A stretch of DNA of 64,000 bases from Pseudomonadota bacterium (GTDB lineage Bacteria; Pseudomonadota; Gammaproteobacteria; Steroidobacterales; Steroidobacteraceae), in contig JAJZDX010000002.1 of NCBI GenBank assembly GCA_021805865.1, positions 124,001 through 188,000 of the forward strand, in the 5' to 3' direction. Below are positions 1-64,000 of this stretch, piece after piece. Under the pieces are notes generated by a model, which was given only the letters and a program-made list of their open reading frames with translations, ran no database searches and was not told the origin of the DNA. Each line of letters starts with the position of its first letter. The first letter of the stretch is position 1. A program made the translations under genes and the position numbers.

Positions 1-1
1 A

Positions 2-238
2 GTGGGGGATCGGCTCGGCAAGGCGGTGGAGTTCTACAACAAAGCGACCGCGAGCCTCGAGGCTCGCGTGCTCGTTTCGGCGCGCAAGTTCGCGGAGCTG
101 AAGGCGGCTCCGGTGGGCGTGCAGATCGCAACGGCCGGCCCGATCGAGCACTTGCCCCGGCAGCCGCAGGCGGGGGAGCTGTTGCCCTCGCCGGATGGCA
201 CGCGCAAGCCGGAGGGCGGCGAGGGTGGGGCCACGTGA
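2..238 (+). CDS. rmuC: DNA recombination protein RmuC, C-terminal end (partial)
   Basis: Only the last 78 residues lie in the window; the gene runs off the left edge. The stretch GDRLGKAVEFYNKATASLEA followed by RVLVSARKFAEL matches the conserved end of the RmuC family (a C-terminal nuclease-like domain, then coiled coil), where LGKA..YN.A..SLE and RVL..ARKF.EL are typical. RmuC proteins limit recombination at inverted repeats. The polar tail after residue 45 is not conserved in the family. The gene ends at a TGA, with about 160 bp of apparently non-coding DNA before the next gene. Confidence 0.8.
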   Translation: MGDRLGKAVEFYNKATASLEARVLVSARKFAELKAAPVGVQIATAGPIEHLPRQPQAGELLPSPDGTRKPEGGEGGAT

Positions 239-397
239 GGCCGTAGCGACTTCACCTGACGCGAGCCGGCGTGGACCCGCGCTCGAATCCGATAGTGAGC
301 CAGCGGCCAGGGGAGGCGCGCGACTCGACCGAAGTTGCCATTTGCCACTTCACGGCCGTATCGTCATGCAGTTTCCGCACGCCACGGGAAAGCCGCC

Positions 398-994
398 ATG
401 ATTACGCTGTTCCACCACCCCAACTCCCGCTCCTCGCGCTTCATCTTCCTGCTCGAGGAGCTGGAGGCGGCGTACCAGATCCGCCTCGTCACGATTCGCA
501 AGCGCGACGGCACGGGCACCGTGGATCCGGCGAATCCTCACCCTCACGGCAAGGTGCCCGCGATCTGCGACGACGGGGTCATCGTCTTCGAATCTTCCGC
601 CATCGCGCTCTACCTGACGGACCGTTTTCCGAAAAACGGGATGGGACCCCTGGCGGGCGATCCCGATCGCGGAGCCTACCTGTCCTGGCTCGCCTACTAC
701 AGCGGCGTGCTGGAGCCGGCGTTCGTGTCCAAATTCCTGAGCCACGACGTTCCGCGCGGCACGGCCGGCTGGGTTGCGGTGGAGGAGGCGATGACCGCCG
801 TCATCCAACGGCTCGCGCGCGGACCGTATCTGCTCGGCGAGCGGTTCAGCGCCGCGGACATCCTCTTCGGCACCACGTTCGCGATGTTCGCGCAGAGCCC
901 GCTGATGGAAAAATCCCCGGTCATTGACACCTATGCGCAGCGCGTCGTCGGCCGCCCGGCCTTCGAGCGCGCCCGGGTGCGGGAGAAAGGCTGA
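398..994 (+). CDS. Glutathione S-transferase family protein
   Basis: A 198-residue cytosolic GST. Residues 1-78 form the thioredoxin-like half: MITLFHHPNSRSSRF places the candidate catalytic Ser/Asn at 9-13, the cis-proline is P54 (GKVP), and the glutathione gamma-Glu contact is E65-S66 (FESSAIALYL). The rest is the all-helical half with the N-capping region GERFSAADI. A start at 398 gives a family-like N-terminus; an in-frame start at 335 would add a tail of about 21 unlike residues. It probably conjugates or reduces electrophiles in the cytoplasm; the substrate cannot be read from sequence. It stands alone between rmuC and a GH39 gene. Confidence 0.85.
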   Translation: MITLFHHPNSRSSRFIFLLEELEAAYQIRLVTIRKRDGTGTVDPANPHPHGKVPAICDDGVIVFESSAIALYLTDRFPKNGMGPLAGDPDRGAYLSWLAYYSGVLEPAFVSKFLSHDVPRGTAGWVAVEEAMTAVIQRLARGPYLLGERFSAADILFGTTFAMFAQSPLMEKSPVIDTYAQRVVGRPAFERARVREKG

Positions 995-1122
995 GGGATG
1001 CGCCGCGGAGCCGGGCTGGCGCACCTCTCATCGCACTCGGGGCGGCGCAATGATGGCGATGCCATGCCGCGTCAGGGTCTGGCACACTACCGCTACGTCG
1101 AAATGCACCGGAGGGCGATCCG

Positions 1123-2652
1123 ATGAGACATCAAGCGGCGCGAGCGCTTGCGCTGACCATCATGGCTGTGTGCATCGGCCTGCCGGCGGCACAGGCGGCG
1201 GGGCGGCCGTCGCCTGCGGCGCGGATCGTGATCGACGGTGCCGCCCCGGAGCAGCCGTTCCCCCACTTCTGGGAGCAGATGTTCGGCTCGGGGCGTGCGA
1301 TTCTCGCGCTGCGAGCCGATTACCAGCGCGACATGCGGGAGGTCAAGCGCGTCACCGATTTCCGCCTGGTGCGCTTCCACGGCATCTTCGATCGGGGGGT
1401 CGGCGTTTTTCATCTCGATGCGCACGGCAGGCCGGTCTACAACTTCACCTACGTCGACGAGATCTACGACGCGCTGCTCAGGCAGGGCGTGCGGCCGTAC
1501 GTGGAGCTGAGCTTCATGCCGCCGCAGCTCGCCTTGCGCAAGGTGACCAACGGCTTCTGGTACAAGCCGAACATCGCGCCCCCCAAGAGCTGGACCCTCT
1601 GGGCGGGGCTGATCCGCCATTTTGCGCGGCATCTCATCGCGCGCTACGGCATCCGGGAAGTCTCTCACTGGTACTTCGAGGTCTGGAACGAGCCCAACAT
1701 CGGGTTCTGGGCGGGCAAGCCGAAGCAGGCGACCTATTTCCACCTGTACGAGGTGACGGCGCGGGCGCTGAAGAGCGTGAGCCCGCTGCTGCGGGTGGGG
1801 GGGCCCGCGACCGCGCAGGCGGCGTGGATCCCGGCTTTCATCCGCTTCTGCTCGGCCCACCACGTGCCCGTGGATTTCCTCTCGACTCATGTGTACGGTG
1901 ATGACACTGCGGAGAACGTTTTCCACCGCCATGAGAAGATCTCCCGCCGGAACATGGTGATCCGCGCGGTGGAAAAGGTCCACCGGGAGGTGCTGGAATC
2001 GCCCATGCCGCATCTGCCGGTCATCTTCAGCGAATTCAACGCCACCTACACCGGTGACGAGGTCGATGTCACCGACTCGCCCTACATCGGGCCGTGGCTC
2101 GCGAACACGATCCGCGCCACCGACGGTCTGGTGAAGCTGATGTCGTACTGGACATTCTCCGATGTCTTCGAGGAGCAGGGCGTGATCAGGACGCCGTTCC
2201 ACGGGGGGTTCGGACTGATCGCGGTCGGCGGCATTCCCAAGGCGTCGTTCAACGACTTCAAGCTCCTGCATAAGCTCGGCACGCAGCGGCTCGCGGAATC
2301 GTCGCACTCGGCGCTGGTGACACGGCGCAGGGACGGAATGCTGGCGATCGCCGTGTGGAATTACGCTCCGCCGGGACCCGGTGGAGCCACCAGGACCTAT
2401 TCGTTGGATTTTCGAAATGTCCCGGGCGCACGGCGCGCCTACGTCTGGCTCGTCGACCGCAATCACGGCTCGCCGCTCGCCACCTGGCAAGCCATGGGCT
2501 CGCCGAAATATCCGAGCTTCCAGCAGCGAAGGATCTTGCTGGCGGCTGCGCGGTTGCCACCACCCCGGATCGAGGCGCTGAAGGGGGCCTCGCCGCACCT
2601 GAGGCTGCGCTTGCGTCCGCATGCACTGGCACTCGTCGAGCTCGCGCGCTGA
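1123..2652 (+). CDS. Secreted glycoside hydrolase family 39 (beta-xylosidase-like)
   Basis: A 509-residue protein with a Sec signal peptide (about residues 1-26, ending AAQAA). It is followed by a GH39 (beta/alpha)8 barrel and a C-terminal beta-sandwich. The clan A signature is clear: the acid/base Glu is E190 in EVWNEPN and the nucleophile Glu is E304 in IFSEFNAT. Early motifs RFHGIFD and YVELSFMP also fit GH39. The family includes beta-xylosidases and alpha-L-iduronidases, and beta-xylosidase or a related exo-glycosidase is the likelier activity here. A good ribosome site (GGAGG about 10 bp upstream) supports this start. No transporter or regulator lies next to it, so it looks like a stand-alone periplasmic or secreted enzyme. 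Confidence 0.88.
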   Translation: MRHQAARALALTIMAVCIGLPAAQAAGRPSPAARIVIDGAAPEQPFPHFWEQMFGSGRAILALRADYQRDMREVKRVTDFRLVRFHGIFDRGVGVFHLDAHGRPVYNFTYVDEIYDALLRQGVRPYVELSFMPPQLALRKVTNGFWYKPNIAPPKSWTLWAGLIRHFARHLIARYGIREVSHWYFEVWNEPNIGFWAGKPKQATYFHLYEVTARALKSVSPLLRVGGPATAQAAWIPAFIRFCSAHHVPVDFLSTHVYGDDTAENVFHRHEKISRRNMVIRAVEKVHREVLESPMPHLPVIFSEFNATYTGDEVDVTDSPYIGPWLANTIRATDGLVKLMSYWTFSDVFEEQGVIRTPFHGGFGLIAVGGIPKASFNDFKLLHKLGTQRLAESSHSALVTRRRDGMLAIAVWNYAPPGPGGATRTYSLDFRNVPGARRAYVWLVDRNHGSPLATWQAMGSPKYPSFQQRRILLAAARLPPPRIEALKGASPHLRLRLRPHALALVELAR

Positions 2653-2884
2653 GACCGGACTGCGTTGCAGCTCGGGTTCCGGCCCGATGCGCCATGGGAG
2701 ACGCTCATCGCGCGCCGGGCCGCGCCCGGCAGGAGCCGGGGCTTCCCCGGCGGACACCCGCTCCATCCCGGCGCCGCCGGGGACAATCCCTACCGGAGGA
2801 GGTACTGATCCGCTTGCGGAGCCCGTGCGGCGTGAGCATGATGCGAGCCTGCAATCATGCGCTGGTTGCCCTGGCCAAGAGGAC

Positions 2885-3613
2885 ATGCCGGAATCCGCCT
2901 CACTTCGCGCCGCCGCACTGGTCCTCTTCTGCCGCCGCCCGCTGCCCGGCTCGGGAAAGCGCCGCCTGGCCCGTGACCTCGGGGAGGCGAACTCGCTCGC
3001 TGTCGCCCGCGCGTTGCTCGAGTGCGCGCTCGAGGATGCGGCCGCCTGGTCCGGCCGGCTGGTCATCTCGCCGGCCCACGGCGAGGATGCCGCGTGGGCA
3101 CAAGGGCTGCTGCCGCGGCTCAAATGGGTGATATCCCAGCCGAAGGGCAATCTGGGTCACCGGATCAACGCCGTTGACGCCGCCGTGCGCCGTCGACGCT
3201 GCAGGCGCGTGCTCTTTGTCGGAAGCGACGCACCTTGCATGCAGCCCGGCGATCTCGAGGCGGCCGCCGCCACTTTGGATCATGCCGATGTCGTCTTGAT
3301 TCCCGCCGCTGACGGTGGAGTCACCCTCATGGGCTCTCGCGTGCGGTGGCCGCGGCTCTCGAGCCTGCCGTGGAGCGAGTCGGCGCTCGGCTGCGCGCTC
3401 GAGCGCTGTTGCCAGGCTTCGGGCCTGACCGTCGCGCGGCTGTCGGCCTCCTTTGACATCGACCAGGTCGCGGATTTCAGGCTGGCGTTCGAGGCGCTGG
3501 CGCGTGATCCGCGCCCGGCGAGACAACGCTTGAACGAGCTGCTTACCGCCTTGACCTGTCCGCCGCCGGCAATCGCATCCCCGTCCGCCAGCCCTGCCGC
3601 GGGTGAGGCATGA
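2885..3613 (+). CDS. TIGR04282-type glycosyltransferase (rSAM-associated transferase 1)
   Basis: A 242-residue GT-A-like nucleotidyl/glycosyl transferase of the DUF2064 / CofC-like family. Visible hallmarks are LVLFCRRPLPGSGKRRLA near the N-terminus (nucleotide loop), VGSDAPCM with D115 as the metal-binding acid, the conserved ADGGVTLMG, and the late FDIDQVADF. TIGR04282 members are repeatedly found beside a radical SAM protein and TIGR04283 transferases in arsenosugar-like loci, and that is the arrangement here. It is the first gene of a run with 4-11 bp overlaps, which implies translational coupling. The start at 2885 matches the family; the open frame extends upstream without homology. Confidence 0.8.
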   Translation: MPESASLRAAALVLFCRRPLPGSGKRRLARDLGEANSLAVARALLECALEDAAAWSGRLVISPAHGEDAAWAQGLLPRLKWVISQPKGNLGHRINAVDAAVRRRRCRRVLFVGSDAPCMQPGDLEAAAATLDHADVVLIPAADGGVTLMGSRVRWPRLSSLPWSESALGCALERCCQASGLTVARLSASFDIDQVADFRLAFEALARDPRPARQRLNELLTALTCPPPAIASPSASPAAGEA

Positions 3614-5073
3614 ACGCCGTGCAGGAGCGGGCGCAGGGGCCGGAACCGGGCGGGGTCGCCTCCGAGTACCGCCGCCTGGTGTTCCCGCAGGATTACCGCA
3701 ATCCAGACGGCCGGGGCCTCTACAATCTGGTGGTGATCGGGGCCGGGCCCGCGGGCCTGGTGATTGCCATCGCCGCGGCTTCTCTCGGCGCCCGGGTGGC
3801 CCTCCTCGAGCGCCATGCCATGGGCGGGGACTGTCTGAACGCGGGCTGCGTTCCCTCCAAGACACTGTTGGCCGCCGCCGCCGCGGGACTGCCGTTCGAG
3901 GCGGCCATGCAGCGGGTGCGTGCCGTTCGCACCCGGATCGCTCATCACGACTCCGTCGAGCGCTATTGCCGGGCGGGTGTCGAAGTCTTTCTCGGCGAGG
4001 GACGGTTCGAGTCGCCGCACCTCATCCGGGTCGGCGACATCGCGCTCCATACCCGCAAGGCCGTGATCGCGACCGGCGCGCGGCCGATGCTGCCCGCGAT
4101 CCCCGGGCTCGCCGAGCCGGGCGTGCTGACCAATGAGACGGTGTTCGAGCTGCGTGTGCAGCCGCGGCAGCTCGCCATTCTCGGCGCCGGCGCCGCAGGC
4201 TGCGAGCTGGCCCAGGCGTTCGCGCGCCTCGGCACCCGCGTCGAGCTCATCGAAGCGGCCACCCAGGTGCTGCCGCTGGAGGCGGCGGAGGCCGCAGGAC
4301 TCATCGCGAGCGCGCTGCGGCGCGAAGGGGTGATGCTGTACCTGGGCAGCGCCGCGCAGTCCGCCTCGGTGACCCCGAAGGGCAAGGTGCTCACACTCGG
4401 GGACGGGCGCCGGGTCGTGGCCGACGAGGTGCTGGTGGCCGCCGGACGGCGGCGCAATGTGGAGGGGTTGGATCTCGAGAAGGCGGGCGTGAGGCTCGAT
4501 GCCCGAGGCGCGATCGGGGTCGATGCGCGCCTGCGCACATCGCACCCGGATGTCTATGCGGCGGGAGATGTCTGCTCCGCATATCAGTTCACCCACGCGG
4601 CCGATGCACAGGCGCGCATCGTCGTCCGCAACGCGTTGTTTCGGGGCCGCGCGCGGGCGGACAGGCTCATCGTGCCTCGCTGTGTCTACACCAAGCCGGA
4701 GCTTGCGCAGATCGGCGCGACGGCCCCTGAGCTGCAGGCGGCCGGCCGCCGCTTCGAGCGTTACCGGCTCGAGTGGAGCGAGCTGGACCGTAGTGTGATG
4801 GAGGATGCCGAAGAGGGCTTTGTCGAGGTGTTGGCGGACGCCGGCGGGCGCGTCCTCGGCGCCACGCTGGTCGGCCGGGATGCGGGCGAGCAGATCGCGC
4901 CCCTGGCGTTGCTGATGATCCGACCCGGAGGGCTCGGTGCGCTCGGCTCGCTGGTGCTGCCCTATCCGACCCGCTCGGAATACCTGCGCCGGCTCGCCGA
5001 CCAGCACGCCCGCCGTCGTCTGACGCCGCGGGTCGCCGGAGCGCTCCGTGCGTGGTTGCGTCATGCGCGCTGA
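3610..5073 (+). CDS. Mercuric-reductase-like FAD pyridine nucleotide-disulfide oxidoreductase
   Basis: A 487-residue class I flavoprotein disulfide reductase. It has an N-terminal FAD motif VVIGAGPAGLV, the redox-active pair C75 and C80 in GDCLNAGCVPSK, an NAD(P)H Rossmann motif ILGAGAAGCELAQAF, the second FAD motif YAAGDVC, and a dimerisation domain. The usual catalytic HPT.E motif of lipoamide or glutathione reductases is replaced by YPTRSE, so the acid-base His is missing, as in mercuric-reductase-like proteins. There is no N-terminal HMA domain and no C-terminal Cys pair, so mercury reduction is unlikely. About 35 residues precede the FAD motif. It overlaps both neighbours, so it presumably serves the same pathway. 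Confidence 0.85.
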   Translation: MNAVQERAQGPEPGGVASEYRRLVFPQDYRNPDGRGLYNLVVIGAGPAGLVIAIAAASLGARVALLERHAMGGDCLNAGCVPSKTLLAAAAAGLPFEAAMQRVRAVRTRIAHHDSVERYCRAGVEVFLGEGRFESPHLIRVGDIALHTRKAVIATGARPMLPAIPGLAEPGVLTNETVFELRVQPRQLAILGAGAAGCELAQAFARLGTRVELIEAATQVLPLEAAEAAGLIASALRREGVMLYLGSAAQSASVTPKGKVLTLGDGRRVVADEVLVAAGRRRNVEGLDLEKAGVRLDARGAIGVDARLRTSHPDVYAAGDVCSAYQFTHAADAQARIVVRNALFRGRARADRLIVPRCVYTKPELAQIGATAPELQAAGRRFERYRLEWSELDRSVMEDAEEGFVEVLADAGGRVLGATLVGRDAGEQIAPLALLMIRPGGLGALGSLVLPYPTRSEYLRRLADQHARRRLTPRVAGALRAWLRHAR

Positions 5074-5788
5074 AGCACCAGAGACGCCGCGGCTGACGGT
5101 CATCGTGCCCACGCTGCGCGATGACGCCTCGCTTACGCAGCTGCTGGCCGCACTGGGCCGGCTGGATACCTCGCCGGAAGAGGTGATCGTCGCCGATGGC
5201 GCGGCGGGCGAGGACACCGCGGCGCTGTGCAGTCGGCACGGGGTCCGCTGGTTGCCTTCGCCGTCGGGACGGGGCTTGCAGCTGAGCGGCGGGGTCTTGG
5301 CCGCGCGGTCGGCCTCGGTCCCGGGCGCCGCGGCCGAGGTGCTGTGGTTCCTGCATGCGGACAGCCGGCCGCATTGCGGCGCAGCGGACGCGATTCGGGC
5401 GGCCGTCCGGCAAGGGGCCGCCGGAGGCTACTTCCGCTTCCGCTTCGGCGGTCCGGCGGGGGCGGTGAAGTCCCTCCTCGAGCGCAGCATCGCCCTGCGC
5501 TGCCGTTTCGGTATGGTATACGGTGATCAGGGCATTTTCGCGACCCGGGAGGCCTATGAGGCGGGCCCGGGATTCGCTGCGCAGCCGCTGTTCGAGGAGG
5601 TGCCGTTGGTACACTACCTCAAGCGCACGGGCCGGTTCGTCGCGCTCGATCTGCCCATCACGGTCGATCCGCGCCGCTGGGAGCGCGACGGATACCTGCG
5701 CCGCACCCTGTACAACCGCGTGCTCGCGCTGGGACACCTCGTGGGCGTGCCTGCGGTTCGGCTGTCACACTGGTATGGCGCACGATGA
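5063..5788 (+). CDS. TIGR04283-type glycosyltransferase family 2 (rSAM-associated transferase 2)
   Basis: A 241-residue GT2 enzyme. LTVIVPTLRDD opens the GT-A fold, EVIVADGAAGEDT follows, FLHADSRP carries the metal-binding D100, and the late region has GDQGIF and FEEVPLVHYLKR, all typical of TIGR04283. Members of this family accompany ArsS-type radical SAM enzymes and TIGR04282 transferases, and are thought to glycosylate the ribosyl product. The ATG at 5063 overlaps the previous stop by 11 bp; a GTG at 5048 is a possible alternative start. Its own end overlaps the radical SAM gene by 4 bp (ATGA). Acceptor and sugar donor cannot be read from sequence. Confidence 0.82.
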   Translation: MRAEAPETPRLTVIVPTLRDDASLTQLLAALGRLDTSPEEVIVADGAAGEDTAALCSRHGVRWLPSPSGRGLQLSGGVLAARSASVPGAAAEVLWFLHADSRPHCGAADAIRAAVRQGAAGGYFRFRFGGPAGAVKSLLERSIALRCRFGMVYGDQGIFATREAYEAGPGFAAQPLFEEVPLVHYLKRTGRFVALDLPITVDPRRWERDGYLRRTLYNRVLALGHLVGVPAVRLSHWYGAR

Positions 5789-6747
5789 ATGACACTCTTG
5801 CGCAGACCGCGCCGCAGTCCCTCGTGCTCGAAGAGCCGGCCGAGGACGACTGGCTGTTCACCCCGCTCGGGGATCCGCGCGGCTACATCGAGCCGCATAC
5901 GCTCTCGGAGCTCTGGTTCCATACCGGCACGGCGTGCAATCTCGCCTGTCCGTTCTGCCTGGAGGGCTCCAAGCCCGGCGACCGGCGCATCGGGCGCGTC
6001 ACGTTCGCCGAGGTGCGTCCCTTTCTCGAGGAGGCCGCCGCGCTCGGGGTGAGGCAACTGTCCTTCACCGGCGGCGAGCCGTTCATCGTCAAGGATCTGG
6101 TGCGGATCCTGGACCATGCGCTCGCCATAGCGCCCGTCCTGGTGTTGACCAACGGGGTGGATGCGCTGCCGCGCCGTCTGCCGAGGCTGCGCGCGCTGCG
6201 GGCGAGACCGCATCCGCTCGCCTTCCGCGTCAGCCTGGATTATGCCGATGCCGGCCGGCACGATGCGGGCCGCGGCGCGGGCAGCTTCACCGCGGCCTGC
6301 CGCACGCTGCAGCTTTTGCATGCGGAGGGATATCACGTCTCGATCGCCCGGCAGATGGAGGCGGGCGAGGATCGCGCCCGGACGGAGGGGGTCTACCGCC
6401 GGCTGTTGAGCGCTCTTCAGCTGCCGGCGGATCTCAACATCGTGGCCTTCCCGGACTTCGGCACGCCGGGCTCGCATCCCGCGGTGCCGCACGTGACGCG
6501 CTCCTGCATGACGACTTATCAGACCGAGGCGACGCGGCGCGAGTTCATGTGCGCCTACAGCAAGATGGTCGTGAAGATCGATGGCCGCATGCGGGTGTAT
6601 GCCTGTACGCTGGTCGATGACGATGCGGCCTACGATCAGGGAGGTACGCTCGCCGAGAGCCTGGGCAGGCGGGTGATGCTGCGCCATCACCGCTGCTTCG
6701 CGTGCTTCAAGTTCGGCGCCTCGTGCAGCGAGGCGAAAGAGCATTAG
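5785..6747 (+). CDS. Radical SAM protein with Cys-rich C-terminus
   Basis: A 320-residue radical SAM enzyme. The [4Fe-4S] cluster ligands are C51, C55 and C58 in ACNLACPFC, and the SAM-binding GGE motif is FTGGEPF. The C-terminal third has further cysteines (FMCAYSK, VYACTL, HRCFACFKFGASC), suggesting an auxiliary cluster or SPASM-like cap. It differs from classical ArsS, which carries a CN..C.HCHVDAGP cluster motif and a DUF3641 tail, so the reaction is not assignable by family. Context (two rSAM-associated glycosyltransferases upstream, a methylthioadenosine phosphorylase facing it) suggests a 5'-deoxyadenosyl transfer or similar chemistry. It is the last gene of the overlapping run. Confidence 0.8.
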   Translation: MNDTLAQTAPQSLVLEEPAEDDWLFTPLGDPRGYIEPHTLSELWFHTGTACNLACPFCLEGSKPGDRRIGRVTFAEVRPFLEEAAALGVRQLSFTGGEPFIVKDLVRILDHALAIAPVLVLTNGVDALPRRLPRLRALRARPHPLAFRVSLDYADAGRHDAGRGAGSFTAACRTLQLLHAEGYHVSIARQMEAGEDRARTEGVYRRLLSALQLPADLNIVAFPDFGTPGSHPAVPHVTRSCMTTYQTEATRREFMCAYSKMVVKIDGRMRVYACTLVDDDAAYDQGGTLAESLGRRVMLRHHRCFACFKFGASCSEAKEH

Positions 6748-6861
6748 CAATTCACTGCCGCCTTCACCCCGCTCCCGGCGATTTGCCGACGCGCCCCGGA
6801 AGAGTCCGCTCGAGGGGGCGCTTTGACCGTCGCCTGCCCTCGTGTGGGCGAGATCTTCGCG

Positions 6862-7707
6862 TCAGCTCGCCAGAAAATCCAGGATCGCCTTCTGCCCGGC
6901 CGTCATCTGTTCCCTCGGCGTGATCACCGCCTGCTCGAGCGAGTGCCGGCAAGGGCGCGACTCGTCCTCGGCGTAGTCCGCCACGGCGCGCGCGATGAGC
7001 CGCTGCACCCGCGCCAGGCTGTCGCGGAACTGGCTCATCACCTGATCGACCGAGACGTGTTGGGAGGGGTCGTCGAGCCAGCAGTCGTAATCGGTCGCCA
7101 CCGCGATGGTGCAGTAGCCGAGCTGCGCCTCGAGGGCGAGGAAGGCCTCCGGCACATTGGTCATGCCGACCAGGTCGGCGCCGGCGCTGCGCAGCCAGAG
7201 GCTCTCCGCCCGGGTGCCCAGGCGCGGGCCCTCGACGCAGGCATAGGTCTTGTCCAGGTGCAGAGCCTGGCCGAGGGATTGCGCCGTGCGCGCCAGGAGC
7301 GAGGCGGTCGCGGCACAGGTCGGATGAGCGGTCGATATGTGCGCGACCAGCCCCTTCCCGAAGAAGCTCGCCGCACGCAGTCCCTTGGTGAAGTCCAGGT
7401 ATTGCGAGGGCAGCGCCAGATCGCCGGGACGGATCTCCTCGCGCAGGCTTCCGACCGCGGAGACCCCGATGATGGTGCGTACGCCCGCGCTTTTCAGCGC
7501 CCAGATATTCGCCCGGAAGTTGATCTCGCTCGGCAGCAGATCATGACGCAGGCCGTGCCGGGCGAGGAAGGCGATCGGGCGGCCGCCGAGCCGTCCCAGC
7601 ATCACCGGTGAGGAGGGCGGGCCGAAGGGGCTGTCGACCTCGCGAGTTTCCGTGACCTCCAGACCGTCCATGCGATACAGGCCCGTGCCGCCGATTATGC
7701 CGATCAT
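6862..7707 (-). CDS. mtnP: S-methyl-5'-thioadenosine phosphorylase
   Basis: A 281-residue member of the PNP/MTAP family II. The N-terminus IGIIGGTGLYRMDGLE, the phosphate-binding ARHG motif, GVSAVGSLREEI, EGPRLGTRAES, GMTNVPEAFLA and ATDYDCW are all present. The TDYDCW motif fits adenine-type substrates (MTAP) better than methylthioinosine phosphorylases, which differ there. The enzyme cleaves methylthioadenosine, and often 5'-deoxyadenosine, into adenine and a 5-substituted ribose-1-phosphate. The start at 7707 puts the conserved IGIIGG next to Met1; an upstream extension to 7773 is not family-like. It faces the radical SAM cluster, so it may recycle, or supply a ribosyl step to, that pathway besides doing ordinary methionine salvage. 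Confidence 0.88.
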   Translation of the reverse strand: MIGIIGGTGLYRMDGLEVTETREVDSPFGPPSSPVMLGRLGGRPIAFLARHGLRHDLLPSEINFRANIWALKSAGVRTIIGVSAVGSLREEIRPGDLALPSQYLDFTKGLRAASFFGKGLVAHISTAHPTCAATASLLARTAQSLGQALHLDKTYACVEGPRLGTRAESLWLRSAGADLVGMTNVPEAFLALEAQLGYCTIAVATDYDCWLDDPSQHVSVDQVMSQFRDSLARVQRLIARAVADYAEDESRPCRHSLEQAVITPREQMTAGQKAILDFLAS

Positions 7708-7802
7708 GAGGAGCTCTCTGTTGCGTGACTCGCCGTAAGGCTGCAAGATGCCCGAAACAGCGCCGGGCAACAAGCTCGGGTCATTACACGGGGCCTCCTG
7801 AT

Positions 7803-8597
7803 GTGAGCACTCTCCCCTTTCCTCCGTTGCACCCGCCGCGGTGGCCCGCCTGCGTGACCAAGGCGGGCCTGTGGATCCTGGCCGTGGGCGTTCTGATCGC
7901 GCTGCTCGCCGGGCAGCTCAACCGGTTTTCCCTGGCCGGCGTCGGCACGGCGCTCTTGACGCTGGTGGTGGGGCTCGGCGTGACGGCGGTCGGCACGGCC
8001 GTGGCCGTTGCCGGCGCGCTCATCGCCAAGGCGAAACGCTCGCCCGTTCCCCGCGTCGCGGCGACGACCGGCATCCTCATCGGGCTCGCCGTCACGGCCT
8101 ACATGGTTTCCTGGCTTGTGAAGGCGGACTCCGCGCCGCCCATTCACGACATCACCACCGACACGGCCAACCCGCCGGCGTTCGTGGACGTCATTGCGCT
8201 GCGTGAGCGCGCACATGCTGTCAATCCCCCGCAATATATACGGCGGGTTCGCGTCGGAAATAAGATAATCGACGTGCCGAAGCTGCAGCACGAGTACTAC
8301 CCGTACGTCAAGCCGCTGTTTCTCGCATTGCCGCCGGACCAGGCGCTCGCGAAGGCGCTCCGGGTGGGCCGGAAAATGGGCTGGCGGATCGATGCGTACG
8401 TGCCGGCCCAGGGCCGGCTGGAGGCCACTGCGCACACGTTTTTCTTTGATTTCAAGGACGACGTGGTGGTGAGGGTGACCCCGCACGGCACCGGCTCCCG
8501 CGTCGATGTCAGGTCGGAATCGCGGGTGGGCGTGAGCGACATCGGCACGAACGCCGCGCGCATCCGGCGCTTTCTCGATCTCATGAAGCAGCCTTGA
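7803..8597 (+). CDS. DUF1499 domain membrane protein
   Basis: A 264-residue protein with three hydrophobic helices at about residues 20-35, 45-75 and 85-105, then a soluble DUF1499 domain. The domain shows PPAFVDV at its start, then MGWRIDAYVPAQGRLEAT, FFFDFKDDVVVRV and VDVRSESRVGVSDIGTNAARI, the family's typical end. Function is unknown; the domain is widespread in proteobacteria and plastids. The GTG at 7803 is chosen because the preceding in-frame residues are charged and unlike the family. It lies divergently from mtnP and 22 bp before gshA. Confidence 0.75.
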   Translation: MSTLPFPPLHPPRWPACVTKAGLWILAVGVLIALLAGQLNRFSLAGVGTALLTLVVGLGVTAVGTAVAVAGALIAKAKRSPVPRVAATTGILIGLAVTAYMVSWLVKADSAPPIHDITTDTANPPAFVDVIALRERAHAVNPPQYIRRVRVGNKIIDVPKLQHEYYPYVKPLFLALPPDQALAKALRVGRKMGWRIDAYVPAQGRLEATAHTFFFDFKDDVVVRVTPHGTGSRVDVRSESRVGVSDIGTNAARIRRFLDLMKQP

Positions 8598-8619
8598 GCG
8601 ACCGCTACCGGCAGACCCG

Positions 8620-10203
8620 ATGAGCAGCACCGCGATCGACACCGCGTTCGAGCGGCGCCTGTCCGCGCTCCTCAACAGCGGACAGCCCGAGATCCTCCAG
8701 GGCGGCCTCCGGGGCGTGGAGAAGGAGTCGCTGCGCGTGACCTCGCAGGGCCGTCTCGCCCAGACGCCCCATCCGAGCGCGCTCGGCTCCGCGTTGGCCA
8801 GCGATCACATCACCACCGATTACTCTGAGGCGCTGATCGAGCTCGTCACCCCGACGTTCACCACCACCTGGGAGCTGTTGCAGTATCTGCTCGATCTGCA
8901 CGAGTTCGTCTACCGGCATCTCGGCGATGAGCTGCTGTGGACGACCAGCATGCCGTGCAGGATCGACGGCGACGAGGAGATTCCCCTCGCGCAGTACGGT
9001 CGCTCGCACATCGGCCGGATGAAGACCGTGTACCGCAACGGTCTCGGCCTGCGCTACGGCCGCATGATGCAGGCCATCTCCGGCGTGCATTTCAACTACT
9101 CCTTCCCGCAGGAGTTCTGGCCGGCCTATGCGGACATCCTGAAGTCGCGCGGCCGGGATGCGGACTTCGTGTCGGCGCGCTACTTCGATCTGCTGCGCAA
9201 CTACCGCCGGCATGGCTGGCTGGTCCTGTACCTGTTCGGCGTCTCACCGGTGGTGTGCAAGTCCTTCCTGCGCGGCCGCGAGCACCACCTCGAGGACTTC
9301 TCGCCCGGCACCGCCTACGAGCCCCATGCCACCAGCCTCAGGATGAGCGACATCGGCTACCGCAACCGCAACCAGGCCGATCTTTCCGTCTCGGTCAACA
9401 GCCTGGAGCAGTATGTCCACGACCTCGGCCGCGCGATCACCACCCCTCATCCGCCGTACGCGGCTCTGGGTGTGAAGGACGACGGCGAGTACCGTCAGCT
9501 CAACGCCAACATCCTGCAGATCGAGAACGAGTACTACAGTTTCATCCGGCCGAAGCGGGTGGCCCGCTCCGGTGAGCGCCCGACCCAGGCGCTCAAGCGA
9601 GCCGGCGTGGAGTACGTCGAGGTGCGGGCGCTCGATGTGAGCGCCTTCGATCCCGTGGGGGTCAACCAGAACAAGCTGCGCTTCCTCGAGGCGTTCGTCG
9701 CGCTCTGTCTGCTCAAGGACAGCCCCCCGATCGCCGATGCCGAGCAGCAATCCCTCGACCAGAATCACGTGACCGTGGCCCGCCGCGGGCGCGAGCCGGG
9801 GCTGGCGCTCTGGCGTGACGGACGGAGCGTTCCCATGAGGGACTGGGCGCGGGAGCTGCTCGACTCGATGGCCGGCATCTGCGAGATCCTCGACCGGGGC
9901 GACCCCTCGCGGCCCTACTCCCTCGCCCTGGCGACCCAGGCGGCCAAGGTCGAGGAGGTCGCTCTGACGCCCTCTGCCCGGATGCTGGCCGAGCTTGGCG
10001 CCACCGGCGAGTCGTTCTTCGACCTGGCGCTGCGGATGTCGAGGCTGCACAAGGAGTACTTCCTCGATCTGTACCCGCCGGATGAGGCCCGGCTCGCCGA
10101 ATTCACCCGCGAGGCTGCGGAGTCGCTCGCGCAGCAGAAGGCCATCGAGGCGGCCGATCGGGGCACGTTCGACGAGTACCTGGCGCGGTATTTCGCCGCC
10201 TGA
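8620..10203 (+). CDS. gshA: Glutamate-cysteine ligase (class I)
   Basis: A 527-residue enzyme of normal length for the gammaproteobacterial class. It catalyses ATP-dependent joining of L-glutamate and L-cysteine, the first step of glutathione synthesis. Recognisable motifs are GGLRGVEKESLRV (ATP/Mg site), TTDYSEALIELVTP, RYGRMMQAISGVHFNYS, SLRMSDIGYRN, YVEVRALDVSAFDP and DQNHVTVARRGREPG. It ends in a helical region with LHKEYFLDLYP. Together with the GST at 0.4 kb it shows a glutathione-using cell. No gshB is in view. Confidence 0.95.
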   Translation: MSSTAIDTAFERRLSALLNSGQPEILQGGLRGVEKESLRVTSQGRLAQTPHPSALGSALASDHITTDYSEALIELVTPTFTTTWELLQYLLDLHEFVYRHLGDELLWTTSMPCRIDGDEEIPLAQYGRSHIGRMKTVYRNGLGLRYGRMMQAISGVHFNYSFPQEFWPAYADILKSRGRDADFVSARYFDLLRNYRRHGWLVLYLFGVSPVVCKSFLRGREHHLEDFSPGTAYEPHATSLRMSDIGYRNRNQADLSVSVNSLEQYVHDLGRAITTPHPPYAALGVKDDGEYRQLNANILQIENEYYSFIRPKRVARSGERPTQALKRAGVEYVEVRALDVSAFDPVGVNQNKLRFLEAFVALCLLKDSPPIADAEQQSLDQNHVTVARRGREPGLALWRDGRSVPMRDWARELLDSMAGICEILDRGDPSRPYSLALATQAAKVEEVALTPSARMLAELGATGESFFDLALRMSRLHKEYFLDLYPPDEARLAEFTREAAESLAQQKAIEAADRGTFDEYLARYFAA

Positions 10204-10212
10204 GCGGCCCCG

Positions 10213-10250
10213 CAAGGCCGGGCCCCGGCCGGGCCCCGGCCGGGCCGCGC
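10213..10250. repeat. Short GC-only repeat after gshA
   Basis: About three tandem copies of an 11-bp GC-only unit (CCGGGCCCCGG) lie in the 165-bp gap between gshA and the ABC transporter. Each unit is self-complementary, so the transcript could form a stable hairpin and end or slow transcription of gshA. There is no following T-run, so a classical intrinsic terminator is not supported. Confidence 0.35.
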
Positions 10251-10368
10251 CGAGCGCCGCTCACGCTCAGCCGCCAGCGCGCACGGCGGGTTGAAGAGTG
10301 CCTGCGGCGCGGTCAATCTATCGACGGGGCCATTGCGGCCCGGCTTCACATGGCCGATTCTTCAGCTC

Positions 10369-11289
10369 ATGAACGCGCTTTCCGTCCGGGAACTGACCAA
10401 GACCTATCGCAACGGCGTGCAGGCTCTGAAGGGTATCGACCTCAGCGTCGAGCAGGGGGATTTCTTCGCCCTGCTGGGGCCCAACGGCGCCGGCAAGACC
10501 ACTCTCATCGGCATCGTCACCTCGCTGGTCAAGAAGACCGGTGGCGAGGCGAGCATCTTCGGCTATGACATCGACCGCGATCTCGAGGCGGCCAAGAGCT
10601 GCATCGGCGTGGTGCCGCAGGAAATCAACTTCAACCTGTTCGAGACCCCCGAGACCATCGTGGTCAACCAGGCGGGCTTCTACGGCATTCCCCGCCCCGT
10701 GGCGCGCGAGCGCGCCGAGCGGTATCTCAAGCAGTTGCAGCTGTGGGACAAGCGCAAGCACGCCTCGCGCGGCCTCTCCGGCGGCATGAAGCGCCGCCTG
10801 ATGATCGCGCGGGCGCTCATGCACGAGCCGCGGCTGCTCATTCTCGATGAGCCGACCGCGGGGGTGGACATCGAGATCCGCCGCTCGATGTGGGATTTCC
10901 TGCGCCAGATCAACCACAGTGGCACCACCATCATCCTGACGACGCATTATCTGGAGGAAGCGGAGACGCTCTGCCGCAACATCGCCATCATCGACGGCGG
11001 GCGCATCATCGAGCGGGATCGCATGAGCAACCTGCTGCGACGCCTGCACACCGAGACGTTCGTCATCAGCCTGCGCGAGCCCCTGGCGCAGGCGCCGTCC
11101 CTCACGCCCTACGTGGCGAGACTCACCGACGAGCACACCTTGGAGGTCGAAGTGTCCAAGGACGCAAACCTCAACGATCTGTTTGCGCGGCTCTCTGCGC
11201 ATGGCATCGAGGCGCTGTCCATGCGAAACAAGGTCAATCGGCTGGAGGAGATCTTCATGCGCCTGGTGGACAAAGGAGCCGCGGCATGA
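10369..11289 (+). CDS. ABC-2 type exporter, ATP-binding protein (YadG-like)
   Basis: A 306-residue ABC ATPase. It has Walker A GPNGAGKTT at 37-45, Q-loop GVVPQE, signature LSGGMKRRL from residue 136, Walker B LLILDEPTAGVD, and H-loop TTHYLEEAE. The sequence most resembles the YadG/CcmA-like ATPases that pair with an ABC-2 permease. The next gene is exactly such a permease, starting in a 4-bp overlap (ATGA). The likely role is export of a lipid, polysaccharide or drug-like compound; the substrate is unknown. The start at 10369 gives a normal N-terminus (NALSVRELTKTY); the upstream in-frame extension is not conserved. Confidence 0.88.
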   Translation: MNALSVRELTKTYRNGVQALKGIDLSVEQGDFFALLGPNGAGKTTLIGIVTSLVKKTGGEASIFGYDIDRDLEAAKSCIGVVPQEINFNLFETPETIVVNQAGFYGIPRPVARERAERYLKQLQLWDKRKHASRGLSGGMKRRLMIARALMHEPRLLILDEPTAGVDIEIRRSMWDFLRQINHSGTTIILTTHYLEEAETLCRNIAIIDGGRIIERDRMSNLLRRLHTETFVISLREPLAQAPSLTPYVARLTDEHTLEVEVSKDANLNDLFARLSAHGIEALSMRNKVNRLEEIFMRLVDKGAAA

Positions 11290-12098
11290 GCAGCTTGGCG
11301 GAAAACGCGATCCCGCCGCCGCTCGCGCTCGGCCGGGTCCGCTGGGTCGGCTTTCAAACGATCGTCATCCGGGAATTCCACCGGATCATCCGTATCTGGA
11401 GCCAGACCATCCTGCCGTCCGCCGTGACGGCGACGCTGTACTTCGTGATCTTCGGCACGGTGATCGGCAGCCGCATCGGCCCGATGGGCGGGTTCGGCTA
11501 CATGATGTACATCGCGCCGGGATTGATCATGCAGGCGGTGATCAATAACTCGTATACCAACGTGGTGTCCTCCTTCTTCGGCGCGAAGTTCGGCAAGCAC
11601 GTCGAGGAGCTGCTGGTCTCGCCGCTGCCGAGCTGGCTCATCGTGTCCGGCTACGTGACCGGCGGGGTCGTGCGCGGAGTGATGGTGGGCCTGGCGGTGA
11701 CGGCCGTGGCATTGTTCTTCACGCACCTGCCGGTCCTGCATCCGCTGATCGTGGTCGGGGCGGCCGTGCTGACCTCGGTCACGTTCTCCCTTGGCGGTTT
11801 CCTCAACGCGATGTTCGCCAAGAATTTCGACCAGGTCAGCATCATCCCGACCTTCCTGCTCTCGCCACTGACCTATCTGGGCGGAGTGTTCTACTCGATC
11901 ACCCGGCTGCCGCAGTGGGCGCAGCACCTGTCGCTGGCCGATCCCATCCTGTACATGGTCAACGCCTTCCGCTTCGGCTTTCTCGGGGTGTCCGATGTCG
12001 GCGTCGGGGAAGCGTTCGCGATCATGCTGATCGCCGTGGCGGGCCTGTTCACCGCGGCCGTCGTGCTGATGGATCGGGGCGCGGGGATCCGCGAGTAA
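11286..12098 (+). CDS. ABC-2 type exporter permease (YadH-like)
   Basis: A 270-residue integral membrane protein with about six hydrophobic helices and no signal peptide. The N-terminal cytoplasmic part IVIREFHRIIRIWSQTILPS leads into the first helix. The middle carries the ABC-2 signature region around SFFGAKFGKHVEELLVSPLP, and the late LLSPLTYLGGVFYSI and LADPILYMVNAFRFG are typical of YadH-type permeases. Its start overlaps the ATPase stop by 4 bp, so the two are co-translated and form one exporter. Confidence 0.88.
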   Translation: MSSLAENAIPPPLALGRVRWVGFQTIVIREFHRIIRIWSQTILPSAVTATLYFVIFGTVIGSRIGPMGGFGYMMYIAPGLIMQAVINNSYTNVVSSFFGAKFGKHVEELLVSPLPSWLIVSGYVTGGVVRGVMVGLAVTAVALFFTHLPVLHPLIVVGAAVLTSVTFSLGGFLNAMFAKNFDQVSIIPTFLLSPLTYLGGVFYSITRLPQWAQHLSLADPILYMVNAFRFGFLGVSDVGVGEAFAIMLIAVAGLFTAAVVLMDRGAGIRE

Positions 12099-12102
12099 GC
12101 GT

Positions 12103-12813
12103 CTACTTGACCCAGATCCCGCCGGCGTTGCGGTAGTACCAGCCGGCCCGCTTCGCGTGGGCGATCCAGCGCTGGGCGAAGGCGTTGCGGATATCGGCGG
12201 TCCATCCCGGGTGGCCGTTGGCGCTGGCGATCTGTGTGTACAGCTCCGTCAGATCCCGGTTCTGCTCCGCCACCAGCTGCGCGAGCGTCGCTCGTTGCAT
12301 GAGCGGCACGGCGCCCTGGTCGCGCACCGCGATCGTGCCGCCGGCGGTCATCCCGAGCACGCCCGAGACGAAATAGGGCTTCAGCCGCTGAAACCGCTGA
12401 TGCATGTCGGCGATGATGACCCGGATCTGTGGCGTGGAGATGTCGAGGTTGGGCTCGGCGGCCTGTGCGGCCGGCACGAGCGAGGTCAGCGCCCACCCGG
12501 CTGCGGAGGCCAGCATCGATTGCGTGCGGCCAAAGAAACCGGCGTCTGAGGAGGGCGGCTGGGTCTGCGGTGTGCTCTGCGCCTTGGGCTGCACGGCGGG
12601 CGTGCCCGGAGCGGGGGTGGTGCTGCCGGTCACCTGCTCGATGATCTTGTCGGCCGCTCGTTGCGCCGCGGCGGCCGGGAAGTACACGTTGACCGTCACG
12701 CACCCGGCGAGCAGGGCGAACGCCAGCACAGCCACGGCGGCAGCAATCCCGCGAGGGGTGCTCGCCAGGGGACGGGCGCCGAATGCCGGGAGGGAGCAGT
12801 TCGAGGGATGCAT
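12103..12813 (-). CDS. DUF1318 (YdbL-like) lipoprotein
   Basis: A 236-residue protein with a lipoprotein signal peptide: a hydrophobic run ending in lipobox LAGC near residue 32, followed by VTVNVYFPAAAAQRAADKIIEQV. The second half is the DUF1318 domain (MHQRFQRLKPYFVSGVLGMTAGGTIAVRD onward, ending in a Trp-rich tail). The middle is a Pro/Gln/Thr-rich linker. In enterobacteria YdbL is encoded with YdbH and YnbE; here a YdbH-type gene ends at 12941 upstream on the same strand. The start at 12813 is preceded by GGAG at suitable spacing; 12828 is an alternative. It is presumably an outer-membrane-anchored periplasmic protein working with the YdbH-like protein. Confidence 0.75.
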   Translation of the reverse strand: MHPSNCSLPAFGARPLASTPRGIAAAVAVLAFALLAGCVTVNVYFPAAAAQRAADKIIEQVTGSTTPAPGTPAVQPKAQSTPQTQPPSSDAGFFGRTQSMLASAAGWALTSLVPAAQAAEPNLDISTPQIRVIIADMHQRFQRLKPYFVSGVLGMTAGGTIAVRDQGAVPLMQRATLAQLVAEQNRDLTELYTQIASANGHPGWTADIRNAFAQRWIAHAKRAGWYYRNAGGIWVK

Positions 12814-12940
12814 GGTGGGACTCCGCATTGGTCTTGAGCCTATTCTCGCACCGTACCATGAACCATGGTTGACCAGCAGTGTGACCGCCCCGGCCCCCTC
12901 CGGACCCGGGCCGGGGAGCGGACTTCGCCGGCTCACGCGC

Positions 12941-15031
12941 TCACTTCACCTTGATCCCCCGGGCGCCGATCCCTTGTCTGATCTCGGTGAGCAGCATCGG
13001 CCAATTGACCCGCCGCACGTTGCCGATGATGTTGAGCTGGGGCACCCAACTGCCCTCGACCAGATAATAGCCTCCGTCCGGGGCCGGCCCGACGCCGGAC
13101 ATCTGGCAGACCTGGTTGCGCAGGCGGCAGCCGATGGCGAGGCGCCGGTAGTGGAAGGTGTGGAAGAAGCGCAGTACGCCGGATTCGAGCGCCGCCGTGA
13201 CCGCCCCGCCGGCCCCGCCCAGGGCGGCGATGCGGGTGACCGCTTTCTGGCTGATCAGATGTGTCGAGCGATCCCCCGGCATGGTGTAGAGCCTGGCGTC
13301 GAAGGCGACGGGCGACCAGTCGAACAGCTGAAGTCCGTGGATGTCCGCGTCCACCCGGCCCGTCATCGAGCCGAAGGCGAAGGTGTGGGTCACCATGCCG
13401 AGATCGAGTCCCCGCGCCTCGACATCAGCGCTGAGCTGCGGCCATTGCCCGAGCGGATGCTCCAGGCGGATACGGCGCCCCGTGATCGTGCCGTCGAATA
13501 CCCGTGCCACCAGGTTGCCGTCGAAGGTGAGCGCATGGTGGCGGTAGCGCACCAGGGGGATGTGCCCGGAGAGCTGTCCGTTCATGATCGGCCAGCCGAA
13601 TGCCCGGCACAGCCGCGGCATGCTGATGGGAGTGAGATCGGCGTCGAAATCGAAGGTCGCCTGGGGTAGGCCGAGGTTGCGGCCAACGAGGGTGTGGATG
13701 AGGATGGCGCCGTTGAGTACCGGGAGCCGGGCATTGCCCCCGAGCAGTGCGAAATTGCGCTTCCAGGCGAGAAAGGTCAGCCTCGCCGGTCCGCCGGCGA
13801 GGCCATAGGCGCCGACCTGGGTCCACCCGATATGCGAACGGGGAACGGACCCGCCGGAAGTGCCCGCCCAGTGGATCTCGCCGTTGGCATGCCGGACGAA
13901 CAGCCGTGCCACCGGATCGTCGAATCCGAAGTCGCGAACGATCACGTCGACGCGAGTGATCGCGTCGCGGGCGATCCAGGCCCTGCCGCTCAGCTCGCCG
14001 CTGCTCCTGATCGAGCCTTGTGCGCTCGCGGCCAGCCGCATTTGCAGGTAGCTGGTATAGGCGCCGGGAAAGACCAGGCGGGTGACGTCCACCTGCGCGC
14101 TTTCGATGCCGGGGTGGGGACCGAGAGTCACGATGCCCCCCGCGCGCGCGTCGATCACGCCTCGCTGTGCCACTTCGAGCGATGACACGTCCACCGGCCC
14201 GGCGCCTTCGCGCGTGAGCCGGGCGCTGAGCGTCAGTGGATGGGTCGCCAGGTCGAGGAGCGCAGGTCCGAGCAGGGCCTGGCCCTGCAGGCCGTGCACG
14301 GTCAGTCCGAGCGTCAGCCTCCGGCCGCTGCGCTGCAGCGTACCGGTGAGCGAGGCGCCCAGCTGTTGCCCGGCAACCGTCCCCGGACCGTTGCTGAAGC
14401 CGAAGTCCGTCGTGCGGGCGGTGAGGCCTGCCGTCAGGACCGGAAGATTGGTGACGGCGATGCGTGCATCGAGATGACCCTCGATGCTGTCGCCGGCCGG
14501 AAGCGCGAGCCAGGGACGCAAGAGCCGCGCCGCCTTGGCCAGATCGACGCGGACCGCCTTGGCCGTGAGACCCCAGGTGCCGTGCCGAACGGTGCCCGCG
14601 AGCTGCACCTGGCCTGCGGCCAGGGGGATCCTCGAGGCGGCGAAGCGCAAGGTTCGGCTCGCGGGATTGTAGTTGGCCGAGAGCCTGGCCTTGAACGCTA
14701 CCGTGCCTGTGAGCGCCGTCAGCTGTCCACGGCCGCAGGCGAACAGTGGCTTGCCCAGGTCCACCGTGGCGCAGGTCAGTGTGACCCGCCGGAGCGGTGG
14801 CAGGCCAGGCTTGTGCAGGAGGAGCGTGTCGGCACGGATCTCGAGGCCGGCGGGTCCGGAGGAGTCGAGGCGGATGATGACCTTGCCGCCGTGCAGTGCG
14901 GCAAGGGGTGAGGACACGCGGCCCACGGTGAGCACCAGCCGCTGGACCGCTGCGGCGGGCGCTGCCGTCAGGAACAGCAGCAGCGCCGCGACATAACGAG
15001 CCTTGCGAGCCTGTTGCAACAAAACCTTCAT
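12941..15031 (-). CDS. YdbH-type large periplasmic/envelope protein (AsmA/TamB-related)
   Basis: A 696-residue protein. A signal peptide or N-terminal anchor (MKVLLQQARKARYVAALLLF) leads into a long beta-rich body, with repeated GxLxARI / VDxxxLxxP patterns seen in AsmA-like, DUF3971 and YdbH proteins. The C-terminal part includes PRLCRAFGWPIMNGQLSGHI, VARVFDGTITG, a late HTFHYRRLAIGCRL and a final GSWVPQLNIIGNVRRVNW, the region most like YdbH. Such proteins are thought to form hydrophobic grooves carrying phospholipids to the outer membrane. The gene for a DUF1318 lipoprotein follows on the same strand after 127 bp. YnbE, the small lipoprotein of enterobacterial YdbH operons, is not seen. 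Confidence 0.7.
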   Translation of the reverse strand: MKVLLQQARKARYVAALLLFLTAAPAAAVQRLVLTVGRVSSPLAALHGGKVIIRLDSSGPAGLEIRADTLLLHKPGLPPLRRVTLTCATVDLGKPLFACGRGQLTALTGTVAFKARLSANYNPASRTLRFAASRIPLAAGQVQLAGTVRHGTWGLTAKAVRVDLAKAARLLRPWLALPAGDSIEGHLDARIAVTNLPVLTAGLTARTTDFGFSNGPGTVAGQQLGASLTGTLQRSGRRLTLGLTVHGLQGQALLGPALLDLATHPLTLSARLTREGAGPVDVSSLEVAQRGVIDARAGGIVTLGPHPGIESAQVDVTRLVFPGAYTSYLQMRLAASAQGSIRSSGELSGRAWIARDAITRVDVIVRDFGFDDPVARLFVRHANGEIHWAGTSGGSVPRSHIGWTQVGAYGLAGGPARLTFLAWKRNFALLGGNARLPVLNGAILIHTLVGRNLGLPQATFDFDADLTPISMPRLCRAFGWPIMNGQLSGHIPLVRYRHHALTFDGNLVARVFDGTITGRRIRLEHPLGQWPQLSADVEARGLDLGMVTHTFAFGSMTGRVDADIHGLQLFDWSPVAFDARLYTMPGDRSTHLISQKAVTRIAALGGAGGAVTAALESGVLRFFHTFHYRRLAIGCRLRNQVCQMSGVGPAPDGGYYLVEGSWVPQLNIIGNVRRVNWPMLLTEIRQGIGARGIKVK

Positions 15032-15116
15032 CTGGATGTCATTTCGCCGACATGTGCGCCGTACACGATGTGCTTTGAGATCCTGTACCGCCCATACTGC
15101 ACGTTCAAGCGCCCCG

Positions 15117-15656
15117 ATGAAAGCGACCGCCCTGTCCGAGTGGATCGCGAGAGTGGATGCCGCGGAGTACGGCCTGTGCCGCCGGTTGAACCGAGGCGCG
15201 TCGTTCCTCATCCCGCGGCGGATCTTCCAGGTTGCCAGCCGCCTCGGCGACGGAATCATCTGGTACGTGCTCATCCTGGCGCTGCCCGTGGTGTACGGCC
15301 GCGAGGCGGTCCGTCCGGCCGTGGTCATGGCGTTGACGGGCTGTGCCGGGGTGGTGATCTACAAGGTCCTCAAGCATGTCCTGGTGCGCGAGCGGCCGTT
15401 CATCACGCATTCGACGATCGATCGGGCGATGGCGCCGCTCGACCGCTACAGCTTTCCCTCCGGTCACACTCTGCACGCGGTGTGTTTCACCGTGCAGATG
15501 ACCGCGCACTACCCGTCTTTGGGATGGGTGCTGATTCCACTGACGCTGACGATCGCCGGCTCCAGAGTGGTGCTCGGCCTGCATTATCCCACCGATGTCC
15601 TGGCGGGGGCGGCCATCGGACTCTCGCTGGGCATGCTGGGGCTGTCATTCGCCTGA
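15117..15656 (+). CDS. PAP2 family phosphatase
   Basis: A 179-residue membrane protein with about five helices. The three PAP2 motifs are intact: K86-x6-R93-P94 (KHVLVRERP), P114-SGH with catalytic H117, and S149-R150-x5-H156-x3-D160 (SRVVLGLHYPTDVLAG). Such enzymes dephosphorylate lipid phosphates such as phosphatidate or undecaprenyl diphosphate on the outer face of the inner membrane. The next gene, a GT4 glycosyltransferase, starts on the last base of the stop, so both may act on a glycolipid. The start at 15117 removes an Arg/Cys-rich, non-conserved upstream stretch. Confidence 0.88.
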   Translation: MKATALSEWIARVDAAEYGLCRRLNRGASFLIPRRIFQVASRLGDGIIWYVLILALPVVYGREAVRPAVVMALTGCAGVVIYKVLKHVLVRERPFITHSTIDRAMAPLDRYSFPSGHTLHAVCFTVQMTAHYPSLGWVLIPLTLTIAGSRVVLGLHYPTDVLAGAAIGLSLGMLGLSFA

Positions 15657-16813
15657 TGCGCGTCTTGTTCGTATCGGACGTCTATTTCCCACGGGTAAAC
15701 GGCGTCTCCACTTCCATCAGAACGTTTCGTGGGGACTTGGCTCACTTGGGCGTAGAGACCGTGCTGGTCGCGCCAGAGTATCCGGGCCAGGCTCCCGCCA
15801 CCGAGCCCGACATGATCCGTATACCCGGCGCTCGCGTGCCGGGCGATCCGGAGGACCGGCGGATGCGCTGGGGCCGCCTGGATCAGGTGCTGCAGGGCCT
15901 GTCCGCGGACGACTTCGACCTCGTGCACATTCACACCCCGTTCGTCGCGCATTACGCGGGGGTCCGGTACGCCAGGCGGAGGGGCATTCCCTGCCTCGCC
16001 ACCTATCACACCTTCTTCGAGGAATACCTGCATCACTACGTGCCGTCCCTGCCCCGGCGGATCGGCCGGGGGCTGGCTCGGGCCTTCACCCGCGCGCAGT
16101 GCGCGGACGTGCGGGCTCTGGTGGCGCCCTCGGAGCCGTTGCGCCAGGTGTTGCACGAGTACGGTGTCAAGACGCCGGTGCACGTGATTCCGACCGGGCT
16201 GCCTGCGGACCGGTTCCGCTTGGGCGATGGCCGCCGCTTTCGCGCGCTGGCGGGCCTGCCGCCCGATCGGCCGCTGGTCACCTATATCGGCCGGGTCGCG
16301 CACGAGAAGAACATCGAGTTCCTGGTGCGCTCGTTTGCCCAGGTGCGCAAGACCGTCCCCGGCGCCCTCCTGGTCATCGCCGGAGAGGGCCCGGCGCGGG
16401 AGACTCTGCGGCGACGGGTTGCGGCGCTCGGTCTCGCGGCCGACGTGCACTTTGCGGGCTATCTGGAGCGCGACACCGCCTTGTTGGATTGCTATGCGGC
16501 GGCCGCGGTGTTCGTGTTCGCCTCGCGTACCGAGACGCAGGGCCTGGTGCTGCTCGAGGCCATGGCCCAGGGCACCCCGGTCGTCTCGACCGCCGAGCTC
16601 GGTACCCGCTCCATCCTCGCGCCGGCCTGCGGCGCGCTCATAGCCGAGGAGCGCGAGGAGCCGTTCGCGGCCAGCGTGGTCCGCGTGTTGACGGACGAGG
16701 GACTGCGCCGCACCTTGTCGGATCAGGGCCGCACCTATGCGCGCGGCTGGTCCTCCGCCGCCATGGCAGGCCGTCTCGGCGAGCTGTACCAGTCTCTGCG
16801 CCGCAGAGCCTGA
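15656..16813 (+). CDS. Glycosyltransferase family 4 (diacylglycerol glycosyltransferase-like)
   Basis: A 385-residue GT-B enzyme. It begins with MRVLFVSDVYFPRVNGVSTS, typical of GT4 enzymes near 1,2-diacylglycerol 3-glucosyltransferase and PimB-like mannosyltransferases. It has HTPFVAHYAG and YHTFFEEYLHHYVP in the acceptor half, and the donor-binding EX7E motif with E293 and E301 in TETQGLVLLEAM. It likely adds a hexose to a membrane lipid acceptor at the cytoplasmic face. Its ATG shares a base with the stop of the PAP2 gene, so the two are probably coupled. Confidence 0.85.
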   Translation: MRVLFVSDVYFPRVNGVSTSIRTFRGDLAHLGVETVLVAPEYPGQAPATEPDMIRIPGARVPGDPEDRRMRWGRLDQVLQGLSADDFDLVHIHTPFVAHYAGVRYARRRGIPCLATYHTFFEEYLHHYVPSLPRRIGRGLARAFTRAQCADVRALVAPSEPLRQVLHEYGVKTPVHVIPTGLPADRFRLGDGRRFRALAGLPPDRPLVTYIGRVAHEKNIEFLVRSFAQVRKTVPGALLVIAGEGPARETLRRRVAALGLAADVHFAGYLERDTALLDCYAAAAVFVFASRTETQGLVLLEAMAQGTPVVSTAELGTRSILAPACGALIAEEREEPFAASVVRVLTDEGLRRTLSDQGRTYARGWSSAAMAGRLGELYQSLRRRA

Positions 16814-16896
16814 GCCGGGATGGGCCGCGGGCGCGTGTGTTCTGCGGTTGCGCTACACTGCGTACCGCAGTCAAGAGGGCCGGCAGAGGCGGCAAC

Positions 16897-17985
16897 GTGG
16901 CAGAAAGACAGGCGCGGGACGCCGATGACAGGAATGCGGCTCCGCCGGTCCTCGCCGGTCCGTGGGCTCCAGAAAGTGACTTCCAGCCGCCGTTCTGGCT
17001 AAAAAGCCGGCACCTTCAGTCCATGCTGGCGAGCATCGGGCTGCGACGCGGCCCCATCGTGCGCCGTGCCGCGCCGCTCCTGGCGGCACAACGCGAGCTA
17101 TTGCTCGACTGTGGTGAGGGTGTTCGACTGCAATGCTTTCGCTCCAGCCTGACCAGCCACGGCGAGCCCATCGTGGTGCTGCACGGCTGGGAGGGCAGTG
17201 CGGACTCCCTCTATGTGCTGTCGCTCGGCCAGCAGCTCTTTGAGCGAGGCTTCGACGTGCTGCGCCTCAACCTGCGCGATCACGGGGAGACCCATCACCT
17301 CAATCGCGGCCTGTTTCACTCCTGTCGGCTGCCCGAGGTGATGGGAGCCCTGCGTGCGCTTCAGCGGCTGACCGGTCGTCCGCTGCGGCTGGTGGGCTTC
17401 TCCCTGGGCGGTAATTTTCTCCTGCGCGCAGGGGCTGAAGCCCGGTCGGCCGGCCTCGATCTCACCCGGATCGTCGCCGTGTCCCCCGTGCTGGACCCGC
17501 ACGAGACCCTGCTCGCGCTCGAGCGCGGATTTCCTGGATATTCTCTCTATTTTGCGCGGAAATGGTGGCGATCACTCAGGAAAAAGCAGATTGCTTGGCC
17601 AAAGGATTACGATTTTCGAAACCTGCAGGGCACCCGGAACCTGCGGCACCTGACCGCAGAGCTCATCCATCGTCACACCCGTTTTGCCAGCTTGGACGAG
17701 TACCTCGACGGCTACTCTCTCACCGGCCGCCGGCTGGAATCTCTGGAGGTATCCTCGGCCCTCATCACCTCCCTCGATGACCCCATCATTCCACCTTCCG
17801 GCCTCCGCCGATTGGCGCGACCGCCCTGCCTGGACATCGTCGTGACCCCTCGCGGGGGGCATTGCGGTTTTCTGGAGCGGCTCGTCGGCCCGACTTGGGC
17901 CGAACGGCGCGTCGTAGCAGAGCTCGGGCTCACGGCATCCGCCAGTAGTGAATCCGCCGAGACCGCCGCCGAGGAAGTGGCGTAG
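16897..17985 (+). CDS. YheT-type alpha/beta hydrolase
   Basis: A 362-residue alpha/beta hydrolase. The N-terminal FQPPFWLKSRHLQSMLAS is the hallmark of the YheT/ABHD1-3 group (PxxWxxxxHLQT). The oxyanion region is VVLHGWEGSADS, the nucleophile elbow GFSLGG has S169, and the acid and His fall in SLDDPIIP and RGGHCGF. The GTG at 16897 is chosen because the first in-frame ATG lies after the conserved N-terminal motif; a purine-rich site precedes it. The group includes esterases acting on medium-chain or lipid esters. It stands alone after the GT4 gene. Confidence 0.85.
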   Translation: MAERQARDADDRNAAPPVLAGPWAPESDFQPPFWLKSRHLQSMLASIGLRRGPIVRRAAPLLAAQRELLLDCGEGVRLQCFRSSLTSHGEPIVVLHGWEGSADSLYVLSLGQQLFERGFDVLRLNLRDHGETHHLNRGLFHSCRLPEVMGALRALQRLTGRPLRLVGFSLGGNFLLRAGAEARSAGLDLTRIVAVSPVLDPHETLLALERGFPGYSLYFARKWWRSLRKKQIAWPKDYDFRNLQGTRNLRHLTAELIHRHTRFASLDEYLDGYSLTGRRLESLEVSSALITSLDDPIIPPSGLRRLARPPCLDIVVTPRGGHCGFLERLVGPTWAERRVVAELGLTASASSESAETAAEEVA

Positions 17986-18104
17986 GCGCAAGCGAATCGG
18001 TTCCAAGCGGCTGATCGCCCGTTCGGTGGACTTCCTCGTCTCCCGGATGTCGCACGGATCAGCCGTTCCCCTCAGCGGGCGCCGCCGGAGCGTACACTGG
18101 CCTC

Positions 18105-19430
18105 ATGCGAAGACGGGCCATCCTCGATCCGCTGCCTGCCGCCCGAGCGCCGGAATTCTCGGGGCGTGAGTCCGTGCGCGCCGCAACGCTCTCCAACGGG
18201 CTGAGAGTCATCGTCTGGCCCGTTCACCACATCCCCAATGTGGCTCTGAATCTGTGGGTGCGGGCCGGCAGCCGCAACGAGGCGCCGGGTATCACGGGGC
18301 TCGCGCATTTCTTCGAGCACATGATGTTCAACGGTACCCTGCGACGCCACCCCGGTGAATTCGACCGGCTGATGGAAACTCAGGGAGGGGCCAACAATGC
18401 CTTCACCAGCGACGACGTCACCGTGTACCAGGATTGGTTTCCGTCGCACGCGCTCGAGCTTGTGCTCGATCTGGAGTCGGATCGGGTGGCGAACCTCGCT
18501 TTTACTCCGGAGCTCATCGAGAGCGAGCGCGGGGTCGTCGCCTCCGAGCGGCGGTTGCGTGTGGAGGACAACCCCCATGGGCTGCTGGCCGAGCAGGTGC
18601 AGGCGGCCGCCTTTCTTGCCCATCCCTATCGCTTCCCGACCATCGGCTGGCCGCAGGACATCCGGTCGTGGCGGATGCAGGACCTGCAGGCGTTCTACCG
18701 AATCTATTATGCGCCGAACAATCTCACGCTCACCCTGGCGGGCGATGTGGATCCCGAGCACGCCCTGGTGCTCGCCCGGCGCTACTTCGAGCCGATTGCC
18801 GCCCAACTGCCGCCGGCACCGGTGCGGATCTGCGAGCCCGAGCAGCTCGCCGAGCGGCGGGTGTTGATCCGGCGCAACGTCCACGCGCCGCTTCTGCAGT
18901 GCGCCTACAAGGCGCCGGCCGCCGCCGACTCGCGCGCTCCCGCGATCGAGCTGCTGCTCTCGGTGCTGGTCGACGGCGATGCCTCCCGCCTGCATCGCTC
19001 GCTGGTCGAAGAGCAGCGTCTCGCGATCGAGGTGGGCGGTCACTGGCAGGAGGGGTTTGATCCGGGGCTGCTGTGGCTGTCATTGACGCTGCCGCAGGAG
19101 GCGAGGGCTGATGAAGTCTTGGACGCGCTCGACCGCGAGCTGACCGGCCTGGTGCGCGAGGGCGTGACCGAGGCCGAGCTCGCGCGGGCGCGCAACCTCG
19201 CCGTGGTCGGCTTCTGGAAGAAGCTCGCCACCATCGACGGCAAGGCGCACTTTCTCGGGGAATTCGAGGCGTTTCATGGAGGCTGGTCCGCCCTGTTCGA
19301 CGCGCCGGCACGCCTGGAGTCGGTCTCCCGCGCGCAGGTGCGCGAGGTGGCCGAGGACATCCTCGAGGCGAGGAGGCGCACGGTCGGTATGTTGGCGCAC
19401 GAGGCGGCTCCCGGGAGCACGGGCGGATGA
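18105..19430 (+). CDS. M16 family zinc peptidase (active subunit)
   Basis: A 441-residue M16 peptidase with two alpha/beta domains. The inverted zinc motif HFFEH (H68, E71, H72) is intact, and the third zinc ligand lies in the ESERGVVASE segment, as in the PqqL/mitochondrial processing peptidase group. It begins with a typical LSNGLRVIVWPVHHIPNVALNLWVRAGSRNE strand set. No clear signal peptide is visible, so the cellular location is open. The following gene overlaps by 4 bp and encodes a second M16 protein without the zinc motif; such pairs form a heterodimeric clam-shell peptidase for short peptides. Confidence 0.9.
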   Translation: MRRRAILDPLPAARAPEFSGRESVRAATLSNGLRVIVWPVHHIPNVALNLWVRAGSRNEAPGITGLAHFFEHMMFNGTLRRHPGEFDRLMETQGGANNAFTSDDVTVYQDWFPSHALELVLDLESDRVANLAFTPELIESERGVVASERRLRVEDNPHGLLAEQVQAAAFLAHPYRFPTIGWPQDIRSWRMQDLQAFYRIYYAPNNLTLTLAGDVDPEHALVLARRYFEPIAAQLPPAPVRICEPEQLAERRVLIRRNVHAPLLQCAYKAPAAADSRAPAIELLLSVLVDGDASRLHRSLVEEQRLAIEVGGHWQEGFDPGLLWLSLTLPQEARADEVLDALDRELTGLVREGVTEAELARARNLAVVGFWKKLATIDGKAHFLGEFEAFHGGWSALFDAPARLESVSRAQVREVAEDILEARRRTVGMLAHEAAPGSTGG

Positions 19431-20776
19431 CGGGTGTGCGTGTGCCGGCGCATACGCGCCTCAGGCTGGACAACGGCGCCACGCTCGTTCTGATTCCTCG
19501 GCGCGATGTGCCGCTTGTCGCCTGCCATGCCGTGGTGCGTGGCGGAGTGCTCGCCGATCCTCCGGCGCTTCCCGGCGTCGCCTCCCTGGTGGCGGGGCTG
19601 CTGGAGAAGGGCGCCGCCGATCGCGACGCCTATGCGTTTGCCGACACCGTGGAGGGTGTCGGCGGCGGCTTCGGCGCCGGCGCCGGTCCCGAGGCGATCA
19701 CCGTCCGGGCACAGTTTCTCGCGCGCGATCAGTCGCTGATGCTCGAGCTGGTCGCCGATGCGTTGCGCGCACCGAGGCTCGCGCGGGAGGAATTCGAGCA
19801 TCTGCGCGAGCGGCAGATCGAGTTCATCAAGGCGGCCAAGGACGCGGAGCCCGCCGAGCTCATCGATGCCTATGGGCGGGCGCTGCTGTTCGGCGAGCAT
19901 CCCTACGGTCGGCCGGTGTATGGCAGCGAGGCCTCCCTCGCGGCCATCGATCATGGGCAGGTGAGCGAGTATTACCGGCGGCACTTCGGCGCCGACCGTC
20001 TCACTCTGGTGCTTGCGGGCGATCTCGATCCGCCGCGGATCGAGGCGGCGGCCCGCGCCGCATTCGGCGACTGGCACCGGGCGCGGGCCGAGGTGAGCCC
20101 GCCCCGAGCACCCGCGCCGGTCACGGCAAGGCGAGTGCTGCTGGTGGACGCGCCCGGCTCGACCCAGACGCACTTCTGGATCGGCAGCGTCGGGGTCGAG
20201 AAGCGCTACCGGCGGCGCGCCGCGCTCGACCTGGTCAATACCCTGTTCGGCGGCCGGTTCACCTCGCTCCTGAACGCAGAGCTGCGCATCAAATCGGGGT
20301 TGTCCTACGGAGCGCGCTCCGGGTTCGCGCGCGGCAGCGTTCCCGGGGACTTCGCCATCCGTTCCTTCGTCGAGGCCGACAACACCGGCCTTGGGCTGAG
20401 CATGGCGCTCTCGGCGCTGACACGCCTCAAGCGCGAAGGGGTGACGGAGGAGATGCTCGACTCGGCGCGGGCCTACACGCTCGGGCAGTATGCGCTTGCG
20501 CTCGAGACCGCTACGGACTGGGCCGCCGCGATCGCCGACATCGAGCTCTACGGCCTCGGGACGGGCTACATCGACGAATACCCCGCCGAGCTGACGGCGG
20601 TCGGCCCGGCGGCGGCCCGCGAGGTGATCGAAGAGGCGTTTCCGCCGCCCGATTCGGTGGTCATCGTGGCAATCGGGGATGGGGCGGGCATCCGCGCGCA
20701 GCTTGCGCAATTCGGTCCGATGACCGAGATGCCGCTCACCGACCCCGGATTCTTTCCGCTGCCCGGGAGCCTCTGA
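19427..20776 (+). CDS. M16 family peptidase, non-catalytic partner
   Basis: A 449-residue M16-fold protein. The N-terminal domain starts LRLDNGATLVLIPRRDVPLVACHAVV, but where HxxEH should be it reads GVASLVAGLLEKG, so the zinc site is lost. The second domain retains features of the partner subunit, including FWIGSVGVEKRYRRRAALDLVNTLFGGRFTSLLN with the R/Y-containing substrate-gripping region. It is co-translated with the active subunit (ATGA overlap) and should complete the peptidase chamber. The gene ends shortly before a tandem-repeat region. Confidence 0.88.
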   Translation: MTGVRVPAHTRLRLDNGATLVLIPRRDVPLVACHAVVRGGVLADPPALPGVASLVAGLLEKGAADRDAYAFADTVEGVGGGFGAGAGPEAITVRAQFLARDQSLMLELVADALRAPRLAREEFEHLRERQIEFIKAAKDAEPAELIDAYGRALLFGEHPYGRPVYGSEASLAAIDHGQVSEYYRRHFGADRLTLVLAGDLDPPRIEAAARAAFGDWHRARAEVSPPRAPAPVTARRVLLVDAPGSTQTHFWIGSVGVEKRYRRRAALDLVNTLFGGRFTSLLNAELRIKSGLSYGARSGFARGSVPGDFAIRSFVEADNTGLGLSMALSALTRLKREGVTEEMLDSARAYTLGQYALALETATDWAAAIADIELYGLGTGYIDEYPAELTAVGPAAAREVIEEAFPPPDSVVIVAIGDGAGIRAQLAQFGPMTEMPLTDPGFFPLPGSL

Positions 20777-20849
20777 TCGACCCTGCGAATCGCATTGGGC
20801 GATCTCCGGGGCAGCGCGGGTGAGTGCGGCCGCAAGGGCGCCGGGAGAC

Positions 20850-21120
20850 GAGGCGACCACAGAGGGGGGGATGGTCGCCCCGCCTCCCGGACCCGACAGC
20901 TTCCTCGCGCGGGAAATTCCCTGTTGTAACAAATCCGGAAGGGGTGGGTTCCGGAAGACGAAGCGCACCCAAGAGGGGGGGATGGGCCGCTTCGCCTCCC
21001 GGACCCGGCAGCTTCTTCGCGCGGGAAATTCCCTGTTGTAACAAATCCGGAAGGGGTGGGTTCCGGAAGACGAAGCGCACCCAAGAGGGGGGGATGGGCC
21101 GCTTCGCCTCCCGGACCCGG
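20850..21120. repeat. 112-bp tandem repeat (two full units plus partial unit)
   Basis: The gap between the M16 gene and the next minus-strand gene (20777-21128) holds a direct repeat with a 112-bp period. For example, the 12-mer CCCTGTTGTAAC starts at 20919 and again at 21031, and CGCCTCCCGG at 20881 and 20993. A third, partial unit begins near 21093, and a diverged partial copy lies at about 20841-20870. Each unit contains the inverted repeat TCCGGAA / TTCCGGA around a G-rich loop (GGGGTGGG) and an odd palindrome GGGAA-A-TTCCC. The copies are nearly identical, so the expansion is recent. Frames crossing it lack family resemblance and are not called. It may be a genome-dispersed repeat that has amplified here. 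Confidence 0.85.
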
Positions 21121-21128
21121 TCAGCCGT

Positions 21129-21680
21129 TCAACTGCCTCGTGCCTGCACCTCAGTAGTATCGCGGAATTTCATTGCAGTCAGGTTGCGCCTGACGAAGCT
21201 CGAGTACGGCGAGAGTGTCCGCGCCCTGGCGAAGTCCCTTTGCGCTCCGGCCGCATCGTGCGAAAACCAACGCATCACGCCGCGATCGGTGTAGGCGGCG
21301 GCGAGCCGCACCTTGCCGCTGGTGTGGGGCCAGTCCGCCGACAGCAGGGTATCGAAGCGCTCGCGGTTCGCGTCGCGGACCGCGGCGTCACACGCCGTGC
21401 GGGCCGCGTGCCATTGTTGTGTCATGGAAAAAGCCACACAGCGATTGGTGTAGACGGCCGCCACATCGAGAGCCGTACCGCCTGCGCGCTCCCGCAGTTG
21501 TCTTGCCGCGGCCTGGAAGCGGCCGGTAAGCAGAGCGTGGCCGCCCGCAGCGCTGGGGTATGCGGTGAGCACGAATCGGTGCGGCTGTTCGGCGGCCGAG
21601 GCCGCGGACATCATCGCGAGCGCCGCTCCGGCGCACAGCGTCAGGGGTAACGCCAGGGCATTGCGTCTGTGTAAGGACAT
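21129..21680 (-). CDS. Exported TPR-like protein of unknown function
   Basis: A 183-residue protein with a Sec signal peptide (MSLHRRNALALPLTLCAGAA, cleaved after about residue 29 at ASAAE). The mature part contains two to three helix-turn-helix units resembling tetratricopeptide repeats: LLTGRFQAAARQLRERA, DVAAVYTNRCVAFSMTQQWHAARTACDAAV, and VRLAAAYTDRGVMRWFSHDAAGAQRDFARARTL. The A-Y-(T/S)-N/D-R-G pattern is TPR-like. An AGGAG site lies about 8 bp before the start at 21680. It is probably periplasmic; partners are unknown. Its 3' end abuts the tandem repeat. Confidence 0.7.
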   Translation of the reverse strand: MSLHRRNALALPLTLCAGAALAMMSAASAAEQPHRFVLTAYPSAAGGHALLTGRFQAAARQLRERAGGTALDVAAVYTNRCVAFSMTQQWHAARTACDAAVRDANRERFDTLLSADWPHTSGKVRLAAAYTDRGVMRWFSHDAAGAQRDFARARTLSPYSSFVRRNLTAMKFRDTTEVQARGS

Positions 21681-21800
21681 GCGGGCTCTCCTATCGTGTT
21701 GCATGCCGGGGCTGTCTTGGGGAAGCAACGCTGACACGATAGAAGGCCGGCGCGGATCCGACAAACGAAAAGAATTGCACCGCCACATGAGTGCGTCTCA

Positions 21801-22742
21801 TCAACACGCGGCGAGCCGCAAGGTGGAAGCGAGCGGCCGCGGAGCGGCCCGTGGCTCGGTGAACTGCGCCACCATCCAGTCGCTGAACGCGCGGATATCG
21901 GGTTTGTCGGCATCCTTCGGCCGGGTGACGAGATAATAGGTGTCGGCGGTCGGCAGCTCGACCGGGAAGATGCGCGCGAGCGCGCCGGAGCGGAACCAGG
22001 CCTCGCAGTGTACGGTGGGCACCAGCGCCACGCCGAGGCCGCGCTCGGCCGCGCGCACCACCGCGTGCAGGGTGTCGAGCTCGAGCACATTCCTCGGCTC
22101 CGGCGTGTCGAGGCCGGCTTCCTCGGCCCAGCCGGCCCAGGCGTGCGGCCGGGGCTTGTGCACGATGAGCGCCATCTCCTTGAATACGGCGCCGCCGAGG
22201 CGGGCCACCGCCGCCGTGTGCTGCGGGGCGCACACGGCCGTCAGCGAGAGCGCAAATAGGCGCGAGCACTGCACGCCCTGCGGTTCGGTGTCGGCGATGA
22301 GAATCGAGACGTCTGCGCTCGCCGGATGTGTCGCAGGGCGCGGATCGTGCGTGTCGACCTGGATGTCGATCTCGGGGTGCTCGGCGCAGAAGCCCGCGAG
22401 GCGCGGAATGAACAGCTCGCTGGCGAAGAACGGCGGCAGCAGCACCCGCAACGCCCGCCTGCCGCCGCGGCGCGCCACGTGGGCGAGCGTCCGATCGAGC
22501 GCCTCGAGGAGCGGTGCGACCTCATCGAGCAGCATGGCGCCGGCGTGTGTCAGCTCGAGGGCGCGCGGCTTGCGCTCGAACAGGCGCACGCCAAGCGCCT
22601 CCTCCAGCTCCTTCATCTGATGGCTGACCGCGGAGGGCGTCAGATACAACTCTTCGGCCGCGGACTTGAAGCTGCGAAGGCGGGCGGCGGCGCAGAATAC
22701 CCGCAGGTTCCTGATCGGCGGTGGACGTGACAGGCGCATCAT
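21801..22742 (-). CDS. LysR family transcriptional regulator (GcvA-like)
   Basis: A 313-residue LTTR. The winged helix-turn-helix is at about residues 8-66 (FKSAAEELYLTPSAVSHQMK is the recognition region). It is followed by the linker helix and a periplasmic-binding-protein-like effector domain with RALRVLLPPFFASELFIPRL and the ADVSILIADTEP segment. GcvA-type regulators share the PPIRNLRVFCAAARLRSF start. Two nearby starts exist (22742 and 22766); 22742 is preferred on family length. No obviously regulated operon is divergent from it, so its target is not apparent. Confidence 0.85.
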   Translation of the reverse strand: MMRLSRPPPIRNLRVFCAAARLRSFKSAAEELYLTPSAVSHQMKELEEALGVRLFERKPRALELTHAGAMLLDEVAPLLEALDRTLAHVARRGGRRALRVLLPPFFASELFIPRLAGFCAEHPEIDIQVDTHDPRPATHPASADVSILIADTEPQGVQCSRLFALSLTAVCAPQHTAAVARLGGAVFKEMALIVHKPRPHAWAGWAEEAGLDTPEPRNVLELDTLHAVVRAAERGLGVALVPTVHCEAWFRSGALARIFPVELPTADTYYLVTRPKDADKPDIRAFSDWMVAQFTEPRAAPRPLASTLRLAAC

Positions 22743-22925
22743 CGCGGTGATACCGTTCGCAAGCATCGGACAGGGAAAGGAGAGCAAGATCCATGCCGGC
22801 ACGGCTCGCCGCGGGAATCGGGCAGTCCGCCGGACTTGCATCAGTCCCCCGGCGCTCCGGCTGCATCGGGTTGGGCCGTAGAGGCGTTCCCGTGCACCAA
22901 CTTGGCGCGGCGCGGTGGGCGTGAA

Positions 22926-23552
22926 TTATTGTCCGAAGCGGCGCGCGCCCCGGGCCAGGTACGCCTCTTCCTCGGGAGTGCTCTCGCGTCCGAGCGCCCG
23001 GTTGCGATGCGGAAAGCGCCCGAACCGGGCCACGATGGAATGATGCAGCTCGGCGGAATCGAGCGCCCCGGCGAACAGCGGCCGCAGCGCCTGGCCAGCG
23101 CCCTCGGCGAGGAGCCTGCGATAGGCGCCCAGCGATTCCTCCTGCGCGTCGCTGCGCTCGGCATGCTGCAGGGGCATGTAGAAGAACAGCCTTTCCACCG
23201 GAGAGAGCACTGCATCCGCGGCCGCCTGAAGGCCGGAAAGGGTGAGCGAGAGCGCCGCGTCATCGGTGGCGAACGCCCGGGCGGTGCCGCGAAAGACGTG
23301 GCGGGGAAACTGATCGAGCAGCAGGATGAGGCTCAAGCGCCGGTGCGGGCTGCCCTGCCAGGGTCCGAGCGCCCCCGCGGCTGCCCGCTCCATCAACCCC
23401 CCGAACCGGGTGCGGATGAGATCATCCACGGTGCGCTGCTCGTCGCGGGAGGCTTCGACGCCGAACCACAGTCGCTGGCGCTCCTTCAGCGTCTCGGGGG
23501 TGAGCGGCGCCCGGCCGAGCCAGAAACAGCGCACCTCGAGAGACTCGTCCAA
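22926..23552 (-). CDS. DUF924 family protein
   Basis: A 208-residue all-helical protein of the DUF924 family (TPR-like fold). Typical landmarks are CFWLG near the N-terminus, a WFG motif (RLWFGVEA), LILLLDQFPRHVFRGTARAFATD, FFYMPLQHAER and FGRFPHRNRALGRESTPEEEAYL. The molecular function is unknown across the family. The only fitting start in this frame is TTG at 23552, preceded by GGAG; a GTG six codons later is an alternative. A small hypothetical gene lies 31 bp upstream on the same strand. Confidence 0.82.
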   Translation of the reverse strand: MDESLEVRCFWLGRAPLTPETLKERQRLWFGVEASRDEQRTVDDLIRTRFGGLMERAAAGALGPWQGSPHRRLSLILLLDQFPRHVFRGTARAFATDDAALSLTLSGLQAAADAVLSPVERLFFYMPLQHAERSDAQEESLGAYRRLLAEGAGQALRPLFAGALDSAELHHSIVARFGRFPHRNRALGRESTPEEEAYLARGARRFGQ

Positions 23553-23583
23553 CGATGCGCTCCGCGGCCTTCGTTATGTCAAC

Positions 23584-23961
23584 TTATTCGCACAGGCTCT
23601 CGAGATAGCCCTTGGCGACTGCCGAGAGACGCTTGCGCGCCAGCGCACGGGCCTTGGGCGCATCGACGATGTACTCCAGAGGGCCGGAGACCAGCAATTG
23701 GCGGATGCGCGGATGGCGCGCCGATGCGCGGGCCATCTTGTTGAGCACGGTGAAGCCGCGGTTGATTTTCTCGCGGGGAGCCCGGTTCTGCTCGATGGTG
23801 CGGGCGAGGTACTGGCCGAAGCGGGCGTATAGGAAGTAATCGTCATCGCCGACCTGGAAACGGGCTTCGGCGAAGAAATCGGGAAAATTCTTCTCGAGAT
23901 ACGAATTGACGCTGCACAGAGCGGGACGGGGATCGAGGCTGCTCGACGCGCGCTGCTTCAT
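23584..23961 (-). CDS. Small hypothetical protein
   Basis: A 125-residue predominantly helical, basic protein without signal peptide or membrane segment. Visible features are the stretch YLEKNFPDFFAEARFQVGDDDYFLYARFGQYLARTI and a C-terminal half rich in Arg/Ala. The alternation of acidic and aromatic residues in the first half suggests a compact small domain, but I do not recognise the family. An AAAGGA site sits just before the ATG at 23961. It is probably co-transcribed with the DUF924 gene downstream. Confidence 0.6.
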   Translation of the reverse strand: MKQRASSSLDPRPALCSVNSYLEKNFPDFFAEARFQVGDDDYFLYARFGQYLARTIEQNRAPREKINRGFTVLNKMARASARHPRIRQLLVSGPLEYIVDAPKARALARKRLSAVAKGYLESLCE

Positions 23962-24175
23962 GTCCTTTGTTACACCTCCCGGGGGTCCGGACCGCCATCG
24001 CTGGGCGTCACGGGCGGCACCACACCCCGCGACGCGGCGCGAATGGTGCGCGAGAAGGACGGAGGATGCAAGCGCAAGTGAGGCGCAGGGGCGGCCAGAG
24101 ACTTTGCGATTGCCGATTCGAGCCCGCCGGCCGTCTAATACTTCCTGATCAGCCGCCGCAGAGGATCCGTCCCCG

Positions 24176-24757
24176 ATGTTCGGCTCATCGTCCAGCCGCA
24201 GCGCCGCAAAGGCTGCCGCCGAGGCCCCCGAGCGCTCTCACGCGCTCTCGAGGCTCTTCGAGGAGCACAACCGGACGCTGCACTCGTTCCTGCTGATGCG
24301 CCTCGGCAATGAGCAGGAAGCTCGCGAGGTGGCGCAGGAGGCCTATGTACGGCTGCTGCAGCTGGATCGTCCGGGAACGATCAGTTTCCCCAGGGCGTAC
24401 CTGTTCAAGACCGCCGCCAATCTGGCCGTGGACCGGATCCGTCAGCAGATCAACCATGCGCGGCTCGACCGGATCGTCCCCCGCGCCGAGACCGTGGATT
24501 GCCTCGGCCCGGAGCACCGCCTCATGGCCACCGAGGAACTCGACACGCTCGAGAAAGCGCTGTTCGAGCTGCCGCACAGCCATCGCAGGGCGTTCGTCCT
24601 GCACCGCTTCGAGGACTGGTCGACGGCCGAGATCGCACGCGACCTCGGGGTCGGGGAGCGCTCGGCGCGCAATTACATCAGCCGTGCCGCGGTCTACTGC
24701 AAGCTGCGGATCATGGGCTTGGCTGCGGCCGAGGCGAAGGCGCGGGCGGGGGCATGA
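24176..24757 (+). CDS. FecI-like ECF sigma factor
   Basis: A 193-residue sigma-70 family protein with only regions 2 and 4. Region 2 covers ALSRLFEEHNRTLHSFLLMRLGNEQEAREVAQEAYVRLLQL, with the core-binding and promoter-melting helices. Region 4 has ALFELPHSHRRAFVLHRFEDWSTAEIARDLGVGERSARNYI, with its helix-turn-helix. The FecI group controls iron- or substrate-linked TonB receptors together with a membrane FecR anti-sigma factor. Here the gene looks intact, but the fecR gene that overlaps it by 4 bp is truncated and the receptor beyond it is decayed, so this sigma factor may be orphaned. Confidence 0.85.
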   Translation: MFGSSSSRSAAKAAAEAPERSHALSRLFEEHNRTLHSFLLMRLGNEQEAREVAQEAYVRLLQLDRPGTISFPRAYLFKTAANLAVDRIRQQINHARLDRIVPRAETVDCLGPEHRLMATEELDTLEKALFELPHSHRRAFVLHRFEDWSTAEIARDLGVGERSARNYISRAAVYCKLRIMGLAAAEAKARAGA

Positions 24758-25071
24758 GTCCGCCCAGCGAGACTTTCCGTGCCGCGGATGCCGAGCGGAT
24801 GCAAGCGGCCATGGACTGGCTCGTGCGACTGCATGAGCGCTCGGTGAGCGAGGCCGACCTGGGCGAGTGGACGCTCTGGTACGAGTCCGACGAGCGCCAC
24901 AAGCAGGCCTTCGAGCAGATGCGACGCCTATGGGGCGCAGCCGGCGCGTTGGCGGAGGGCGAGGCCGGAGCAGAGCGCATGCGCCGCCTGCTCGCACCGG
25001 CACCCGATGCCCGTCCGGCTCGCCAGCCATGGCGGCGCTTCGCTTTGGCCGCAGCGCGCCGCCGAGTTTGA
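24754..25071 (+). pseudogene. Truncated FecR-type anti-sigma regulator (DUF4880 part only)
   Basis: 105 residues with the DUF4880 N-terminal domain of FecR proteins: AADAERMQAAMDWLVRLHERSVSEADLGEWTLWYESDERHKQAFEQMRRLW. Normal FecR proteins have about 320 residues, with a transmembrane helix and a periplasmic FecR domain. Here the frame reaches WRRFALAAA, where the helix would begin, and stops at a TGA inside sequence that in another frame encodes the start of a receptor signalling domain. This looks like a deletion that joined fecR to the following receptor gene and removed the rest of fecR and the receptor's signal peptide. The start overlaps the sigma factor stop (ATGA). Confidence 0.75.
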
Positions 25072-26959
25072 CATCAGAGCCCAGCCGCTCGCCACGGCCC
25101 TCATCGCGTTCTCGCAGCAATCGGGGCTGCAGGTGATCACACCCGCATCGAGGGTCGCGCATCTGCTCACGCGCGGTGTGCATGGGCGACTGCCCCTCGC
25201 CGAGGCGCTGGGAAAGTTGCTGAGACGGACGGGCCTGGGGTTCCATCTGGTCGGCGCCGACACCATCGGCATCGTGCCGCTCGGGCGCAGCGCCTCTGCA
25301 CGGGATCTGGAGCGCCGGATCGGCCCCCGGGCTGCGACGGGTCGTGATCAGCGGGTCGCGGCTGCTCACCCGGCGCGCCCTCATCGCACCGGTGCCGGTC
25401 GATAGCATGGTCAGCGCCGCGTTCCTGCAAAGCCACGGCTATACCAACATCACCGACGCGCTCAATGCGCTGCCGGAGTTCCAGGGCAGCGTCACGCCGT
25501 TCGGCGCGCAGAACGATTTCGGTGTCGGATTCAACTACGTCAACCTCTACAACCTGTGAACCAACCTGACCCTGGAGCTGGTCAACGGCCTGCGCTTCGT
25601 CTCCGACAATCCCGCCAGTATCTTCGCCAACAGGGGCGGCACTCAGCTCGATCTCAACGACATGCCGGGCATCTTCCTCGAGCGGGTCGACATCGTGCCC
25701 GCCACCGGAGCGGCGGTGTACGGCGCCGACGCGGTCTCCGGCGTCGTGGACATCCGCATGAGACGCAGGTTCAGAGGGGCGCGGCTCATCGTCAATCTCG
25801 CCAATTCCGCGCGCTGGGACGCAGGCGCATACGACTTCGAGGGCGCCGCGGGGCGGGACTTCCTCGCCCACCGGCTGAACCTGGCGCTTGCCGCCGAGTA
25901 CGATCAGACCACCGCCGTCAGCGAACAGCAGCGGCCCTGGACGCGCCTGCAGCAGGGCTTCGTGCCGAATCCCCGCTACACCGGCCCGGACAGCGCAGTG
26001 CCGGCGCAGATTCTCGCCGACAACCTGCGGGTCAACGGGGTGACCAATGACGGGTTGCCGTACCGCCTGGACGGATCGCCGGTCGAGCTGCCGGGAACGA
26101 ACACTCCGCGCAGTTCGCCGCCAACGGCGATCTGGTACCGTTCGATCCTGGCACGGTCTACAGCTCCACCCAGGCCAGCGGCGGTGATTCGCTCGATCTG
26201 GCGCCCATGACGCCGCTGCTGACGCCGAACGAGCGGGTCCTTCTCTACGGCATAGGCAGGTATGATTTCACCGACGGGATGCGTCTCGAGGCAACCGCCG
26301 CATTCGCTTACGTGGGCTCGCGTCTTGCCGCCAATCAGCCGAACTACGCTTATACGGAATTCGGGCTCTCGAGCGCCTATGAGGATCCGCAGCCCGGCTC
26401 GGCCTGGCTGATCAGCCCGCAGAACGCGTTTCTCGATCCACAGGCCCGCGGCGTCCTCGCGGCCGAGGGCCTCACCGATTTCTACCTCTCGCGCAGCAAC
26501 TACGACGCGACACCCTCGCCCATCGCCTCGTTCGTGCGCACCGTCAACCTCAACGCGGTCCTGAGCGGGCACTTGCGGCGGCTGCGGCGCCGCTTCGACT
26601 GGAACGTGTCGTACTCGCATGGGCAGGCCTATTCCAGCTTCTCCGAGTACGGCTTCGTGTACGGCAATCCGGCTTACCGCGTGCCGAACCTGCTTGGATT
26701 GGCGCTCGATTGGCAGGATGACACCGAGGCGAATCTGCAGGCGCCGGTGGCGAGGCTCGCGGCCGCCAACCAGCTGCCGCTGTCGATCCCCTCGAGCACC
26801 ATCCACGATTTCGACGTGCTGTACCGTTTCGATCGCAGGTTCCGCGTGACGCTGCACATCGACAATGTATTCGGCGAGGCGCCGCCGCAGCCCTGGGTCT
26901 ATGGCGCCGATGTGCTCGGCAGGATGATCGAGCTCAGTTTCCGCGCGCGACTCGAGTGA
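25059..26959 (+). pseudogene. Decayed STN-containing TonB-dependent receptor
   Basis: Remnants of one receptor lie in order in different frames. First comes an STN signalling domain (AEFDIRAQPLATALIAFSQQ, from 25061) without signal peptide. Next is a plug domain (TNITDALNALPEFQGS to AAVYGADAVSGVVDIRMRR), then barrel pieces ending in IELSFRARLE. Lesions seen are a frame change at the C-run near 25324-25328, a TGA at 25557-25559 where the family has Gly (NL-G-TN, consistent with GGA to TGA), and a frame change near 26095-26105. The total is about 630 codons, against roughly 900 or more for intact receptors, so part of the barrel is also missing. It belonged to the fecI-fecR pair upstream. Confidence 0.82.
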
Positions 26960-26979
26960 GCGGCCGGCAGCGGCCGCGC

Positions 26980-28164
26980 TCAACCGGCCCGGTGCCGCTG
27001 GCGCTTCCGCCATCCTTGCCCCGCCAGGTGAGCGGCAAGCCCGGCGGCGGTGAGGAAGGCCAGTGCGCTGGTTGCCAGCGTCACATTCAGCATCCGCTCG
27101 AGCGTGCGGTTGCGCAGCCGCACCCCGCGGTCCGACATCCGGGTGAGGAGCAGCCTCGCGATCACCGGTCCGTGGGTGGCGCCGTAGATCGGGGCCGTCG
27201 CCTCGATCACCCTCACCCCATGCGGCCCGACCAGGCGATGGTAGAGACGGGCGAGGATACCGGGCTCGGGTGCCGGCACCTGCGGCACGGTGAGCTCATC
27301 GGCCTGGGCCAGCATCGTGCCATCGGGTGTCGTGACCGAGAGCCTCAAGCCCGGCTTCACGAACCTCGCCAGGTACTTGGGCAGCGCCGGCGAGGCGAGG
27401 ATCAGGCGGCCCCGGGCGCGAAGGCTGTGGGTGCGCAGAGTGCCGTAGCTCAGGGGCGCCGCGCCTCGCCGGTCACGGTCGTCGATCAGCACGCCGAAGC
27501 GGCCGTCGGTGAGGGAGAGCGGCATCGAGAACTCGACAGCGTATCCGCCGGCCCGCAGCTCCAGGGTGCCGACGATGCGCGGGTCGATGATCGCCTGTTG
27601 GCGCCCGTACTCTCCCGTCACGATGCGGCGGGCTACGATGGGACCGGGACCGGTCAGCGCGAAGAACTCGGCGTGCCGTCCGCCCCGAGGGCCGGCATAT
27701 CCCAGCCAGATGCGATCGCCTATCGAAGCACGGCGCAGCGGGTTGGCGAAGGGAGCATCGAACACCACGTGCGGGTCCTGCACCTTCAGCAGCACATACA
27801 GCATGCGCCCGTACACGCCGGCGAAAACGGCGAAGCGATGCGGCGCCTTGCCATAATGGCGCCAGGCATCCCGACCGTATTGCCTGCCCCCGCCCGCGGC
27901 GATCCAGCCGGCAACGCCGTCGACGGACAGCGGCGCCGGCAACGGCACGGCGGTGAGATCAAAGGGGGCGCGGGCGCCGGGGTAGCGGTAGAGCAGGGCG
28001 GCACGGCCCTGGAGCGAGGCGGCCACCGTCTCGGCGACCGAGTGCAGCGCCTGCCGCTCGCTCTCTCGCAGCGCCGACTCCATCTGCCGGGCGTAACGGA
28101 CGCCGTCCCAGGGCAGCACGAGTGCGACCAGCGCGAGCAACAGGACCTTGAGCCAGGAAGACAT
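26980..28164 (-). CDS. Sensor part of a histidine kinase lacking the kinase domains
   Basis: A 394-residue protein. It has an N-terminal membrane helix (WLKVLLLALVALVLPWDGVRY), a helix with Q/R/E-rich sequence, a periplasmic domain of about 300 residues, then a second membrane helix (LNVTLATSALAFLTAAGLAA) and only about 14 residues more. The N-terminus resembles the sensor of the proteobacterial dedicated-sortase histidine kinases (TIGR03785), whose periplasmic part is CBM9-like; this match is from memory of the family. In a full kinase, HAMP, HisKA and ATPase domains would follow the second helix. They are absent, and the stop lies 20 bp from the decayed receptor on the other strand. It is therefore probably a broken gene. 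Confidence 0.6.
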   Translation of the reverse strand: MSSWLKVLLLALVALVLPWDGVRYARQMESALRESERQALHSVAETVAASLQGRAALLYRYPGARAPFDLTAVPLPAPLSVDGVAGWIAAGGGRQYGRDAWRHYGKAPHRFAVFAGVYGRMLYVLLKVQDPHVVFDAPFANPLRRASIGDRIWLGYAGPRGGRHAEFFALTGPGPIVARRIVTGEYGRQQAIIDPRIVGTLELRAGGYAVEFSMPLSLTDGRFGVLIDDRDRRGAAPLSYGTLRTHSLRARGRLILASPALPKYLARFVKPGLRLSVTTPDGTMLAQADELTVPQVPAPEPGILARLYHRLVGPHGVRVIEATAPIYGATHGPVIARLLLTRMSDRGVRLRNRTLERMLNVTLATSALAFLTAAGLAAHLAGQGWRKRQRHRAG

Positions 28165-28237
28165 CGAAGTCGAGCACACTTTCAGGTGGACGATTTATAG
28201 TGGAACATTTGCAGCGGTTGTTCCGTTGTCATCATCT

Positions 28238-29524
28238 ATGAAGATACCCGAGATTCTCATCGTCGAGACCGTACACCAGCCTGGGAGCCTCGCGAGAGTG
28301 CTGCAGGTGATCGCCGAGGCCGGCCTCGCCATCGAGCACCTGACGGCGTTGCGTCGCGGACAGGGCCGAACGGTCTGGGAGATCACCCTGGAGATGGACG
28401 AGGAGGCCGACCGTAGCCTCTACGATCGCATCGATCAGCTGCCGAACGCCCGTTTCCTCGGCAAGTCCGACCGGGTTTTCAACCGCCACCGCGGCGGCAA
28501 GATCCGCACCGTAGCGAGTCTGCCGATCAACACCCGGCAGGTGCTTCGCGATGTGTACACGCCGGGGGTGGCGCGGGTGTGCCTCGCCATCAAACAGGAT
28601 CCCGAGCTTGCGCACGATTACACCAGCATCGACAATACCGTGGCCGTGATCACCAACGGCACGGCGGTCCTGGGCCTTGGCAATATCGGACCGCTCGCCG
28701 GTCTGCCGGTGATGGAAGGCAAGGCGGCGCTGTTCGCCGATCTCGCGGGCCTCTCCGCGGTGCCCATCCTGATCGAGGAGACCCGACCCGAGAAGGTCGT
28801 GGATCACATCGCCGCCATCCACCTGTCCTTTGGCGCCATCCAGCTGGAGGATTTCGCCGCCCCGGAGTGCTTCGAGATCGAGAGCCGCCTGTGTGAGCGG
28901 CTTGCCAAGCCCGTGCTGCACGACGATCAGCACGGCACCGCCGTCGTGGCGCTGGCGGCGCTCATCAATGCGGCGCGCCTTGCACACAGGAGTCTGCCGG
29001 AGAGCACCGTAGGCCAGATCGGACTGGGCGCGGCCGGCACGGGGATCGTGCGGCTGTTGCGTGCTTATGGCGTGCGCAAGGTGCTCGGCGCCGATCGCGA
29101 CTCCGCCGCACTCTCGCGCCTTCGCTCCCTTGGCGGTGAGGGCACGAGCCTGGAATCCATCATGCAGCGCGCCGACATCGTGCTGGCCACCACGGGGGTG
29201 AAGGACCTGATCCGCCCGGAGTGGGTCCGGCCAGGCCAGGTCATCCTGGCGCTGTCCAATCCCGATCCGGAAATCGAGCCCATCGTGGCACGGGAGCACG
29301 GAGCCGCCTTTGCCGCCGACGGCAAAGGCATCAACAACCTGCTGGCCTTTCCGGGGCTGTTCAAGGGCGCGCTCGGCGCCCGCGCCCTGCGTTTCACCGA
29401 TGCGATGCTGATGGCGGCGGCACAGACGATCGCCGACCTGGCGCCGGGGGATGAGCTGGTGCCCGACCCGCTCGACAAGTCGGTGCACGAGCAGGTGGCG
29501 GCGGCGGTGCGGGAAGCGTATTAA
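28238..29524 (+). CDS. NAD-dependent malic enzyme with N-terminal ACT domain
   Basis: A 428-residue protein. Residues 1-75 are an ACT-type regulatory domain (ILIVETVHQPGSLARVLQVIAEAGLAIEHL). The malic enzyme fold follows, with RDVYTPGVARVC, ITNGTAVLGLGNIG, the metal/substrate region ECFEIESRL and HDDQHGTA, then the NAD-binding IGLGAAGTGIVRLL and LSNPDPEIEP. It decarboxylates malate to pyruvate with NAD(P)+, linking the TCA cycle to pyruvate. The ACT domain implies allosteric control by an amino acid or similar ligand. It stands alone, convergent with rpoH. Confidence 0.92.
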   Translation: MKIPEILIVETVHQPGSLARVLQVIAEAGLAIEHLTALRRGQGRTVWEITLEMDEEADRSLYDRIDQLPNARFLGKSDRVFNRHRGGKIRTVASLPINTRQVLRDVYTPGVARVCLAIKQDPELAHDYTSIDNTVAVITNGTAVLGLGNIGPLAGLPVMEGKAALFADLAGLSAVPILIEETRPEKVVDHIAAIHLSFGAIQLEDFAAPECFEIESRLCERLAKPVLHDDQHGTAVVALAALINAARLAHRSLPESTVGQIGLGAAGTGIVRLLRAYGVRKVLGADRDSAALSRLRSLGGEGTSLESIMQRADIVLATTGVKDLIRPEWVRPGQVILALSNPDPEIEPIVAREHGAAFAADGKGINNLLAFPGLFKGALGARALRFTDAMLMAAAQTIADLAPGDELVPDPLDKSVHEQVAAAVREAY

Positions 29525-29646
29525 GCGGCGCTGGATCCGGGCGCCGCGCCCGGCCCCGCGCGTGCAGCGCGCAAAAAAAAGCGTGGTTTTTCCTTGCGGC
29601 TCGCCACCTTCGGCGGCGGGCCCATCCCAGCGGATGAGTGACGCGG

Positions 29647-30537
29647 TCAGGCCGGAGCCGGCTCAGCCTCCGGCGTGAGGAATCCGCGCAGCTTCCCAAG
29701 AGCGTTGGCCTCGATCTGCCGGATCCGCTCCGCGGACACCCCGTACTGGTCGGCCAGCTCGTGCAACGTCGCTTTGTCGTCGCTCATCCACCGGCGCTGC
29801 AGGATGTCGCGGCTGCGTGCGTCGAGGTGCTCGAGCGCGCCGTGCAGCCGGGTGGAGGAGTCGCGCTCCCATTCCGTGGCTTCCACCTGTTCGGCCGGAT
29901 CGGCATCGGGTGCCGGCAGGTAGGCCGAGGGACCAAAGGATTCCTCCTCATCCGCATCGGGAGTCGGGTCGAACGACAGGTCGTGCGCCGCGAGGCGCTT
30001 CTCCATCTCGTTGACCTCTCCGGGTGTGACGCCCAGGTCCTTGGCCACCGCGGCGGTCTCCTCGGCGGACAGCCAGGTGAGGTTTTTCTTCAGCCGCCGC
30101 AGGTTGAAGAAGAGTTTGCGCTGGGCCTTGGTGGTGGCGACCTTGACCAGCCGCCAGTTGCGCAGGACGTACTCATGGATCTCGGCCCGGATCCAGTGCA
30201 CCGCAAAGGACACGAGGCGGACGTTGAGCTTCGGATCGAAGCGCTTCACGGCCTTCATCAGGCCCACGTTGCCTTCCTGAATGAGGTCGCCCAAGGGCAG
30301 CCCATAGCCTCGATAGCCCCGGGCGATGTGTACCACGAAGCGCAAGTGCGAGAGCACCAGCTTGCAGGCGGCGCCGAGATCGTCCTGGTTGCGGAAGCGT
30401 TCGGCCAGCATGCGCTCTTCCTCGCGGCCGAGCACCGGAATGCGGCTCACTCGGTCGATATACGCATCGACGCTGCCGACCGGACCGGCGAGCGCAAGGT
30501 CGCAGGGCCGAGCGATCAATGCAGTGCTTGCGGTCAT
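29647..30537 (-). CDS. rpoH: Heat-shock sigma factor sigma-32
   Basis: A 296-residue sigma-70 family protein. Region 2 has LVLSHLRFVVHIARGYRGYGLPLGDLIQEGNVGLMKAVKRFDP and the WIRAEIHEYVLRNWRLVK segment. The RpoH box QRKLFFNLRR at residues 139-148 identifies sigma-32. Region 4 ends with ATLHELADQYGVSAERIRQIEANALGKLR. The start at 30537 has GGGAG 6 bp upstream; an in-frame ATG at 30555 is less well placed. A perfect CIRCE operator lies just upstream, so HrcA should repress it. In many relatives rpoH follows ftsX directly; here it is about 5 kb away and in the opposite orientation. Confidence 0.95.
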   Translation of the reverse strand: MTASTALIARPCDLALAGPVGSVDAYIDRVSRIPVLGREEERMLAERFRNQDDLGAACKLVLSHLRFVVHIARGYRGYGLPLGDLIQEGNVGLMKAVKRFDPKLNVRLVSFAVHWIRAEIHEYVLRNWRLVKVATTKAQRKLFFNLRRLKKNLTWLSAEETAAVAKDLGVTPGEVNEMEKRLAAHDLSFDPTPDADEEESFGPSAYLPAPDADPAEQVEATEWERDSSTRLHGALEHLDARSRDILQRRWMSDDKATLHELADQYGVSAERIRQIEANALGKLRGFLTPEAEPAPA

Positions 30538-30561
30538 GGATGCTCCCAGATTCATGGTGCT

Positions 30562-30593
30562 GAATATTAGCACTCGATATATGCGAGTGCTAA
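30562..30593 (-). promoter_or_regulatory. CIRCE operator with overlapping promoter of rpoH
   Basis: The arms TTAGCACTC (30567-30575) and GAGTGCTAA (30585-30593) form a perfect inverted repeat with a 9-bp spacer. This is exactly the CIRCE consensus bound by the repressor HrcA. Read on the rpoH strand, TTAGCA and TAATAT, 18 bp apart and lying within or beside the two arms, look like -35 and -10 hexamers, so HrcA binding would block the polymerase. The operator lies about 30 bp before the rpoH start codon. No hrcA gene is in this window. Confidence 0.93.
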
Positions 30594-30770
30594 GCGTCCA
30601 AAAAGGTTCCCCGGAAGAGATCCGTATCTTCCGCACTGTCAGAGCTAAAACATTAGCGGAGCAGGAAGCGGCGGCCGCAAGAAAAATTCATATTAGATTC
30701 AAAATCTTTCGCTATTGTCGGCGGCTTCGCCCTTTTATCGTAGACAGAGAAACTGCCCCCGGACCTGGAT

Positions 30771-31358
30771 ATGCACAACCCCGACGAATCCCTGGAATTT
30801 CCCGCCCAGATAGCGACTCAGCACCAATACGACGGTTTCAGCATCCTGCTGCACTGGATTACCGTTGTCCTGGTGGCGTGCTTGTGGACCCTCGGGCAGT
30901 CGTTGAGCTTTTTTCCCAAGGGCGCGCCCCGGGAGGCGGCACTTTCGGTGCACATTCTGCTCGGGATGACGCTGGGCGCGACCCTGCTGGTCCGGATCGG
31001 CTGGCGCACAGGCCCCGGCCGGCGGCTGCCGCCCGCCGATTCGGGCTGGCAGGGCCAGCTCGCCCGAAGCGTTCATCATGGGTTGTATGTGCTGCTGGTG
31101 GTCACGGTGGCGCTCGGGCTGTCCCGGGTATGGCTGTACGGCAGTCACGTGTTCGACTGGTTCACGTTCCCCCGGCCGGCCTTCAGCACCGGCTCGCTGA
31201 TCCGAACCATCGGCGGTCTGCACGGGGACTTCGCGGACATCGTCGTGATCGTGGCCGGTCTGCATGCCGCCGCGGCGCTCGCCCATCACTATGTGTTGCA
31301 GGATTCGGTGCTGCGGCGCATGTTGCCGGGCATGCGCAAAGCCCGTCCGGAGGAATGA
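30771..31358 (+). CDS. Cytochrome b561 family protein
   Basis: A 195-residue membrane protein with four hydrophobic helices. The first helix begins YDGFSILLHWITVVLVACLW with a haem-ligand His, the second contains LSVHILLGMTLGATLLVRI, the third has ARSVHHGLYVLLVVTVALGLSR, and the fourth has VAGLHAAAALAHHYVLQD. The paired histidines fit two haem b groups. Bacterial b561 proteins pass electrons between the quinone pool and periplasmic acceptors such as superoxide or cytochromes. It is divergent from rpoH, sharing about 180 bp of upstream DNA that includes CIRCE. Confidence 0.9.
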   Translation: MHNPDESLEFPAQIATQHQYDGFSILLHWITVVLVACLWTLGQSLSFFPKGAPREAALSVHILLGMTLGATLLVRIGWRTGPGRRLPPADSGWQGQLARSVHHGLYVLLVVTVALGLSRVWLYGSHVFDWFTFPRPAFSTGSLIRTIGGLHGDFADIVVIVAGLHAAAALAHHYVLQDSVLRRMLPGMRKARPEE

Positions 31359-31429
31359 GTACGGTTCTTTATTTTTCCGGCGCGCCTCGGCGAGCCCCGT
31401 GAGCCTTGCGCGCGGCGCATCATAGAGCG

Positions 31430-32242
31430 ATGCCGGAGCTCCCCGAAGTCGAAACCACCCGCCGCGGTATCGAGCCGCATGCCCTTGGCCGGCGGATCGT
31501 GGCGCTCGAGGTCTACGAGCCGCGGTTGCGCTGGCCGGTGCCGCCGTCGCTGCCGGCCCGCGTTGCCGGGCAGCGGATTACCGGCACGGACCGGCGAGCC
31601 AAGTACCTGTTGATCAGGCTCACGTCCGGCACGCTGCTCCTGCATCTGGGCATGTCTGGCTCGCTGCGCGTGTTATCCGCAGATGCCCCCAGGATCACGC
31701 ATGATCAGTTCGACTTGAGGCTTGATTCGGGTCAGACTCTTCGCTTCAACGATCCCCGCCGGTTCGGCAGCCTGCACTTCACACAGGATCCCGCCCGGCA
31801 CCGGCTGCTCAGGCACCTTGCCCCGGAGCCTTTCGATGACGCATTCGACGCGGACTATCTCTGGGGGGTGACCCGCGGGCGCCGGGTGGCGGTCAAGCAG
31901 CTGCTGATGAACAGCCGCCTGGTCGTGGGGGTGGGTAACATTTACGCCAGCGAAGCGCTGTTCCGTGCCCGGATCCTGCCCAAGCGACGGGCGCGCAGCC
32001 TCTCGCGGGCCGAGGCGGAGCGGCTGGTTCGGGCGGTGAGGACGGTGCTGGCGCAAGCGATCCGGGTGGGCGGCACGACGCTGCGCGATTACGTGAGGCC
32101 CAATGGCTCGCCGGGATACTTCCGGCAGAAGCTGTATGTATACGAGCGCTCGGGCAAACCGTGCCGGGTGTGCCGCACGGTGATCCGGCAGGCGACGCAG
32201 CAGGGGCGCTCGACGTTCTACTGTCCCGAATGTCAGAAATGA
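31430..32242 (+). CDS. mutM: Formamidopyrimidine-DNA glycosylase
   Basis: A 270-residue enzyme. The N-terminus MPELPEVET supplies catalytic Pro2 and Glu3 once Met is removed. HLGMSGSLRV, the H2TH domain with NSRLVVGVGNIYASEALFRA, and the C-terminal zinc finger CRVC...CPEC are all present. It removes oxidised purines such as 8-oxoguanine from DNA and cuts the abasic site. The start is fixed by the required MPELPE; an ATG-like start at 31406 would block catalysis. It is convergent with coaD. Confidence 0.96.
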   Translation: MPELPEVETTRRGIEPHALGRRIVALEVYEPRLRWPVPPSLPARVAGQRITGTDRRAKYLLIRLTSGTLLLHLGMSGSLRVLSADAPRITHDQFDLRLDSGQTLRFNDPRRFGSLHFTQDPARHRLLRHLAPEPFDDAFDADYLWGVTRGRRVAVKQLLMNSRLVVGVGNIYASEALFRARILPKRRARSLSRAEAERLVRAVRTVLAQAIRVGGTTLRDYVRPNGSPGYFRQKLYVYERSGKPCRVCRTVIRQATQQGRSTFYCPECQK

Positions 32243-32245
32243 CGA

Positions 32246-33291
<1,046 letters not shown>

Positions 33292-33364
33292 CCGCGCCGA
33301 GGCGCCGCGGTGGTGTGTCTGTCGCGGGTCACGCACGATGATTAAGATACACTAGCGACCACGC

Positions 33365-34351
33365 ATGGCTGATTCCGATTCCAAAGACGGGGCACCCCGC
33401 AACGGGGAGCGCCGGGGCTTCTTCAGGCGGCTCGCCCAGCGCTTGAGTAGCGGCCGGCTCGGCCTCGATCTGCCCAATCTCCTGCGGGGACGACGGATCG
33501 ACGCCGATGTCCTCGAGGAGCTCGAGACACGGCTGCTGACGGCGGATGTCGGAATCGATGCCACGGAGCACATCCTCTCGGACCTGCACAAGAAGGTCGC
33601 CCGCAAGGAGCTCGCTGACGTCGATGCATTGATCTCGGCGCTGCGCGAGGCGGTGGCCGGCATTCTCGAGCCGTGCGCGCGGCCGCTCGTCATCGATCCG
33701 CAGCACAAGCCCTTCACCATCCTGGTGGTGGGCGTGAACGGTTCCGGCAAGACCACCACCATCGGCAAGCTTGCCCGCCGCTTCCACGACGAAGGCCGCA
33801 GCGTCGTGCTCGCGGCGGGCGACACTTTCCGCGCCGCAGCCATCGAGCAGCTGTCAGTATGGGCCGAGCGCAGTGGCGCGGACTGCATTGCCCAGCACGC
33901 CGGGGCGGACCCTGGCGCTGTGGTTTTCGATGCGCTGCAGTCCGCGCGGGCGCGGAAGGTGGACATCCTCCTGGCGGATACCGCCGGACGCCTGCACAGC
34001 CAATCGCATCTGATGGAGGAGCTGAAAAAGGTCAAGCGTGTCCTGCAGCGAGTCGACCCGGCCGCTCCCCACGAGGTCCTGCTGGTGCTCGATGCCAACC
34101 AGGGGCAGAACGCGCTTGCGCAGGCCGTTCAATTCCACGAGGCCGTCGGGGTGACCGGCATCGCCATCACCAAGCTGGACGGCACGGCCAAGGGCGGGAT
34201 CGTGGTCGCCATCGCACGCCGGCTTGGGGTGCCGATCCGCTTCATCGGCATCGGGGAGCAGGCGGGGGATTTCGGCGAATTCGATGCGCGCGAATTCGCC
34301 TCCGCTCTGGTCGAAGGGCCGCGTGCGGGGGCCGCAGGAGTGGGCGGATGA
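33365..34351 (+). CDS. ftsY: Signal recognition particle receptor FtsY
   Basis: A 328-residue SRP-GTPase. A short acidic/basic N-terminal segment (residues 1-30) replaces the long acidic domain of enterobacteria. The NG domain follows, with [12 protein letters not shown]1 [24 protein letters not shown]3 [10 protein letters not shown]4 [10 protein letters not shown], and the final [19 protein letters not shown]. It receives SRP-ribosome complexes at the inner membrane for co-translational insertion. The stop overlaps the ftsE start (ATGA). Confidence 0.96.
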
Positions 34352-35040
34352 TCGAGCTGCAGCGGGTGAGCAAGCGCTATCCCAACGGACGCGAGGCGCT
34401 CACCAACGTCAGCTTCTTCGTCGACCGCGGCGAGATGGTGTTCGTCACCGGGCGCTCGGGCGCTGGCAAGAGTACGCTGCTGAAGCTGATCGCGCTGCTC
34501 GAGCGGCCGTCGCGCGGCACGGTGAGCGTCAACGGACGCAACCTCGGCGCGCTCAAGGCGCGCCACATACCGGCGTTCCGGCGGCAGATCGGAGTGGTGT
34601 TCCAGGATCACAAGCTGCTCGCCGACCGCCCGGTGTTCGACAACGTGGCGCTGCCGCTGGTGGTCGCAGGCGCCCCTTTTCCGGAGATCAGCAAGCGCGT
34701 GCGCGCCGCGCTCGATCAGGTGGGCCTGCTCGGCAAGGAACGGATGCTGCCCATGGAGCTGTCCGTCGGGGAGCAGCAGCGTGTCGGCATTGCGCGTGCC
34801 GTCGCCGGCAAGCCGGCGCTGATCGTCGCCGACGAGCCGACGGGCAACCTCGATCCGGAGCTGTCGATCGAAGTGATGCGGTTGTTCAAGCGATTCAGAG
34901 ACGTCGGTGTGACCGTGCTGGTGGCCACTCACGACCAGCACATCGTGCGCGAGTTCGGCAGCCGAGAGATCATGCTCGACAGCGGCGAGATGCGGGGCGG
35001 CGACCCCGATCCACTGCCTTCGCTGGTGGCCAACCGCTGA
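34348..35040 (+). CDS. ftsE: Cell division ATP-binding protein FtsE
   Basis: A 230-residue ABC ATPase. Walker [11 protein letters not shown]-loop VFQDHKLL, Walker [15 protein letters not shown] and H-loop ATHDQH are all intact. The ABC signature reads LSVGEQQR (138-145), with Val140 where FtsE normally has Gly (LSGGEQQR); the essential Ser and second Gly remain. With FtsX it activates septal amidases through EnvC-type partners. It is coupled to ftsY by a 4-bp overlap, with ftsX 12 bp downstream. Confidence 0.95.
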
Positions 35041-35052
35041 TCCGGAGGCCCC

Positions 35053-35976
35053 ATGAGTCCCGCCACGCTCGCCATTCGCCACGCGCAAGCCCTGCTGGGC
35101 GCCCTGGGGCGTCTGGCGCGCTCGCCGCTCGCCACGGTATTCACTCTGTTGGTCATCGGCCTGGCCTTGACGCTTCCGGCGGCACTGGGTCTGCTCGTGA
35201 CCAATGCCGAAGTCGCCACCGGCGGCTTCACTCAGGCCGTGGACATGTCGGTGTACCTGAAGTCCGGCGTGTCACTGCAGCGGGCGCAGCGGCTCGCGGA
35301 GCGGGCGCGCACGATCCCGGGTGTCCAGAGCGTCACCGTCATTTCCGCGACGCAGGGGCTGCGGGAATTCCGCAAGTATTCAGGCTTTGGCGCGGCGCTC
35401 GATGCGCTGCACAGCAATCCGCTGCCCAACGTGCTGCACATCGTGCCGCAGCCCCGGGCCAGCAGCGCGGTCGACCTCGAGCGGCTGCGCCACGATCTGG
35501 CCGCCTGGCCGGCGGTGGACATGGTGCAGCTCGATGCGCAGTGGGCGTTGCGTTTCAACGCCATTTTGGGGGTGTTGCGGCGGTTGGTATCCACCGCGGC
35601 GGTGCTGTTGGGCGCCGGCGTGCTGGCGGTGGTCGGCAACACCATCCGGCTCGAGATCCTCAACCGTCGCGCCGAGATCGAGGTGACCAAGCTGGTCGGC
35701 GGCTCGAATGCCTTCGTGCGCCGTCCCTTCCTGTATACCGGCATGCTCTATGGGCTGGGGGGGGCGGTGCTTGCCTGGCTGATCCTCGAGGCGGTGCTGA
35801 TCGGACTGACGGGGCCCGTGGCGCGGCTGGCGCAGCTGTACGGCAGCGGTTTCGTGCTCACGGGGCTGACCGGGCGGCAGTGCGGCGAGCTGTTCGGCGG
35901 GGGCCTGGCTCTGGGGTGGCTGGGCGCATGGGTCTCGGCTCATCGCCACCTGCGCAACATCGAGCCGCGGGCTTAG
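35053..35976 (+). CDS. ftsX: Cell division protein FtsX
   Basis: A 307-residue membrane protein with four helices. The first ([20 protein letters not shown]) is followed by the periplasmic extracellular loop with [29 protein letters not shown] and [14 protein letters not shown]. Then come three C-terminal helices with [25 protein letters not shown], the FtsE-contacting coupling region. It is the membrane partner of FtsE. It is convergent with rpmG, with paired terminators between them. Confidence 0.95.
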
Positions 35977-36020
35977 CCTGCTTGATTCTCAGCCGCCCGG
36001 CGGCGTGGCGATCGGAACGC

Positions 36021-36042
36021 GCCCTCGGGCGAATTTTCCCGG
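36021..36042 (+). terminator. Intrinsic terminator of ftsX (left arm of inverted repeat)
   Basis: A compact GC hairpin (GCCC-TC-GGGC) is followed by AATTTTCCC, as expected for an intrinsic terminator of the ftsYEX transcript, about 45 bp after the ftsX stop. The same 22-bp sequence appears in reverse orientation at 36099-36121. Confidence 0.55.
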
Positions 36043-36098
36043 CACGCCACAAGCACTCCGCGGGGGGACTCGCGAAAAGACATCCGGTTCTTCCCCGT

Positions 36099-36121
36099 CC
36101 GGGGAAAATCCGCCCGAGGGC
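36099..36121 (-). terminator. Intrinsic terminator of rpmB-rpmG (right arm of inverted repeat)
   Basis: Read on the minus strand, it gives GCCCTCGGGC, then GGATTTTCCCC: a hairpin followed by a T-run about 25 bp after the rpmG stop. It is the inverted copy of 36021-36042, with one mismatch and one extra base. Confidence 0.55.
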
Positions 36122-36145
36122 CGCGTCCCTGCGTAAGGCAGGCGG

Positions 36146-36301
36146 CTATTTGATCTTGGCTTCTTTGTAGGCGACGTGCTTGCGTGCCACGGGGTCGAAC
36201 TTGCGCACCTCCAGCTTGTCGGGGTGCAGGCGCTTGTTCTTGGTGGTCACGTAGAAATGGCCGGTGCCGGCCGAGGAAAGCAGCTTGATCTTGTCGCGCA
36301 T
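36146..36301 (-). CDS. rpmG: 50S ribosomal protein L33
   Basis: A 51-residue basic protein, read directly from the sequence: it starts [20 protein letters not shown], continues [17 protein letters not shown], then [14 protein letters not shown], and ends with TAG. This is the Cys-free type of L33, without the CxxC zinc motif. It follows rpmB by 13 bp on the same strand, the normal rpmB-rpmG operon. Confidence 0.96.
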
Positions 36302-36314
36302 GGATGGGCTCCCG

Positions 36315-36551
36315 TCAGACCTTCATGCCCTGGGCGCGCAAGGAGGCCACGACCTGGTCGATGCCTTTTTTCTCGATGGTGCGCAGCCCATGGGCTGAGA
36401 TGCGCAGCGAAACCCAGCGCTTCTCGGTCTCCAGCCAGAACCGCTGGGTATGCAGGTTGGGCAGGAAGCGGCGACGCTTCTTGTTGTTGGCGTGGGAGAC
36501 GCGATTTCCGACGGCCGGCCCCTTGCCGGTGATCTCGCAGACGCGGGACAT
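36315..36551 (-). CDS. rpmB: 50S ribosomal protein L28
   Basis: A 78-residue basic protein: [20 protein letters not shown], then [18 protein letters not shown] and a C-terminal [18 protein letters not shown], the full L28 pattern. The start at 36551 matches the family; the in-frame upstream extension has no similarity. First gene of the rpmB-rpmG pair. Confidence 0.96.
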
Positions 36552-36715
36552 ATGCAACAACCTTAAAAAAATCAGATGCTTGGCCAGATACCGAGCCTGG
36601 CCCTTCGGGGCTGCCCGGGCTGCGGTGGCCGTGACCTGTCCGCAGGAGCCGATCTTTATACCAGCACCGGGAGAGGCCGGCAAGGGAACCGCGGCCGGTT
36701 GGGGGGCAGGGACGC

Positions 36716-37417
36716 TTAAAGAAGCCCATGTTCCGCAAACGAATAGCAGCGGCTGCCGCCCACGATGACGTGATCAACCATCCGCACGTCCATCAGCGCG
36801 AGGCAGTCCCTCAGCCGGGCGGTGATCGCATCGTCGGCCGGGCTGGGGTCGGTCCCACCCGAGGGGTGATTGTGCGCCACGATCACCGCGGTGGCATTGT
36901 GCAGCAGTGCCTGCCGCAGCACCTCGCGGGGGTGGACCTGGGCGCAGTCGACCGTGCCGCGGAACAGCTCCTCAAAGGCGATCAGCCGATGCCGGATGTC
37001 CAGGTACAGGCAGCAGAACACCTCGTACGGGCGATCGCGCAACTGTGCCAGCAGGAATCGGTGGGTGGCCTGAGGGTTCGACAGCGGCTGCCCGGAGCGC
37101 AGCTCTTCGTGCAAATGCCGCCGTGCCAGCTCGACGGCCGCTTGGACGGCAGCGTAGCGCGCCGGACCCATCCCCTTGCGGCGCCAGCGCGGGCGCTCGG
37201 CCGCCAGCAGAGCGCGCAGGGAGCCGAAATCGTTGAGCAACGCGCGGGCCAGCTCCACGGCGGAGCAGCCCGGTACGCCCGATCCGATCAGCAGCGCCAG
37301 GAGCTCCGCGTCCGTCAGGGCGTGAGGTCCGCGGCTCAGAAGTTTCTCGCGTGGGCGCTCTGAGAGCGCCCACTTGCGTATCGGCAGCATGCCGGCTTCT
37401 CGTACCTGGATCTGCAT
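36716..37417 (-). CDS. radC: RadC-like JAB domain protein
   Basis: A 233-residue protein. An N-terminal helix-hairpin-helix half ([30 protein letters not shown]) precedes a JAB/MPN metalloprotease-like domain with the motif [16 protein letters not shown] and an upstream glutamate in [11 protein letters not shown]. The family is named for a supposed role in repair, but its true function is unsettled. The position next to rpmB-rpmG and divergent from coaBC is the common proteobacterial order. Start candidates are 37417 and 37390; 37417 is used. Confidence 0.93.
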
Positions 37418-37563
37418 CTGGAGCGCTCCCTTGGTGCGGTACGTCCATCTTGGGGTGAGGGAAAAGGGCTTGGCAGGGGGAAAATCAGGGGTGTTCATGC
37501 AGAAATGCGCAAATCACGCGAGTCGGTTTGCGTGCCCGGTGAAAGGAGCCGGATAATCAGGGC

Positions 37564-38790
37564 ATGCAAGGCAAACACATCCTGCTCGGTGTGACCGGCG
37601 GCATCGCCGCGTATAAGAGTGCTGATCTGGTGAGGCGCTTGCGCGAGCGCGGCGCTGAAGTCCAGGTGGCCATGACTCCCGCCGCGCGCGAATTCGTCGG
37701 TCCGATCACCTTCCAGGCCCTCTCGGGCCGTCCGGTGAGGATTGATCTCTGGGACAGCGCGGCCGAGGCGGCCATGGGCCACATCGAGCTGGCCCGCTGG
37801 GCCGAGCTGGTGCTCATTGCCCCGGCGAGTGCGGATTTTCTGGCGCGTCTGGCCGGCGGGAAGGCCGATGATCTGCTGTCAACGCTCTGTCTCGCGACCG
37901 AGGCGCCGATCGCCGTCGCGCCGGCCATGAACCGCATCATGTGGGGTAATGCCGCCACGGCGGCCAACGTCGCCCTGCTTCGCCAGAGGGGCGTGCATGT
38001 GCTCGGGCCGGCCGAAGGCGCTCAGGCCTGCGGCGAAGTGGGCGAGGGACGCATGCTGGAGCCGCAGGACCTTGCCGATCGCCTCGCTGAGCTGCTTCCC
38101 CGCGACGGACCGCTGCGCGGCCGGCGCGTGCTGATCACTGCCGGGCCCACGCGCGAGCGCATCGATCCAGTACGCTTCATCAGCAATCGCAGCTCGGGCA
38201 AGATGGGCTTCGCCGTGGCGCAGGCCGCGCGCGAGGCGGGCGCCGAGGTCGTTCTGGTCAGCGGGCCGGTCGCTCTGCCGACCCCGCACGGGGTGCGCCG
38301 CGTGGATGTCGAAAGCGCGCAGGCCATGCTGGAGGCGGTGCAGCGCGAGATCGCGCAGGCGAACATTTTCATCTCCACCGCGGCGGTGGCGGATTACCGG
38401 CCCGCCAGCCCCGCCGAGCAGAAGATCAAGAAGACCTCCGACCGCCTGCACCTCGACATGGAGCGCACCGTCGATGTGTTGGCAACGGTGGCCGCGCGGC
38501 CCGAGCGCCCCTTCGTCGTGGGCTTCGCCGCCGAGACCGAGTCGGTCGAGCAGAATGCCCGGGGGAAGCTGCTGAATAAGAACCTCGACATGATCGCGGC
38601 CAATGAGGTCGGGCACACCAAGGGCTTCGACTGTGAGGACAACCATCTGGTCGTGCTGTGGCGCAACGCGCGTCAGGACCTGGGCAGCGGACCCAAGCTC
38701 GCCCTGGCGCGCGAGCTGGTGCGGCTGATCGCCGAATCCTATACAGCGTCCCTCACGGGAGCGCGCCACCTCGACACGGTCCGCGCTTGA
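37564..38790 (+). CDS. coaBC: Bifunctional phosphopantothenoylcysteine decarboxylase / synthetase
   Basis: A 408-residue fusion. CoaC (about 1-185): [21 protein letters not shown]-binding region, PAMNRIMW substrate motif and [10 protein letters not shown] with the catalytic Cys. CoaB (about 186-400): [27 protein letters not shown] nucleotide-binding motif, AAVADYRP and KIKKTSD. It joins cysteine to phosphopantothenate and then decarboxylates it in CoA synthesis. It overlaps dut by 4 bases. Confidence 0.96.
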
Positions 38791-39263
38791 GCGCCGGGCC
38801 TGCCGCGGCGCGGCCGCTGAAGATCAGGATCCTGGATCGGCGCCTGGGCGCGGAGTTTCCGCTGCCGGCGTATGCGACCGCGGGCTCGGCGGGTCTCGAT
38901 CTGCGCGCCTGCCTCGATGGGCCGCTTACCCTGATGCCGGGGCGCGCGGAGCTCATTCCAACCGGAATGGCGATTCACCTGTCGGACCCGGGCCTCGCGG
39001 CGGTGATCCTGCCGCGCTCCGGTCTTGGCCACAAGCACGGGGTGGTGCTCGGCAACCTCGTCGGCCTGATCGACTCGGACTACCAGGGCCAGCTGCTGGT
39101 GTCCTGTTGGAACCGAGCGCAGGAGCCCTTCCTCATTCAGCCCGGCGAGCGCATTGCGCAGCTCGTCGTGGTGCCGGTGGTGCAGGTGGCGCTGGAAGTG
39201 GTCGAGTCCTTCGAGGAGAGCAGCCGCGGCGCGGGCGGCTTCGGCCACTCGGGCAGGCGTTAG
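38787..39263 (+). CDS. dut: dUTP diphosphatase
   Basis: A 158-residue homotrimeric dUTPase. All five motifs are visible: [11 protein letters not shown] (1), [10 protein letters not shown] (2), GLIDSDYQG (3), [12 protein letters not shown] (4) and the C-terminal [10 protein letters not shown] (5). The best start is TTG at 38787, which overlaps the coaBC stop as TTGA; there is no ATG or GTG upstream of motif 1 that keeps a family-like length. The overlap suggests translation coupled to coaBC. It hydrolyses dUTP to dUMP, keeping uracil out of DNA and feeding dTMP synthesis. Confidence 0.94.
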
Positions 39264-39459
39264 CGCTTCGCGCTCATCCTCCTCGAGCGAGCGGACGATC
39301 TCCAGGCGCGGCTCCAATGCGGTCAGAAACCTGTCGGGGGCGAGCCGGATTCTCAAGTCGGCGGCCTATGCCCTGAGCGGAGAAAATCGCAAACGCAGCC
39401 CTCAATCGCGAGCCCGCCGGAATTCCGGCCTCGCCTCAACCCGCCCGCCGGAGTCGCAC

Positions 39460-39891
39460 ATGAGCAATACATCTTCGCAAGCCATCGCCCACGCACAGAT
39501 TGACGTGCAATGGGTCGGCGGCCTGACCTTCGAGGCCGGCCGGCCGCAAGGACCCAAAGTCCGCATCGATGGGGATGCGCAAACCGCGCCAAGTCCGTTT
39601 GACGTGCTGTTGGCAGCAATTGCGACGTGTGCCTCGGTCGACGTTGTCACCATCCTCGAGAAGCAGCGCACACCCGCGAGCGCGCTCGGTGTGCGGGTCG
39701 AGGCAAATCGCCTCGATTCGACCCCGCGCCGCCTGGCCTCGGCCATCCTGCACTTCAGCATCGCGGCGCGGGGGACGACGCTCGAGAAAGCCACGCGGGC
39801 CGTCGAGCTCTCAGTCACGAAATACTGCAGCGTTCGCTCCTCTCTCGTCGCAGATGTGCCGGTGACCTGGACGGTGGAGCTCAAGGGCTGA
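39460..39891 (+). CDS. OsmC family protein
   Basis: A 143-residue OsmC/Ohr-fold protein with both redox cysteines: one in AIATCASVDVVTILEKQR, the other in SVTKYCSVRSSL. The N-terminal sheet starts AQIDVQWVGGLTFEAG. The spacing fits the YhfA/OsmC-like group rather than Ohr, so it may reduce organic or inorganic peroxides or act on a related thiol substrate in the cytoplasm. The 196 bp between dut and this gene hold no gene that I can recognise. Confidence 0.85.
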   Translation: MSNTSSQAIAHAQIDVQWVGGLTFEAGRPQGPKVRIDGDAQTAPSPFDVLLAAIATCASVDVVTILEKQRTPASALGVRVEANRLDSTPRRLASAILHFSIAARGTTLEKATRAVELSVTKYCSVRSSLVADVPVTWTVELKG

Positions 39892-40006
39892 CGGTCCGTG
39901 ATCCCCGCACTTTCCCCGATCAGACCGATCCCGCACGCCCAACGGCCGAAAGCAGCTCGCTTCCGCCGACGTGACCGCGCCTCCGCCAGGTGCCGGAGGC
40001 GGCAAA

Positions 40007-40990
40007 TTACCGATGCGCTTTCGCCGGCTCCACCACGATCACTGCATCCATGACGTACGGATACCCGCCATACTCGGGGTAAGGCCTGTACGTATGCCTC
40101 CAGGCGACGGCATGAATGAGACAGACGATGGGATGAATGCCGGGATGACGGAAGACGATGGACCGCTCTCCGCCGTTCATTGCCAGATTGAATCCGTCGA
40201 ACGGGTAGCGGTACAAATGAATGTGATCGCGGTCCTTGTACATCACCGGATAATCGCCGGGATAGAAACTATGGAGCATGGAGTCTTCGTTGTAGACGTG
40301 AATCGCCTGGCCGGCCCTGACGACCAATACCCACGGCTCGAAGGTCATCGTGGTGCCGGATACCTCAATCCTCGGCCCTCGGCTCACGATCGTGCCCTGA
40401 CGTTCGTCGGTCCGCTTGCCGCTCCGCGCGGTTTCCACCGGCCCATGGCTGCCGCTCAGCCGGATCCCTCCGCCGGCGGCGTTCGTCACCGCGACAACGC
40501 CGTAGGCAGGGGCCGGAAATGACCCGGAGTCTTTGCGCGCAACCGGCTGGTCAACCTTCTCACCGCGGGCGCCCATGAGCCTCACGGAGCCGAAATCCGT
40601 CGTTCCGGCGTCGTAATAGACGTAGACGCCATGGCGGGCGGGTGTCCACGCCGCACGGGAGTGCGCCCGGATCGGTAGATTCACCACCGGCCGGCCGCGC
40701 CAGGTAACGATCCTGATGTCGAGCGGCTCATCGCCCGGATTGGCAAAGCGCATGCGCGAGCCCAGCACCAGCTGCACATCCATCACATTGAAACCGTCCC
40801 CGTCCAATCTGATCTCGCCGTGGCTGCGTATCAAGGCCGCGGATTGCCCGAGCACACGAGCCGAGGCAGCGGCGGACTGGCTCAAAAACCAGGTGCCGGC
40901 ACCGGCAGCCATCACAGCCGCCAGGGCGCTCCTGCGTATCCGTCTGCCTCGAGCGGACCAGGTCAGGCCACCAATCTTGTCATTCCACAT
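40007..40990 (-). CDS. Exported cupredoxin-domain protein
   Basis: A 327-residue protein with an N-terminal export signal (RRSALAAVMAAGAGTWFLSQ, cleaved near residue 40). The first half has no family I recognise and contains TWRGRPVVNLPIRAHSRAAW. The C-terminal 130 residues look like a cupredoxin: EPWVLVVRAGQAIHVYNEDSMLHSF supplies the first His ligand, and GIHPIVCLIHAVAWRH supplies Cys and His ligands. An AGGAGGT site precedes the start at 40990. It is divergent from a dihaem cytochrome c, so it may pass electrons to it or bind copper in the periplasm. Confidence 0.7.
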   Translation of the reverse strand: MWNDKIGGLTWSARGRRIRRSALAAVMAAGAGTWFLSQSAAASARVLGQSAALIRSHGEIRLDGDGFNVMDVQLVLGSRMRFANPGDEPLDIRIVTWRGRPVVNLPIRAHSRAAWTPARHGVYVYYDAGTTDFGSVRLMGARGEKVDQPVARKDSGSFPAPAYGVVAVTNAAGGGIRLSGSHGPVETARSGKRTDERQGTIVSRGPRIEVSGTTMTFEPWVLVVRAGQAIHVYNEDSMLHSFYPGDYPVMYKDRDHIHLYRYPFDGFNLAMNGGERSIVFRHPGIHPIVCLIHAVAWRHTYRPYPEYGGYPYVMDAVIVVEPAKAHR

Positions 40991-41317
40991 GCCGCACCTC
41001 CTCCCGGCCGCGGCGGCCGAAAGCACATCGTATCTCGGGAACGAAAAGGCCTGCGCCTGGCGAGGCCGATGAGCGGCAGCTGCCGCGGCGCGATCCGGCG
41101 AGCCCTCCCGGATATTGACCGATCGGGTTTTGCTCGAGTTCCACGGGCAGGGTCCGGGTGCCCGGTCTTGCTCCGGCACCGTGCCCGGCTGCGCCGCCAT
41201 CGGTTCCGGGGGCCTGCTCCTCGTGGAGCCGGCCCCGATTACAGCAGGTTCGCTCGATCTGGAAAAGAAGATTGAGCCGCGCTCCGGCGTCGCGGCGTCC
41301 CGCGTCCGCCCTGGAAT

Positions 41318-41354
41318 TTGATCAAAGTCATGAAGTGCGGAAATTACCTATACT
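41318..41354 (+). promoter_or_regulatory. Candidate FNR/ANR box and promoter of the cytochrome c gene
   Basis: TTGAT-CAAA-GTCAT (41318-41331) matches 8 of 10 fixed positions of the FNR/ANR consensus TTGAT-N4-ATCAA. A good -10 hexamer TATACT lies at 41349-41354. The box covers the place of the -35 hexamer and sits about 5 bp closer to the -10 than a standard activating FNR site. The other part of the 395-bp gap (40991-41317) shows no gene. Confidence 0.4.
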
Positions 41355-41385
41355 AACATCAGCGGCAGACGGCGAACGTTTCTCG

Positions 41386-42060
41386 ATGTTGAGCGTCAAT
41401 CTGTTGTCTGCCATGCGAATCGATGATCTGAAAGTCTGGTTGCGTCGCGGCCTGCTGGCCGTCTCGGTGGCGACGCTCGCCGCGGCAAGCATCCCGGTCC
41501 TGGCGCAGGGGGCGTACACGGCTCCGTCGCAGGCCCGGCGGCTCGCGATCGGCGTGTGCGGCACGTGTCATGGCATCAGCGGCAACAGCAAGAACCCCAT
41601 GTTCCCGCGCCTCGCGGGCCAGAAGGTCTGGTACCTCGAGCAGCAGCTCAAGGAGTTCCGTGATCACACCCGCGGCGACGCCTACGCGGTCGGCTACATG
41701 TGGGGCATGGCGAACCAGCTCTCGAACGCGACCATCGTCGCTTTGGCGAAGTACTTCTCGCAGCAGAAGGCCGGTCCCGGAACACGGCGGCCGGCGCCCG
41801 TGATCGCCGAGGGGAACCGGATCTACCATCAGGGGATTCCCACACAGGGCGTGCCGGCCTGCGCGGCCTGCCACGGCCTCCATGGGCTCGGCAACGCGCA
41901 CTTTCCGCGCGTGGCCGGGCAGCACGCCGAGTACATCCTGAAGCAGCTCAACGCGTTCAGGACCAACATGCGCGATGTGTTCATCATGCATGGAATAACG
42001 ATGACGCTGCACGCCAAGCAGGAGAAGGCGGTGGCCGACTATCTGGCGTCGTTGTCGTAA
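41386..42060 (+). CDS. Periplasmic dihaem cytochrome c (c4-like)
   Basis: A 224-residue protein with a signal peptide (helix LLAVSVATLAAASIPVLAQG) and two cytochrome c domains. Haem motifs are CGTCH and CAACH; the distal Met ligands probably lie in MFPRLAGQ-type loops and GYMWGMANQL. Duplicated FPRLAGQKVWYLEQQLKEF and FPRVAGQHAEYILKQLNAF segments show the internal duplication typical of cytochrome c4. It should carry electrons to a terminal oxidase. Starts at 41386 and 41413 are both possible. Confidence 0.88.
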   Translation: MLSVNLLSAMRIDDLKVWLRRGLLAVSVATLAAASIPVLAQGAYTAPSQARRLAIGVCGTCHGISGNSKNPMFPRLAGQKVWYLEQQLKEFRDHTRGDAYAVGYMWGMANQLSNATIVALAKYFSQQKAGPGTRRPAPVIAEGNRIYHQGIPTQGVPACAACHGLHGLGNAHFPRVAGQHAEYILKQLNAFRTNMRDVFIMHGITMTLHAKQEKAVADYLASLS

Positions 42061-42550
42061 CGATCGCCGCACGGCCGGTTCCGGCAGTCATGCCGCGTCC
42101 GCTGCGCGCTCTCACGGTGCTCGGGGCATCGTCCGATGCTCTTGCGGACTCGGCTGGTGAGCGCAACGCGGAGCATTCCGTCTGCCGGGACGGCCAACCG
42201 TCCGGCCGCAGCGTTGCGAGTGTCATCTTCCGGTGCCCGGCCAAAAGCCGGAGAGTCTGTTTTTTCCTGACTTCGGCGCCCCTGGCGCAATCCAATTCCC
42301 TTTGGACTCCATTCGCCATCGGGACATATCCCTACGGCCGAGGGTCGCGCTCCCCGGCGCGTGCTCGGCGCCGAGGGACAACGGTCGGCATCTCCCCGGT
42401 CGCCCGGCGATGGTCACGGGCGTCATTCGTTCGACCGGAAGGAAGCCGGCGACGCGGGCGGGCGGCGACAGGATCGGGCCTGTCCGCCGGGCTGAGGATG
42501 GCTGTCCCAGGGGGGCTTTCATCCGCGCCATCGGCTACACTCCGGCGCGG
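42061..42550. other. 490-bp gap without a supported gene
   Basis: The gap between the cytochrome c and hydrolase genes shows no reading frame with family resemblance. It contains a perfect 6-bp stem with a CCAA loop (GGACGG / CCGTCC, 42188-42203) and, near 42237-42270, a CCGGC-CAAAA-GCCGG hairpin followed after 8 bases by a six-T run. Either may end the cytochrome transcript. Confidence 0.4.
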
Positions 42551-43474
42551 ATGGGCTCCGACTCCATGGGCTACGAACCTCAGCGCACGCCTCGATGCGA
42601 GGACCTCACCGTGCGTGGACTGCGCCACCGGGTCACGTGGTGGGGCGAGCCAACCGCGAGTCCGATTGTGCTTCTGCACGGGTTCATGGATTGCGGCGCG
42701 ACTTGGCAGTTCCTCGCCGACTCTCTGCCGCGCAGCTGGTCGCTTGCCGCTCCCGACTGGCGCGGGTTCGGCCACAGCGACTGGGCGCCCGCGGGCTATT
42801 GGTTTCCGGATTACTTCGCCGATCTCGAAGCGCTGCTCGATGCGCTGACGCCGCGAACGCCGGCACGCGTCATCGGACACAGCATGGGAGCCAACATCGC
42901 GCAGATGTATGGCGGTATCCGGCCGAAGCGCCTGGCCTGGCTCGTGAACCTGGAAGGACTCGGGCTGCCGCCGTCCATCCCGCAGGATGCGCCCGGACGA
43001 TTCGAGCAATGGTTGGATGAGATCGGGGAGCCTGGAGGCGAGCGCCGGTACCGATCCGTGTCGGAACTGGCGTTGCGTCTGCGGACGCGCAATCCCAGGT
43101 TGCCTCCCGATCGTGCAGAGTTCGTGGCGCGGGCGTGGACACGCGCCGTCAGCCCGGAGCGCGCAGTCGCGGACGGCGAGGTGGAGTTGCTGTTTGACCC
43201 GCGGCATCGCGATGTCAATCCGATCCTCTATCGGCGCGATGAGGCGGAGGCTTGCTGGGCTCGCATGGAGGCACCCGTGCTCCTCGTCACCGCTGAGGCA
43301 TCCGCGCACTCTGCAAAGAGCTACGCGAGCTCAGAGCAGATCCGCCGGCACATCCGCAACCTCAGGTCCGTGACCGTCGCCGGGCTCGGTCACATGATGC
43401 ACCATGAGGACCCCGAAGCGGTCGCGCAGCACATCGTCAAGTTCGAAGCGGATCTCGCCGTCGGCCGGCGGTGA
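42551..43474 (+). CDS. Alpha/beta hydrolase
   Basis: A 307-residue hydrolase with LLHGFMDCGATW (oxyanion region), nucleophile S111 in GHSMGAN, and a C-terminal His in GLGHMMHHEDP. The core resembles MenH/epoxide-hydrolase-type enzymes. The cap region contains RYRSVSELALRLRTRNPRLP. No signal peptide is visible, so it is probably cytoplasmic; the substrate is unknown. The next gene is 150 bp away. A second Met five codons in (42566) is an alternative start. Confidence 0.8.
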   Translation: MGSDSMGYEPQRTPRCEDLTVRGLRHRVTWWGEPTASPIVLLHGFMDCGATWQFLADSLPRSWSLAAPDWRGFGHSDWAPAGYWFPDYFADLEALLDALTPRTPARVIGHSMGANIAQMYGGIRPKRLAWLVNLEGLGLPPSIPQDAPGRFEQWLDEIGEPGGERRYRSVSELALRLRTRNPRLPPDRAEFVARAWTRAVSPERAVADGEVELLFDPRHRDVNPILYRRDEAEACWARMEAPVLLVTAEASAHSAKSYASSEQIRRHIRNLRSVTVAGLGHMMHHEDPEAVAQHIVKFEADLAVGRR

Positions 43475-43624
43475 GCCGCTGCCCTCATCGCCGGGTGATG
43501 TGGTCAAGCGCCCGGGCGCGCGGCCATCGCTCGCCGGCCTGTCGAGGCCGCCAATGTCCGGATCAGAGCTTGGGAGGCCCCCACGGTGGCTTCATCCCCC
43601 ACAGGCCGGGGTTATCATTACCCC

Positions 43625-44299
43625 ATGCCGAATGCAAAGACCAAGGCGTGGATCTCGCTTGCCGTCTCGCTCTCCGTCATGGCAGCGGCGATTTTTCTTT
43701 GTGCCGGCACGACCGATTACTGGCAGGCGTGGGTGTATCTCGCCGTGGCTGCCCTGTCGAGCATTCCGCTCACCCTGCTCATCACGGAGAGCCCACGACT
43801 TCTCGAGGCTCGCAGGAAAGCCGGACCCGGCGCGGAGAAGCGCCCGGTCCAGAGACTCATCGTCACCTTGATCGGGTTTTCTGCGATCGCGGCGCTCGTC
43901 GTCCCCGGGCTCGATCACCGGTTCCACTGGTCGAACGTGCCGCCATGGTTTGCGATCGTGGGCGACCTTCTGGTGGTCCTCGCCATGTGGATGGTGCGGC
44001 GGGTGTTCAAGGAGAACTCGTTCGCCTCTGCGACCGTCGAGATCGCCGAAGATCAGAAATTGATTTCAACAGGCCCGTATGCAGTCGTGCGGCACCCCAT
44101 GTACTCGAGCGCGATGGTGTATACCATCGCAATGGAGCTCTCGCTCGGCTCATATTGGGGACTCATCGCTTCCAGCCTCATCGTCCTGGGCCTCATCTGG
44201 CGCCTGTTCGACGAGGAAGAGCTCCTCGTCAGTAACCTGCCCGGCTACGGAAAGTATTGTGCCAAAGTGCGCTGGCGCCTCGTGCCGGGAATTTTCTGA
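43625..44299 (+). CDS. Isoprenylcysteine carboxyl methyltransferase family membrane protein
   Basis: A 224-residue protein with about five membrane helices. The C-terminal catalytic signature of the ICMT/PEMT-like group is intact: LISTGPYAVVRHPMYSSAMVY, then FDEEELLVSNLPGYGKYCAKVRWRLVPGIF, where the RHPMY and E-E-L-L...Y..Y motifs bind SAM and lipid. Bacterial members methylate small lipophilic or isoprenoid compounds; the substrate is unknown. The start at 43625 avoids an unlikely hydrophilic extension. Confidence 0.85.
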   Translation: MPNAKTKAWISLAVSLSVMAAAIFLCAGTTDYWQAWVYLAVAALSSIPLTLLITESPRLLEARRKAGPGAEKRPVQRLIVTLIGFSAIAALVVPGLDHRFHWSNVPPWFAIVGDLLVVLAMWMVRRVFKENSFASATVEIAEDQKLISTGPYAVVRHPMYSSAMVYTIAMELSLGSYWGLIASSLIVLGLIWRLFDEEELLVSNLPGYGKYCAKVRWRLVPGIF

Positions 44300-44454
44300 C
44301 GGCCACTGCCTCGCTCCCAGGCTTTGAGCCGCCGGCGGACCCGAAAGCGTCATGGCGCAAGGCGATCGAGCGGCCAAAAGGAAGGGCGCGCGCAGGAATC
44401 GGCCCGCGCCGAATCGGAAGCGGCCTTCACCCCGCAGGTGTGGCCGGCGGAGCG

Positions 44455-45531
44455 TCAGCTTCCGACCAGGATGCCCACCTTGCCGACGTGAGACTTTGAC
44501 ATGAAAGTCGCCTGCGCCGCGCGCAAATCCCGCAGGGGATAGGTTCCGGCCAGAACAGGCCGCAGCTCACCCGCTTCGATGTAGCGCACCAGGTCGGTGA
44601 AAATGCCGTCACGCTGACAGGTGCAACCGAAAAAGGTCAGATCGCGCAAGTAGAGCGTACGAAGGTCGAGCTCGACAATGGGGCCGGCTATCGCCCCGGC
44701 GCTGACATAACGTCCTCCGTCGCCCAACGCATCGATCAGTTCGCCCCAGCGGGGTCCGCCCACGAGGTCGAGCACGACGTCGAAGGCCCGTTGGGGAATA
44801 TCCGCTTCGCGCTCGAGGGTTTCGTCCGCGCCAAGGTCGCGCAGGGCGCCGGTCTTCAGGGCGCTCGTGAGCGCCGTGACATGCGCGTGGCGCCGCTTGA
44901 CAAGCTGGACCGCCGCCGAGCCGACGCCCCCTGAGGCGCCGGTGATCAAAACGCGCTCGGCTCCGAGGCTCGCGCGCTGGATCATGCCCTCAGCCGTGGA
45001 GAAGGCGCAGGGGAAAGACGCCAGTTCCACATCCGTGAGATCCGACCGTACCGCAACGGCGTCCTTCGCAGCCGACGTCATGTACTGAGCGAAGGCCCCG
45101 TCGCGCTCCGATCCGAGGGTGACCGTGGGAATTCCAGAGCCTCCAGAGACGGGGGATTGCAGTGCACGGACCAGGACCCGCTCGCCGATTCGCGTGGACG
45201 GTACGCCATCCCCCACGCCGACGATCTCGCCACAGCAATCCGCACCCTGGATGAGTGGAAAGGCAAGGGCGGCGCCGGACCAGCTGCCGTCCTTTTCGGC
45301 CGCGGCCCCGTAGCCTTCGGCGGCGCCCGACGCGGTGTCGCTGCGCACACTCTTGGAATACCAGCCGATGCGGGTATTGACGTCGGTGTTGTTCACCGAC
45401 GAAGCGCCGACGCGAATCAACACCTCGCCCGGCGCCGGGCCGGGCACCGGCAGATCTTCGCGCCAGACCAGCTTGTCCAGACCTCCATGGCCGGTGAGAA
45501 CCACGCCCTTCATCGTTCCGGGAAGCGCCAT
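44455..45531 (-). CDS. Zinc-type alcohol dehydrogenase / quinone oxidoreductase family protein
   Basis: A 358-residue MDR-superfamily reductase. The N-terminal GroES-like domain has GLDKLVWREDLPVPGPAPGEVLIRV and QGADCCGEIVGVGDGV. The NAD(P)H Rossmann domain has VLITGASGGVGSAAVQLVKRRHA (GxGxxA-type AASGGVG motif). The structural zinc cysteines are not evident, so it is closer to quinone oxidoreductases. A 16-bp palindrome lies 17 bp upstream of the start codon. It faces the TetR gene across a 457-bp gap. Confidence 0.87.
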   Translation of the reverse strand: MALPGTMKGVVLTGHGGLDKLVWREDLPVPGPAPGEVLIRVGASSVNNTDVNTRIGWYSKSVRSDTASGAAEGYGAAAEKDGSWSGAALAFPLIQGADCCGEIVGVGDGVPSTRIGERVLVRALQSPVSGGSGIPTVTLGSERDGAFAQYMTSAAKDAVAVRSDLTDVELASFPCAFSTAEGMIQRASLGAERVLITGASGGVGSAAVQLVKRRHAHVTALTSALKTGALRDLGADETLEREADIPQRAFDVVLDLVGGPRWGELIDALGDGGRYVSAGAIAGPIVELDLRTLYLRDLTFFGCTCQRDGIFTDLVRYIEAGELRPVLAGTYPLRDLRAAQATFMSKSHVGKVGILVGS

Positions 45532-45548
45532 TTCTCATACCTCATCGG

Positions 45549-45564
45549 CAGAGTGAACACTCTG
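45549..45564. promoter_or_regulatory. Palindromic operator candidate upstream of the dehydrogenase
   Basis: CAGAGTG-AA-CACTCTG is a 7+7 perfect inverted repeat with a 2-bp centre, 17 bp upstream of the dehydrogenase start codon. This is a typical repressor site position (TetR, HxlR or MarR families). The remaining gap to 45988 shows no gene that I can support. Confidence 0.5.
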
Positions 45565-45988
45565 TCTTTAGTACCTACAGGAATCATCTGGCACCGTCAA
45601 GCAAGCCGACCTCGGCTGCCTCTGCCGGCGGATCGCCCTGCAGGTCCCGACTCACAGGGGAATCCCGTCGCGTTCCCTCCGCGAGTGCTCAAGCTGAGCG
45701 TTCTGGCCGCGTGGCCAACTCAAAGACGCGTACACGCGATGCTCTCCCTGCGGGTTGCGGCTCCACGCGGTGCTGGTGGGCGCAGAGTATGTTGATGAGG
45801 AGCCCATGGACCTGCCCATCGACGAATTCCCGTGGGCAGAACGGGGAAGCCAGCGGCCGCCCCCGGGCAGGCCGGCTCTTCTTTCGACTGTTGCAAATTG
45901 GCGGATTGCGACGGATTTTTCCCAGAGCAGGACTCCAATGGTGGTAGTCTTTGCGCGGCAAGCGCCGCTTTCCTGAAAGGTTGCGAAG

Positions 45989-46711
45989 ATGGCGAAGCGT
46001 CTTACGAACAAGCAAAAACCGCGTACCAAGGCCGAGCAGCGGGCCGAGACCCTCGAGCGGATTCTCGACGCCGCGGAGTATCTGTTCTCCAAGCACGGCT
46101 TGAACGGCGTGACACTACGCGATGTCGCTCTGAAGGTCGGTGTGCACACTTCGTTGATGCACTACTACTTCGTCGACAAACGCCGGCTGTTCGAAGCGGT
46201 GTTCACGCGCCGCGCCGGTACGACCAGCAGCCGACGGCTGGACGCCCTGGATCATTACGAGCGGGAAAGCGGCGGCGCGCCCACCGTCGAGGGCGCGTTG
46301 CGCGCCTTTCTGGACACCGATCTGGATCTGTACATCAACGGCGGGGAGGGGTGGCGAAATTTTGCTGCGTTTGCCGCACAGGTGAGCAACTCGCAGGAGG
46401 GAGCCGCCATGATGGATCTTCACTTCGATCCCGTGGTGCTGAAGCTGGTCGGCATTTTAAAGAAGGCGCTGCCGGCGTGCTCCGACGCAGATATCTTCTG
46501 GGGCTACGATTTCGTCACCGGCGCGTTCATGCACGTGCTCGGTCGTACCGGTCGCATCGACCGACTCTCGAGCGGTGCCTGCAACTCGGAGGACTTCGCG
46601 GCGGTCAAGGAGCGACTGGCGAGCTTCATGGCAGCAGGCTTCATTGCGCTTTGCGGCAAGTCCGGCAGGTCGTCGAAGGTCGTTGCCGGGCGCCGCAAGG
46701 GCGGTCGCTGA
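45989..46711 (+). CDS. TetR family transcriptional regulator
   Basis: A 240-residue regulator. The DNA-binding domain is at about residues 20-66: ETLERILDAAEYLFSKHGLN, then GVTLRDVALKVGVHTSLMHYYFVDKRRLFEAVF. The C-terminal ligand domain resembles the group with a DUF-type TetR_C region (GWRNFAAFAAQVSN, YDFVTGAFMHVLGRTGRIDRLS). It is the only regulator of the 46-63.6 kb catabolic region, so it is the natural candidate to control it. It ends 92 bp before the convergent esterase. Confidence 0.9.
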   Translation: MAKRLTNKQKPRTKAEQRAETLERILDAAEYLFSKHGLNGVTLRDVALKVGVHTSLMHYYFVDKRRLFEAVFTRRAGTTSSRRLDALDHYERESGGAPTVEGALRAFLDTDLDLYINGGEGWRNFAAFAAQVSNSQEGAAMMDLHFDPVVLKLVGILKKALPACSDADIFWGYDFVTGAFMHVLGRTGRIDRLSSGACNSEDFAAVKERLASFMAAGFIALCGKSGRSSKVVAGRRKGGR

Positions 46712-46803
46712 CCAGCCGCGATGGCGCGGGACGGTCTCTTGCGTGCCGTCCGGGCAAGTGGGTCAATGGGCGAAAGGCTGGTGTTGCGTGCAGCAGCGTC
46801 GGG

Positions 46804-48432
46804 TCAGGAGGCTCTTCGGTGCATCAACGCCAGCATCGCTTCGCGAAACAGCCTGCACTGCGCGCGACGCATATGGCTCGCGAGCGCCACGTGGTCGTCT
46901 TTCAGGAACTGAATGTAACGCCCCTTAGCGCCGAACGCGGGCCACTCGGGCAGCCCCGGACCGTTCGGGTCTCCGGTACTGGCAAAGTCGGTCCAATAGC
47001 GCTCCATCAGGCTCGAGAGCCTGTGATCCGCGGCGGTGAAGGGGGTCAGGCTCTCGCCTATAAGGTCCGCGGCAGCGCCGGGCTTCGGGAAGAAGCCGAA
47101 CACGTACGGAAGCTCGGAGGAGTGCGCTGCGAAGGAATGGCCGGGCAGAGGGTGGTCGAATTCGTACTCGTAGGCGACATGGTGGGCCGCGGTGTGCCAG
47201 CGCGCCTCGAGCACCGCCGGGCAGCGGAATGTCACGTCGGCGAGCCACTGGTTGACGCCGCTGCCGTATTTCGCACTGGCAGTGCCTTGTCCGCCGTGCG
47301 CAAAGCCGTAAATGGCCAGCACCTGCGCGGCGAGCGGCCCGGTGGTGCGGCGGATGGTTGCCCGGATCATGCTGACCGGCATCGGGAAATTCATCTCGCG
47401 CGTGGTGGTGCCGAAGAGCAGCGGGATCGGCGCCTCCCTGCCGGCGGCGAAGGTGGACAACGGCACCCGGCGGAGCACCCAGCCGTCGACATCCGGCTGG
47501 GGAAAGACGGCCTCGGCGCGCGGTAGCGCCTCCATCCTCTCGATGAGCGTGTGTGCTGGGAGCTTGCGTAGATCGGCGATGCCCGCCGCGCCCGCCGCGG
47601 CGCCGAGCGCGGCGACGAGCCGGGCGCCGGCCCTCTCGGCCTCACGCAGCGGTTCGACCGGCGGAATGAAGGGCGTGCCGCTCTCCTCGATGGCCTTCTG
47701 AAACAGGCCACGGGCGCGGGAGGCCATGAGCAGCCCGGTGTCGGTGCCGCCGGCGGATTGTCCGAACACGGTGATGTTGTGCGGATCGCCGCCGAAGCGT
47801 GCGATATTGGTCCGCACCCAGCGCAGGGCGAGGATCTGATCCATCAGGCCATAGTCGCCCGAGGCGTGGCGGCGGGATGCGCGGGTGAGCGCCGGGTCGG
47901 CGAGAAAGCCGAAGATGCCGAGCCGGTAGTTGATCGTGACGAGCACGACGCCGTCATCGACGAGCGTGCCGGCGTTGTAGAGCGGGCCGACTCCGGAGCC
48001 GCCGATGTTCGCTCCACCGTGAATCCAGAACATGACCGGCAGGGACTTTTTGACCGGCCAGCGTGGCACGATGACGTTGAGAAACAAGCAGTCCTCGCGG
48101 CCCGTCGCGGCGTCATGCTGATTCCAGGGACCGAACGGTGGCTGCGCGCACGGGTGACCGAAGCGCACCGCGGGTCGCACGCCCCGCCAGGGCCTGACCG
48201 GCACCGGCGCTCTCCAGCGCAGCGGGCCAACGGGCGGCTGCGCATAGGGAATACCGAGGAATTCCGCGCCCCCGCCGGGGCGTGGCAGCCCGCGCAGCCA
48301 GCCATCGGTGCTCGAGACGAGAGGGCCATGACGGGTTGCCGCGGCGGCTGTTGCGGACCATCCGAGCAACAGTGCGCAGGCGGCGGCGAATCCGAGGATC
48401 GGGCAACAGCGGCGTGTCATCGATTCAGCCAT
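46804..48432 (-). CDS. Secreted type B carboxylesterase
   Basis: A 542-residue carboxylesterase/lipase of the cholinesterase-like family. The signal peptide ends near AATAAAA (residue about 33). It has FLGIPYAQPPVGPLRW, EDCLFLNVIVPR, the oxyanion WIHGGANIGGSG, nucleophile S226 in FGQSAGG and catalytic His in HSSELPYVFGFF. Such enzymes split carboxylic esters of lipids, sugars or plant metabolites. It is divergent from a second, signal-less esterase of the same family, which suggests two-step, periplasmic plus cytoplasmic deacylation. Confidence 0.9.
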   Translation of the reverse strand: MAESMTRRCCPILGFAAACALLLGWSATAAAATRHGPLVSSTDGWLRGLPRPGGGAEFLGIPYAQPPVGPLRWRAPVPVRPWRGVRPAVRFGHPCAQPPFGPWNQHDAATGREDCLFLNVIVPRWPVKKSLPVMFWIHGGANIGGSGVGPLYNAGTLVDDGVVLVTINYRLGIFGFLADPALTRASRRHASGDYGLMDQILALRWVRTNIARFGGDPHNITVFGQSAGGTDTGLLMASRARGLFQKAIEESGTPFIPPVEPLREAERAGARLVAALGAAAGAAGIADLRKLPAHTLIERMEALPRAEAVFPQPDVDGWVLRRVPLSTFAAGREAPIPLLFGTTTREMNFPMPVSMIRATIRRTTGPLAAQVLAIYGFAHGGQGTASAKYGSGVNQWLADVTFRCPAVLEARWHTAAHHVAYEYEFDHPLPGHSFAAHSSELPYVFGFFPKPGAAADLIGESLTPFTAADHRLSSLMERYWTDFASTGDPNGPGLPEWPAFGAKGRYIQFLKDDHVALASHMRRAQCRLFREAMLALMHRRAS

Positions 48433-48471
48433 TCTCTCTCGCCCCCCAATCCGGTTTCCGATCCTCACGAT

Positions 48472-48528
48472 CAAGATATTATTTAGAAAGTGAATGAGCT
48501 TGACAAGGCGAAAATTTACTGGGACGCT
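48472..48528 (+). promoter_or_regulatory. Conserved promoter element, copy 1 (upstream of esterase 48661)
   Basis: An AT-rich block (CAAGATATTATTT), a short variable part, TTGACA (48500-48505) as a -35 and, 17 bp later, GACGCT (48523-48528) in the -10 position. The same arrangement with the same spacing occurs at 58201-58257: 31 of 37 positions match through the -35, and 9 of 10 around the -10. The AT-rich block sits where an UP element would. Confidence 0.65.
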
Positions 48529-48660
48529 TCCCATGCCGCTCCATACCGCACGGTCGCGGCTCGTGACGCCGGGGCACGGCTCGGCGAGTGTCGCGGCCGG
48601 TGGTGAGCCCGCCGGCGGGCGCAAATCCACGTGCGTTGCCGTCACAGAGGATCTGGGCCG

Positions 48661-50310
48661 ATGACCGTACATACGGCGGACTACCATGATCGGGTCGGGA
48701 AAGATGACGCGACCGTCCGGACGGATCGAGGCGCGGTGGCCGGGGCGCCTCTGGCCGGCGGCGTCACGGCGTTCAGAGGCATTCCCTATGCCGCTGCGCC
48801 AGTAGGCGAGCTGCGGTGGAAACCGCCGCTCGCCGCCGCGGCGTGGCAGGGTGTGCGCTCCGCGGTCGATTTCGGGCCGGCATGCCTGCAGGTGCGCTCG
48901 GCGCCGGGCAGTATCTACGCGCAGGAACCGGCGCGCATGAGCGAGGACTGTCTGTTTCTCAATGTGTGGCGACCGCCGGGCGCGTCCGATGCGTCCGTGA
49001 TGGTCTGGCTGCACGGTGGCGCGCTGCGCGGCGGGCATCCGGCGAGCGGGCTGTATGAGGGCAGTGCGTTCGCGCGCAAGGGCGTAGTCGTCGTCACGCT
49101 CAACTACCGCCTGGGCGTGCTCGGCTATCTCGCACATCCGCGCCTCACCGAGGAATCCGCGCACGCCTCATCAGGCAATTACGGGCTGCTCGATCAAATT
49201 GCGGCGCTGCGCTGGGTCCGGCGCAACATTGCGGCCTTTGGCGGCAATCCGCATGACGTCACGCTTTTCGGGGAGTCGGCCGGCGCGCTGAGCGCGATCG
49301 AGCTCATGACGAGTCCGCTCGCCAAGGGGCTATTTCAGAAGGTGATTCTGCAAAGCGGCTATCTCGTATCGAACCCGGAGCTGAAACGATCGCGTTTCGG
49401 CTTGCCCTCGGCGCAAGCCGCCGGCGAATGGCTGGCGCGGGAGGTCGGCGCCGCGGACCTTGCGGCGCTGCGGGCCATGGACGCGCCATCCCTGGTGGAA
49501 AGAGCGATGGGGGTGGGATTTGATCCACAGGCGACCATCGATGGGTGGGTGCTGCCGCGGCAGATCGTCGAGTGCTTCGATCGCGGCGAGCAGGCCGCCG
49601 TACCGATGATCGTGGGCTTCAACGAGGGAGAGATTCGTTCCCTGCGTCCGGTGTTTCTGCCGCCGCTGCCGGTGAGCGCCGTCGAGTACGAAAGCCTCGT
49701 ACGGAGCATCTACGCGGATCTGGCGCCGGCCTATCTCGCCCGATACCCGGCGACCGACATCGAGGAGAGCGCGCTCGCGGCGGCGCGCGACGCATTCTAC
49801 GGCTGGAGCGCGGAACGTCTCGCGCGGGCGCAGACCCGGCTCGGGCTGCCGGCGTATCTGTACTACTTCACGCATCGCTACCCGGCGCAGGAGGCGCTGG
49901 GGCTCCAGGCGTTCCATGCCAGCGAATTGCCGTACGAATTCGGCAGAATCGGCACGACCGAGGGCTGGCCGCAGCTGTGGCCCCGACCGCCGGATGATGC
50001 GCACGAGCGCGCGCTCAGCGAATCGATCATGAGCTACTTCACCAGCTTTGCCCGCGACGGCGTGCCGACCGCAGCCGGGGCGCCCGCATGGCGGGCCTAT
50101 CGGGAGGAGCGCGCGTTTATGGAGCTCCGTGCGATGCCACGATCGGCGAATCGTCTGTTGCCGGGGATGTTCGAGCTGCACGAGGAGGTGATCGCCCGGC
50201 GCCGCGCCGCGGGTACGCAGCATTGGTACATCAATGTCGGGCTGGCCTCCCCGCCCGTGCCGCCGCCCGCCTCGCTCCCGACTCCCCACGGCAATGGCCC
50301 GTCTTCCTGA
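48661..50310 (+). CDS. Type B carboxylesterase (cytoplasmic)
   Basis: A 549-residue carboxylesterase without signal peptide. Motifs: FRGIPYAAAPVGELRW, EDCLFLNVWRPPG, WLHGGALRGGH, nucleophile S206 in FGESAGA, and catalytic H419 in FHASELPYEFGR. It ends in a Pro-rich tail. The C-terminal third is strikingly similar to the fragment at 62340-62773 (GWSAERLAR, SELPYEF, YFTSFARDG, and HEEV before the C-terminus), so a paralogue once lay there. Its promoter matches that of the TonB receptor, so both are probably induced together. Confidence 0.9.
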   Translation: MTVHTADYHDRVGKDDATVRTDRGAVAGAPLAGGVTAFRGIPYAAAPVGELRWKPPLAAAAWQGVRSAVDFGPACLQVRSAPGSIYAQEPARMSEDCLFLNVWRPPGASDASVMVWLHGGALRGGHPASGLYEGSAFARKGVVVVTLNYRLGVLGYLAHPRLTEESAHASSGNYGLLDQIAALRWVRRNIAAFGGNPHDVTLFGESAGALSAIELMTSPLAKGLFQKVILQSGYLVSNPELKRSRFGLPSAQAAGEWLAREVGAADLAALRAMDAPSLVERAMGVGFDPQATIDGWVLPRQIVECFDRGEQAAVPMIVGFNEGEIRSLRPVFLPPLPVSAVEYESLVRSIYADLAPAYLARYPATDIEESALAAARDAFYGWSAERLARAQTRLGLPAYLYYFTHRYPAQEALGLQAFHASELPYEFGRIGTTEGWPQLWPRPPDDAHERALSESIMSYFTSFARDGVPTAAGAPAWRAYREERAFMELRAMPRSANRLLPGMFELHEEVIARRRAAGTQHWYINVGLASPPVPPPASLPTPHGNGPSS

Positions 50311-50374
50311 GCAGGCCGCCCGGCACGGGCGTTGCCGTTCGGGATGCCCGCGCGACCGGGCGGCGCATTGCCGC

Positions 50375-53023
50375 TCAAGCCCTCACCTGGGCCATGTGCA
50401 TGAGCTTGAGATCCGCCTGGAGCCTGGAAGCGCTGCACGGGCGGCGGGGCGTGAACCGCACCCGTTGCGGCCGCCCTGGCAGCAGATCGAAGTAATTGTC
50501 GCCGAAGAACCCGTCAATCTCGACCGTCTCGAGATACAGATTCTTGATCAAGACCGGCGATGTGATCGTGAGGTCGCAATGCCTCGGATGCTCATCGATC
50601 CGCACCATGGGTGAACAGGAAGGCAGCGCGAGGTCCTTCACGGGTCGAAAGTAGAAGAGATTCTCCGCGACGATCCCGGCGTCGGTGCCGAGGCAAGCCT
50701 GCAGAAGCACGGACTGCGGGAGTCTGCCCTCGAGCAGACTCTCGAGTGAGCCGGTGAAGGCGAGGGTACTGGAGTTGCCCTTAAGGAGCAGCGCGCGGGT
50801 GTGTGTCGCGAGCACCGCGCCGTGAAAATCCATCAACCGCAGCGTGAGACGCGCCGGCGTGTCGGTGCATTGGTCGCTCACCGCCCAGACGCGCAACGTG
50901 TCCGCCTCGGGCCAAAAAATTACCAGAGCGCTCGCAAACGCCTCGCGCGCGAAGTACTGCAGCGCCTTCCAACGGCCGTAATAATCGATGCTGCTCCAGG
51001 ACGCCGCCGGCCAGCAGTCATTGATCTGCCAGAACAGCGAGCCCATGCAATAGGGCATGCGCGCGCGATGAGCCTCGATCGCCGTCCTGACTCCCTGGGC
51101 CTGCAGTATCTGACTGACGTAGATGAAATGATCGAACCGCTCGGGCACCGGATAATCGTCCGCCATGTAGGCGCGAATGGTCCCATTGCCGATTCTGGAG
51201 CGCTGGTGCGCCTGTAGCACCTCCGAGAATATGTCGTAATCGTCCGGGTTGCAGAATGCGCTGATCGAGCGCAGGGACGGAAACGACTGAAAACCGTATT
51301 CGGACATGAAGCGACCGATTTCGCTGCGGTAGCTCGCGAACGGCTTGCGTCCCCACCAGACCCCCCAGTAGTGAATGTCGCCGGATTGCCGGGGCGAGCG
51401 CAAATCCGCGTGAGCGATGCGCTCGCCGCCGTCCCAGGCGGCGAGCGGTGAGGAGGGCCAGTAGAAGCGCTGCGGATCGTGTTCCGCGACAACCCGCGGG
51501 AGTATCCGGTGAAAGAGGGCCTGGTAGGCCTCCCACAGCTGCGCGCGCTGCGCGGGCGTATGGCGCTCCTTCCAGCCCCAACCTCCCGATGGGACGTCGT
51601 GCTGCCAGGCGACGTCGATTTCATTGTTCCCAGCCCACAACGCCACGCAGGGGTGGTGACGGAGCCGCTTGACGTTGTCAACTGCCTCCAGGCGGACGTT
51701 TTCGAGAAACGCGGCATCTCCCGGATACATCACGCAAGCGAACATGAAGTCCTGCCAGACGAGAAGGCCGTTCTGGTCGCACAGATCGTAGAAGAGGTCA
51801 TCTTCGTAAATGCCGCCGCCCCATACGCGCAACATGTTCATGTTCGCATCGACGGCGGAGCGCACCACCCGCTCGTAACCGGCGGGGGAGACCCGGGTCG
51901 GGAAACTGTCGCCGGGAATGTAATTGGCCCCTTTCATGAACACGGGCCGGCCGTTGAGCTCGACGTAGAAACTCTCGCCCTGGGCGTCGGGCGTCTGCAC
52001 GATGCGCAGCGTGCGCAGGCCGATCCGCACCCCGCGACAGTCGTGGATCTCCGCGCCCGTGAGGCGCCCGTGGAATCGGTACAGGAACGGCTCGCCGAGG
52101 CCGCTCGTCCACCAGCGGCGCGGCGCACGGATCGTGAACTCCACTCGTACCTGCCGTGCACCCGGTACGAGATCGACTTCCCCGCGTGCGCGGATGGCCG
52201 GATCGTCGGGACTCACCAGATCGAGAACCGCCCGGGCTGTCATGGTGGACTCGATGTCGAACACGGCGATGAGCTTCGCCTCCTGATCCGACAGTTCCCG
52301 TTGCACGATCTGCAGGTCGCCGATGCGTGCGCCGCTCCAGGCGCGCAGCCGCACCGATCTCCAGATGCCCGAGGTCACCAGGCGCGGTCCCCAGTCCCAG
52401 CCGTAGTGATAAGGCGCCTTGCGCGTGAACATGCTGATCTTCCGGTCGCCGATTCCGCCGATCTCGCTCCAGTCGACCACTGCGGGCGGGTTGTAGCCCA
52501 GCGCGTGAAGCCGGCGCAGACCCTCGCGTACGGGTGAGCGCAACACGATGCGCAGGTCGTTTCGGCCCGCGCGCGCCAGCGCCTTGATGTCGGTCACCCA
52601 GGTGCGGAACATATTGTCGGCGTACAGAATCGACGCCTCGTTGAGGTACACCTCGGCATAGGTGTCGAGGCCGTAAAAGACCAGCTCGATCCGCTCCTGC
52701 GCGACGGTTTCGGGGAGGAGCTCGACCGTCGTGCGGTATTCCCAGTCCCTCTTGTCGACCCACTGCACGTTCCTTTCGTTCGTGCGATGGAAGGGGTCGT
52801 CGATCCGGCCATTGGCCAGCAGATCCGTGTGCACCGTGCCGGGAACGGTAGCCGGCAACCACTCTTGCGTGCCGACCTCCCGGAACCACCAATGATCGGC
52901 GAGCGTGTGCTCCGCACCGGCCGAGCCTGCCGACGGTTCGTGCGGCGGAATCGGCGCCACGGGTGCCGTGCGGGCGTGCGGGGAGTCGGTCTCATCGGCG
53001 CGGCCCTTCACCGGATCGCTCAT
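50375..53023 (-). CDS. Beta-mannosidase, glycoside hydrolase family 2
   Basis: An 882-residue GH2 enzyme of the beta-mannosidase branch. A jelly-roll sugar-binding domain starts around residue 40 (WWFREVGTQEWLPATVPGTVHTDL and DPFHRTNERNVQWVDKRDWEYRT). It is followed by Ig-like domains and the TIM barrel. The acid/base Glu is E468 in WAGNNEID and the nucleophile E575 in MSEYGFQSFPS; AYMADDYPVPERF and FWQINDCWPAASWSSIDYYGR are also characteristic. No signal peptide is visible, so it acts in the cytoplasm on imported beta-mannosides. It is the last gene of the MFS-lactonase-mannosidase run. Confidence 0.92.
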   Translation of the reverse strand: MSDPVKGRADETDSPHARTAPVAPIPPHEPSAGSAGAEHTLADHWWFREVGTQEWLPATVPGTVHTDLLANGRIDDPFHRTNERNVQWVDKRDWEYRTTVELLPETVAQERIELVFYGLDTYAEVYLNEASILYADNMFRTWVTDIKALARAGRNDLRIVLRSPVREGLRRLHALGYNPPAVVDWSEIGGIGDRKISMFTRKAPYHYGWDWGPRLVTSGIWRSVRLRAWSGARIGDLQIVQRELSDQEAKLIAVFDIESTMTARAVLDLVSPDDPAIRARGEVDLVPGARQVRVEFTIRAPRRWWTSGLGEPFLYRFHGRLTGAEIHDCRGVRIGLRTLRIVQTPDAQGESFYVELNGRPVFMKGANYIPGDSFPTRVSPAGYERVVRSAVDANMNMLRVWGGGIYEDDLFYDLCDQNGLLVWQDFMFACVMYPGDAAFLENVRLEAVDNVKRLRHHPCVALWAGNNEIDVAWQHDVPSGGWGWKERHTPAQRAQLWEAYQALFHRILPRVVAEHDPQRFYWPSSPLAAWDGGERIAHADLRSPRQSGDIHYWGVWWGRKPFASYRSEIGRFMSEYGFQSFPSLRSISAFCNPDDYDIFSEVLQAHQRSRIGNGTIRAYMADDYPVPERFDHFIYVSQILQAQGVRTAIEAHRARMPYCMGSLFWQINDCWPAASWSSIDYYGRWKALQYFAREAFASALVIFWPEADTLRVWAVSDQCTDTPARLTLRLMDFHGAVLATHTRALLLKGNSSTLAFTGSLESLLEGRLPQSVLLQACLGTDAGIVAENLFYFRPVKDLALPSCSPMVRIDEHPRHCDLTITSPVLIKNLYLETVEIDGFFGDNYFDLLPGRPQRVRFTPRRPCSASRLQADLKLMHMAQVRA

Positions 53024-53068
53024 GTGATGTGCCTGCGGCGACGAAGCGGAATGCAGTGGTGAGGGGGG

Positions 53069-54031
53069 CTAGGGACGGGAGCGGAGCAGATGCTCCGGCA
53101 CCCGAAATGTGGCGAGGTGATCGAGCCCGACCGAGCCGACGAACGCGGTGCATCCATCGGGTCCGCCGAAGGCGATGCTCGTCGGCAGCCGCAGCGGTCC
53201 GGAGACATTCATGCACGCAATCAGGTGATCGAGCGTGCCGTTGCGCTGTTCGATCGCGCGGGCGATGGCTTCGACCGCAGTCGCGTTCATGTCGGAATAC
53301 ACCACGCTCACCGCGCCGTCGCGGTCGATGACCTGCAGCGCGTTCTGACTGATGATCGTGACCCAGATGTTGCCGGCGGCGTCGAATGCGATTCCATCGG
53401 GAAGCGCGCCGCGGCCGAGACTTGCGGGGCCGGCATCTTCTTTCGTGCCGAGCGATCCGTCCGGTCGGATGGGAAAGCGGACCAGCCGGCAACCCAGGGT
53501 CTCGACAGCATAGAGGTGCCGGCGGTCGGGGGAGACCTTGACCTCGTTGGTCAGATCGAGTCCGTCGGCGACGATTTCCGCGCGGGCCCCGTCCTCGTCG
53601 ATTCGGATGATGTATCCGTCCCGCTCGTACGACTGCATGGCCGGCACCCATGGCAGATGACGCGTCATCACGGACAGCCATATCCGTTGGGGCCCATCGG
53701 CGCACGCATAGTTGAGCGTCCCCAACGGGACGCCGTCCAGGCTGTCGAGCAGCACGTGTGTCTGTCCGTCGGGATCAATGCGATACAGGCGGCCGTCATT
53801 GAGGCCGGCCACCACGAAGCTGCCGTCGGGCCGCCGGCTGAACCCGTTCGGCTCGCCAATCCCGGCGCCGAGCACCGCGGGCTCGCCGCCGGCGCGGACG
53901 TGGCATACCCCGCCGCGCGCATCGGAAGCCCACACTCCATCCCGGTCCACCCAGACGCACTCGGGACGGCGCAGGCCGCGGCCATAGGGGACAAAGTCAG
54001 CCCCCGTGAGCTTGAATTCATGCAACGCCAT
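53069..54031 (-). CDS. SMP-30/gluconolactonase family protein
   Basis: A 320-residue six-bladed beta-propeller lactonase. Conserved metal-binding spots are PECVWVDRDGVWASD (Glu), EPNGFSRRPDGSF (Asn), TNEVKVSPDRRHLYAVET (Asn/Asp) and PDGIAFDAAGNIWVT (Asp). Family members hydrolyse sugar lactones, for example gluconolactone, xylonolactone and lactones from oxidised mannose. A GGGAGGT site precedes the ATG at 54031. It lies 45 bp before the mannosidase and 67 bp after the sugar symporter, suggesting an oxidative mannose route. Confidence 0.88.
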   Translation of the reverse strand: MALHEFKLTGADFVPYGRGLRRPECVWVDRDGVWASDARGGVCHVRAGGEPAVLGAGIGEPNGFSRRPDGSFVVAGLNDGRLYRIDPDGQTHVLLDSLDGVPLGTLNYACADGPQRIWLSVMTRHLPWVPAMQSYERDGYIIRIDEDGARAEIVADGLDLTNEVKVSPDRRHLYAVETLGCRLVRFPIRPDGSLGTKEDAGPASLGRGALPDGIAFDAAGNIWVTIISQNALQVIDRDGAVSVVYSDMNATAVEAIARAIEQRNGTLDHLIACMNVSGPLRLPTSIAFGGPDGCTAFVGSVGLDHLATFRVPEHLLRSRP

Positions 54032-54098
54032 GTGACCTCCCATTGCGGATCGCATCAGCACCGCGCGGATCGGGTCCAATACCGCCTCCCGCCGTGGC

Positions 54099-55619
54099 TC
54101 ACGGGGCCGCGGCCTGACCCGTGCCGGAGGTCTTGCGGCGCTCGCTCAGTGCCTGCTTGATGAGCCCGTATTTCTCCTGATCGAGCTGGTATCCGAGCAT
54201 CGCAAGCGCCGAGAGCGCCGTGATCGCGGCGGGCAACGGGCCGCTGACCCAGCCGAGGCCGTGCACGGTGGACAGGGGAAGGTGCGGGTGCAGGCCGCGG
54301 CTGGCGATGTCGGCGGGAAAATGGATCGCATCGAGGGCAATGCCGCCGATGAGCGAGCCGAGACCGCTCGCGGACTTCACCGAAAAGGTCAGTCCCGAGA
54401 GAAACATCGCCTCGCGCCTCGCGCCGAACAGATATTCATGGTGATCCGCGGCGTCGGCCATCATGGATTGAAAGCCGATTCCGGAGATGACGAGGCCAAT
54501 GCCGCTCACCGCCGCGTTCACCACCAGCAGCGTGCTGAGGAATGTCATGTTGACGGGCAGCAGCCCGTAGATGCGCAGCACCGGTGGATAGAATTGGCAC
54601 AGGCAAAAGAGCAGCGCACCGCCGATGGCGAAGGTGCGCTTCTCCACACGTTTCTGCAGCAATCGGGCGATGGGCAGGCCGAAGATGGGCGAGAGGACGA
54701 GCATCAGCAAAACCGACTGATTGATTGAAGCGGGCAGATGCCAGAAATACCGGTTCGCGTCGAGCGCAAGGACCGCGGCGGTCCCCTGGGCGACGAAAAA
54801 TATCAGGCAGGTCAGGAACAGAGACACGAACGAGCGGTTGTGAAATATCTCGCGCAGCTCGCGAGAGAGCTGCACGATGGGCCGGCCGGCGCGCTGATGT
54901 GAGCGGTTCAGGCGCGGGATGTGCCGTATCGTCCCGAAAGCGGTCGTGAAGCCGACCACGAGGAGGCAGGCGGCGCAGATCCAGCCGAAATGCACATAGT
55001 TCGAGCGCTGAAGCAGCAGCGCCGAATTGGCATTCAGGCCGCCTAGTCCGATGTACAGGCATGCGAACGCCGAGACCGACCAGAAGAACAGTCGGTAACC
55101 GACGATGCTGGAGCGCTCGTGATAGTCGTCGGAAACTTCCGCGCCGATCGCCAGGTACGGCAGATAGTACAGTGACAGGCACACGCGCAGGATGAGCATC
55201 AGCACCGTGACGTACAGAAACAGGTGCAGGCCGGATAGTCCTGCCGGAAGCGCGAACACCAGGCCAAATGATAGCGCGAGGGGGACTGCGCTCGCGAACA
55301 TGTATGGATGGCGGCGTCCGAGCCGCGTGCGGGTATTGTCCGAGATCAATCCGATGAGCGGGTCTGCGATCGAGTCGACGAGCAGCGTGATGAACGTGAT
55401 CATGCCGGCGCGAGTTCCGGACATGCCGCAGACCGCGGTGAGGTAGAAGAAGGCGAGGTAGGTCAGTCCGGTCGTGGCGAATCCATTGATCATCTCGCCG
55501 GTGCCGTAGATGGATTTGTCCCACACGCTGAGCTTGGCGCGGCGGGCGCGCACGGCGGAATCCTCCGTGTCCATGATGGGCGGCGCCGTGCCGGGAATGG
55601 ATTCGTCAATACTGGCCAT
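54099..55619 (-). CDS. GPH-type sugar:cation symporter (MFS)
   Basis: A 506-residue membrane protein with about 12 helices. It begins LSVWDKSIYGTGEMINGFATTGLTYLAFFY, and has the DPLIGLISDNTRTRLGRRHPYMFASA segment, which is the hallmark of the glycoside-pentoside-hexuronide (MelB-like) family: D near the helix, then RTR.GRRHPY. It should import a glycoside with H+ or Na+. It heads the minus-strand run with the lactonase and beta-mannosidase, so a mannoside is the likely cargo. There are 170 bp between it and the thiolase gene upstream. Confidence 0.9.
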   Translation of the reverse strand: MASIDESIPGTAPPIMDTEDSAVRARRAKLSVWDKSIYGTGEMINGFATTGLTYLAFFYLTAVCGMSGTRAGMITFITLLVDSIADPLIGLISDNTRTRLGRRHPYMFASAVPLALSFGLVFALPAGLSGLHLFLYVTVLMLILRVCLSLYYLPYLAIGAEVSDDYHERSSIVGYRLFFWSVSAFACLYIGLGGLNANSALLLQRSNYVHFGWICAACLLVVGFTTAFGTIRHIPRLNRSHQRAGRPIVQLSRELREIFHNRSFVSLFLTCLIFFVAQGTAAVLALDANRYFWHLPASINQSVLLMLVLSPIFGLPIARLLQKRVEKRTFAIGGALLFCLCQFYPPVLRIYGLLPVNMTFLSTLLVVNAAVSGIGLVISGIGFQSMMADAADHHEYLFGARREAMFLSGLTFSVKSASGLGSLIGGIALDAIHFPADIASRGLHPHLPLSTVHGLGWVSGPLPAAITALSALAMLGYQLDQEKYGLIKQALSERRKTSGTGQAAAP

Positions 55620-55789
55620 GTGAATTTATATCCTGCCGAAGGGGCGCGGGGGGTGAGCGCGGCGGGTCAGGTGGCGTAAGATCTGCGGTCTTGCCGCTGC
55701 GCGACCTTGCGTTGATGTGGTAGGGCATCTTGGTCATTGCTCGGGCGCGGACCGCCGCTCGAGTCCGGATGGTGGTGGCGGGCCGTCCG

Positions 55790-56968
55790 TCAGAGCCGCT
55801 CGAAGATGGCTGCTATGCCCTGCCCTCCGCCGATGCACATGGTCGCGAGCCCAAAGCGGCCCCCGGTGCGTTGCAATTCGTGGACGAGTTTGGTCACGAT
55901 GATCGCTCCGGTGGCGCCGACGGGATGACCGAGGGCGATTGCGCCCCCGTTGGGGTTCGTCTTGAGGGGATCGAAGCCGAGTTCCGCGGCGACGGCGCAC
56001 GCCTGCGCGGCAAAGGCCTCATTGGATTCCACCAGATCGATATCGGTCATGCCAAGGTGAGCTCGCGCGAGCGCCCGTTGCGTCGCCGGCACGGGACCCA
56101 TTCCCATGTACGCCGGCTCAACGCCCGCGTGCGCATAGGCGACCAGGCGCGCAACGGGTATCAGACCGTGCTCATGCACTGCATCCCCGCTGGCGAGCAC
56201 CACGGCCGCGGCCCCGTCGTTGATGCCGGACGCGTTGCCGGCGGTGACCGTGCCGGCGTCGCTGCGGAAGATCGGGCGTAGCCCGGTCAAGTCCTCGGCC
56301 GTGATTTGTGGGCGCACGTGCTCATCGACAGCGAATTCAACCGGACCGCGCTTGCTCTTGACCGGGACTGGAACGATTTGGGACCTGAAGCGCCCGTGGG
56401 CAATCGCCTCGGCCGCGCGACGATGGCTCTCCAGCGCCAAGGCATCCTGCTGCTCGCGCCCGACGTTGGAGCGAGCGGCGATGTTTTCCGCGGTGACGCC
56501 CATGAGGACCCCCTCGAAGGGATCGGTGAGCCCGCCATTGAGTCCATCGACGAGCGCCGCATCGCCTAGGCGCCTGCCCCAGCGCAGGGCAGGAACCCAG
56601 AACGGCGCACGACTCATCACCTCGGCCCCCCCGCCGACGGCCAGCTCGCAGTCTCCTAGGGCGATGGCCTGAGCGGCGGAGAGGATGGCCTGCAGGCCCG
56701 ATCCGCACAGCCGATTGACGGTGAGCGCCGGGACCTGCACCGGCAGTCCCGCGCCGAGCGTGGCCAGTCGGGCGAGGTAGGCGTCCCGGGGGCCGGTCGC
56801 AAGAACCTGCCCGAAAACCACGTGACCGATCGAGGCGGGATGGGCGTCGGCGCGCCGGATGGCTTCCCGGGTCACCAGGGCGGCCAGGTCGCCCGGCTCA
56901 CACTCGCGCAGCGAGCCGCCAAAGGATCCAATCGCGGTACGGACGGCCGAGACGACATAGACCTCCAT
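55790..56968 (-). CDS. Acetyl-CoA acyltransferase (thiolase)
   Basis: A 392-residue thiolase II of normal length. The nucleophile is C88 in NRLCGSGLQA, the His is H348 in GHPVGATGA, and the second Cys is C378 in CIGGGQG. It either cleaves 3-ketoacyl-CoA in beta-oxidation or condenses two acetyl-CoA; the neighbouring SDR, acyl-CoA ligase and esterases favour degradation. The start codon is 2 bp beyond the SDR stop, so the two are one operon. Confidence 0.92.
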   Translation of the reverse strand: MEVYVVSAVRTAIGSFGGSLRECEPGDLAALVTREAIRRADAHPASIGHVVFGQVLATGPRDAYLARLATLGAGLPVQVPALTVNRLCGSGLQAILSAAQAIALGDCELAVGGGAEVMSRAPFWVPALRWGRRLGDAALVDGLNGGLTDPFEGVLMGVTAENIAARSNVGREQQDALALESHRRAAEAIAHGRFRSQIVPVPVKSKRGPVEFAVDEHVRPQITAEDLTGLRPIFRSDAGTVTAGNASGINDGAAAVVLASGDAVHEHGLIPVARLVAYAHAGVEPAYMGMGPVPATQRALARAHLGMTDIDLVESNEAFAAQACAVAAELGFDPLKTNPNGGAIALGHPVGATGAIIVTKLVHELQRTGGRFGLATMCIGGGQGIAAIFERL

Positions 56969-56970
56969 GT

Positions 56971-57864
56971 TCAGCGCTCCCGACCGGCAGAGGCCGCGCG
57001 GGCCTGCTCCACTTCGAACTGATATTGCTCGAAACCGGTCGCGGGCACGCGCTCCCCGGTCCGCTCGCCGATCCGATCCCAGTGCGTGAGGATCTCCTCG
57101 GCGCTCAGCCGATCATCGGGCAGGTGAAGGCCGCGGGTCATGGTCACGTGCGCGAGCTTGATGCTGCCGCCGCCGGCGAGAACAATGCGCTTGTTCGGCG
57201 CCTGCTCGCTGGCGAGGGCGACCACCGCCGGGCTGACGCGCTCGGGCGTGAGCGCATCCAGATCCTCCTGCGACCACAGATCAGTGGTCATCTGGGTCGC
57301 CGCGCTCGGTGCGAGGCAGTTGACGTGGATGCCGTAGCGCTCCCCCTCGAGCGCAAGGGTCTGCATCAGACCGACCAGAGCCATCTTGGCCGCCGAATAA
57401 GCCGACTGTCCGAAATTGCCGTACAGCCCCGAAGAGGAGCTGGTCAGGACGATCCGGCCGTAGCCGCGCTCCTTCATGTGGGACCAGACCGCCTTGGTGC
57501 AGTTGACCGAGCCCATCACGTGCACATCGAGCACCAGGCGAAAGTCCGCCAGATCAATCTTGGCGAAGGTGCGGTCGCGAAGGATTCCGGCATTATTGAC
57601 CAATATGTCCACCCGGCCCCAGCGCGCGAGCGCCTCCGCCACCATGCCCTCGACCGTGACGAGGTCCTGTACATTCGCGCTGCTGCCGAGTGCCTCGCCG
57701 CCCAGGGCGCCAATCGCGCCGCAGACCTGCTCGACGCTCGCCGGATCGAGATCGTTGACCAGAACCCGCGCACCGCTGCGCGCGAGGGCGATCGCATGCG
57801 ACTTGCCGAGGCCCCGGCCGGCGCCGGTCACGATCGCAACACGCTCTGAGAGGAGGGCAGTCAT
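56971..57864 (-). CDS. Short-chain dehydrogenase (MFE-2 / 3-hydroxyacyl-CoA dehydrogenase-like)
   Basis: A 297-residue SDR. The cofactor motif is TGAGRGLG (12-19), NNAG is conserved, and the catalytic pair is Y156-K160 in AYSAAK. The stretch RTFAKIDLADFRLVLDVHVM, then GRIVLTSSSSGLYGNFGQS, is typical of the dehydrogenase unit of peroxisomal multifunctional enzyme 2, which oxidises 3-hydroxyacyl-CoA (including steroid side chains). About 50 C-terminal residues extend beyond the fold. An AAGGA site precedes the start at 57864. It is the first gene of the minus-strand run and is divergent from the TonB receptor. Confidence 0.9.
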   Translation of the reverse strand: MTALLSERVAIVTGAGRGLGKSHAIALARSGARVLVNDLDPASVEQVCGAIGALGGEALGSSANVQDLVTVEGMVAEALARWGRVDILVNNAGILRDRTFAKIDLADFRLVLDVHVMGSVNCTKAVWSHMKERGYGRIVLTSSSSGLYGNFGQSAYSAAKMALVGLMQTLALEGERYGIHVNCLAPSAATQMTTDLWSQEDLDALTPERVSPAVVALASEQAPNKRIVLAGGGSIKLAHVTMTRGLHLPDDRLSAEEILTHWDRIGERTGERVPATGFEQYQFEVEQARAASAGRER

Positions 57865-58200
57865 AGGAATCCTTCGCTGAGTGATTGGCCAGGATGGCCG
57901 GTGCTGCACGAAAGCCCAGGTGTCCCGCGACACAACGTAAGCCCGTGCCGGAGGGAGTGCCGCGGAGGCACGCGGATCAGAAGGGCCCGACAGGCGGCGC
58001 CCGGCTGCACCACGCCGCCCGACGCAGACGATCCCGGCACGACACACAAACTCATAGATCTGTGATTGAAGATTATCTCGCGAGAGATGCCTCGAGCGGC
58101 CGCTTGGGCTCCTACCGCGAGAAAGCTCACATTTTCCCCCATAAAACCCCAAATAATCGTATTTCAGCTCCGCCGCGTCCACCGGTCTTCCCGGCGCCTT
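57865..58200. other. Divergent intergenic region between SDR and TonB receptor
   Basis: No gene is visible in this gap. It contains a 10-bp perfect palindrome TCTCGCGAGA (58076-58085), placed between the two divergent starts, which might be a regulator site. The right part continues into the conserved promoter element at 58201. Confidence 0.4.
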
Positions 58201-58257
58201 CAAAATATTATTTCGTATGTTAATGAACTTGACAAGGGAACCGCAAGCTGGAACGCT
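58201..58257 (+). promoter_or_regulatory. Conserved promoter element, copy 2 (upstream of TonB receptor)
   Basis: CAAAATATTATTT, then TTGACA (58229-58234) and, 17 bp later, AACGCT (58252-58257). It has the same order and spacing as copy 1 at 48472-48528. The middle 10 bp differ completely between the copies, while both flanks are conserved, which argues for function over simple duplication. The receptor start codon is 50 bp downstream. Confidence 0.65.
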
Positions 58258-58307
58258 CTACCGGCCGCGCCGTCGCGCGGTGGCTAAAGACAAAGTGCGG
58301 GGGGTCG

Positions 58308-60533
58308 ATGAAGATCAAAGCATTCGTCTGCGTTGCGCTGCTGGTGGGGGGCGCCGCGGCGGCCAAAACTGGCGCATTCCCGGCGGCTCCTGCAGCCGCG
58401 GGCCACCAGGATGAATCGGCGTCAGCCGGGGCGGCCGGCGGCCATGCCGCAAACGGACAGCGCTCCCATGGCGCGCAGCCGTTCTACGGCAAGCTCAGCG
58501 AAGTGATTGTGACCGCTGAGAAGCGTACGACCAATCTGCAGCGCACGCCGATTGCCGCCACCGTCCTCACGGGTGCGCAACTCATGCACGCCGGAGTGAT
58601 AAACGTCGATCAGCTGGAGACGATCTCGCCGTCCGTCGTGGTCAACGACTTCGGTCAGGGCGCGGATTTCAACATCCGTGGTATCGGCGAGGGCGAGCAC
58701 AATACCCAGACCCAGCCCGGCGTCATCACCTATCGGGACGGCGTGGCGGATTTGAGCCTGATTCCCAATGAGCCCTACTACGACATCTCCAGCATCCAGG
58801 TGCTGCGCGGGCCGCAGGGCACGTTCGCGGGCGAGAACGCGATCGGCGGGGCCGTCTACATCCGCGAGACGCCCCCGAATTTCAACGGAGTGAACGGCTA
58901 TCTCGTGGGGCAGTACGGCAATTACAACGACACCATGCTGCAGGGAGCCGTCAACATCCCGATGACCAAGACTCTGGCGTCGCGGGTGGCTTTCTACGAG
59001 GAGTACCGCAACTCATTCTTCCACATCACGGGCCCTTACACCGGAGGCAACGGCACGCTGAAGGAATCCGCATTCCGTTACAGCCTGCTGTGGCAGCCGT
59101 CCCGGTCCCTGAGCGCGATCTGGCGCACCGATTACGCATACATCGACAGCGGCGGCTATCCGGCATCGCCGGCCACCGCCAGGACGCCGCTGTACGATAT
59201 CAGCGCGAACGGGCCGCAACTCGCCATAAACGAGATCGTCCGCTCGACTCTGAACGTCAACTACAAAATGAACGATGGGATAACTCTGCGGTCCATCTCG
59301 GGCGTGCAATACGGGCGCACATCATACAACGCGGACCTCGACGGCACCGCGCAGCTCAATTACGTGTTCAAGGATCAGGTTCCTGGTCTCCTATACTCCC
59401 AGGAATTCGACCTGATCTCGCCTGATAAGGGCTTCTTGACCTGGGTCGCCGGCGTGTACTATCAAGGACTTGATTACTACTACCCGATCAAGACCGGGTT
59501 CTATATCGGCTTCCCGCCCGGAATCTTTGACGAGTACATCAACGGGACGGTTCTGAACGACACGGCAGCGACATTCGGACAGCTGGGTTTCCACTTCCCT
59601 CATGGCGTGAAGTTCCAGCTCGGCGCAAGGTATTCGTACAACGACTCGACGAACCGCGTGCACGTCCTCATTCCGGAGTTCTTCTATGACCAGCCGGATC
59701 ACCAGACGGAGCACGATGAGCGGGTGACCGGCAAGGCGGCCCTGAGCTGGACGGTCAACGACGAAAACTATCTGTACGCGTTCGTCGCCACGGGCTACAA
59801 GCAGGGAGGGCTCAATACTCCAATAGGCACCCAGTTGCAGGCGCCTTTCCGCGCGGAGTATGTCACGGACTACGAGCTCGGCTGGAAGACGTCCGCGCTC
59901 AGCGACCGCCTGCGCATGCAGCTCGATGGCTACTACGACAGGTATCACAATTTCCAGGTGACCATCGCGGATCCTGTCCTGCCGACACAATCCCTGGAGG
60001 TGAACAACCCTTCGCCAACGACCCTGTACGGCGTAGAGGCCTCGCTGCAGGCGGTCCTCGGCCACCTGTCACTCGACGCCAATGCGGCCTTAAACCGCTC
60101 CATTCTAGGCACCTTCTTCGCCAACGACCCGCGCATTCCCGGTGCGGCGGCATGTCTTCCGCTGAGCGGCCCGGCCGGCGTGAACTGCGTGAGCCTGTCC
60201 GGGCACCCGCAGACCTATGCGCCGGAGCTGACCTACAATTTCGGCGGGCAGTATGTGTTCTACGTGCCGGCAGACAGCACTCTCACGATACGGGCAAACT
60301 ACTCGCATGTCGGCTCGCAATGGGCGACGCTGTTCGACAACGCGGCGCTCGGCGATTTCCTGGGGGCCCGCGACCTGCTGTCCGCGCAGGTGGCGTATGG
60401 GCGCGGAAAATGGACGGTCACCGCGTATGGCACAAACTTGACGAATGAGCACTACGTCAGCGCGATGATGTCCCAGCTGCGCTACGCCGGCCTTCCGCGT
60501 CAGTATGGCATCCGGGTCATGTGGGTTTTCTAG
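58308..60533 (+). CDS. TonB-dependent outer-membrane receptor
   Basis: A 741-residue receptor. Signal peptide in the first 20-30 residues (MKIKAFVCVALLVGGAAAA). The TonB box region is SEVIVTAEKRTTNLQRTPIA, and the plug domain has VDQLETISPSVVVNDFGQGA, NIRGIGEG and IQVLRGPQGTFAGENAIGGAV. The barrel ends in the aromatic YGIRVMWVF, as needed for assembly. It has no STN domain, so it is not linked to a FecI/FecR switch. It resembles receptors for lipophilic or aromatic substrates in sphingomonads and steroid degraders. It is probably the outer-membrane entry of the catabolic locus. Confidence 0.92.
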   Translation: MKIKAFVCVALLVGGAAAAKTGAFPAAPAAAGHQDESASAGAAGGHAANGQRSHGAQPFYGKLSEVIVTAEKRTTNLQRTPIAATVLTGAQLMHAGVINVDQLETISPSVVVNDFGQGADFNIRGIGEGEHNTQTQPGVITYRDGVADLSLIPNEPYYDISSIQVLRGPQGTFAGENAIGGAVYIRETPPNFNGVNGYLVGQYGNYNDTMLQGAVNIPMTKTLASRVAFYEEYRNSFFHITGPYTGGNGTLKESAFRYSLLWQPSRSLSAIWRTDYAYIDSGGYPASPATARTPLYDISANGPQLAINEIVRSTLNVNYKMNDGITLRSISGVQYGRTSYNADLDGTAQLNYVFKDQVPGLLYSQEFDLISPDKGFLTWVAGVYYQGLDYYYPIKTGFYIGFPPGIFDEYINGTVLNDTAATFGQLGFHFPHGVKFQLGARYSYNDSTNRVHVLIPEFFYDQPDHQTEHDERVTGKAALSWTVNDENYLYAFVATGYKQGGLNTPIGTQLQAPFRAEYVTDYELGWKTSALSDRLRMQLDGYYDRYHNFQVTIADPVLPTQSLEVNNPSPTTLYGVEASLQAVLGHLSLDANAALNRSILGTFFANDPRIPGAAACLPLSGPAGVNCVSLSGHPQTYAPELTYNFGGQYVFYVPADSTLTIRANYSHVGSQWATLFDNAALGDFLGARDLLSAQVAYGRGKWTVTAYGTNLTNEHYVSAMMSQLRYAGLPRQYGIRVMWVF

Positions 60534-60601
60534 CCGTGCCGGGGCAGGGCACGGCAGGGTGAGGCGGTCGAAAGATGCAACGAGTCGCTCATAGGGAAGG
60601 T

Positions 60602-62191
60602 ATGGCCGGAACGATGCAGCGCTATGCGCTCACGATCGATAAGTTTCTCGATCACGCCGCGAAATGGCACGGGAAATCGGCGGTAGCGTCGGCTACGACA
60701 GGGACCCGGGTGGACCGGATCACCTATCAGGAACTACGCGCGCGATGCGGACTGGTGTCGGGCGCGTTGCTCGACCTGGGGCTGGCGCCGGGCGATCGGA
60801 TTGCGACGCTGGCCTGGAACACCCAGGATCATCTGACCTCGTACTATGGTGCAATGGGCGTGGGGCTGGTGTGCCACACGCTCAATCCGCGGTTGAGCGT
60901 CGGGCACCTGGCCGAGATGGTCAATGAGGCGCAGGACCGATGGATCGCGGTGGGCGCGGGGCTTCAGTCCCTGGCGTGCCAATTGCTGGCGCGCTGCCCC
61001 AGTCTCGAGACCATGATTCTGCTCGATCGGCAGGCGCCGGAGGAGGGCGTCGCGGAGCGAGGGCGCCACTGGAGCCTCGAGGAACTGCTGCGGCTATTCG
61101 GGCGCGCCGCGCCCTGGGGCGGGTTCGAAGAAGATGCCGCCGCGGGACTCTGCTACACCTCCGGTACGGTAGGCAGTCCGCGGGGCGTGCTCTACACACA
61201 CCGTTCGAATTATCTGCATACCGTGCGGGCGCTGCAGGCCGATGCGATGGCGCTCACGGCACGGGACACGGTGCTGGTGGCGGTGCCGATGTTCCACGCC
61301 AATGGATGGGGGCTGCCTTTCGCGGGCCCGGCGGTCGGCGCGAACATGGTCCTGCCCGGTCGAAGCACCGATCCACGACACCTGCACTCGCTCATCGTCA
61401 ATGAGCGGGTGACGGTCGCGGCGGCGGTCCAGACGGTGTGGCTGGGGCTCGTGGAGTACGTCGAGAGCACGGGCGCGGAGCTACCCACGCTCAAGCGCGT
61501 CATCATCGGTGGATCGCATTGCCCGGAGGCGCTCCTGCGGCGCATCGAGGATCGGCTCGACGTGCGCGTGCAGACCAGCTGGGGCATGACCGAGCTGTCG
61601 CCGCTCGGCACGGTCGAGCCTCCAGGTGTCCCCCCAGGCGCAGGCCCGCGCGCGTCGGGCCGGCCTCCCATGGGGCTCGATCTGAAACTGGTGGACGCCG
61701 AGGGAGTGGCACTCCCGCAGCAGCGCATGGTCGTGGGTCGTCTGATGGTCAAGGGTGCGAGCGTCGCGGAGCGTTACTTCAACAGCCCGGAGCCGGTGTC
61801 GGACGCCGAAGGGTACTTCGATACCGGCGATCTTGGATTGATCGACGAGGCGGGTAACCTGACGATCGCCGGACGGGCCAAAGATCTGATCAAGTCCGGC
61901 GGCGAGTGGATCAATCCGCGGGAAATCGAAGATCTGATCGGTGCGCTGCCTGAGGTGGCTCTGGTCGCAGTCATTGGCCGGGCGCATCGGAAGTGGGGAG
62001 AGCGGCCGGTTCTCATTGTCGAGCCTCGCAAGGATCATGCGATCGGGCAGGAATCGCTGCTGGCTGCGCTGCGCGGCAAGGTGCCGGATTGGTGGCTGCC
62101 GGACCAGGTCGTGCTCATCGAGCGAATGCCTCTGGCAGCGACCGGGAAAATCGACAAAATGCGTTTGCGCGCCGAGCTCGGAGACGGCTAG
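60602..62191 (+). CDS. AMP-forming acyl-CoA ligase
   Basis: A 529-residue ANL-superfamily enzyme, close to medium- and long-chain fatty acyl-CoA ligases. A3 motif CYTSGTVGSPRGVLYTH (Arg in place of the usual Lys of PKG), A5 TSWGMTELSP, A7/A8 YFDTGDLGLIDEAGNLTIAGRAKDLIKSGGEWINP, and A10 ATGKIDKMRLR with the catalytic Lys. It activates a carboxylic acid to its CoA ester. The ATG at 60602 follows an AGGGAAGG site; an in-frame start at 60575 is possible. It lies 68 bp after the TonB receptor, probably in one operon. Confidence 0.92.
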   Translation: MAGTMQRYALTIDKFLDHAAKWHGKSAVASATTGTRVDRITYQELRARCGLVSGALLDLGLAPGDRIATLAWNTQDHLTSYYGAMGVGLVCHTLNPRLSVGHLAEMVNEAQDRWIAVGAGLQSLACQLLARCPSLETMILLDRQAPEEGVAERGRHWSLEELLRLFGRAAPWGGFEEDAAAGLCYTSGTVGSPRGVLYTHRSNYLHTVRALQADAMALTARDTVLVAVPMFHANGWGLPFAGPAVGANMVLPGRSTDPRHLHSLIVNERVTVAAAVQTVWLGLVEYVESTGAELPTLKRVIIGGSHCPEALLRRIEDRLDVRVQTSWGMTELSPLGTVEPPGVPPGAGPRASGRPPMGLDLKLVDAEGVALPQQRMVVGRLMVKGASVAERYFNSPEPVSDAEGYFDTGDLGLIDEAGNLTIAGRAKDLIKSGGEWINPREIEDLIGALPEVALVAVIGRAHRKWGERPVLIVEPRKDHAIGQESLLAALRGKVPDWWLPDQVVLIERMPLAATGKIDKMRLRAELGDG

Positions 62192-62339
62192 AGCGAAAAA
62201 AAGAAAGGCGATGGCCGATGAGTCTTCCGAGTACCGGGGCGCCACTCAAGATGAGTGCCGGTGATGGGCTCGCGCACCGACAGGTCGGCTGAGCCGGCCG
62301 GGATCGGGTGCGCCATCGTGCGCACTGCACGCGGCGCAC

Positions 62340-62773
62340 GATGCCTTCTTCGGCTGGAGCGCCGAACGGCTCGCGAGGTCGCGGATGCGGCTCGGGCAGC
62401 CGGCCTATCTGTACTTTTTCGCGCACCACTATCCGCGGCTGCAGGCGCCGCATCTCGAGGCATTCCACGGCAGCGAACTGCCGTACGAATTCGCACGCAT
62501 CGGCGCGCCCCCCCCCCCGACGCGCGCGAACGGGCCAAGAGCGGGACGATCATGGTCTACTTCACGAGCTTTGCCCGGGACGGCACGCCAACCGCAAGCG
62601 GCGAGCCGCCCTGGCGGCCGTATGGGACCAGTCGTGAATTCCTCGATATTCGTGACACGTCGCACGCCTCGCGCGGGCTTATGCCCGGAGTGTTCGATCT
62701 GCACGAGGAGGTCGCCGTCCGCCGCGGGGCTGCAGGCACACAGTCCCGGTACGTCAACATCGGTCTCGCCTAA
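62340..62773 (+). pseudogene. Fragment of a type B carboxylesterase
   Basis: Only about the last quarter of an esterase is present, in two frames: DAFFGWSAERLARSRMRLGQ to SELPYEFARIGAP, then after an 11-C run (62508-62518) DARERAKSGTIMVYFTSFAR to SRYVNIGLA and a TAA. It aligns with the C-terminal part of the esterase at 48661-50310. The N-terminal three quarters with the nucleophile Ser are missing, and a segment around the C-run is shortened. One more C, or two fewer, would restore the frame, but the fragment would still lack a start and the catalytic Ser. It is the remnant of a local duplicate. Confidence 0.8.
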
Positions 62774-62963
62774 CCGGCAGTGCCGGGCACCGCTCGAGCT
62801 GAATGAAGTTGTCCGACGCTCCCCTGTGTCGGCGCGCGAGCCGCGTCCGAGCGCCGTCGCCGCCATCAAGTCATAACCGCGCGCCTTGTCAATGCGCCGC
62901 AGCCTGTCAATTCCCCGCGCAGGCTGCTAATCTGGCAAACGTCGGGACAGGGGGAGGCGTGTC

Positions 62964-63593
62964 ATGGGCTTGACGGTTGTGGGCACCGGTCTGGGGCGTA
63001 CCGGCACCAAATCGATGCAGACAGCCCTGGTGATGCTGGGGTTCGGACCTTGTCACCACATGATCGAGGTGTTCCGGCGCCCCGAGAGCATGCAGCTGTG
63101 GATCGACGCCAGCGAAGGGCGCCCGGACTGGGATGCCATCTTCAGGGACTACAACTCAGCGGTGGACTACCCCAGCGCCGCCTACTGGCGCGACCTCACC
63201 AGTTACTATCCGCACGCCAAGGTGCTGCACACGGTGCGCAACCCGGACGATTGGTTCGATTCCGTCCAGGCGACCATTTTGGCGCCCGGCAGCATCTCCC
63301 GCCGCGAGGGAGAGGACGTGCAGGCGCGGTTCTTCGCCAGTGTCAGGCGCCGAATGCCCTCGCAGCCGGATGAGCGCTCAGTGATGACCAACTTCTTCAG
63401 GCTCCACACGGAGGCCGTAACGGCCGCCATCCCGCCGGAGCGGCTGCTCGTCTATCAGATGGGCGAGGGTTGGGGGCGACTGTGCAAGTTCCTGGGCGTA
63501 CCGGTTCCCGCAGCGACTTTTCCATCCGAAAACTCGCGTGCCGAGTTCATAGGCCGGGCGCTGCCCCTGCGGGCGGGTCCAGCCTCCCACTGA
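62964..63593 (+). CDS. Sulfotransferase family protein
   Basis: A 209-residue protein of the Sulfotransfer_4-like group. The N-terminal PAPS 5'-phosphate loop is VVGTGLGRTGTKSMQTAL. The middle has PHAKVLHTVRNPDDWFDSVQ (the 3'-phosphate-binding RNP.DW..S motif), and the C-terminus has LLVYQMGEGWGRLCKFLGVPVP with the P-FP.EN ending. It may transfer sulfate to a small lipophilic alcohol or amine, although members of this group are poorly characterised. It lies on the same strand as the acyl-CoA ligase, after the esterase remnant. Confidence 0.85.
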   Translation: MGLTVVGTGLGRTGTKSMQTALVMLGFGPCHHMIEVFRRPESMQLWIDASEGRPDWDAIFRDYNSAVDYPSAAYWRDLTSYYPHAKVLHTVRNPDDWFDSVQATILAPGSISRREGEDVQARFFASVRRRMPSQPDERSVMTNFFRLHTEAVTAAIPPERLLVYQMGEGWGRLCKFLGVPVPAATFPSENSRAEFIGRALPLRAGPASH

Positions 63594-63609
63594 TGATTGC
63601 CTCGCACGC

Positions 63610-64000
63610 ACTTCGACCATGATCCGATCGGACAGAGTGCCGGGATGATCCGGGACGATGAGCGGCAGGTGTTTCCCATCGGGCAACACACCGCACGGGA
63701 GGACACCTGGTATCGAGAACAGCTTGCGCGGTTGCGCCCCCGACGTGAGCAGTTGCGCCGTTCCGCTGTCGTCCGAGCACCGGCGCCAGATCGACTTCTG
63801 GCCGCGCACCGTGGAAGCGCACGTTACCCATCGTCCGTCCGGAGACCATATGGGTCCGGAATCGAGCCCACGGACGGTGAGACGGGCCAGCGAGCCGCGT
63901 GCCAGATTGCCGATCCAGACGTCGTGGCTATCCGTGCCGTAAATGGGTGTCCCCGCACGCCCGAATGTCCACCTTTCGAGGGATTTCGAGCGTGGGGCGA
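63610..64000 (-). pseudogene. C-terminal remnant of a WD40-like (PD40/TolB-type) beta-propeller protein, partial at the right edge
   Basis: Read from the right edge on the minus strand, one frame stays open and shows PD40 blades: TPIYGTDSHDVWIGNLARG, LARLTVRGLDSGPIWSPDG, then RWVTCAS, IWRRCSDDSGTAQLLTS and VLPDGKHLPLIV. The WSPDGRW signature is characteristic. The propeller pattern ends near 63630, and the frame then runs on to a stop at 63378 across the sulfotransferase gene on the other strand, so the natural end is lost. Upstream parts lie outside the window. It is probably a truncated gene. Confidence 0.5.

Follow-up and report, generated by a model that had tools for sequence, protein, structure and literature searches.

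Gene organization of the locus

The window, which is the whole 64,000-nucleotide stretch of DNA analysed here, harbors a cluster of five genes encoding a TIGR04282 protein (T82), an FAD-dependent disulfide oxidoreductase, a TIGR04283 glycosyltransferase (T83), a radical SAM enzyme (rSAM2), and an S-methyl-5'-thioadenosine phosphorylase (MTAP) (Table 1). All five were found where the earlier note had placed them, the four plus-strand genes overlapping successively by 4, 26, and 4 bases and the MTAP gene facing them. With members gained or lost, the rSAM2 cluster was found again in further families and, judging from record titles, in other phyla, which indicates more than a chance association; the neighborhood is kept well beyond this strain. 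No obvious arsenic gene was seen in the window when the starts of its ORFs were viewed.

Table 1. Genes and motifs of the rSAM2 cluster (positions within the window).
Feature	Position	Strand	Description and basis
T82	2885..3613	+	TIGR04282/DUF2064 protein; predicted nucleotidylyltransferase, CofC/3-phosphoglycerate guanylyltransferase fold
FAD-dependent disulfide oxidoreductase	3610..5073	+	NF004991-like; related to MerA and lipoamide dehydrogenase
C75-LNAG-C80 of the FAD reductase	3832..3849	+	read in translation; expected redox-active disulfide
T83	5048..5788	+	TIGR04283 family-2 glycosyltransferase; profile matches
rSAM2 radical SAM enzyme	5785..6747	+	proposed ArsS substitute; profiles, alignments, tree
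CX3CX2C cluster motif of rSAM2 (C51/C55/C58)	5935..5958	+	radical SAM cluster motif; alignments
CxxC-x6-C C-terminal tail of rSAM2 (C304, C307, C314)	6694..6732	+	alignments
MTAP	6862..7707	-	S-methyl-5'-thioadenosine phosphorylase, adenine type; profile and alignment
TDYDCW motif of MTAP (residues 205-210)	7078..7095	-	alignment

The radical SAM enzyme and its relation to ArsS

rSAM2 matches the radical SAM family PF04055 above its cut-off, while it reaches only 38.5 bits against the ArsS model TIGR04167, whose cut-off is 300. In the phylogenetic tree, in which the rows other than rSAM2 and ArsS carry long branches, the 22 rSAM2 rows (support 94/78) and the 14 ArsS rows (100/100) each fall on one side of a branch. 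The filing of rSAM2 as an ArsS was ruled out by this score (38 versus 300 bits) and the separate clade, and, judged from its sequence, rSAM2 is a conserved radical SAM family distinct from ArsS. The family is apparently undescribed, no description of it having been found in the open-licence PMC literature.

The protein had been thought to lack both the cluster motif and the tail of ArsS, of which the first is incorrect and the second appears not to hold for the cysteines. The CX3CX2C core, which is invariant in rSAM2 alignments of 14, 60, and 80 sequences, is common to both enzymes (CNLACPFC here, CNQQCLHC in ArsS), and the two are also of nearly the same length (320 and 321 aa). Whole-length profile alignment gave 98.5% probability with the five C-terminal cysteines matching one to one and in register, C304/C307/C314 of rSAM2 facing C304/C307/C315 of ArsS. 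The tail compared alone yielded an hhalign probability of 19.6%, which is not significant, and it is therefore not taken as proof of homology; its cysteine layout is also similar to that of generic SPASM/twitch domains. The enzymes differ in that rSAM2 carries TGGEPF where ArsS has TGGAPE, and a tail of the form HRCxxCFxxGxSCSE instead of HCYGCTAGxGSSCGG.

The best NCBIfam match of the rSAM2 core is the Rv1681 family (NF049973), at 114 bits over residues 41-218 only and below the cut-off of 380, so that the core is nearer in sequence to this family than to ArsS without belonging to it. Two proteins, from loci L038 and L087, score 97 and 102 bits against NF049973 and form the sister of rSAM2 in the tree (support 84/85). 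Clustering with an enzyme of known unrelated function was not observed, the nearest model being that of the Rv1681 family, for whose radical SAM protein no function turned up.

The two transferases and the FAD reductase

T82 matches TIGR04282 over positions 1-188 of 189 with 118 bits (E 3e-34; cut-off 134), and also DUF2064. The glycosyltransferase activity after which the family is named was set aside on the fold search. The AlphaFold2 model (pLDDT 94) retrieved 3cgx, 7p97, 6bwg, IspD, KdsB, and GlmU in Foldseek, and those with a named activity are nucleotidylyltransferases. T82 is accordingly predicted to be a nucleotidylyltransferase, its modelled fold resembling CofC/3-phosphoglycerate guanylyltransferase (7p97, 6bwg), with 33 bits against the CofC model TIGR03552 (cut-off 105).

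T83 aligns with TIGR04283 over its full length (positions 1-221 of 221) with 166 bits (E 1e-48), under the cut-off of 182, and with Glycos_transf_2 below cut-off. The TIGR04283 cut-off is passed by homologues in an rSAM2 cluster (L034, 197 bits) and in an ArsS cluster (L088, 270 bits). Compared with their counterparts beside ArsS, the T82/T83 partners of rSAM2 are divergent: against TIGR04282/TIGR04283 the window pair scores 118/166 bits, compared with 209/270 for the pair in L088.

The FAD protein is nearest to NF004991 (535 bits, cut-off 620) and contains a C-x4-C redox pair, C75 and C80, which we take from its family to be the redox-active disulfide. Its identification as MerA was ruled out by a score of 309 bits against TIGR02053 (cut-off 454) and by its C-terminus, where no cysteine pair is present in the translation; a vicinal pair at this position is a trait of MerA.

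The cassette shared with ArsS

The surroundings of 80 rSAM2 loci and 54 ArsS loci were compared with identical queries and an identical search window, partners being recognized by tblastn similarity. T83 was found at 51 of the rSAM2 loci, T82 at 48, the FAD reductase at 34, a VTT-family membrane protein at 23, and an ArsM-like gene at 22 (within 7 kb), and the ArsS loci displayed the same partners (T82 40, T83 36, ArsM-like 20, VTT 17, FAD 16). On this sequence comparison, rSAM2 is surrounded by an arsenosugar-type cassette equivalent to that of ArsS. The set is not constant: T82 is the sole partner of rSAM2 in one relative (L030) and in two others on cut contigs (L027, L039), and several rSAM2 loci have no visible partner at all. 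A congener has, at locus L249, a canonical ArsS-T83-T82 cassette with MTAP and a homologue of g7725 as neighbors, the very surroundings in which rSAM2 lies in the window. The ArsS-like character that the earlier note assigned to the cluster thus stood as regards the cassette, the different radical SAM enzyme, the spread beyond the strain, and the recurring link to MTAP, and fell as regards the alleged lack of the cluster motif and, judged by its cysteines, probably also of the tail.

In the genomes sampled, rSAM2 and ArsS do not co-occur. Among 369 genomes of the class, ArsS was detected in 182, rSAM2 in seven (the window's own genome included), and both in none, which gives 0/7 against 182/362 for ArsS (Fisher p 0.008, uncorrected for kinship). 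ArsS was likewise absent from all 50 rSAM2 genomes reached through loci, three of which (G475, G429, and G447) are the class-sample genomes G199, G052, and G055 and are counted twice. Within 60 genomes comprising the own genome and 59 relatives, 15 carry rSAM2, four carry ArsS, and none carries both (p 0.31). These rSAM2 counts leave out G260 (L087, class sample) and G010 (L038, relatives), which belong to the Rv1681-like sister group.

The linked phosphorylase

MTAP scores 281 bits against TIGR01694 (cut-off 274.85) and bears TDYDCW, the motif of adenine-type phosphorylases; on both grounds it is assigned to MTAP of the adenine type, and at E <= 1e-30 the genome has no second match to TIGR01694. 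Of the rSAM2 loci, 19/80 have an MTAP gene no more than 2 kb downstream of the radical SAM gene, compared with 0/54 ArsS loci, so that across the two locus samples this linkage distinguishes rSAM2 from ArsS; one ArsS exception, the congener locus L249, comes from outside these samples.

It is possible, if somewhat unlikely, that the window MTAP is an ordinary methionine-salvage enzyme whose adjacency to the cassette is incidental. The genome has this one MTAP only, and the MTAP-gshA-ABC synteny is kept without the cassette in three loci of the genus (L245, L246, L247), which suggests that the position of the window MTAP may be inherited. Moreover, no MTAP was found at E <= 1e-30 in 5 of 40 rSAM2 genome handles (38 genomes), so MTAP is not essential. 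Against this reading, other lineages have MTAP beside rSAM2 in a different arrangement: codirectional in the Motiliproteus, Neptuniibacter, and Endozoicomonas loci, and in the order rSAM2, ArsM-like, MTAP in Kiritimatiellae, one genome of which has two MTAPs, one of them inside the cluster. The adenine-type motif is common to all readable copies, being present in 22 of the 24 MTAPs adjoining rSAM2, with the other two broken or cut. Mere local synteny, suggested by the lack of MTAP at a first set of loci from other families, was dropped as a family-wide account once MTAP appeared in other lineages.

An adenine-type MTAP next to rSAM2 would also be accounted for if rSAM2 carried out an ArsL-type reaction. 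ArsL, as described in passages of PMC8552651, resembles rSAM2 as a radical SAM enzyme with CX3CX2C that acts on As(III), for which an aminocarboxypropyl transfer is proposed, and differs from it in that reaction, in its arsQML gene context, and in its length of 428 aa. Such a transfer by rSAM2 is considered very unlikely, as it leaves without a role the sugar-handling T82/T83 pair common to ArsS clusters, and no ArsL model is among the best 25 of the 40 families matched by rSAM2, a weaker match being possible among the others.

The element and competing chemistries

The window genome, which is 98.75% complete, was checked for arsM with a negative result: nothing ArsM-like reached E <= 1e-25, and the best score was 31 bits. 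At the same threshold, 30/70 rSAM2 handles (29/67 distinct genomes) have such a gene. Arsenic, selenium, and carbon had all been entertained as the element attached, and the selenium part has lost ground: SelD is missing in the window genome, and of 25 rSAM2 handles (24 genomes) nine have it and 16 (15 genomes) do not. An adenosyl conjugate of selenium, or one of carbon alone, is in our view highly improbable. Some ArsS-model proteins are selenoproteins, according to the name of TIGR04167 and a table in PMC13188914, and sequence cannot tell the element; in addition to the missing SelD, however, rSAM2 has ArsM-like genes next to it in loci whose titles read Gammaproteobacteria, Kiritimatiellae, and Lentisphaerae.

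The 5'-deoxyadenosyl radical made by rSAM2 might alternatively serve another chemistry, such as hydrogen abstraction or C-C bond formation with a sugar, lipid, or peptide as the substrate, in which case MTAP would just clear 5'-deoxyadenosine or MTA, and T82, T83, and the FAD reductase would decorate a non-arsenical product. Among the Foldseek neighbors of rSAM2 are SkfB, BlsE, MoaA, SuiB, viperin, and DesII, enzymes with other chemistries, MTA-type enzymes may work in 5'-deoxyadenosine salvage according to a portion of PMC6302742, and the window genome lacks ArsM. This alternative is nevertheless judged unlikely, given the ArsM-like genes near rSAM2, the companion set identical with that of ArsS, and the failure of the two enzymes to appear together in any sample; no recurrent peptide gene was noticed among the ORF families near rSAM2, which covered ORFs from 100 and 80 aa upward.

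A putative route to glycosylated arsenosugars

The explanation best fitting these comparisons, to which we give even chances, is that the genes form a biosynthetic cassette of the arsenosugar type, with the non-orthologous rSAM2 in the place of ArsS. It draws on the equivalence of the cassettes, the non-co-occurrence, the linkage and base type of MTAP, and the predicted fold of T82; each chemical step, and arsenic as the element, we infer. ArsS is reported to adenosylate arsenic (passages of PMC12159101). In the proposed route, rSAM2 would cleave SAM and attach the 5'-deoxyadenosyl group to a trivalent arsenical bound by thiols, which an ArsM-like enzyme, if there is one, would have methylated, to give a 5'-deoxy-5'-arsenic-adenosine. 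Phosphorolysis of the latter by the adenine-type MTAP would release adenine and 5-deoxy-5-arsenic-ribose-1-phosphate, which T82 could convert into an NDP-sugar, and T83 might transfer the arsenic sugar onto an acceptor (a lipid or glycerol phosphate, for example). Dithiols and arsenic would be kept in reduced form by the FAD reductase, and the VTT-family protein of other rSAM2 clusters may take part in lipid handling or export.

For an algal arsenosugar lipid, a nucleosidase step has been proposed once arsenic is in the ribosyl moiety, the nucleosidase and a synthase being put forward there as activities without genes (parts of PMC10456119); in the open-licence PMC literature, so far as its accessible text extends, adenine loss and aglycone attachment in arsenosugar biosynthesis are at most proposed activities. 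If the explanation holds, the cluster would supply a candidate for each of these steps after adenosylation, and the key radical enzyme of arsenosugar biosynthesis would have been replaced by a non-orthologous one, so that genomes without ArsS could be predicted as possible sources of arsenosugars, those of Marinobacterium, Motiliproteus, some Kiritimatiellae, and soil Gammaproteobacteria among them; two radical SAM families that may have met one chemical need could also be compared. More tentatively, and with somewhat less than even probability, rSAM2 may be a second, independently recruited arsenic-adenosylating enzyme in several phyla, and the cassette may encode every step that leads from SAM to a glycosylated arsenosugar, which would also give T82 and T83 their roles in the canonical clusters of ArsS. 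Separately, two small ferredoxin-like ORF families were observed in the ORF comparison of the rSAM2 loci.

Gene Content of the Cassette

The five clustered genes lie where the earlier note placed them and belong to the families that it named, namely a TIGR04282 protein (T82), an FAD disulfide reductase, a TIGR04283 glycosyltransferase (T83), a radical SAM protein whose family is here termed rSAM2, and a methylthioadenosine phosphorylase (MTAP, TIGR01694), with T82 and T83 falling slightly below the curated cut-offs of their models. The four plus-strand genes overlap and are read as an operon. The interpretation of that note, in which adenine is removed from a deoxyadenosyl conjugate and the ribose is decorated, is partly supported and can be sharpened: rSAM2 may be a widespread, non-orthologous substitute for ArsS (TIGR04167, the arsenosugar radical SAM enzyme) within a cassette of the arsenosugar type, which an adenine-type phosphorylase often accompanies.

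A GH39-family glycoside hydrolase gene with a signal-like N-terminus (judged by eye) is situated upstream of the cassette and is also found at loci L024, L025, L026 and L246. The 645-aa frame antisense to the cassette is likely a by-product of high GC and no gene.

Coordinates of features in the window and at loci (L numbers) read in other genomes
Feature	Location	Position	Strand
rSAM2 protein	window	5785-6747	+
GH39-family glycoside hydrolase	window	1123-2652	+
Antisense open frame	window	3280-5217	-
Rv1681-like protein	L038	8781-9782	+
Rv1681-like protein	L087	9347-10375	-
Ferredoxin-like ORF	L116	2180-2593	
Ferredoxin-like ORF	L120	3498-3818	
Ferredoxin-like ORF	L121	2079-2396	
Sterol-desaturase-type ORF	L098	7608-8546	

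The rSAM2 Family and Its Relation to ArsS

The window rSAM2 carries a CX3CX2C motif at residues 51-58, and nine cysteines (51, 55, 58, 241, 256, 274, 304, 307 and 314) are invariant across 80 aligned proteins, comprising that of the window and those of 79 of 80 loci. These loci were the best of at least 298 relatives confirmed in a contig scan, and the sample is skewed to the window's own kind because only the best matches were retained; nine of them duplicate loci read earlier under genome (G) handles. Their record titles, which may err for MAGs, include Marinobacterium, Motiliproteus, Neptuniibacter, Endozoicomonas, Methylohalomonas, Kiritimatiellae, Lentisphaerae, Hydrogenedentota, Omnitrophota and Rhodospirillales. 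In 60 genomes, the window protein had matches (E <= 1e-20) in 16, its own included, of which 15 are rSAM2 proper, the match in G010 (39% identity) belonging to an Rv1681-like sister group. The Rv1681 family is also the best NCBIfam model for the window protein, at 114 bits (cut-off 380). Two Rv1681-like proteins (L038 and L087) share 36-39% identity with rSAM2 and form its sister group in the tree, and the stretches read around them hold none of the queried cassette partners. The AlphaFold2 model of rSAM2 is confident (pLDDT 91), and its Foldseek neighbours include SkfB, BlsE, MoaA, SuiB, viperin and DesII. No description of the family was found in open-licence PMC papers.

Against the ArsS model, the window protein reached 38 bits (cut-off 300). 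Alignment with hhalign gave probabilities of 97.3% for the common core in local mode and 98.5% over the full length in global mode, whereas the C-terminal part alone gave 19.6%. Five C-terminal cysteines are nevertheless in register (rSAM2/ArsS 256/250, 274/265, 304/304, 307/307 and 314/315). Since generic SPASM/twitch domains have such a layout too, the register is taken to support a cluster or thiol site being employed in a similar way, not common descent. In a 44-row tree with long deep branches, ArsS forms a group separate from rSAM2, which stands beside two Rv1681-like rows (84/85 support). A PDB sequence search with one ArsS as query retrieved no close relative (best E 4e-5).

Companion Genes and Distribution

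Comparison under the same tblastn query set and 7 kb search range shows the rSAM2 and ArsS cassettes to be equivalent. The 54 ArsS loci were picked by hand from the class sample, in which 182 genomes have ArsS. Many of the 80 rSAM2 loci are truncated at contig ends; loci with 5 kb on either side were also counted separately.

Loci holding each partner gene (VTT, VTT-family membrane protein; ArsM-like, methyltransferase resembling ArsM)
Partner	rSAM2, all 80	ArsS, all 54	rSAM2, 39 with 5 kb both sides	ArsS, 52 with 5 kb both sides
T83	51	36	25	34
T82	48	40	26	38
FAD reductase	34	16	18	16
VTT	23	17	13	17
ArsM-like	22	20	11	20
MTAP	19	0	12	0

The T82 and T83 of the ArsS cluster L088 score above the model cut-offs (209 and 270 bits), in contrast to 118 and 166 bits, both below, for the window pair: the partners share their families but have diverged along with the radical SAM enzyme. 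The ArsM-like proteins of L034 and L035, the two scanned, do not reach the cut-off of any ArsM model among those listed.

Two families of small ORFs that look ferredoxin-like by eye occur in 13 and 11-12 of the 80 rSAM2 loci and in none of the ArsS loci examined; they are possibly electron donors, or plain local synteny. A sterol-desaturase-type ORF family, likewise named by eye, is present in 11 of 54 ArsS loci versus one of 80 rSAM2 loci.

The two enzymes did not co-occur in the samples compared. Of 369 genomes of the class, 182 carry ArsS (E <= 1e-40); matches to the window protein at E <= 1e-30 occur in eight of the same 369, its own included, none with ArsS, and seven are rSAM2 proper after removal of G260, whose protein is Rv1681-like (L087). 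The resulting 0/7 versus 182/362 gives a Fisher p of 0.008, uncorrected for kinship. ArsS was likewise found in none of 50 rSAM2 genomes reached via loci, three of which (G475, G429 and G447) had been seen before as G199, G052 and G055. Among 60 genomes (own and relatives), rSAM2 occurs in 15, ArsS in four and both in none, which is non-significant alone (p 0.31).

The Adjoining Phosphorylase

MTAP lies within 2 kb downstream of rSAM2 at 19 of 80 loci, and within 0.7 kb at 16 of those. It is convergent at eight loci of the window's kind (L103-L110, L110 being titled Deltaproteobacteria), codirectional at eight (Motiliproteus, Neptuniibacter, Endozoicomonas and a gammaproteobacterium) and codirectional behind an ArsM-like gene at three Kiritimatiellae loci; L084 is one more codirectional case. 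TIGR01694 (E <= 1e-30) was detected in 75 of 80 handles, in single copy in 74, and the Kiritimatiellae genome G467 has two copies, one inside the cluster. The comparison shows linkage of MTAP to rSAM2. MTAP occurs in 35 of 40 rSAM2 handles (38 genomes), at least 16 of the 35 having it at the cluster, and in 40 of 40 ArsS genomes, with none within the ArsS loci read. Five of these 40 handles, namely G049 and four from Marinobacterium, gave no MTAP at this threshold, which speaks against an essential role. rSAM2 may instead perform other radical chemistry, with clearance of its by-product.

The motif TD[YF]D[CAS]W, which we take to be the adenine type, is carried by 22 of 24 cluster-adjacent copies, two of the 22 read by eye; the two copies lacking it are broken or cut. 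L029 and L109 come from one genome, as do L030 and L107. Ten non-adjacent copies of rSAM2 genomes showed N-x-[AG]-A-G, presumably the 6-oxopurine type, in nine and TDYDCW in one, and copies of ArsS genomes showed N-x-A-A-G in 10 of 10. The methylthioinosine route of Pseudomonas is outlined in PMC6302742.

In the window's genus, eight of 13 searched genomes without rSAM2 possess a window-like MTAP, arranged as MTAP-gshA-ABC with no cassette (L245-L247), beside T82 (L242 and L244), on a short contig (L243), or with T82/T83 of the other type (L248 and L249). At L242 and L244, T82 sits between MTAP and a GST gene; neither genome has rSAM2, and the stretch read contains neither T83 nor an FAD gene, probably through decay of the cassette. 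L248 has T83-T82 beside an adenine-type MTAP and no radical SAM gene in the stretch. In L249, from G004, a canonical ArsS-T83-T82 cassette adjoins an adenine-type MTAP (TDFDCW), the sole such ArsS case seen, and a homologue of g7725, a gene of the window's own neighbourhood; this is the setting where the window has rSAM2. Common descent of the slot is likely, yet not proven, because the MTAP and g7725 homologue are only 47% and 42% identical to the window's.

Proposed Pathway

With rSAM2 as the ArsS substitute, it would adenosylate a trivalent arsenical, MTAP would phosphorolyse the product, T82 would make an NDP-sugar, T83 would attach the sugar to an acceptor, and the FAD reductase would maintain thiols reduced. 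Arsenic adenosylation is ascribed to ArsS in PMC12159101, and aminocarboxypropyl transfer to the arsinothricin enzyme ArsL in PMC8552651; rSAM2 might instead carry out the latter reaction. The window genome shows neither an ArsM-like match (E <= 1e-25) nor an ArsS above cut-off. This would leave it with an inorganic arsenical, an imported one, or one that is methylated by some enzyme not recognised here. ArsM-like genes occur in 30 of 70 rSAM2 handles (29 of 67 genomes). Sequence cannot tell the element, and selenium is disfavoured because SelD is absent from the window genome and from 16 of 25 rSAM2 handles.

A nucleosidase step, in place of the phosphorylase of the rSAM2 scheme, is named in PMC10456119, which proposes an algal arsenosugar lipid pathway. 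The T82 model (pLDDT 94) matched best 3cgx, whose putative role as a nucleotide-diphospho-sugar transferase is unproven, followed by 3-phosphoglycerate guanylyltransferase, CofC (Rv2983), IspD, KdsB and GlmU. Among the 50 matches listed, those with established activity are nucleotidylyltransferases, and Rv0371c, MM2497 and 3cgx bear putative names or none. The fold is a prediction from structural comparison. A sugar-1-phosphate released by MTAP would be a natural substrate of T82.
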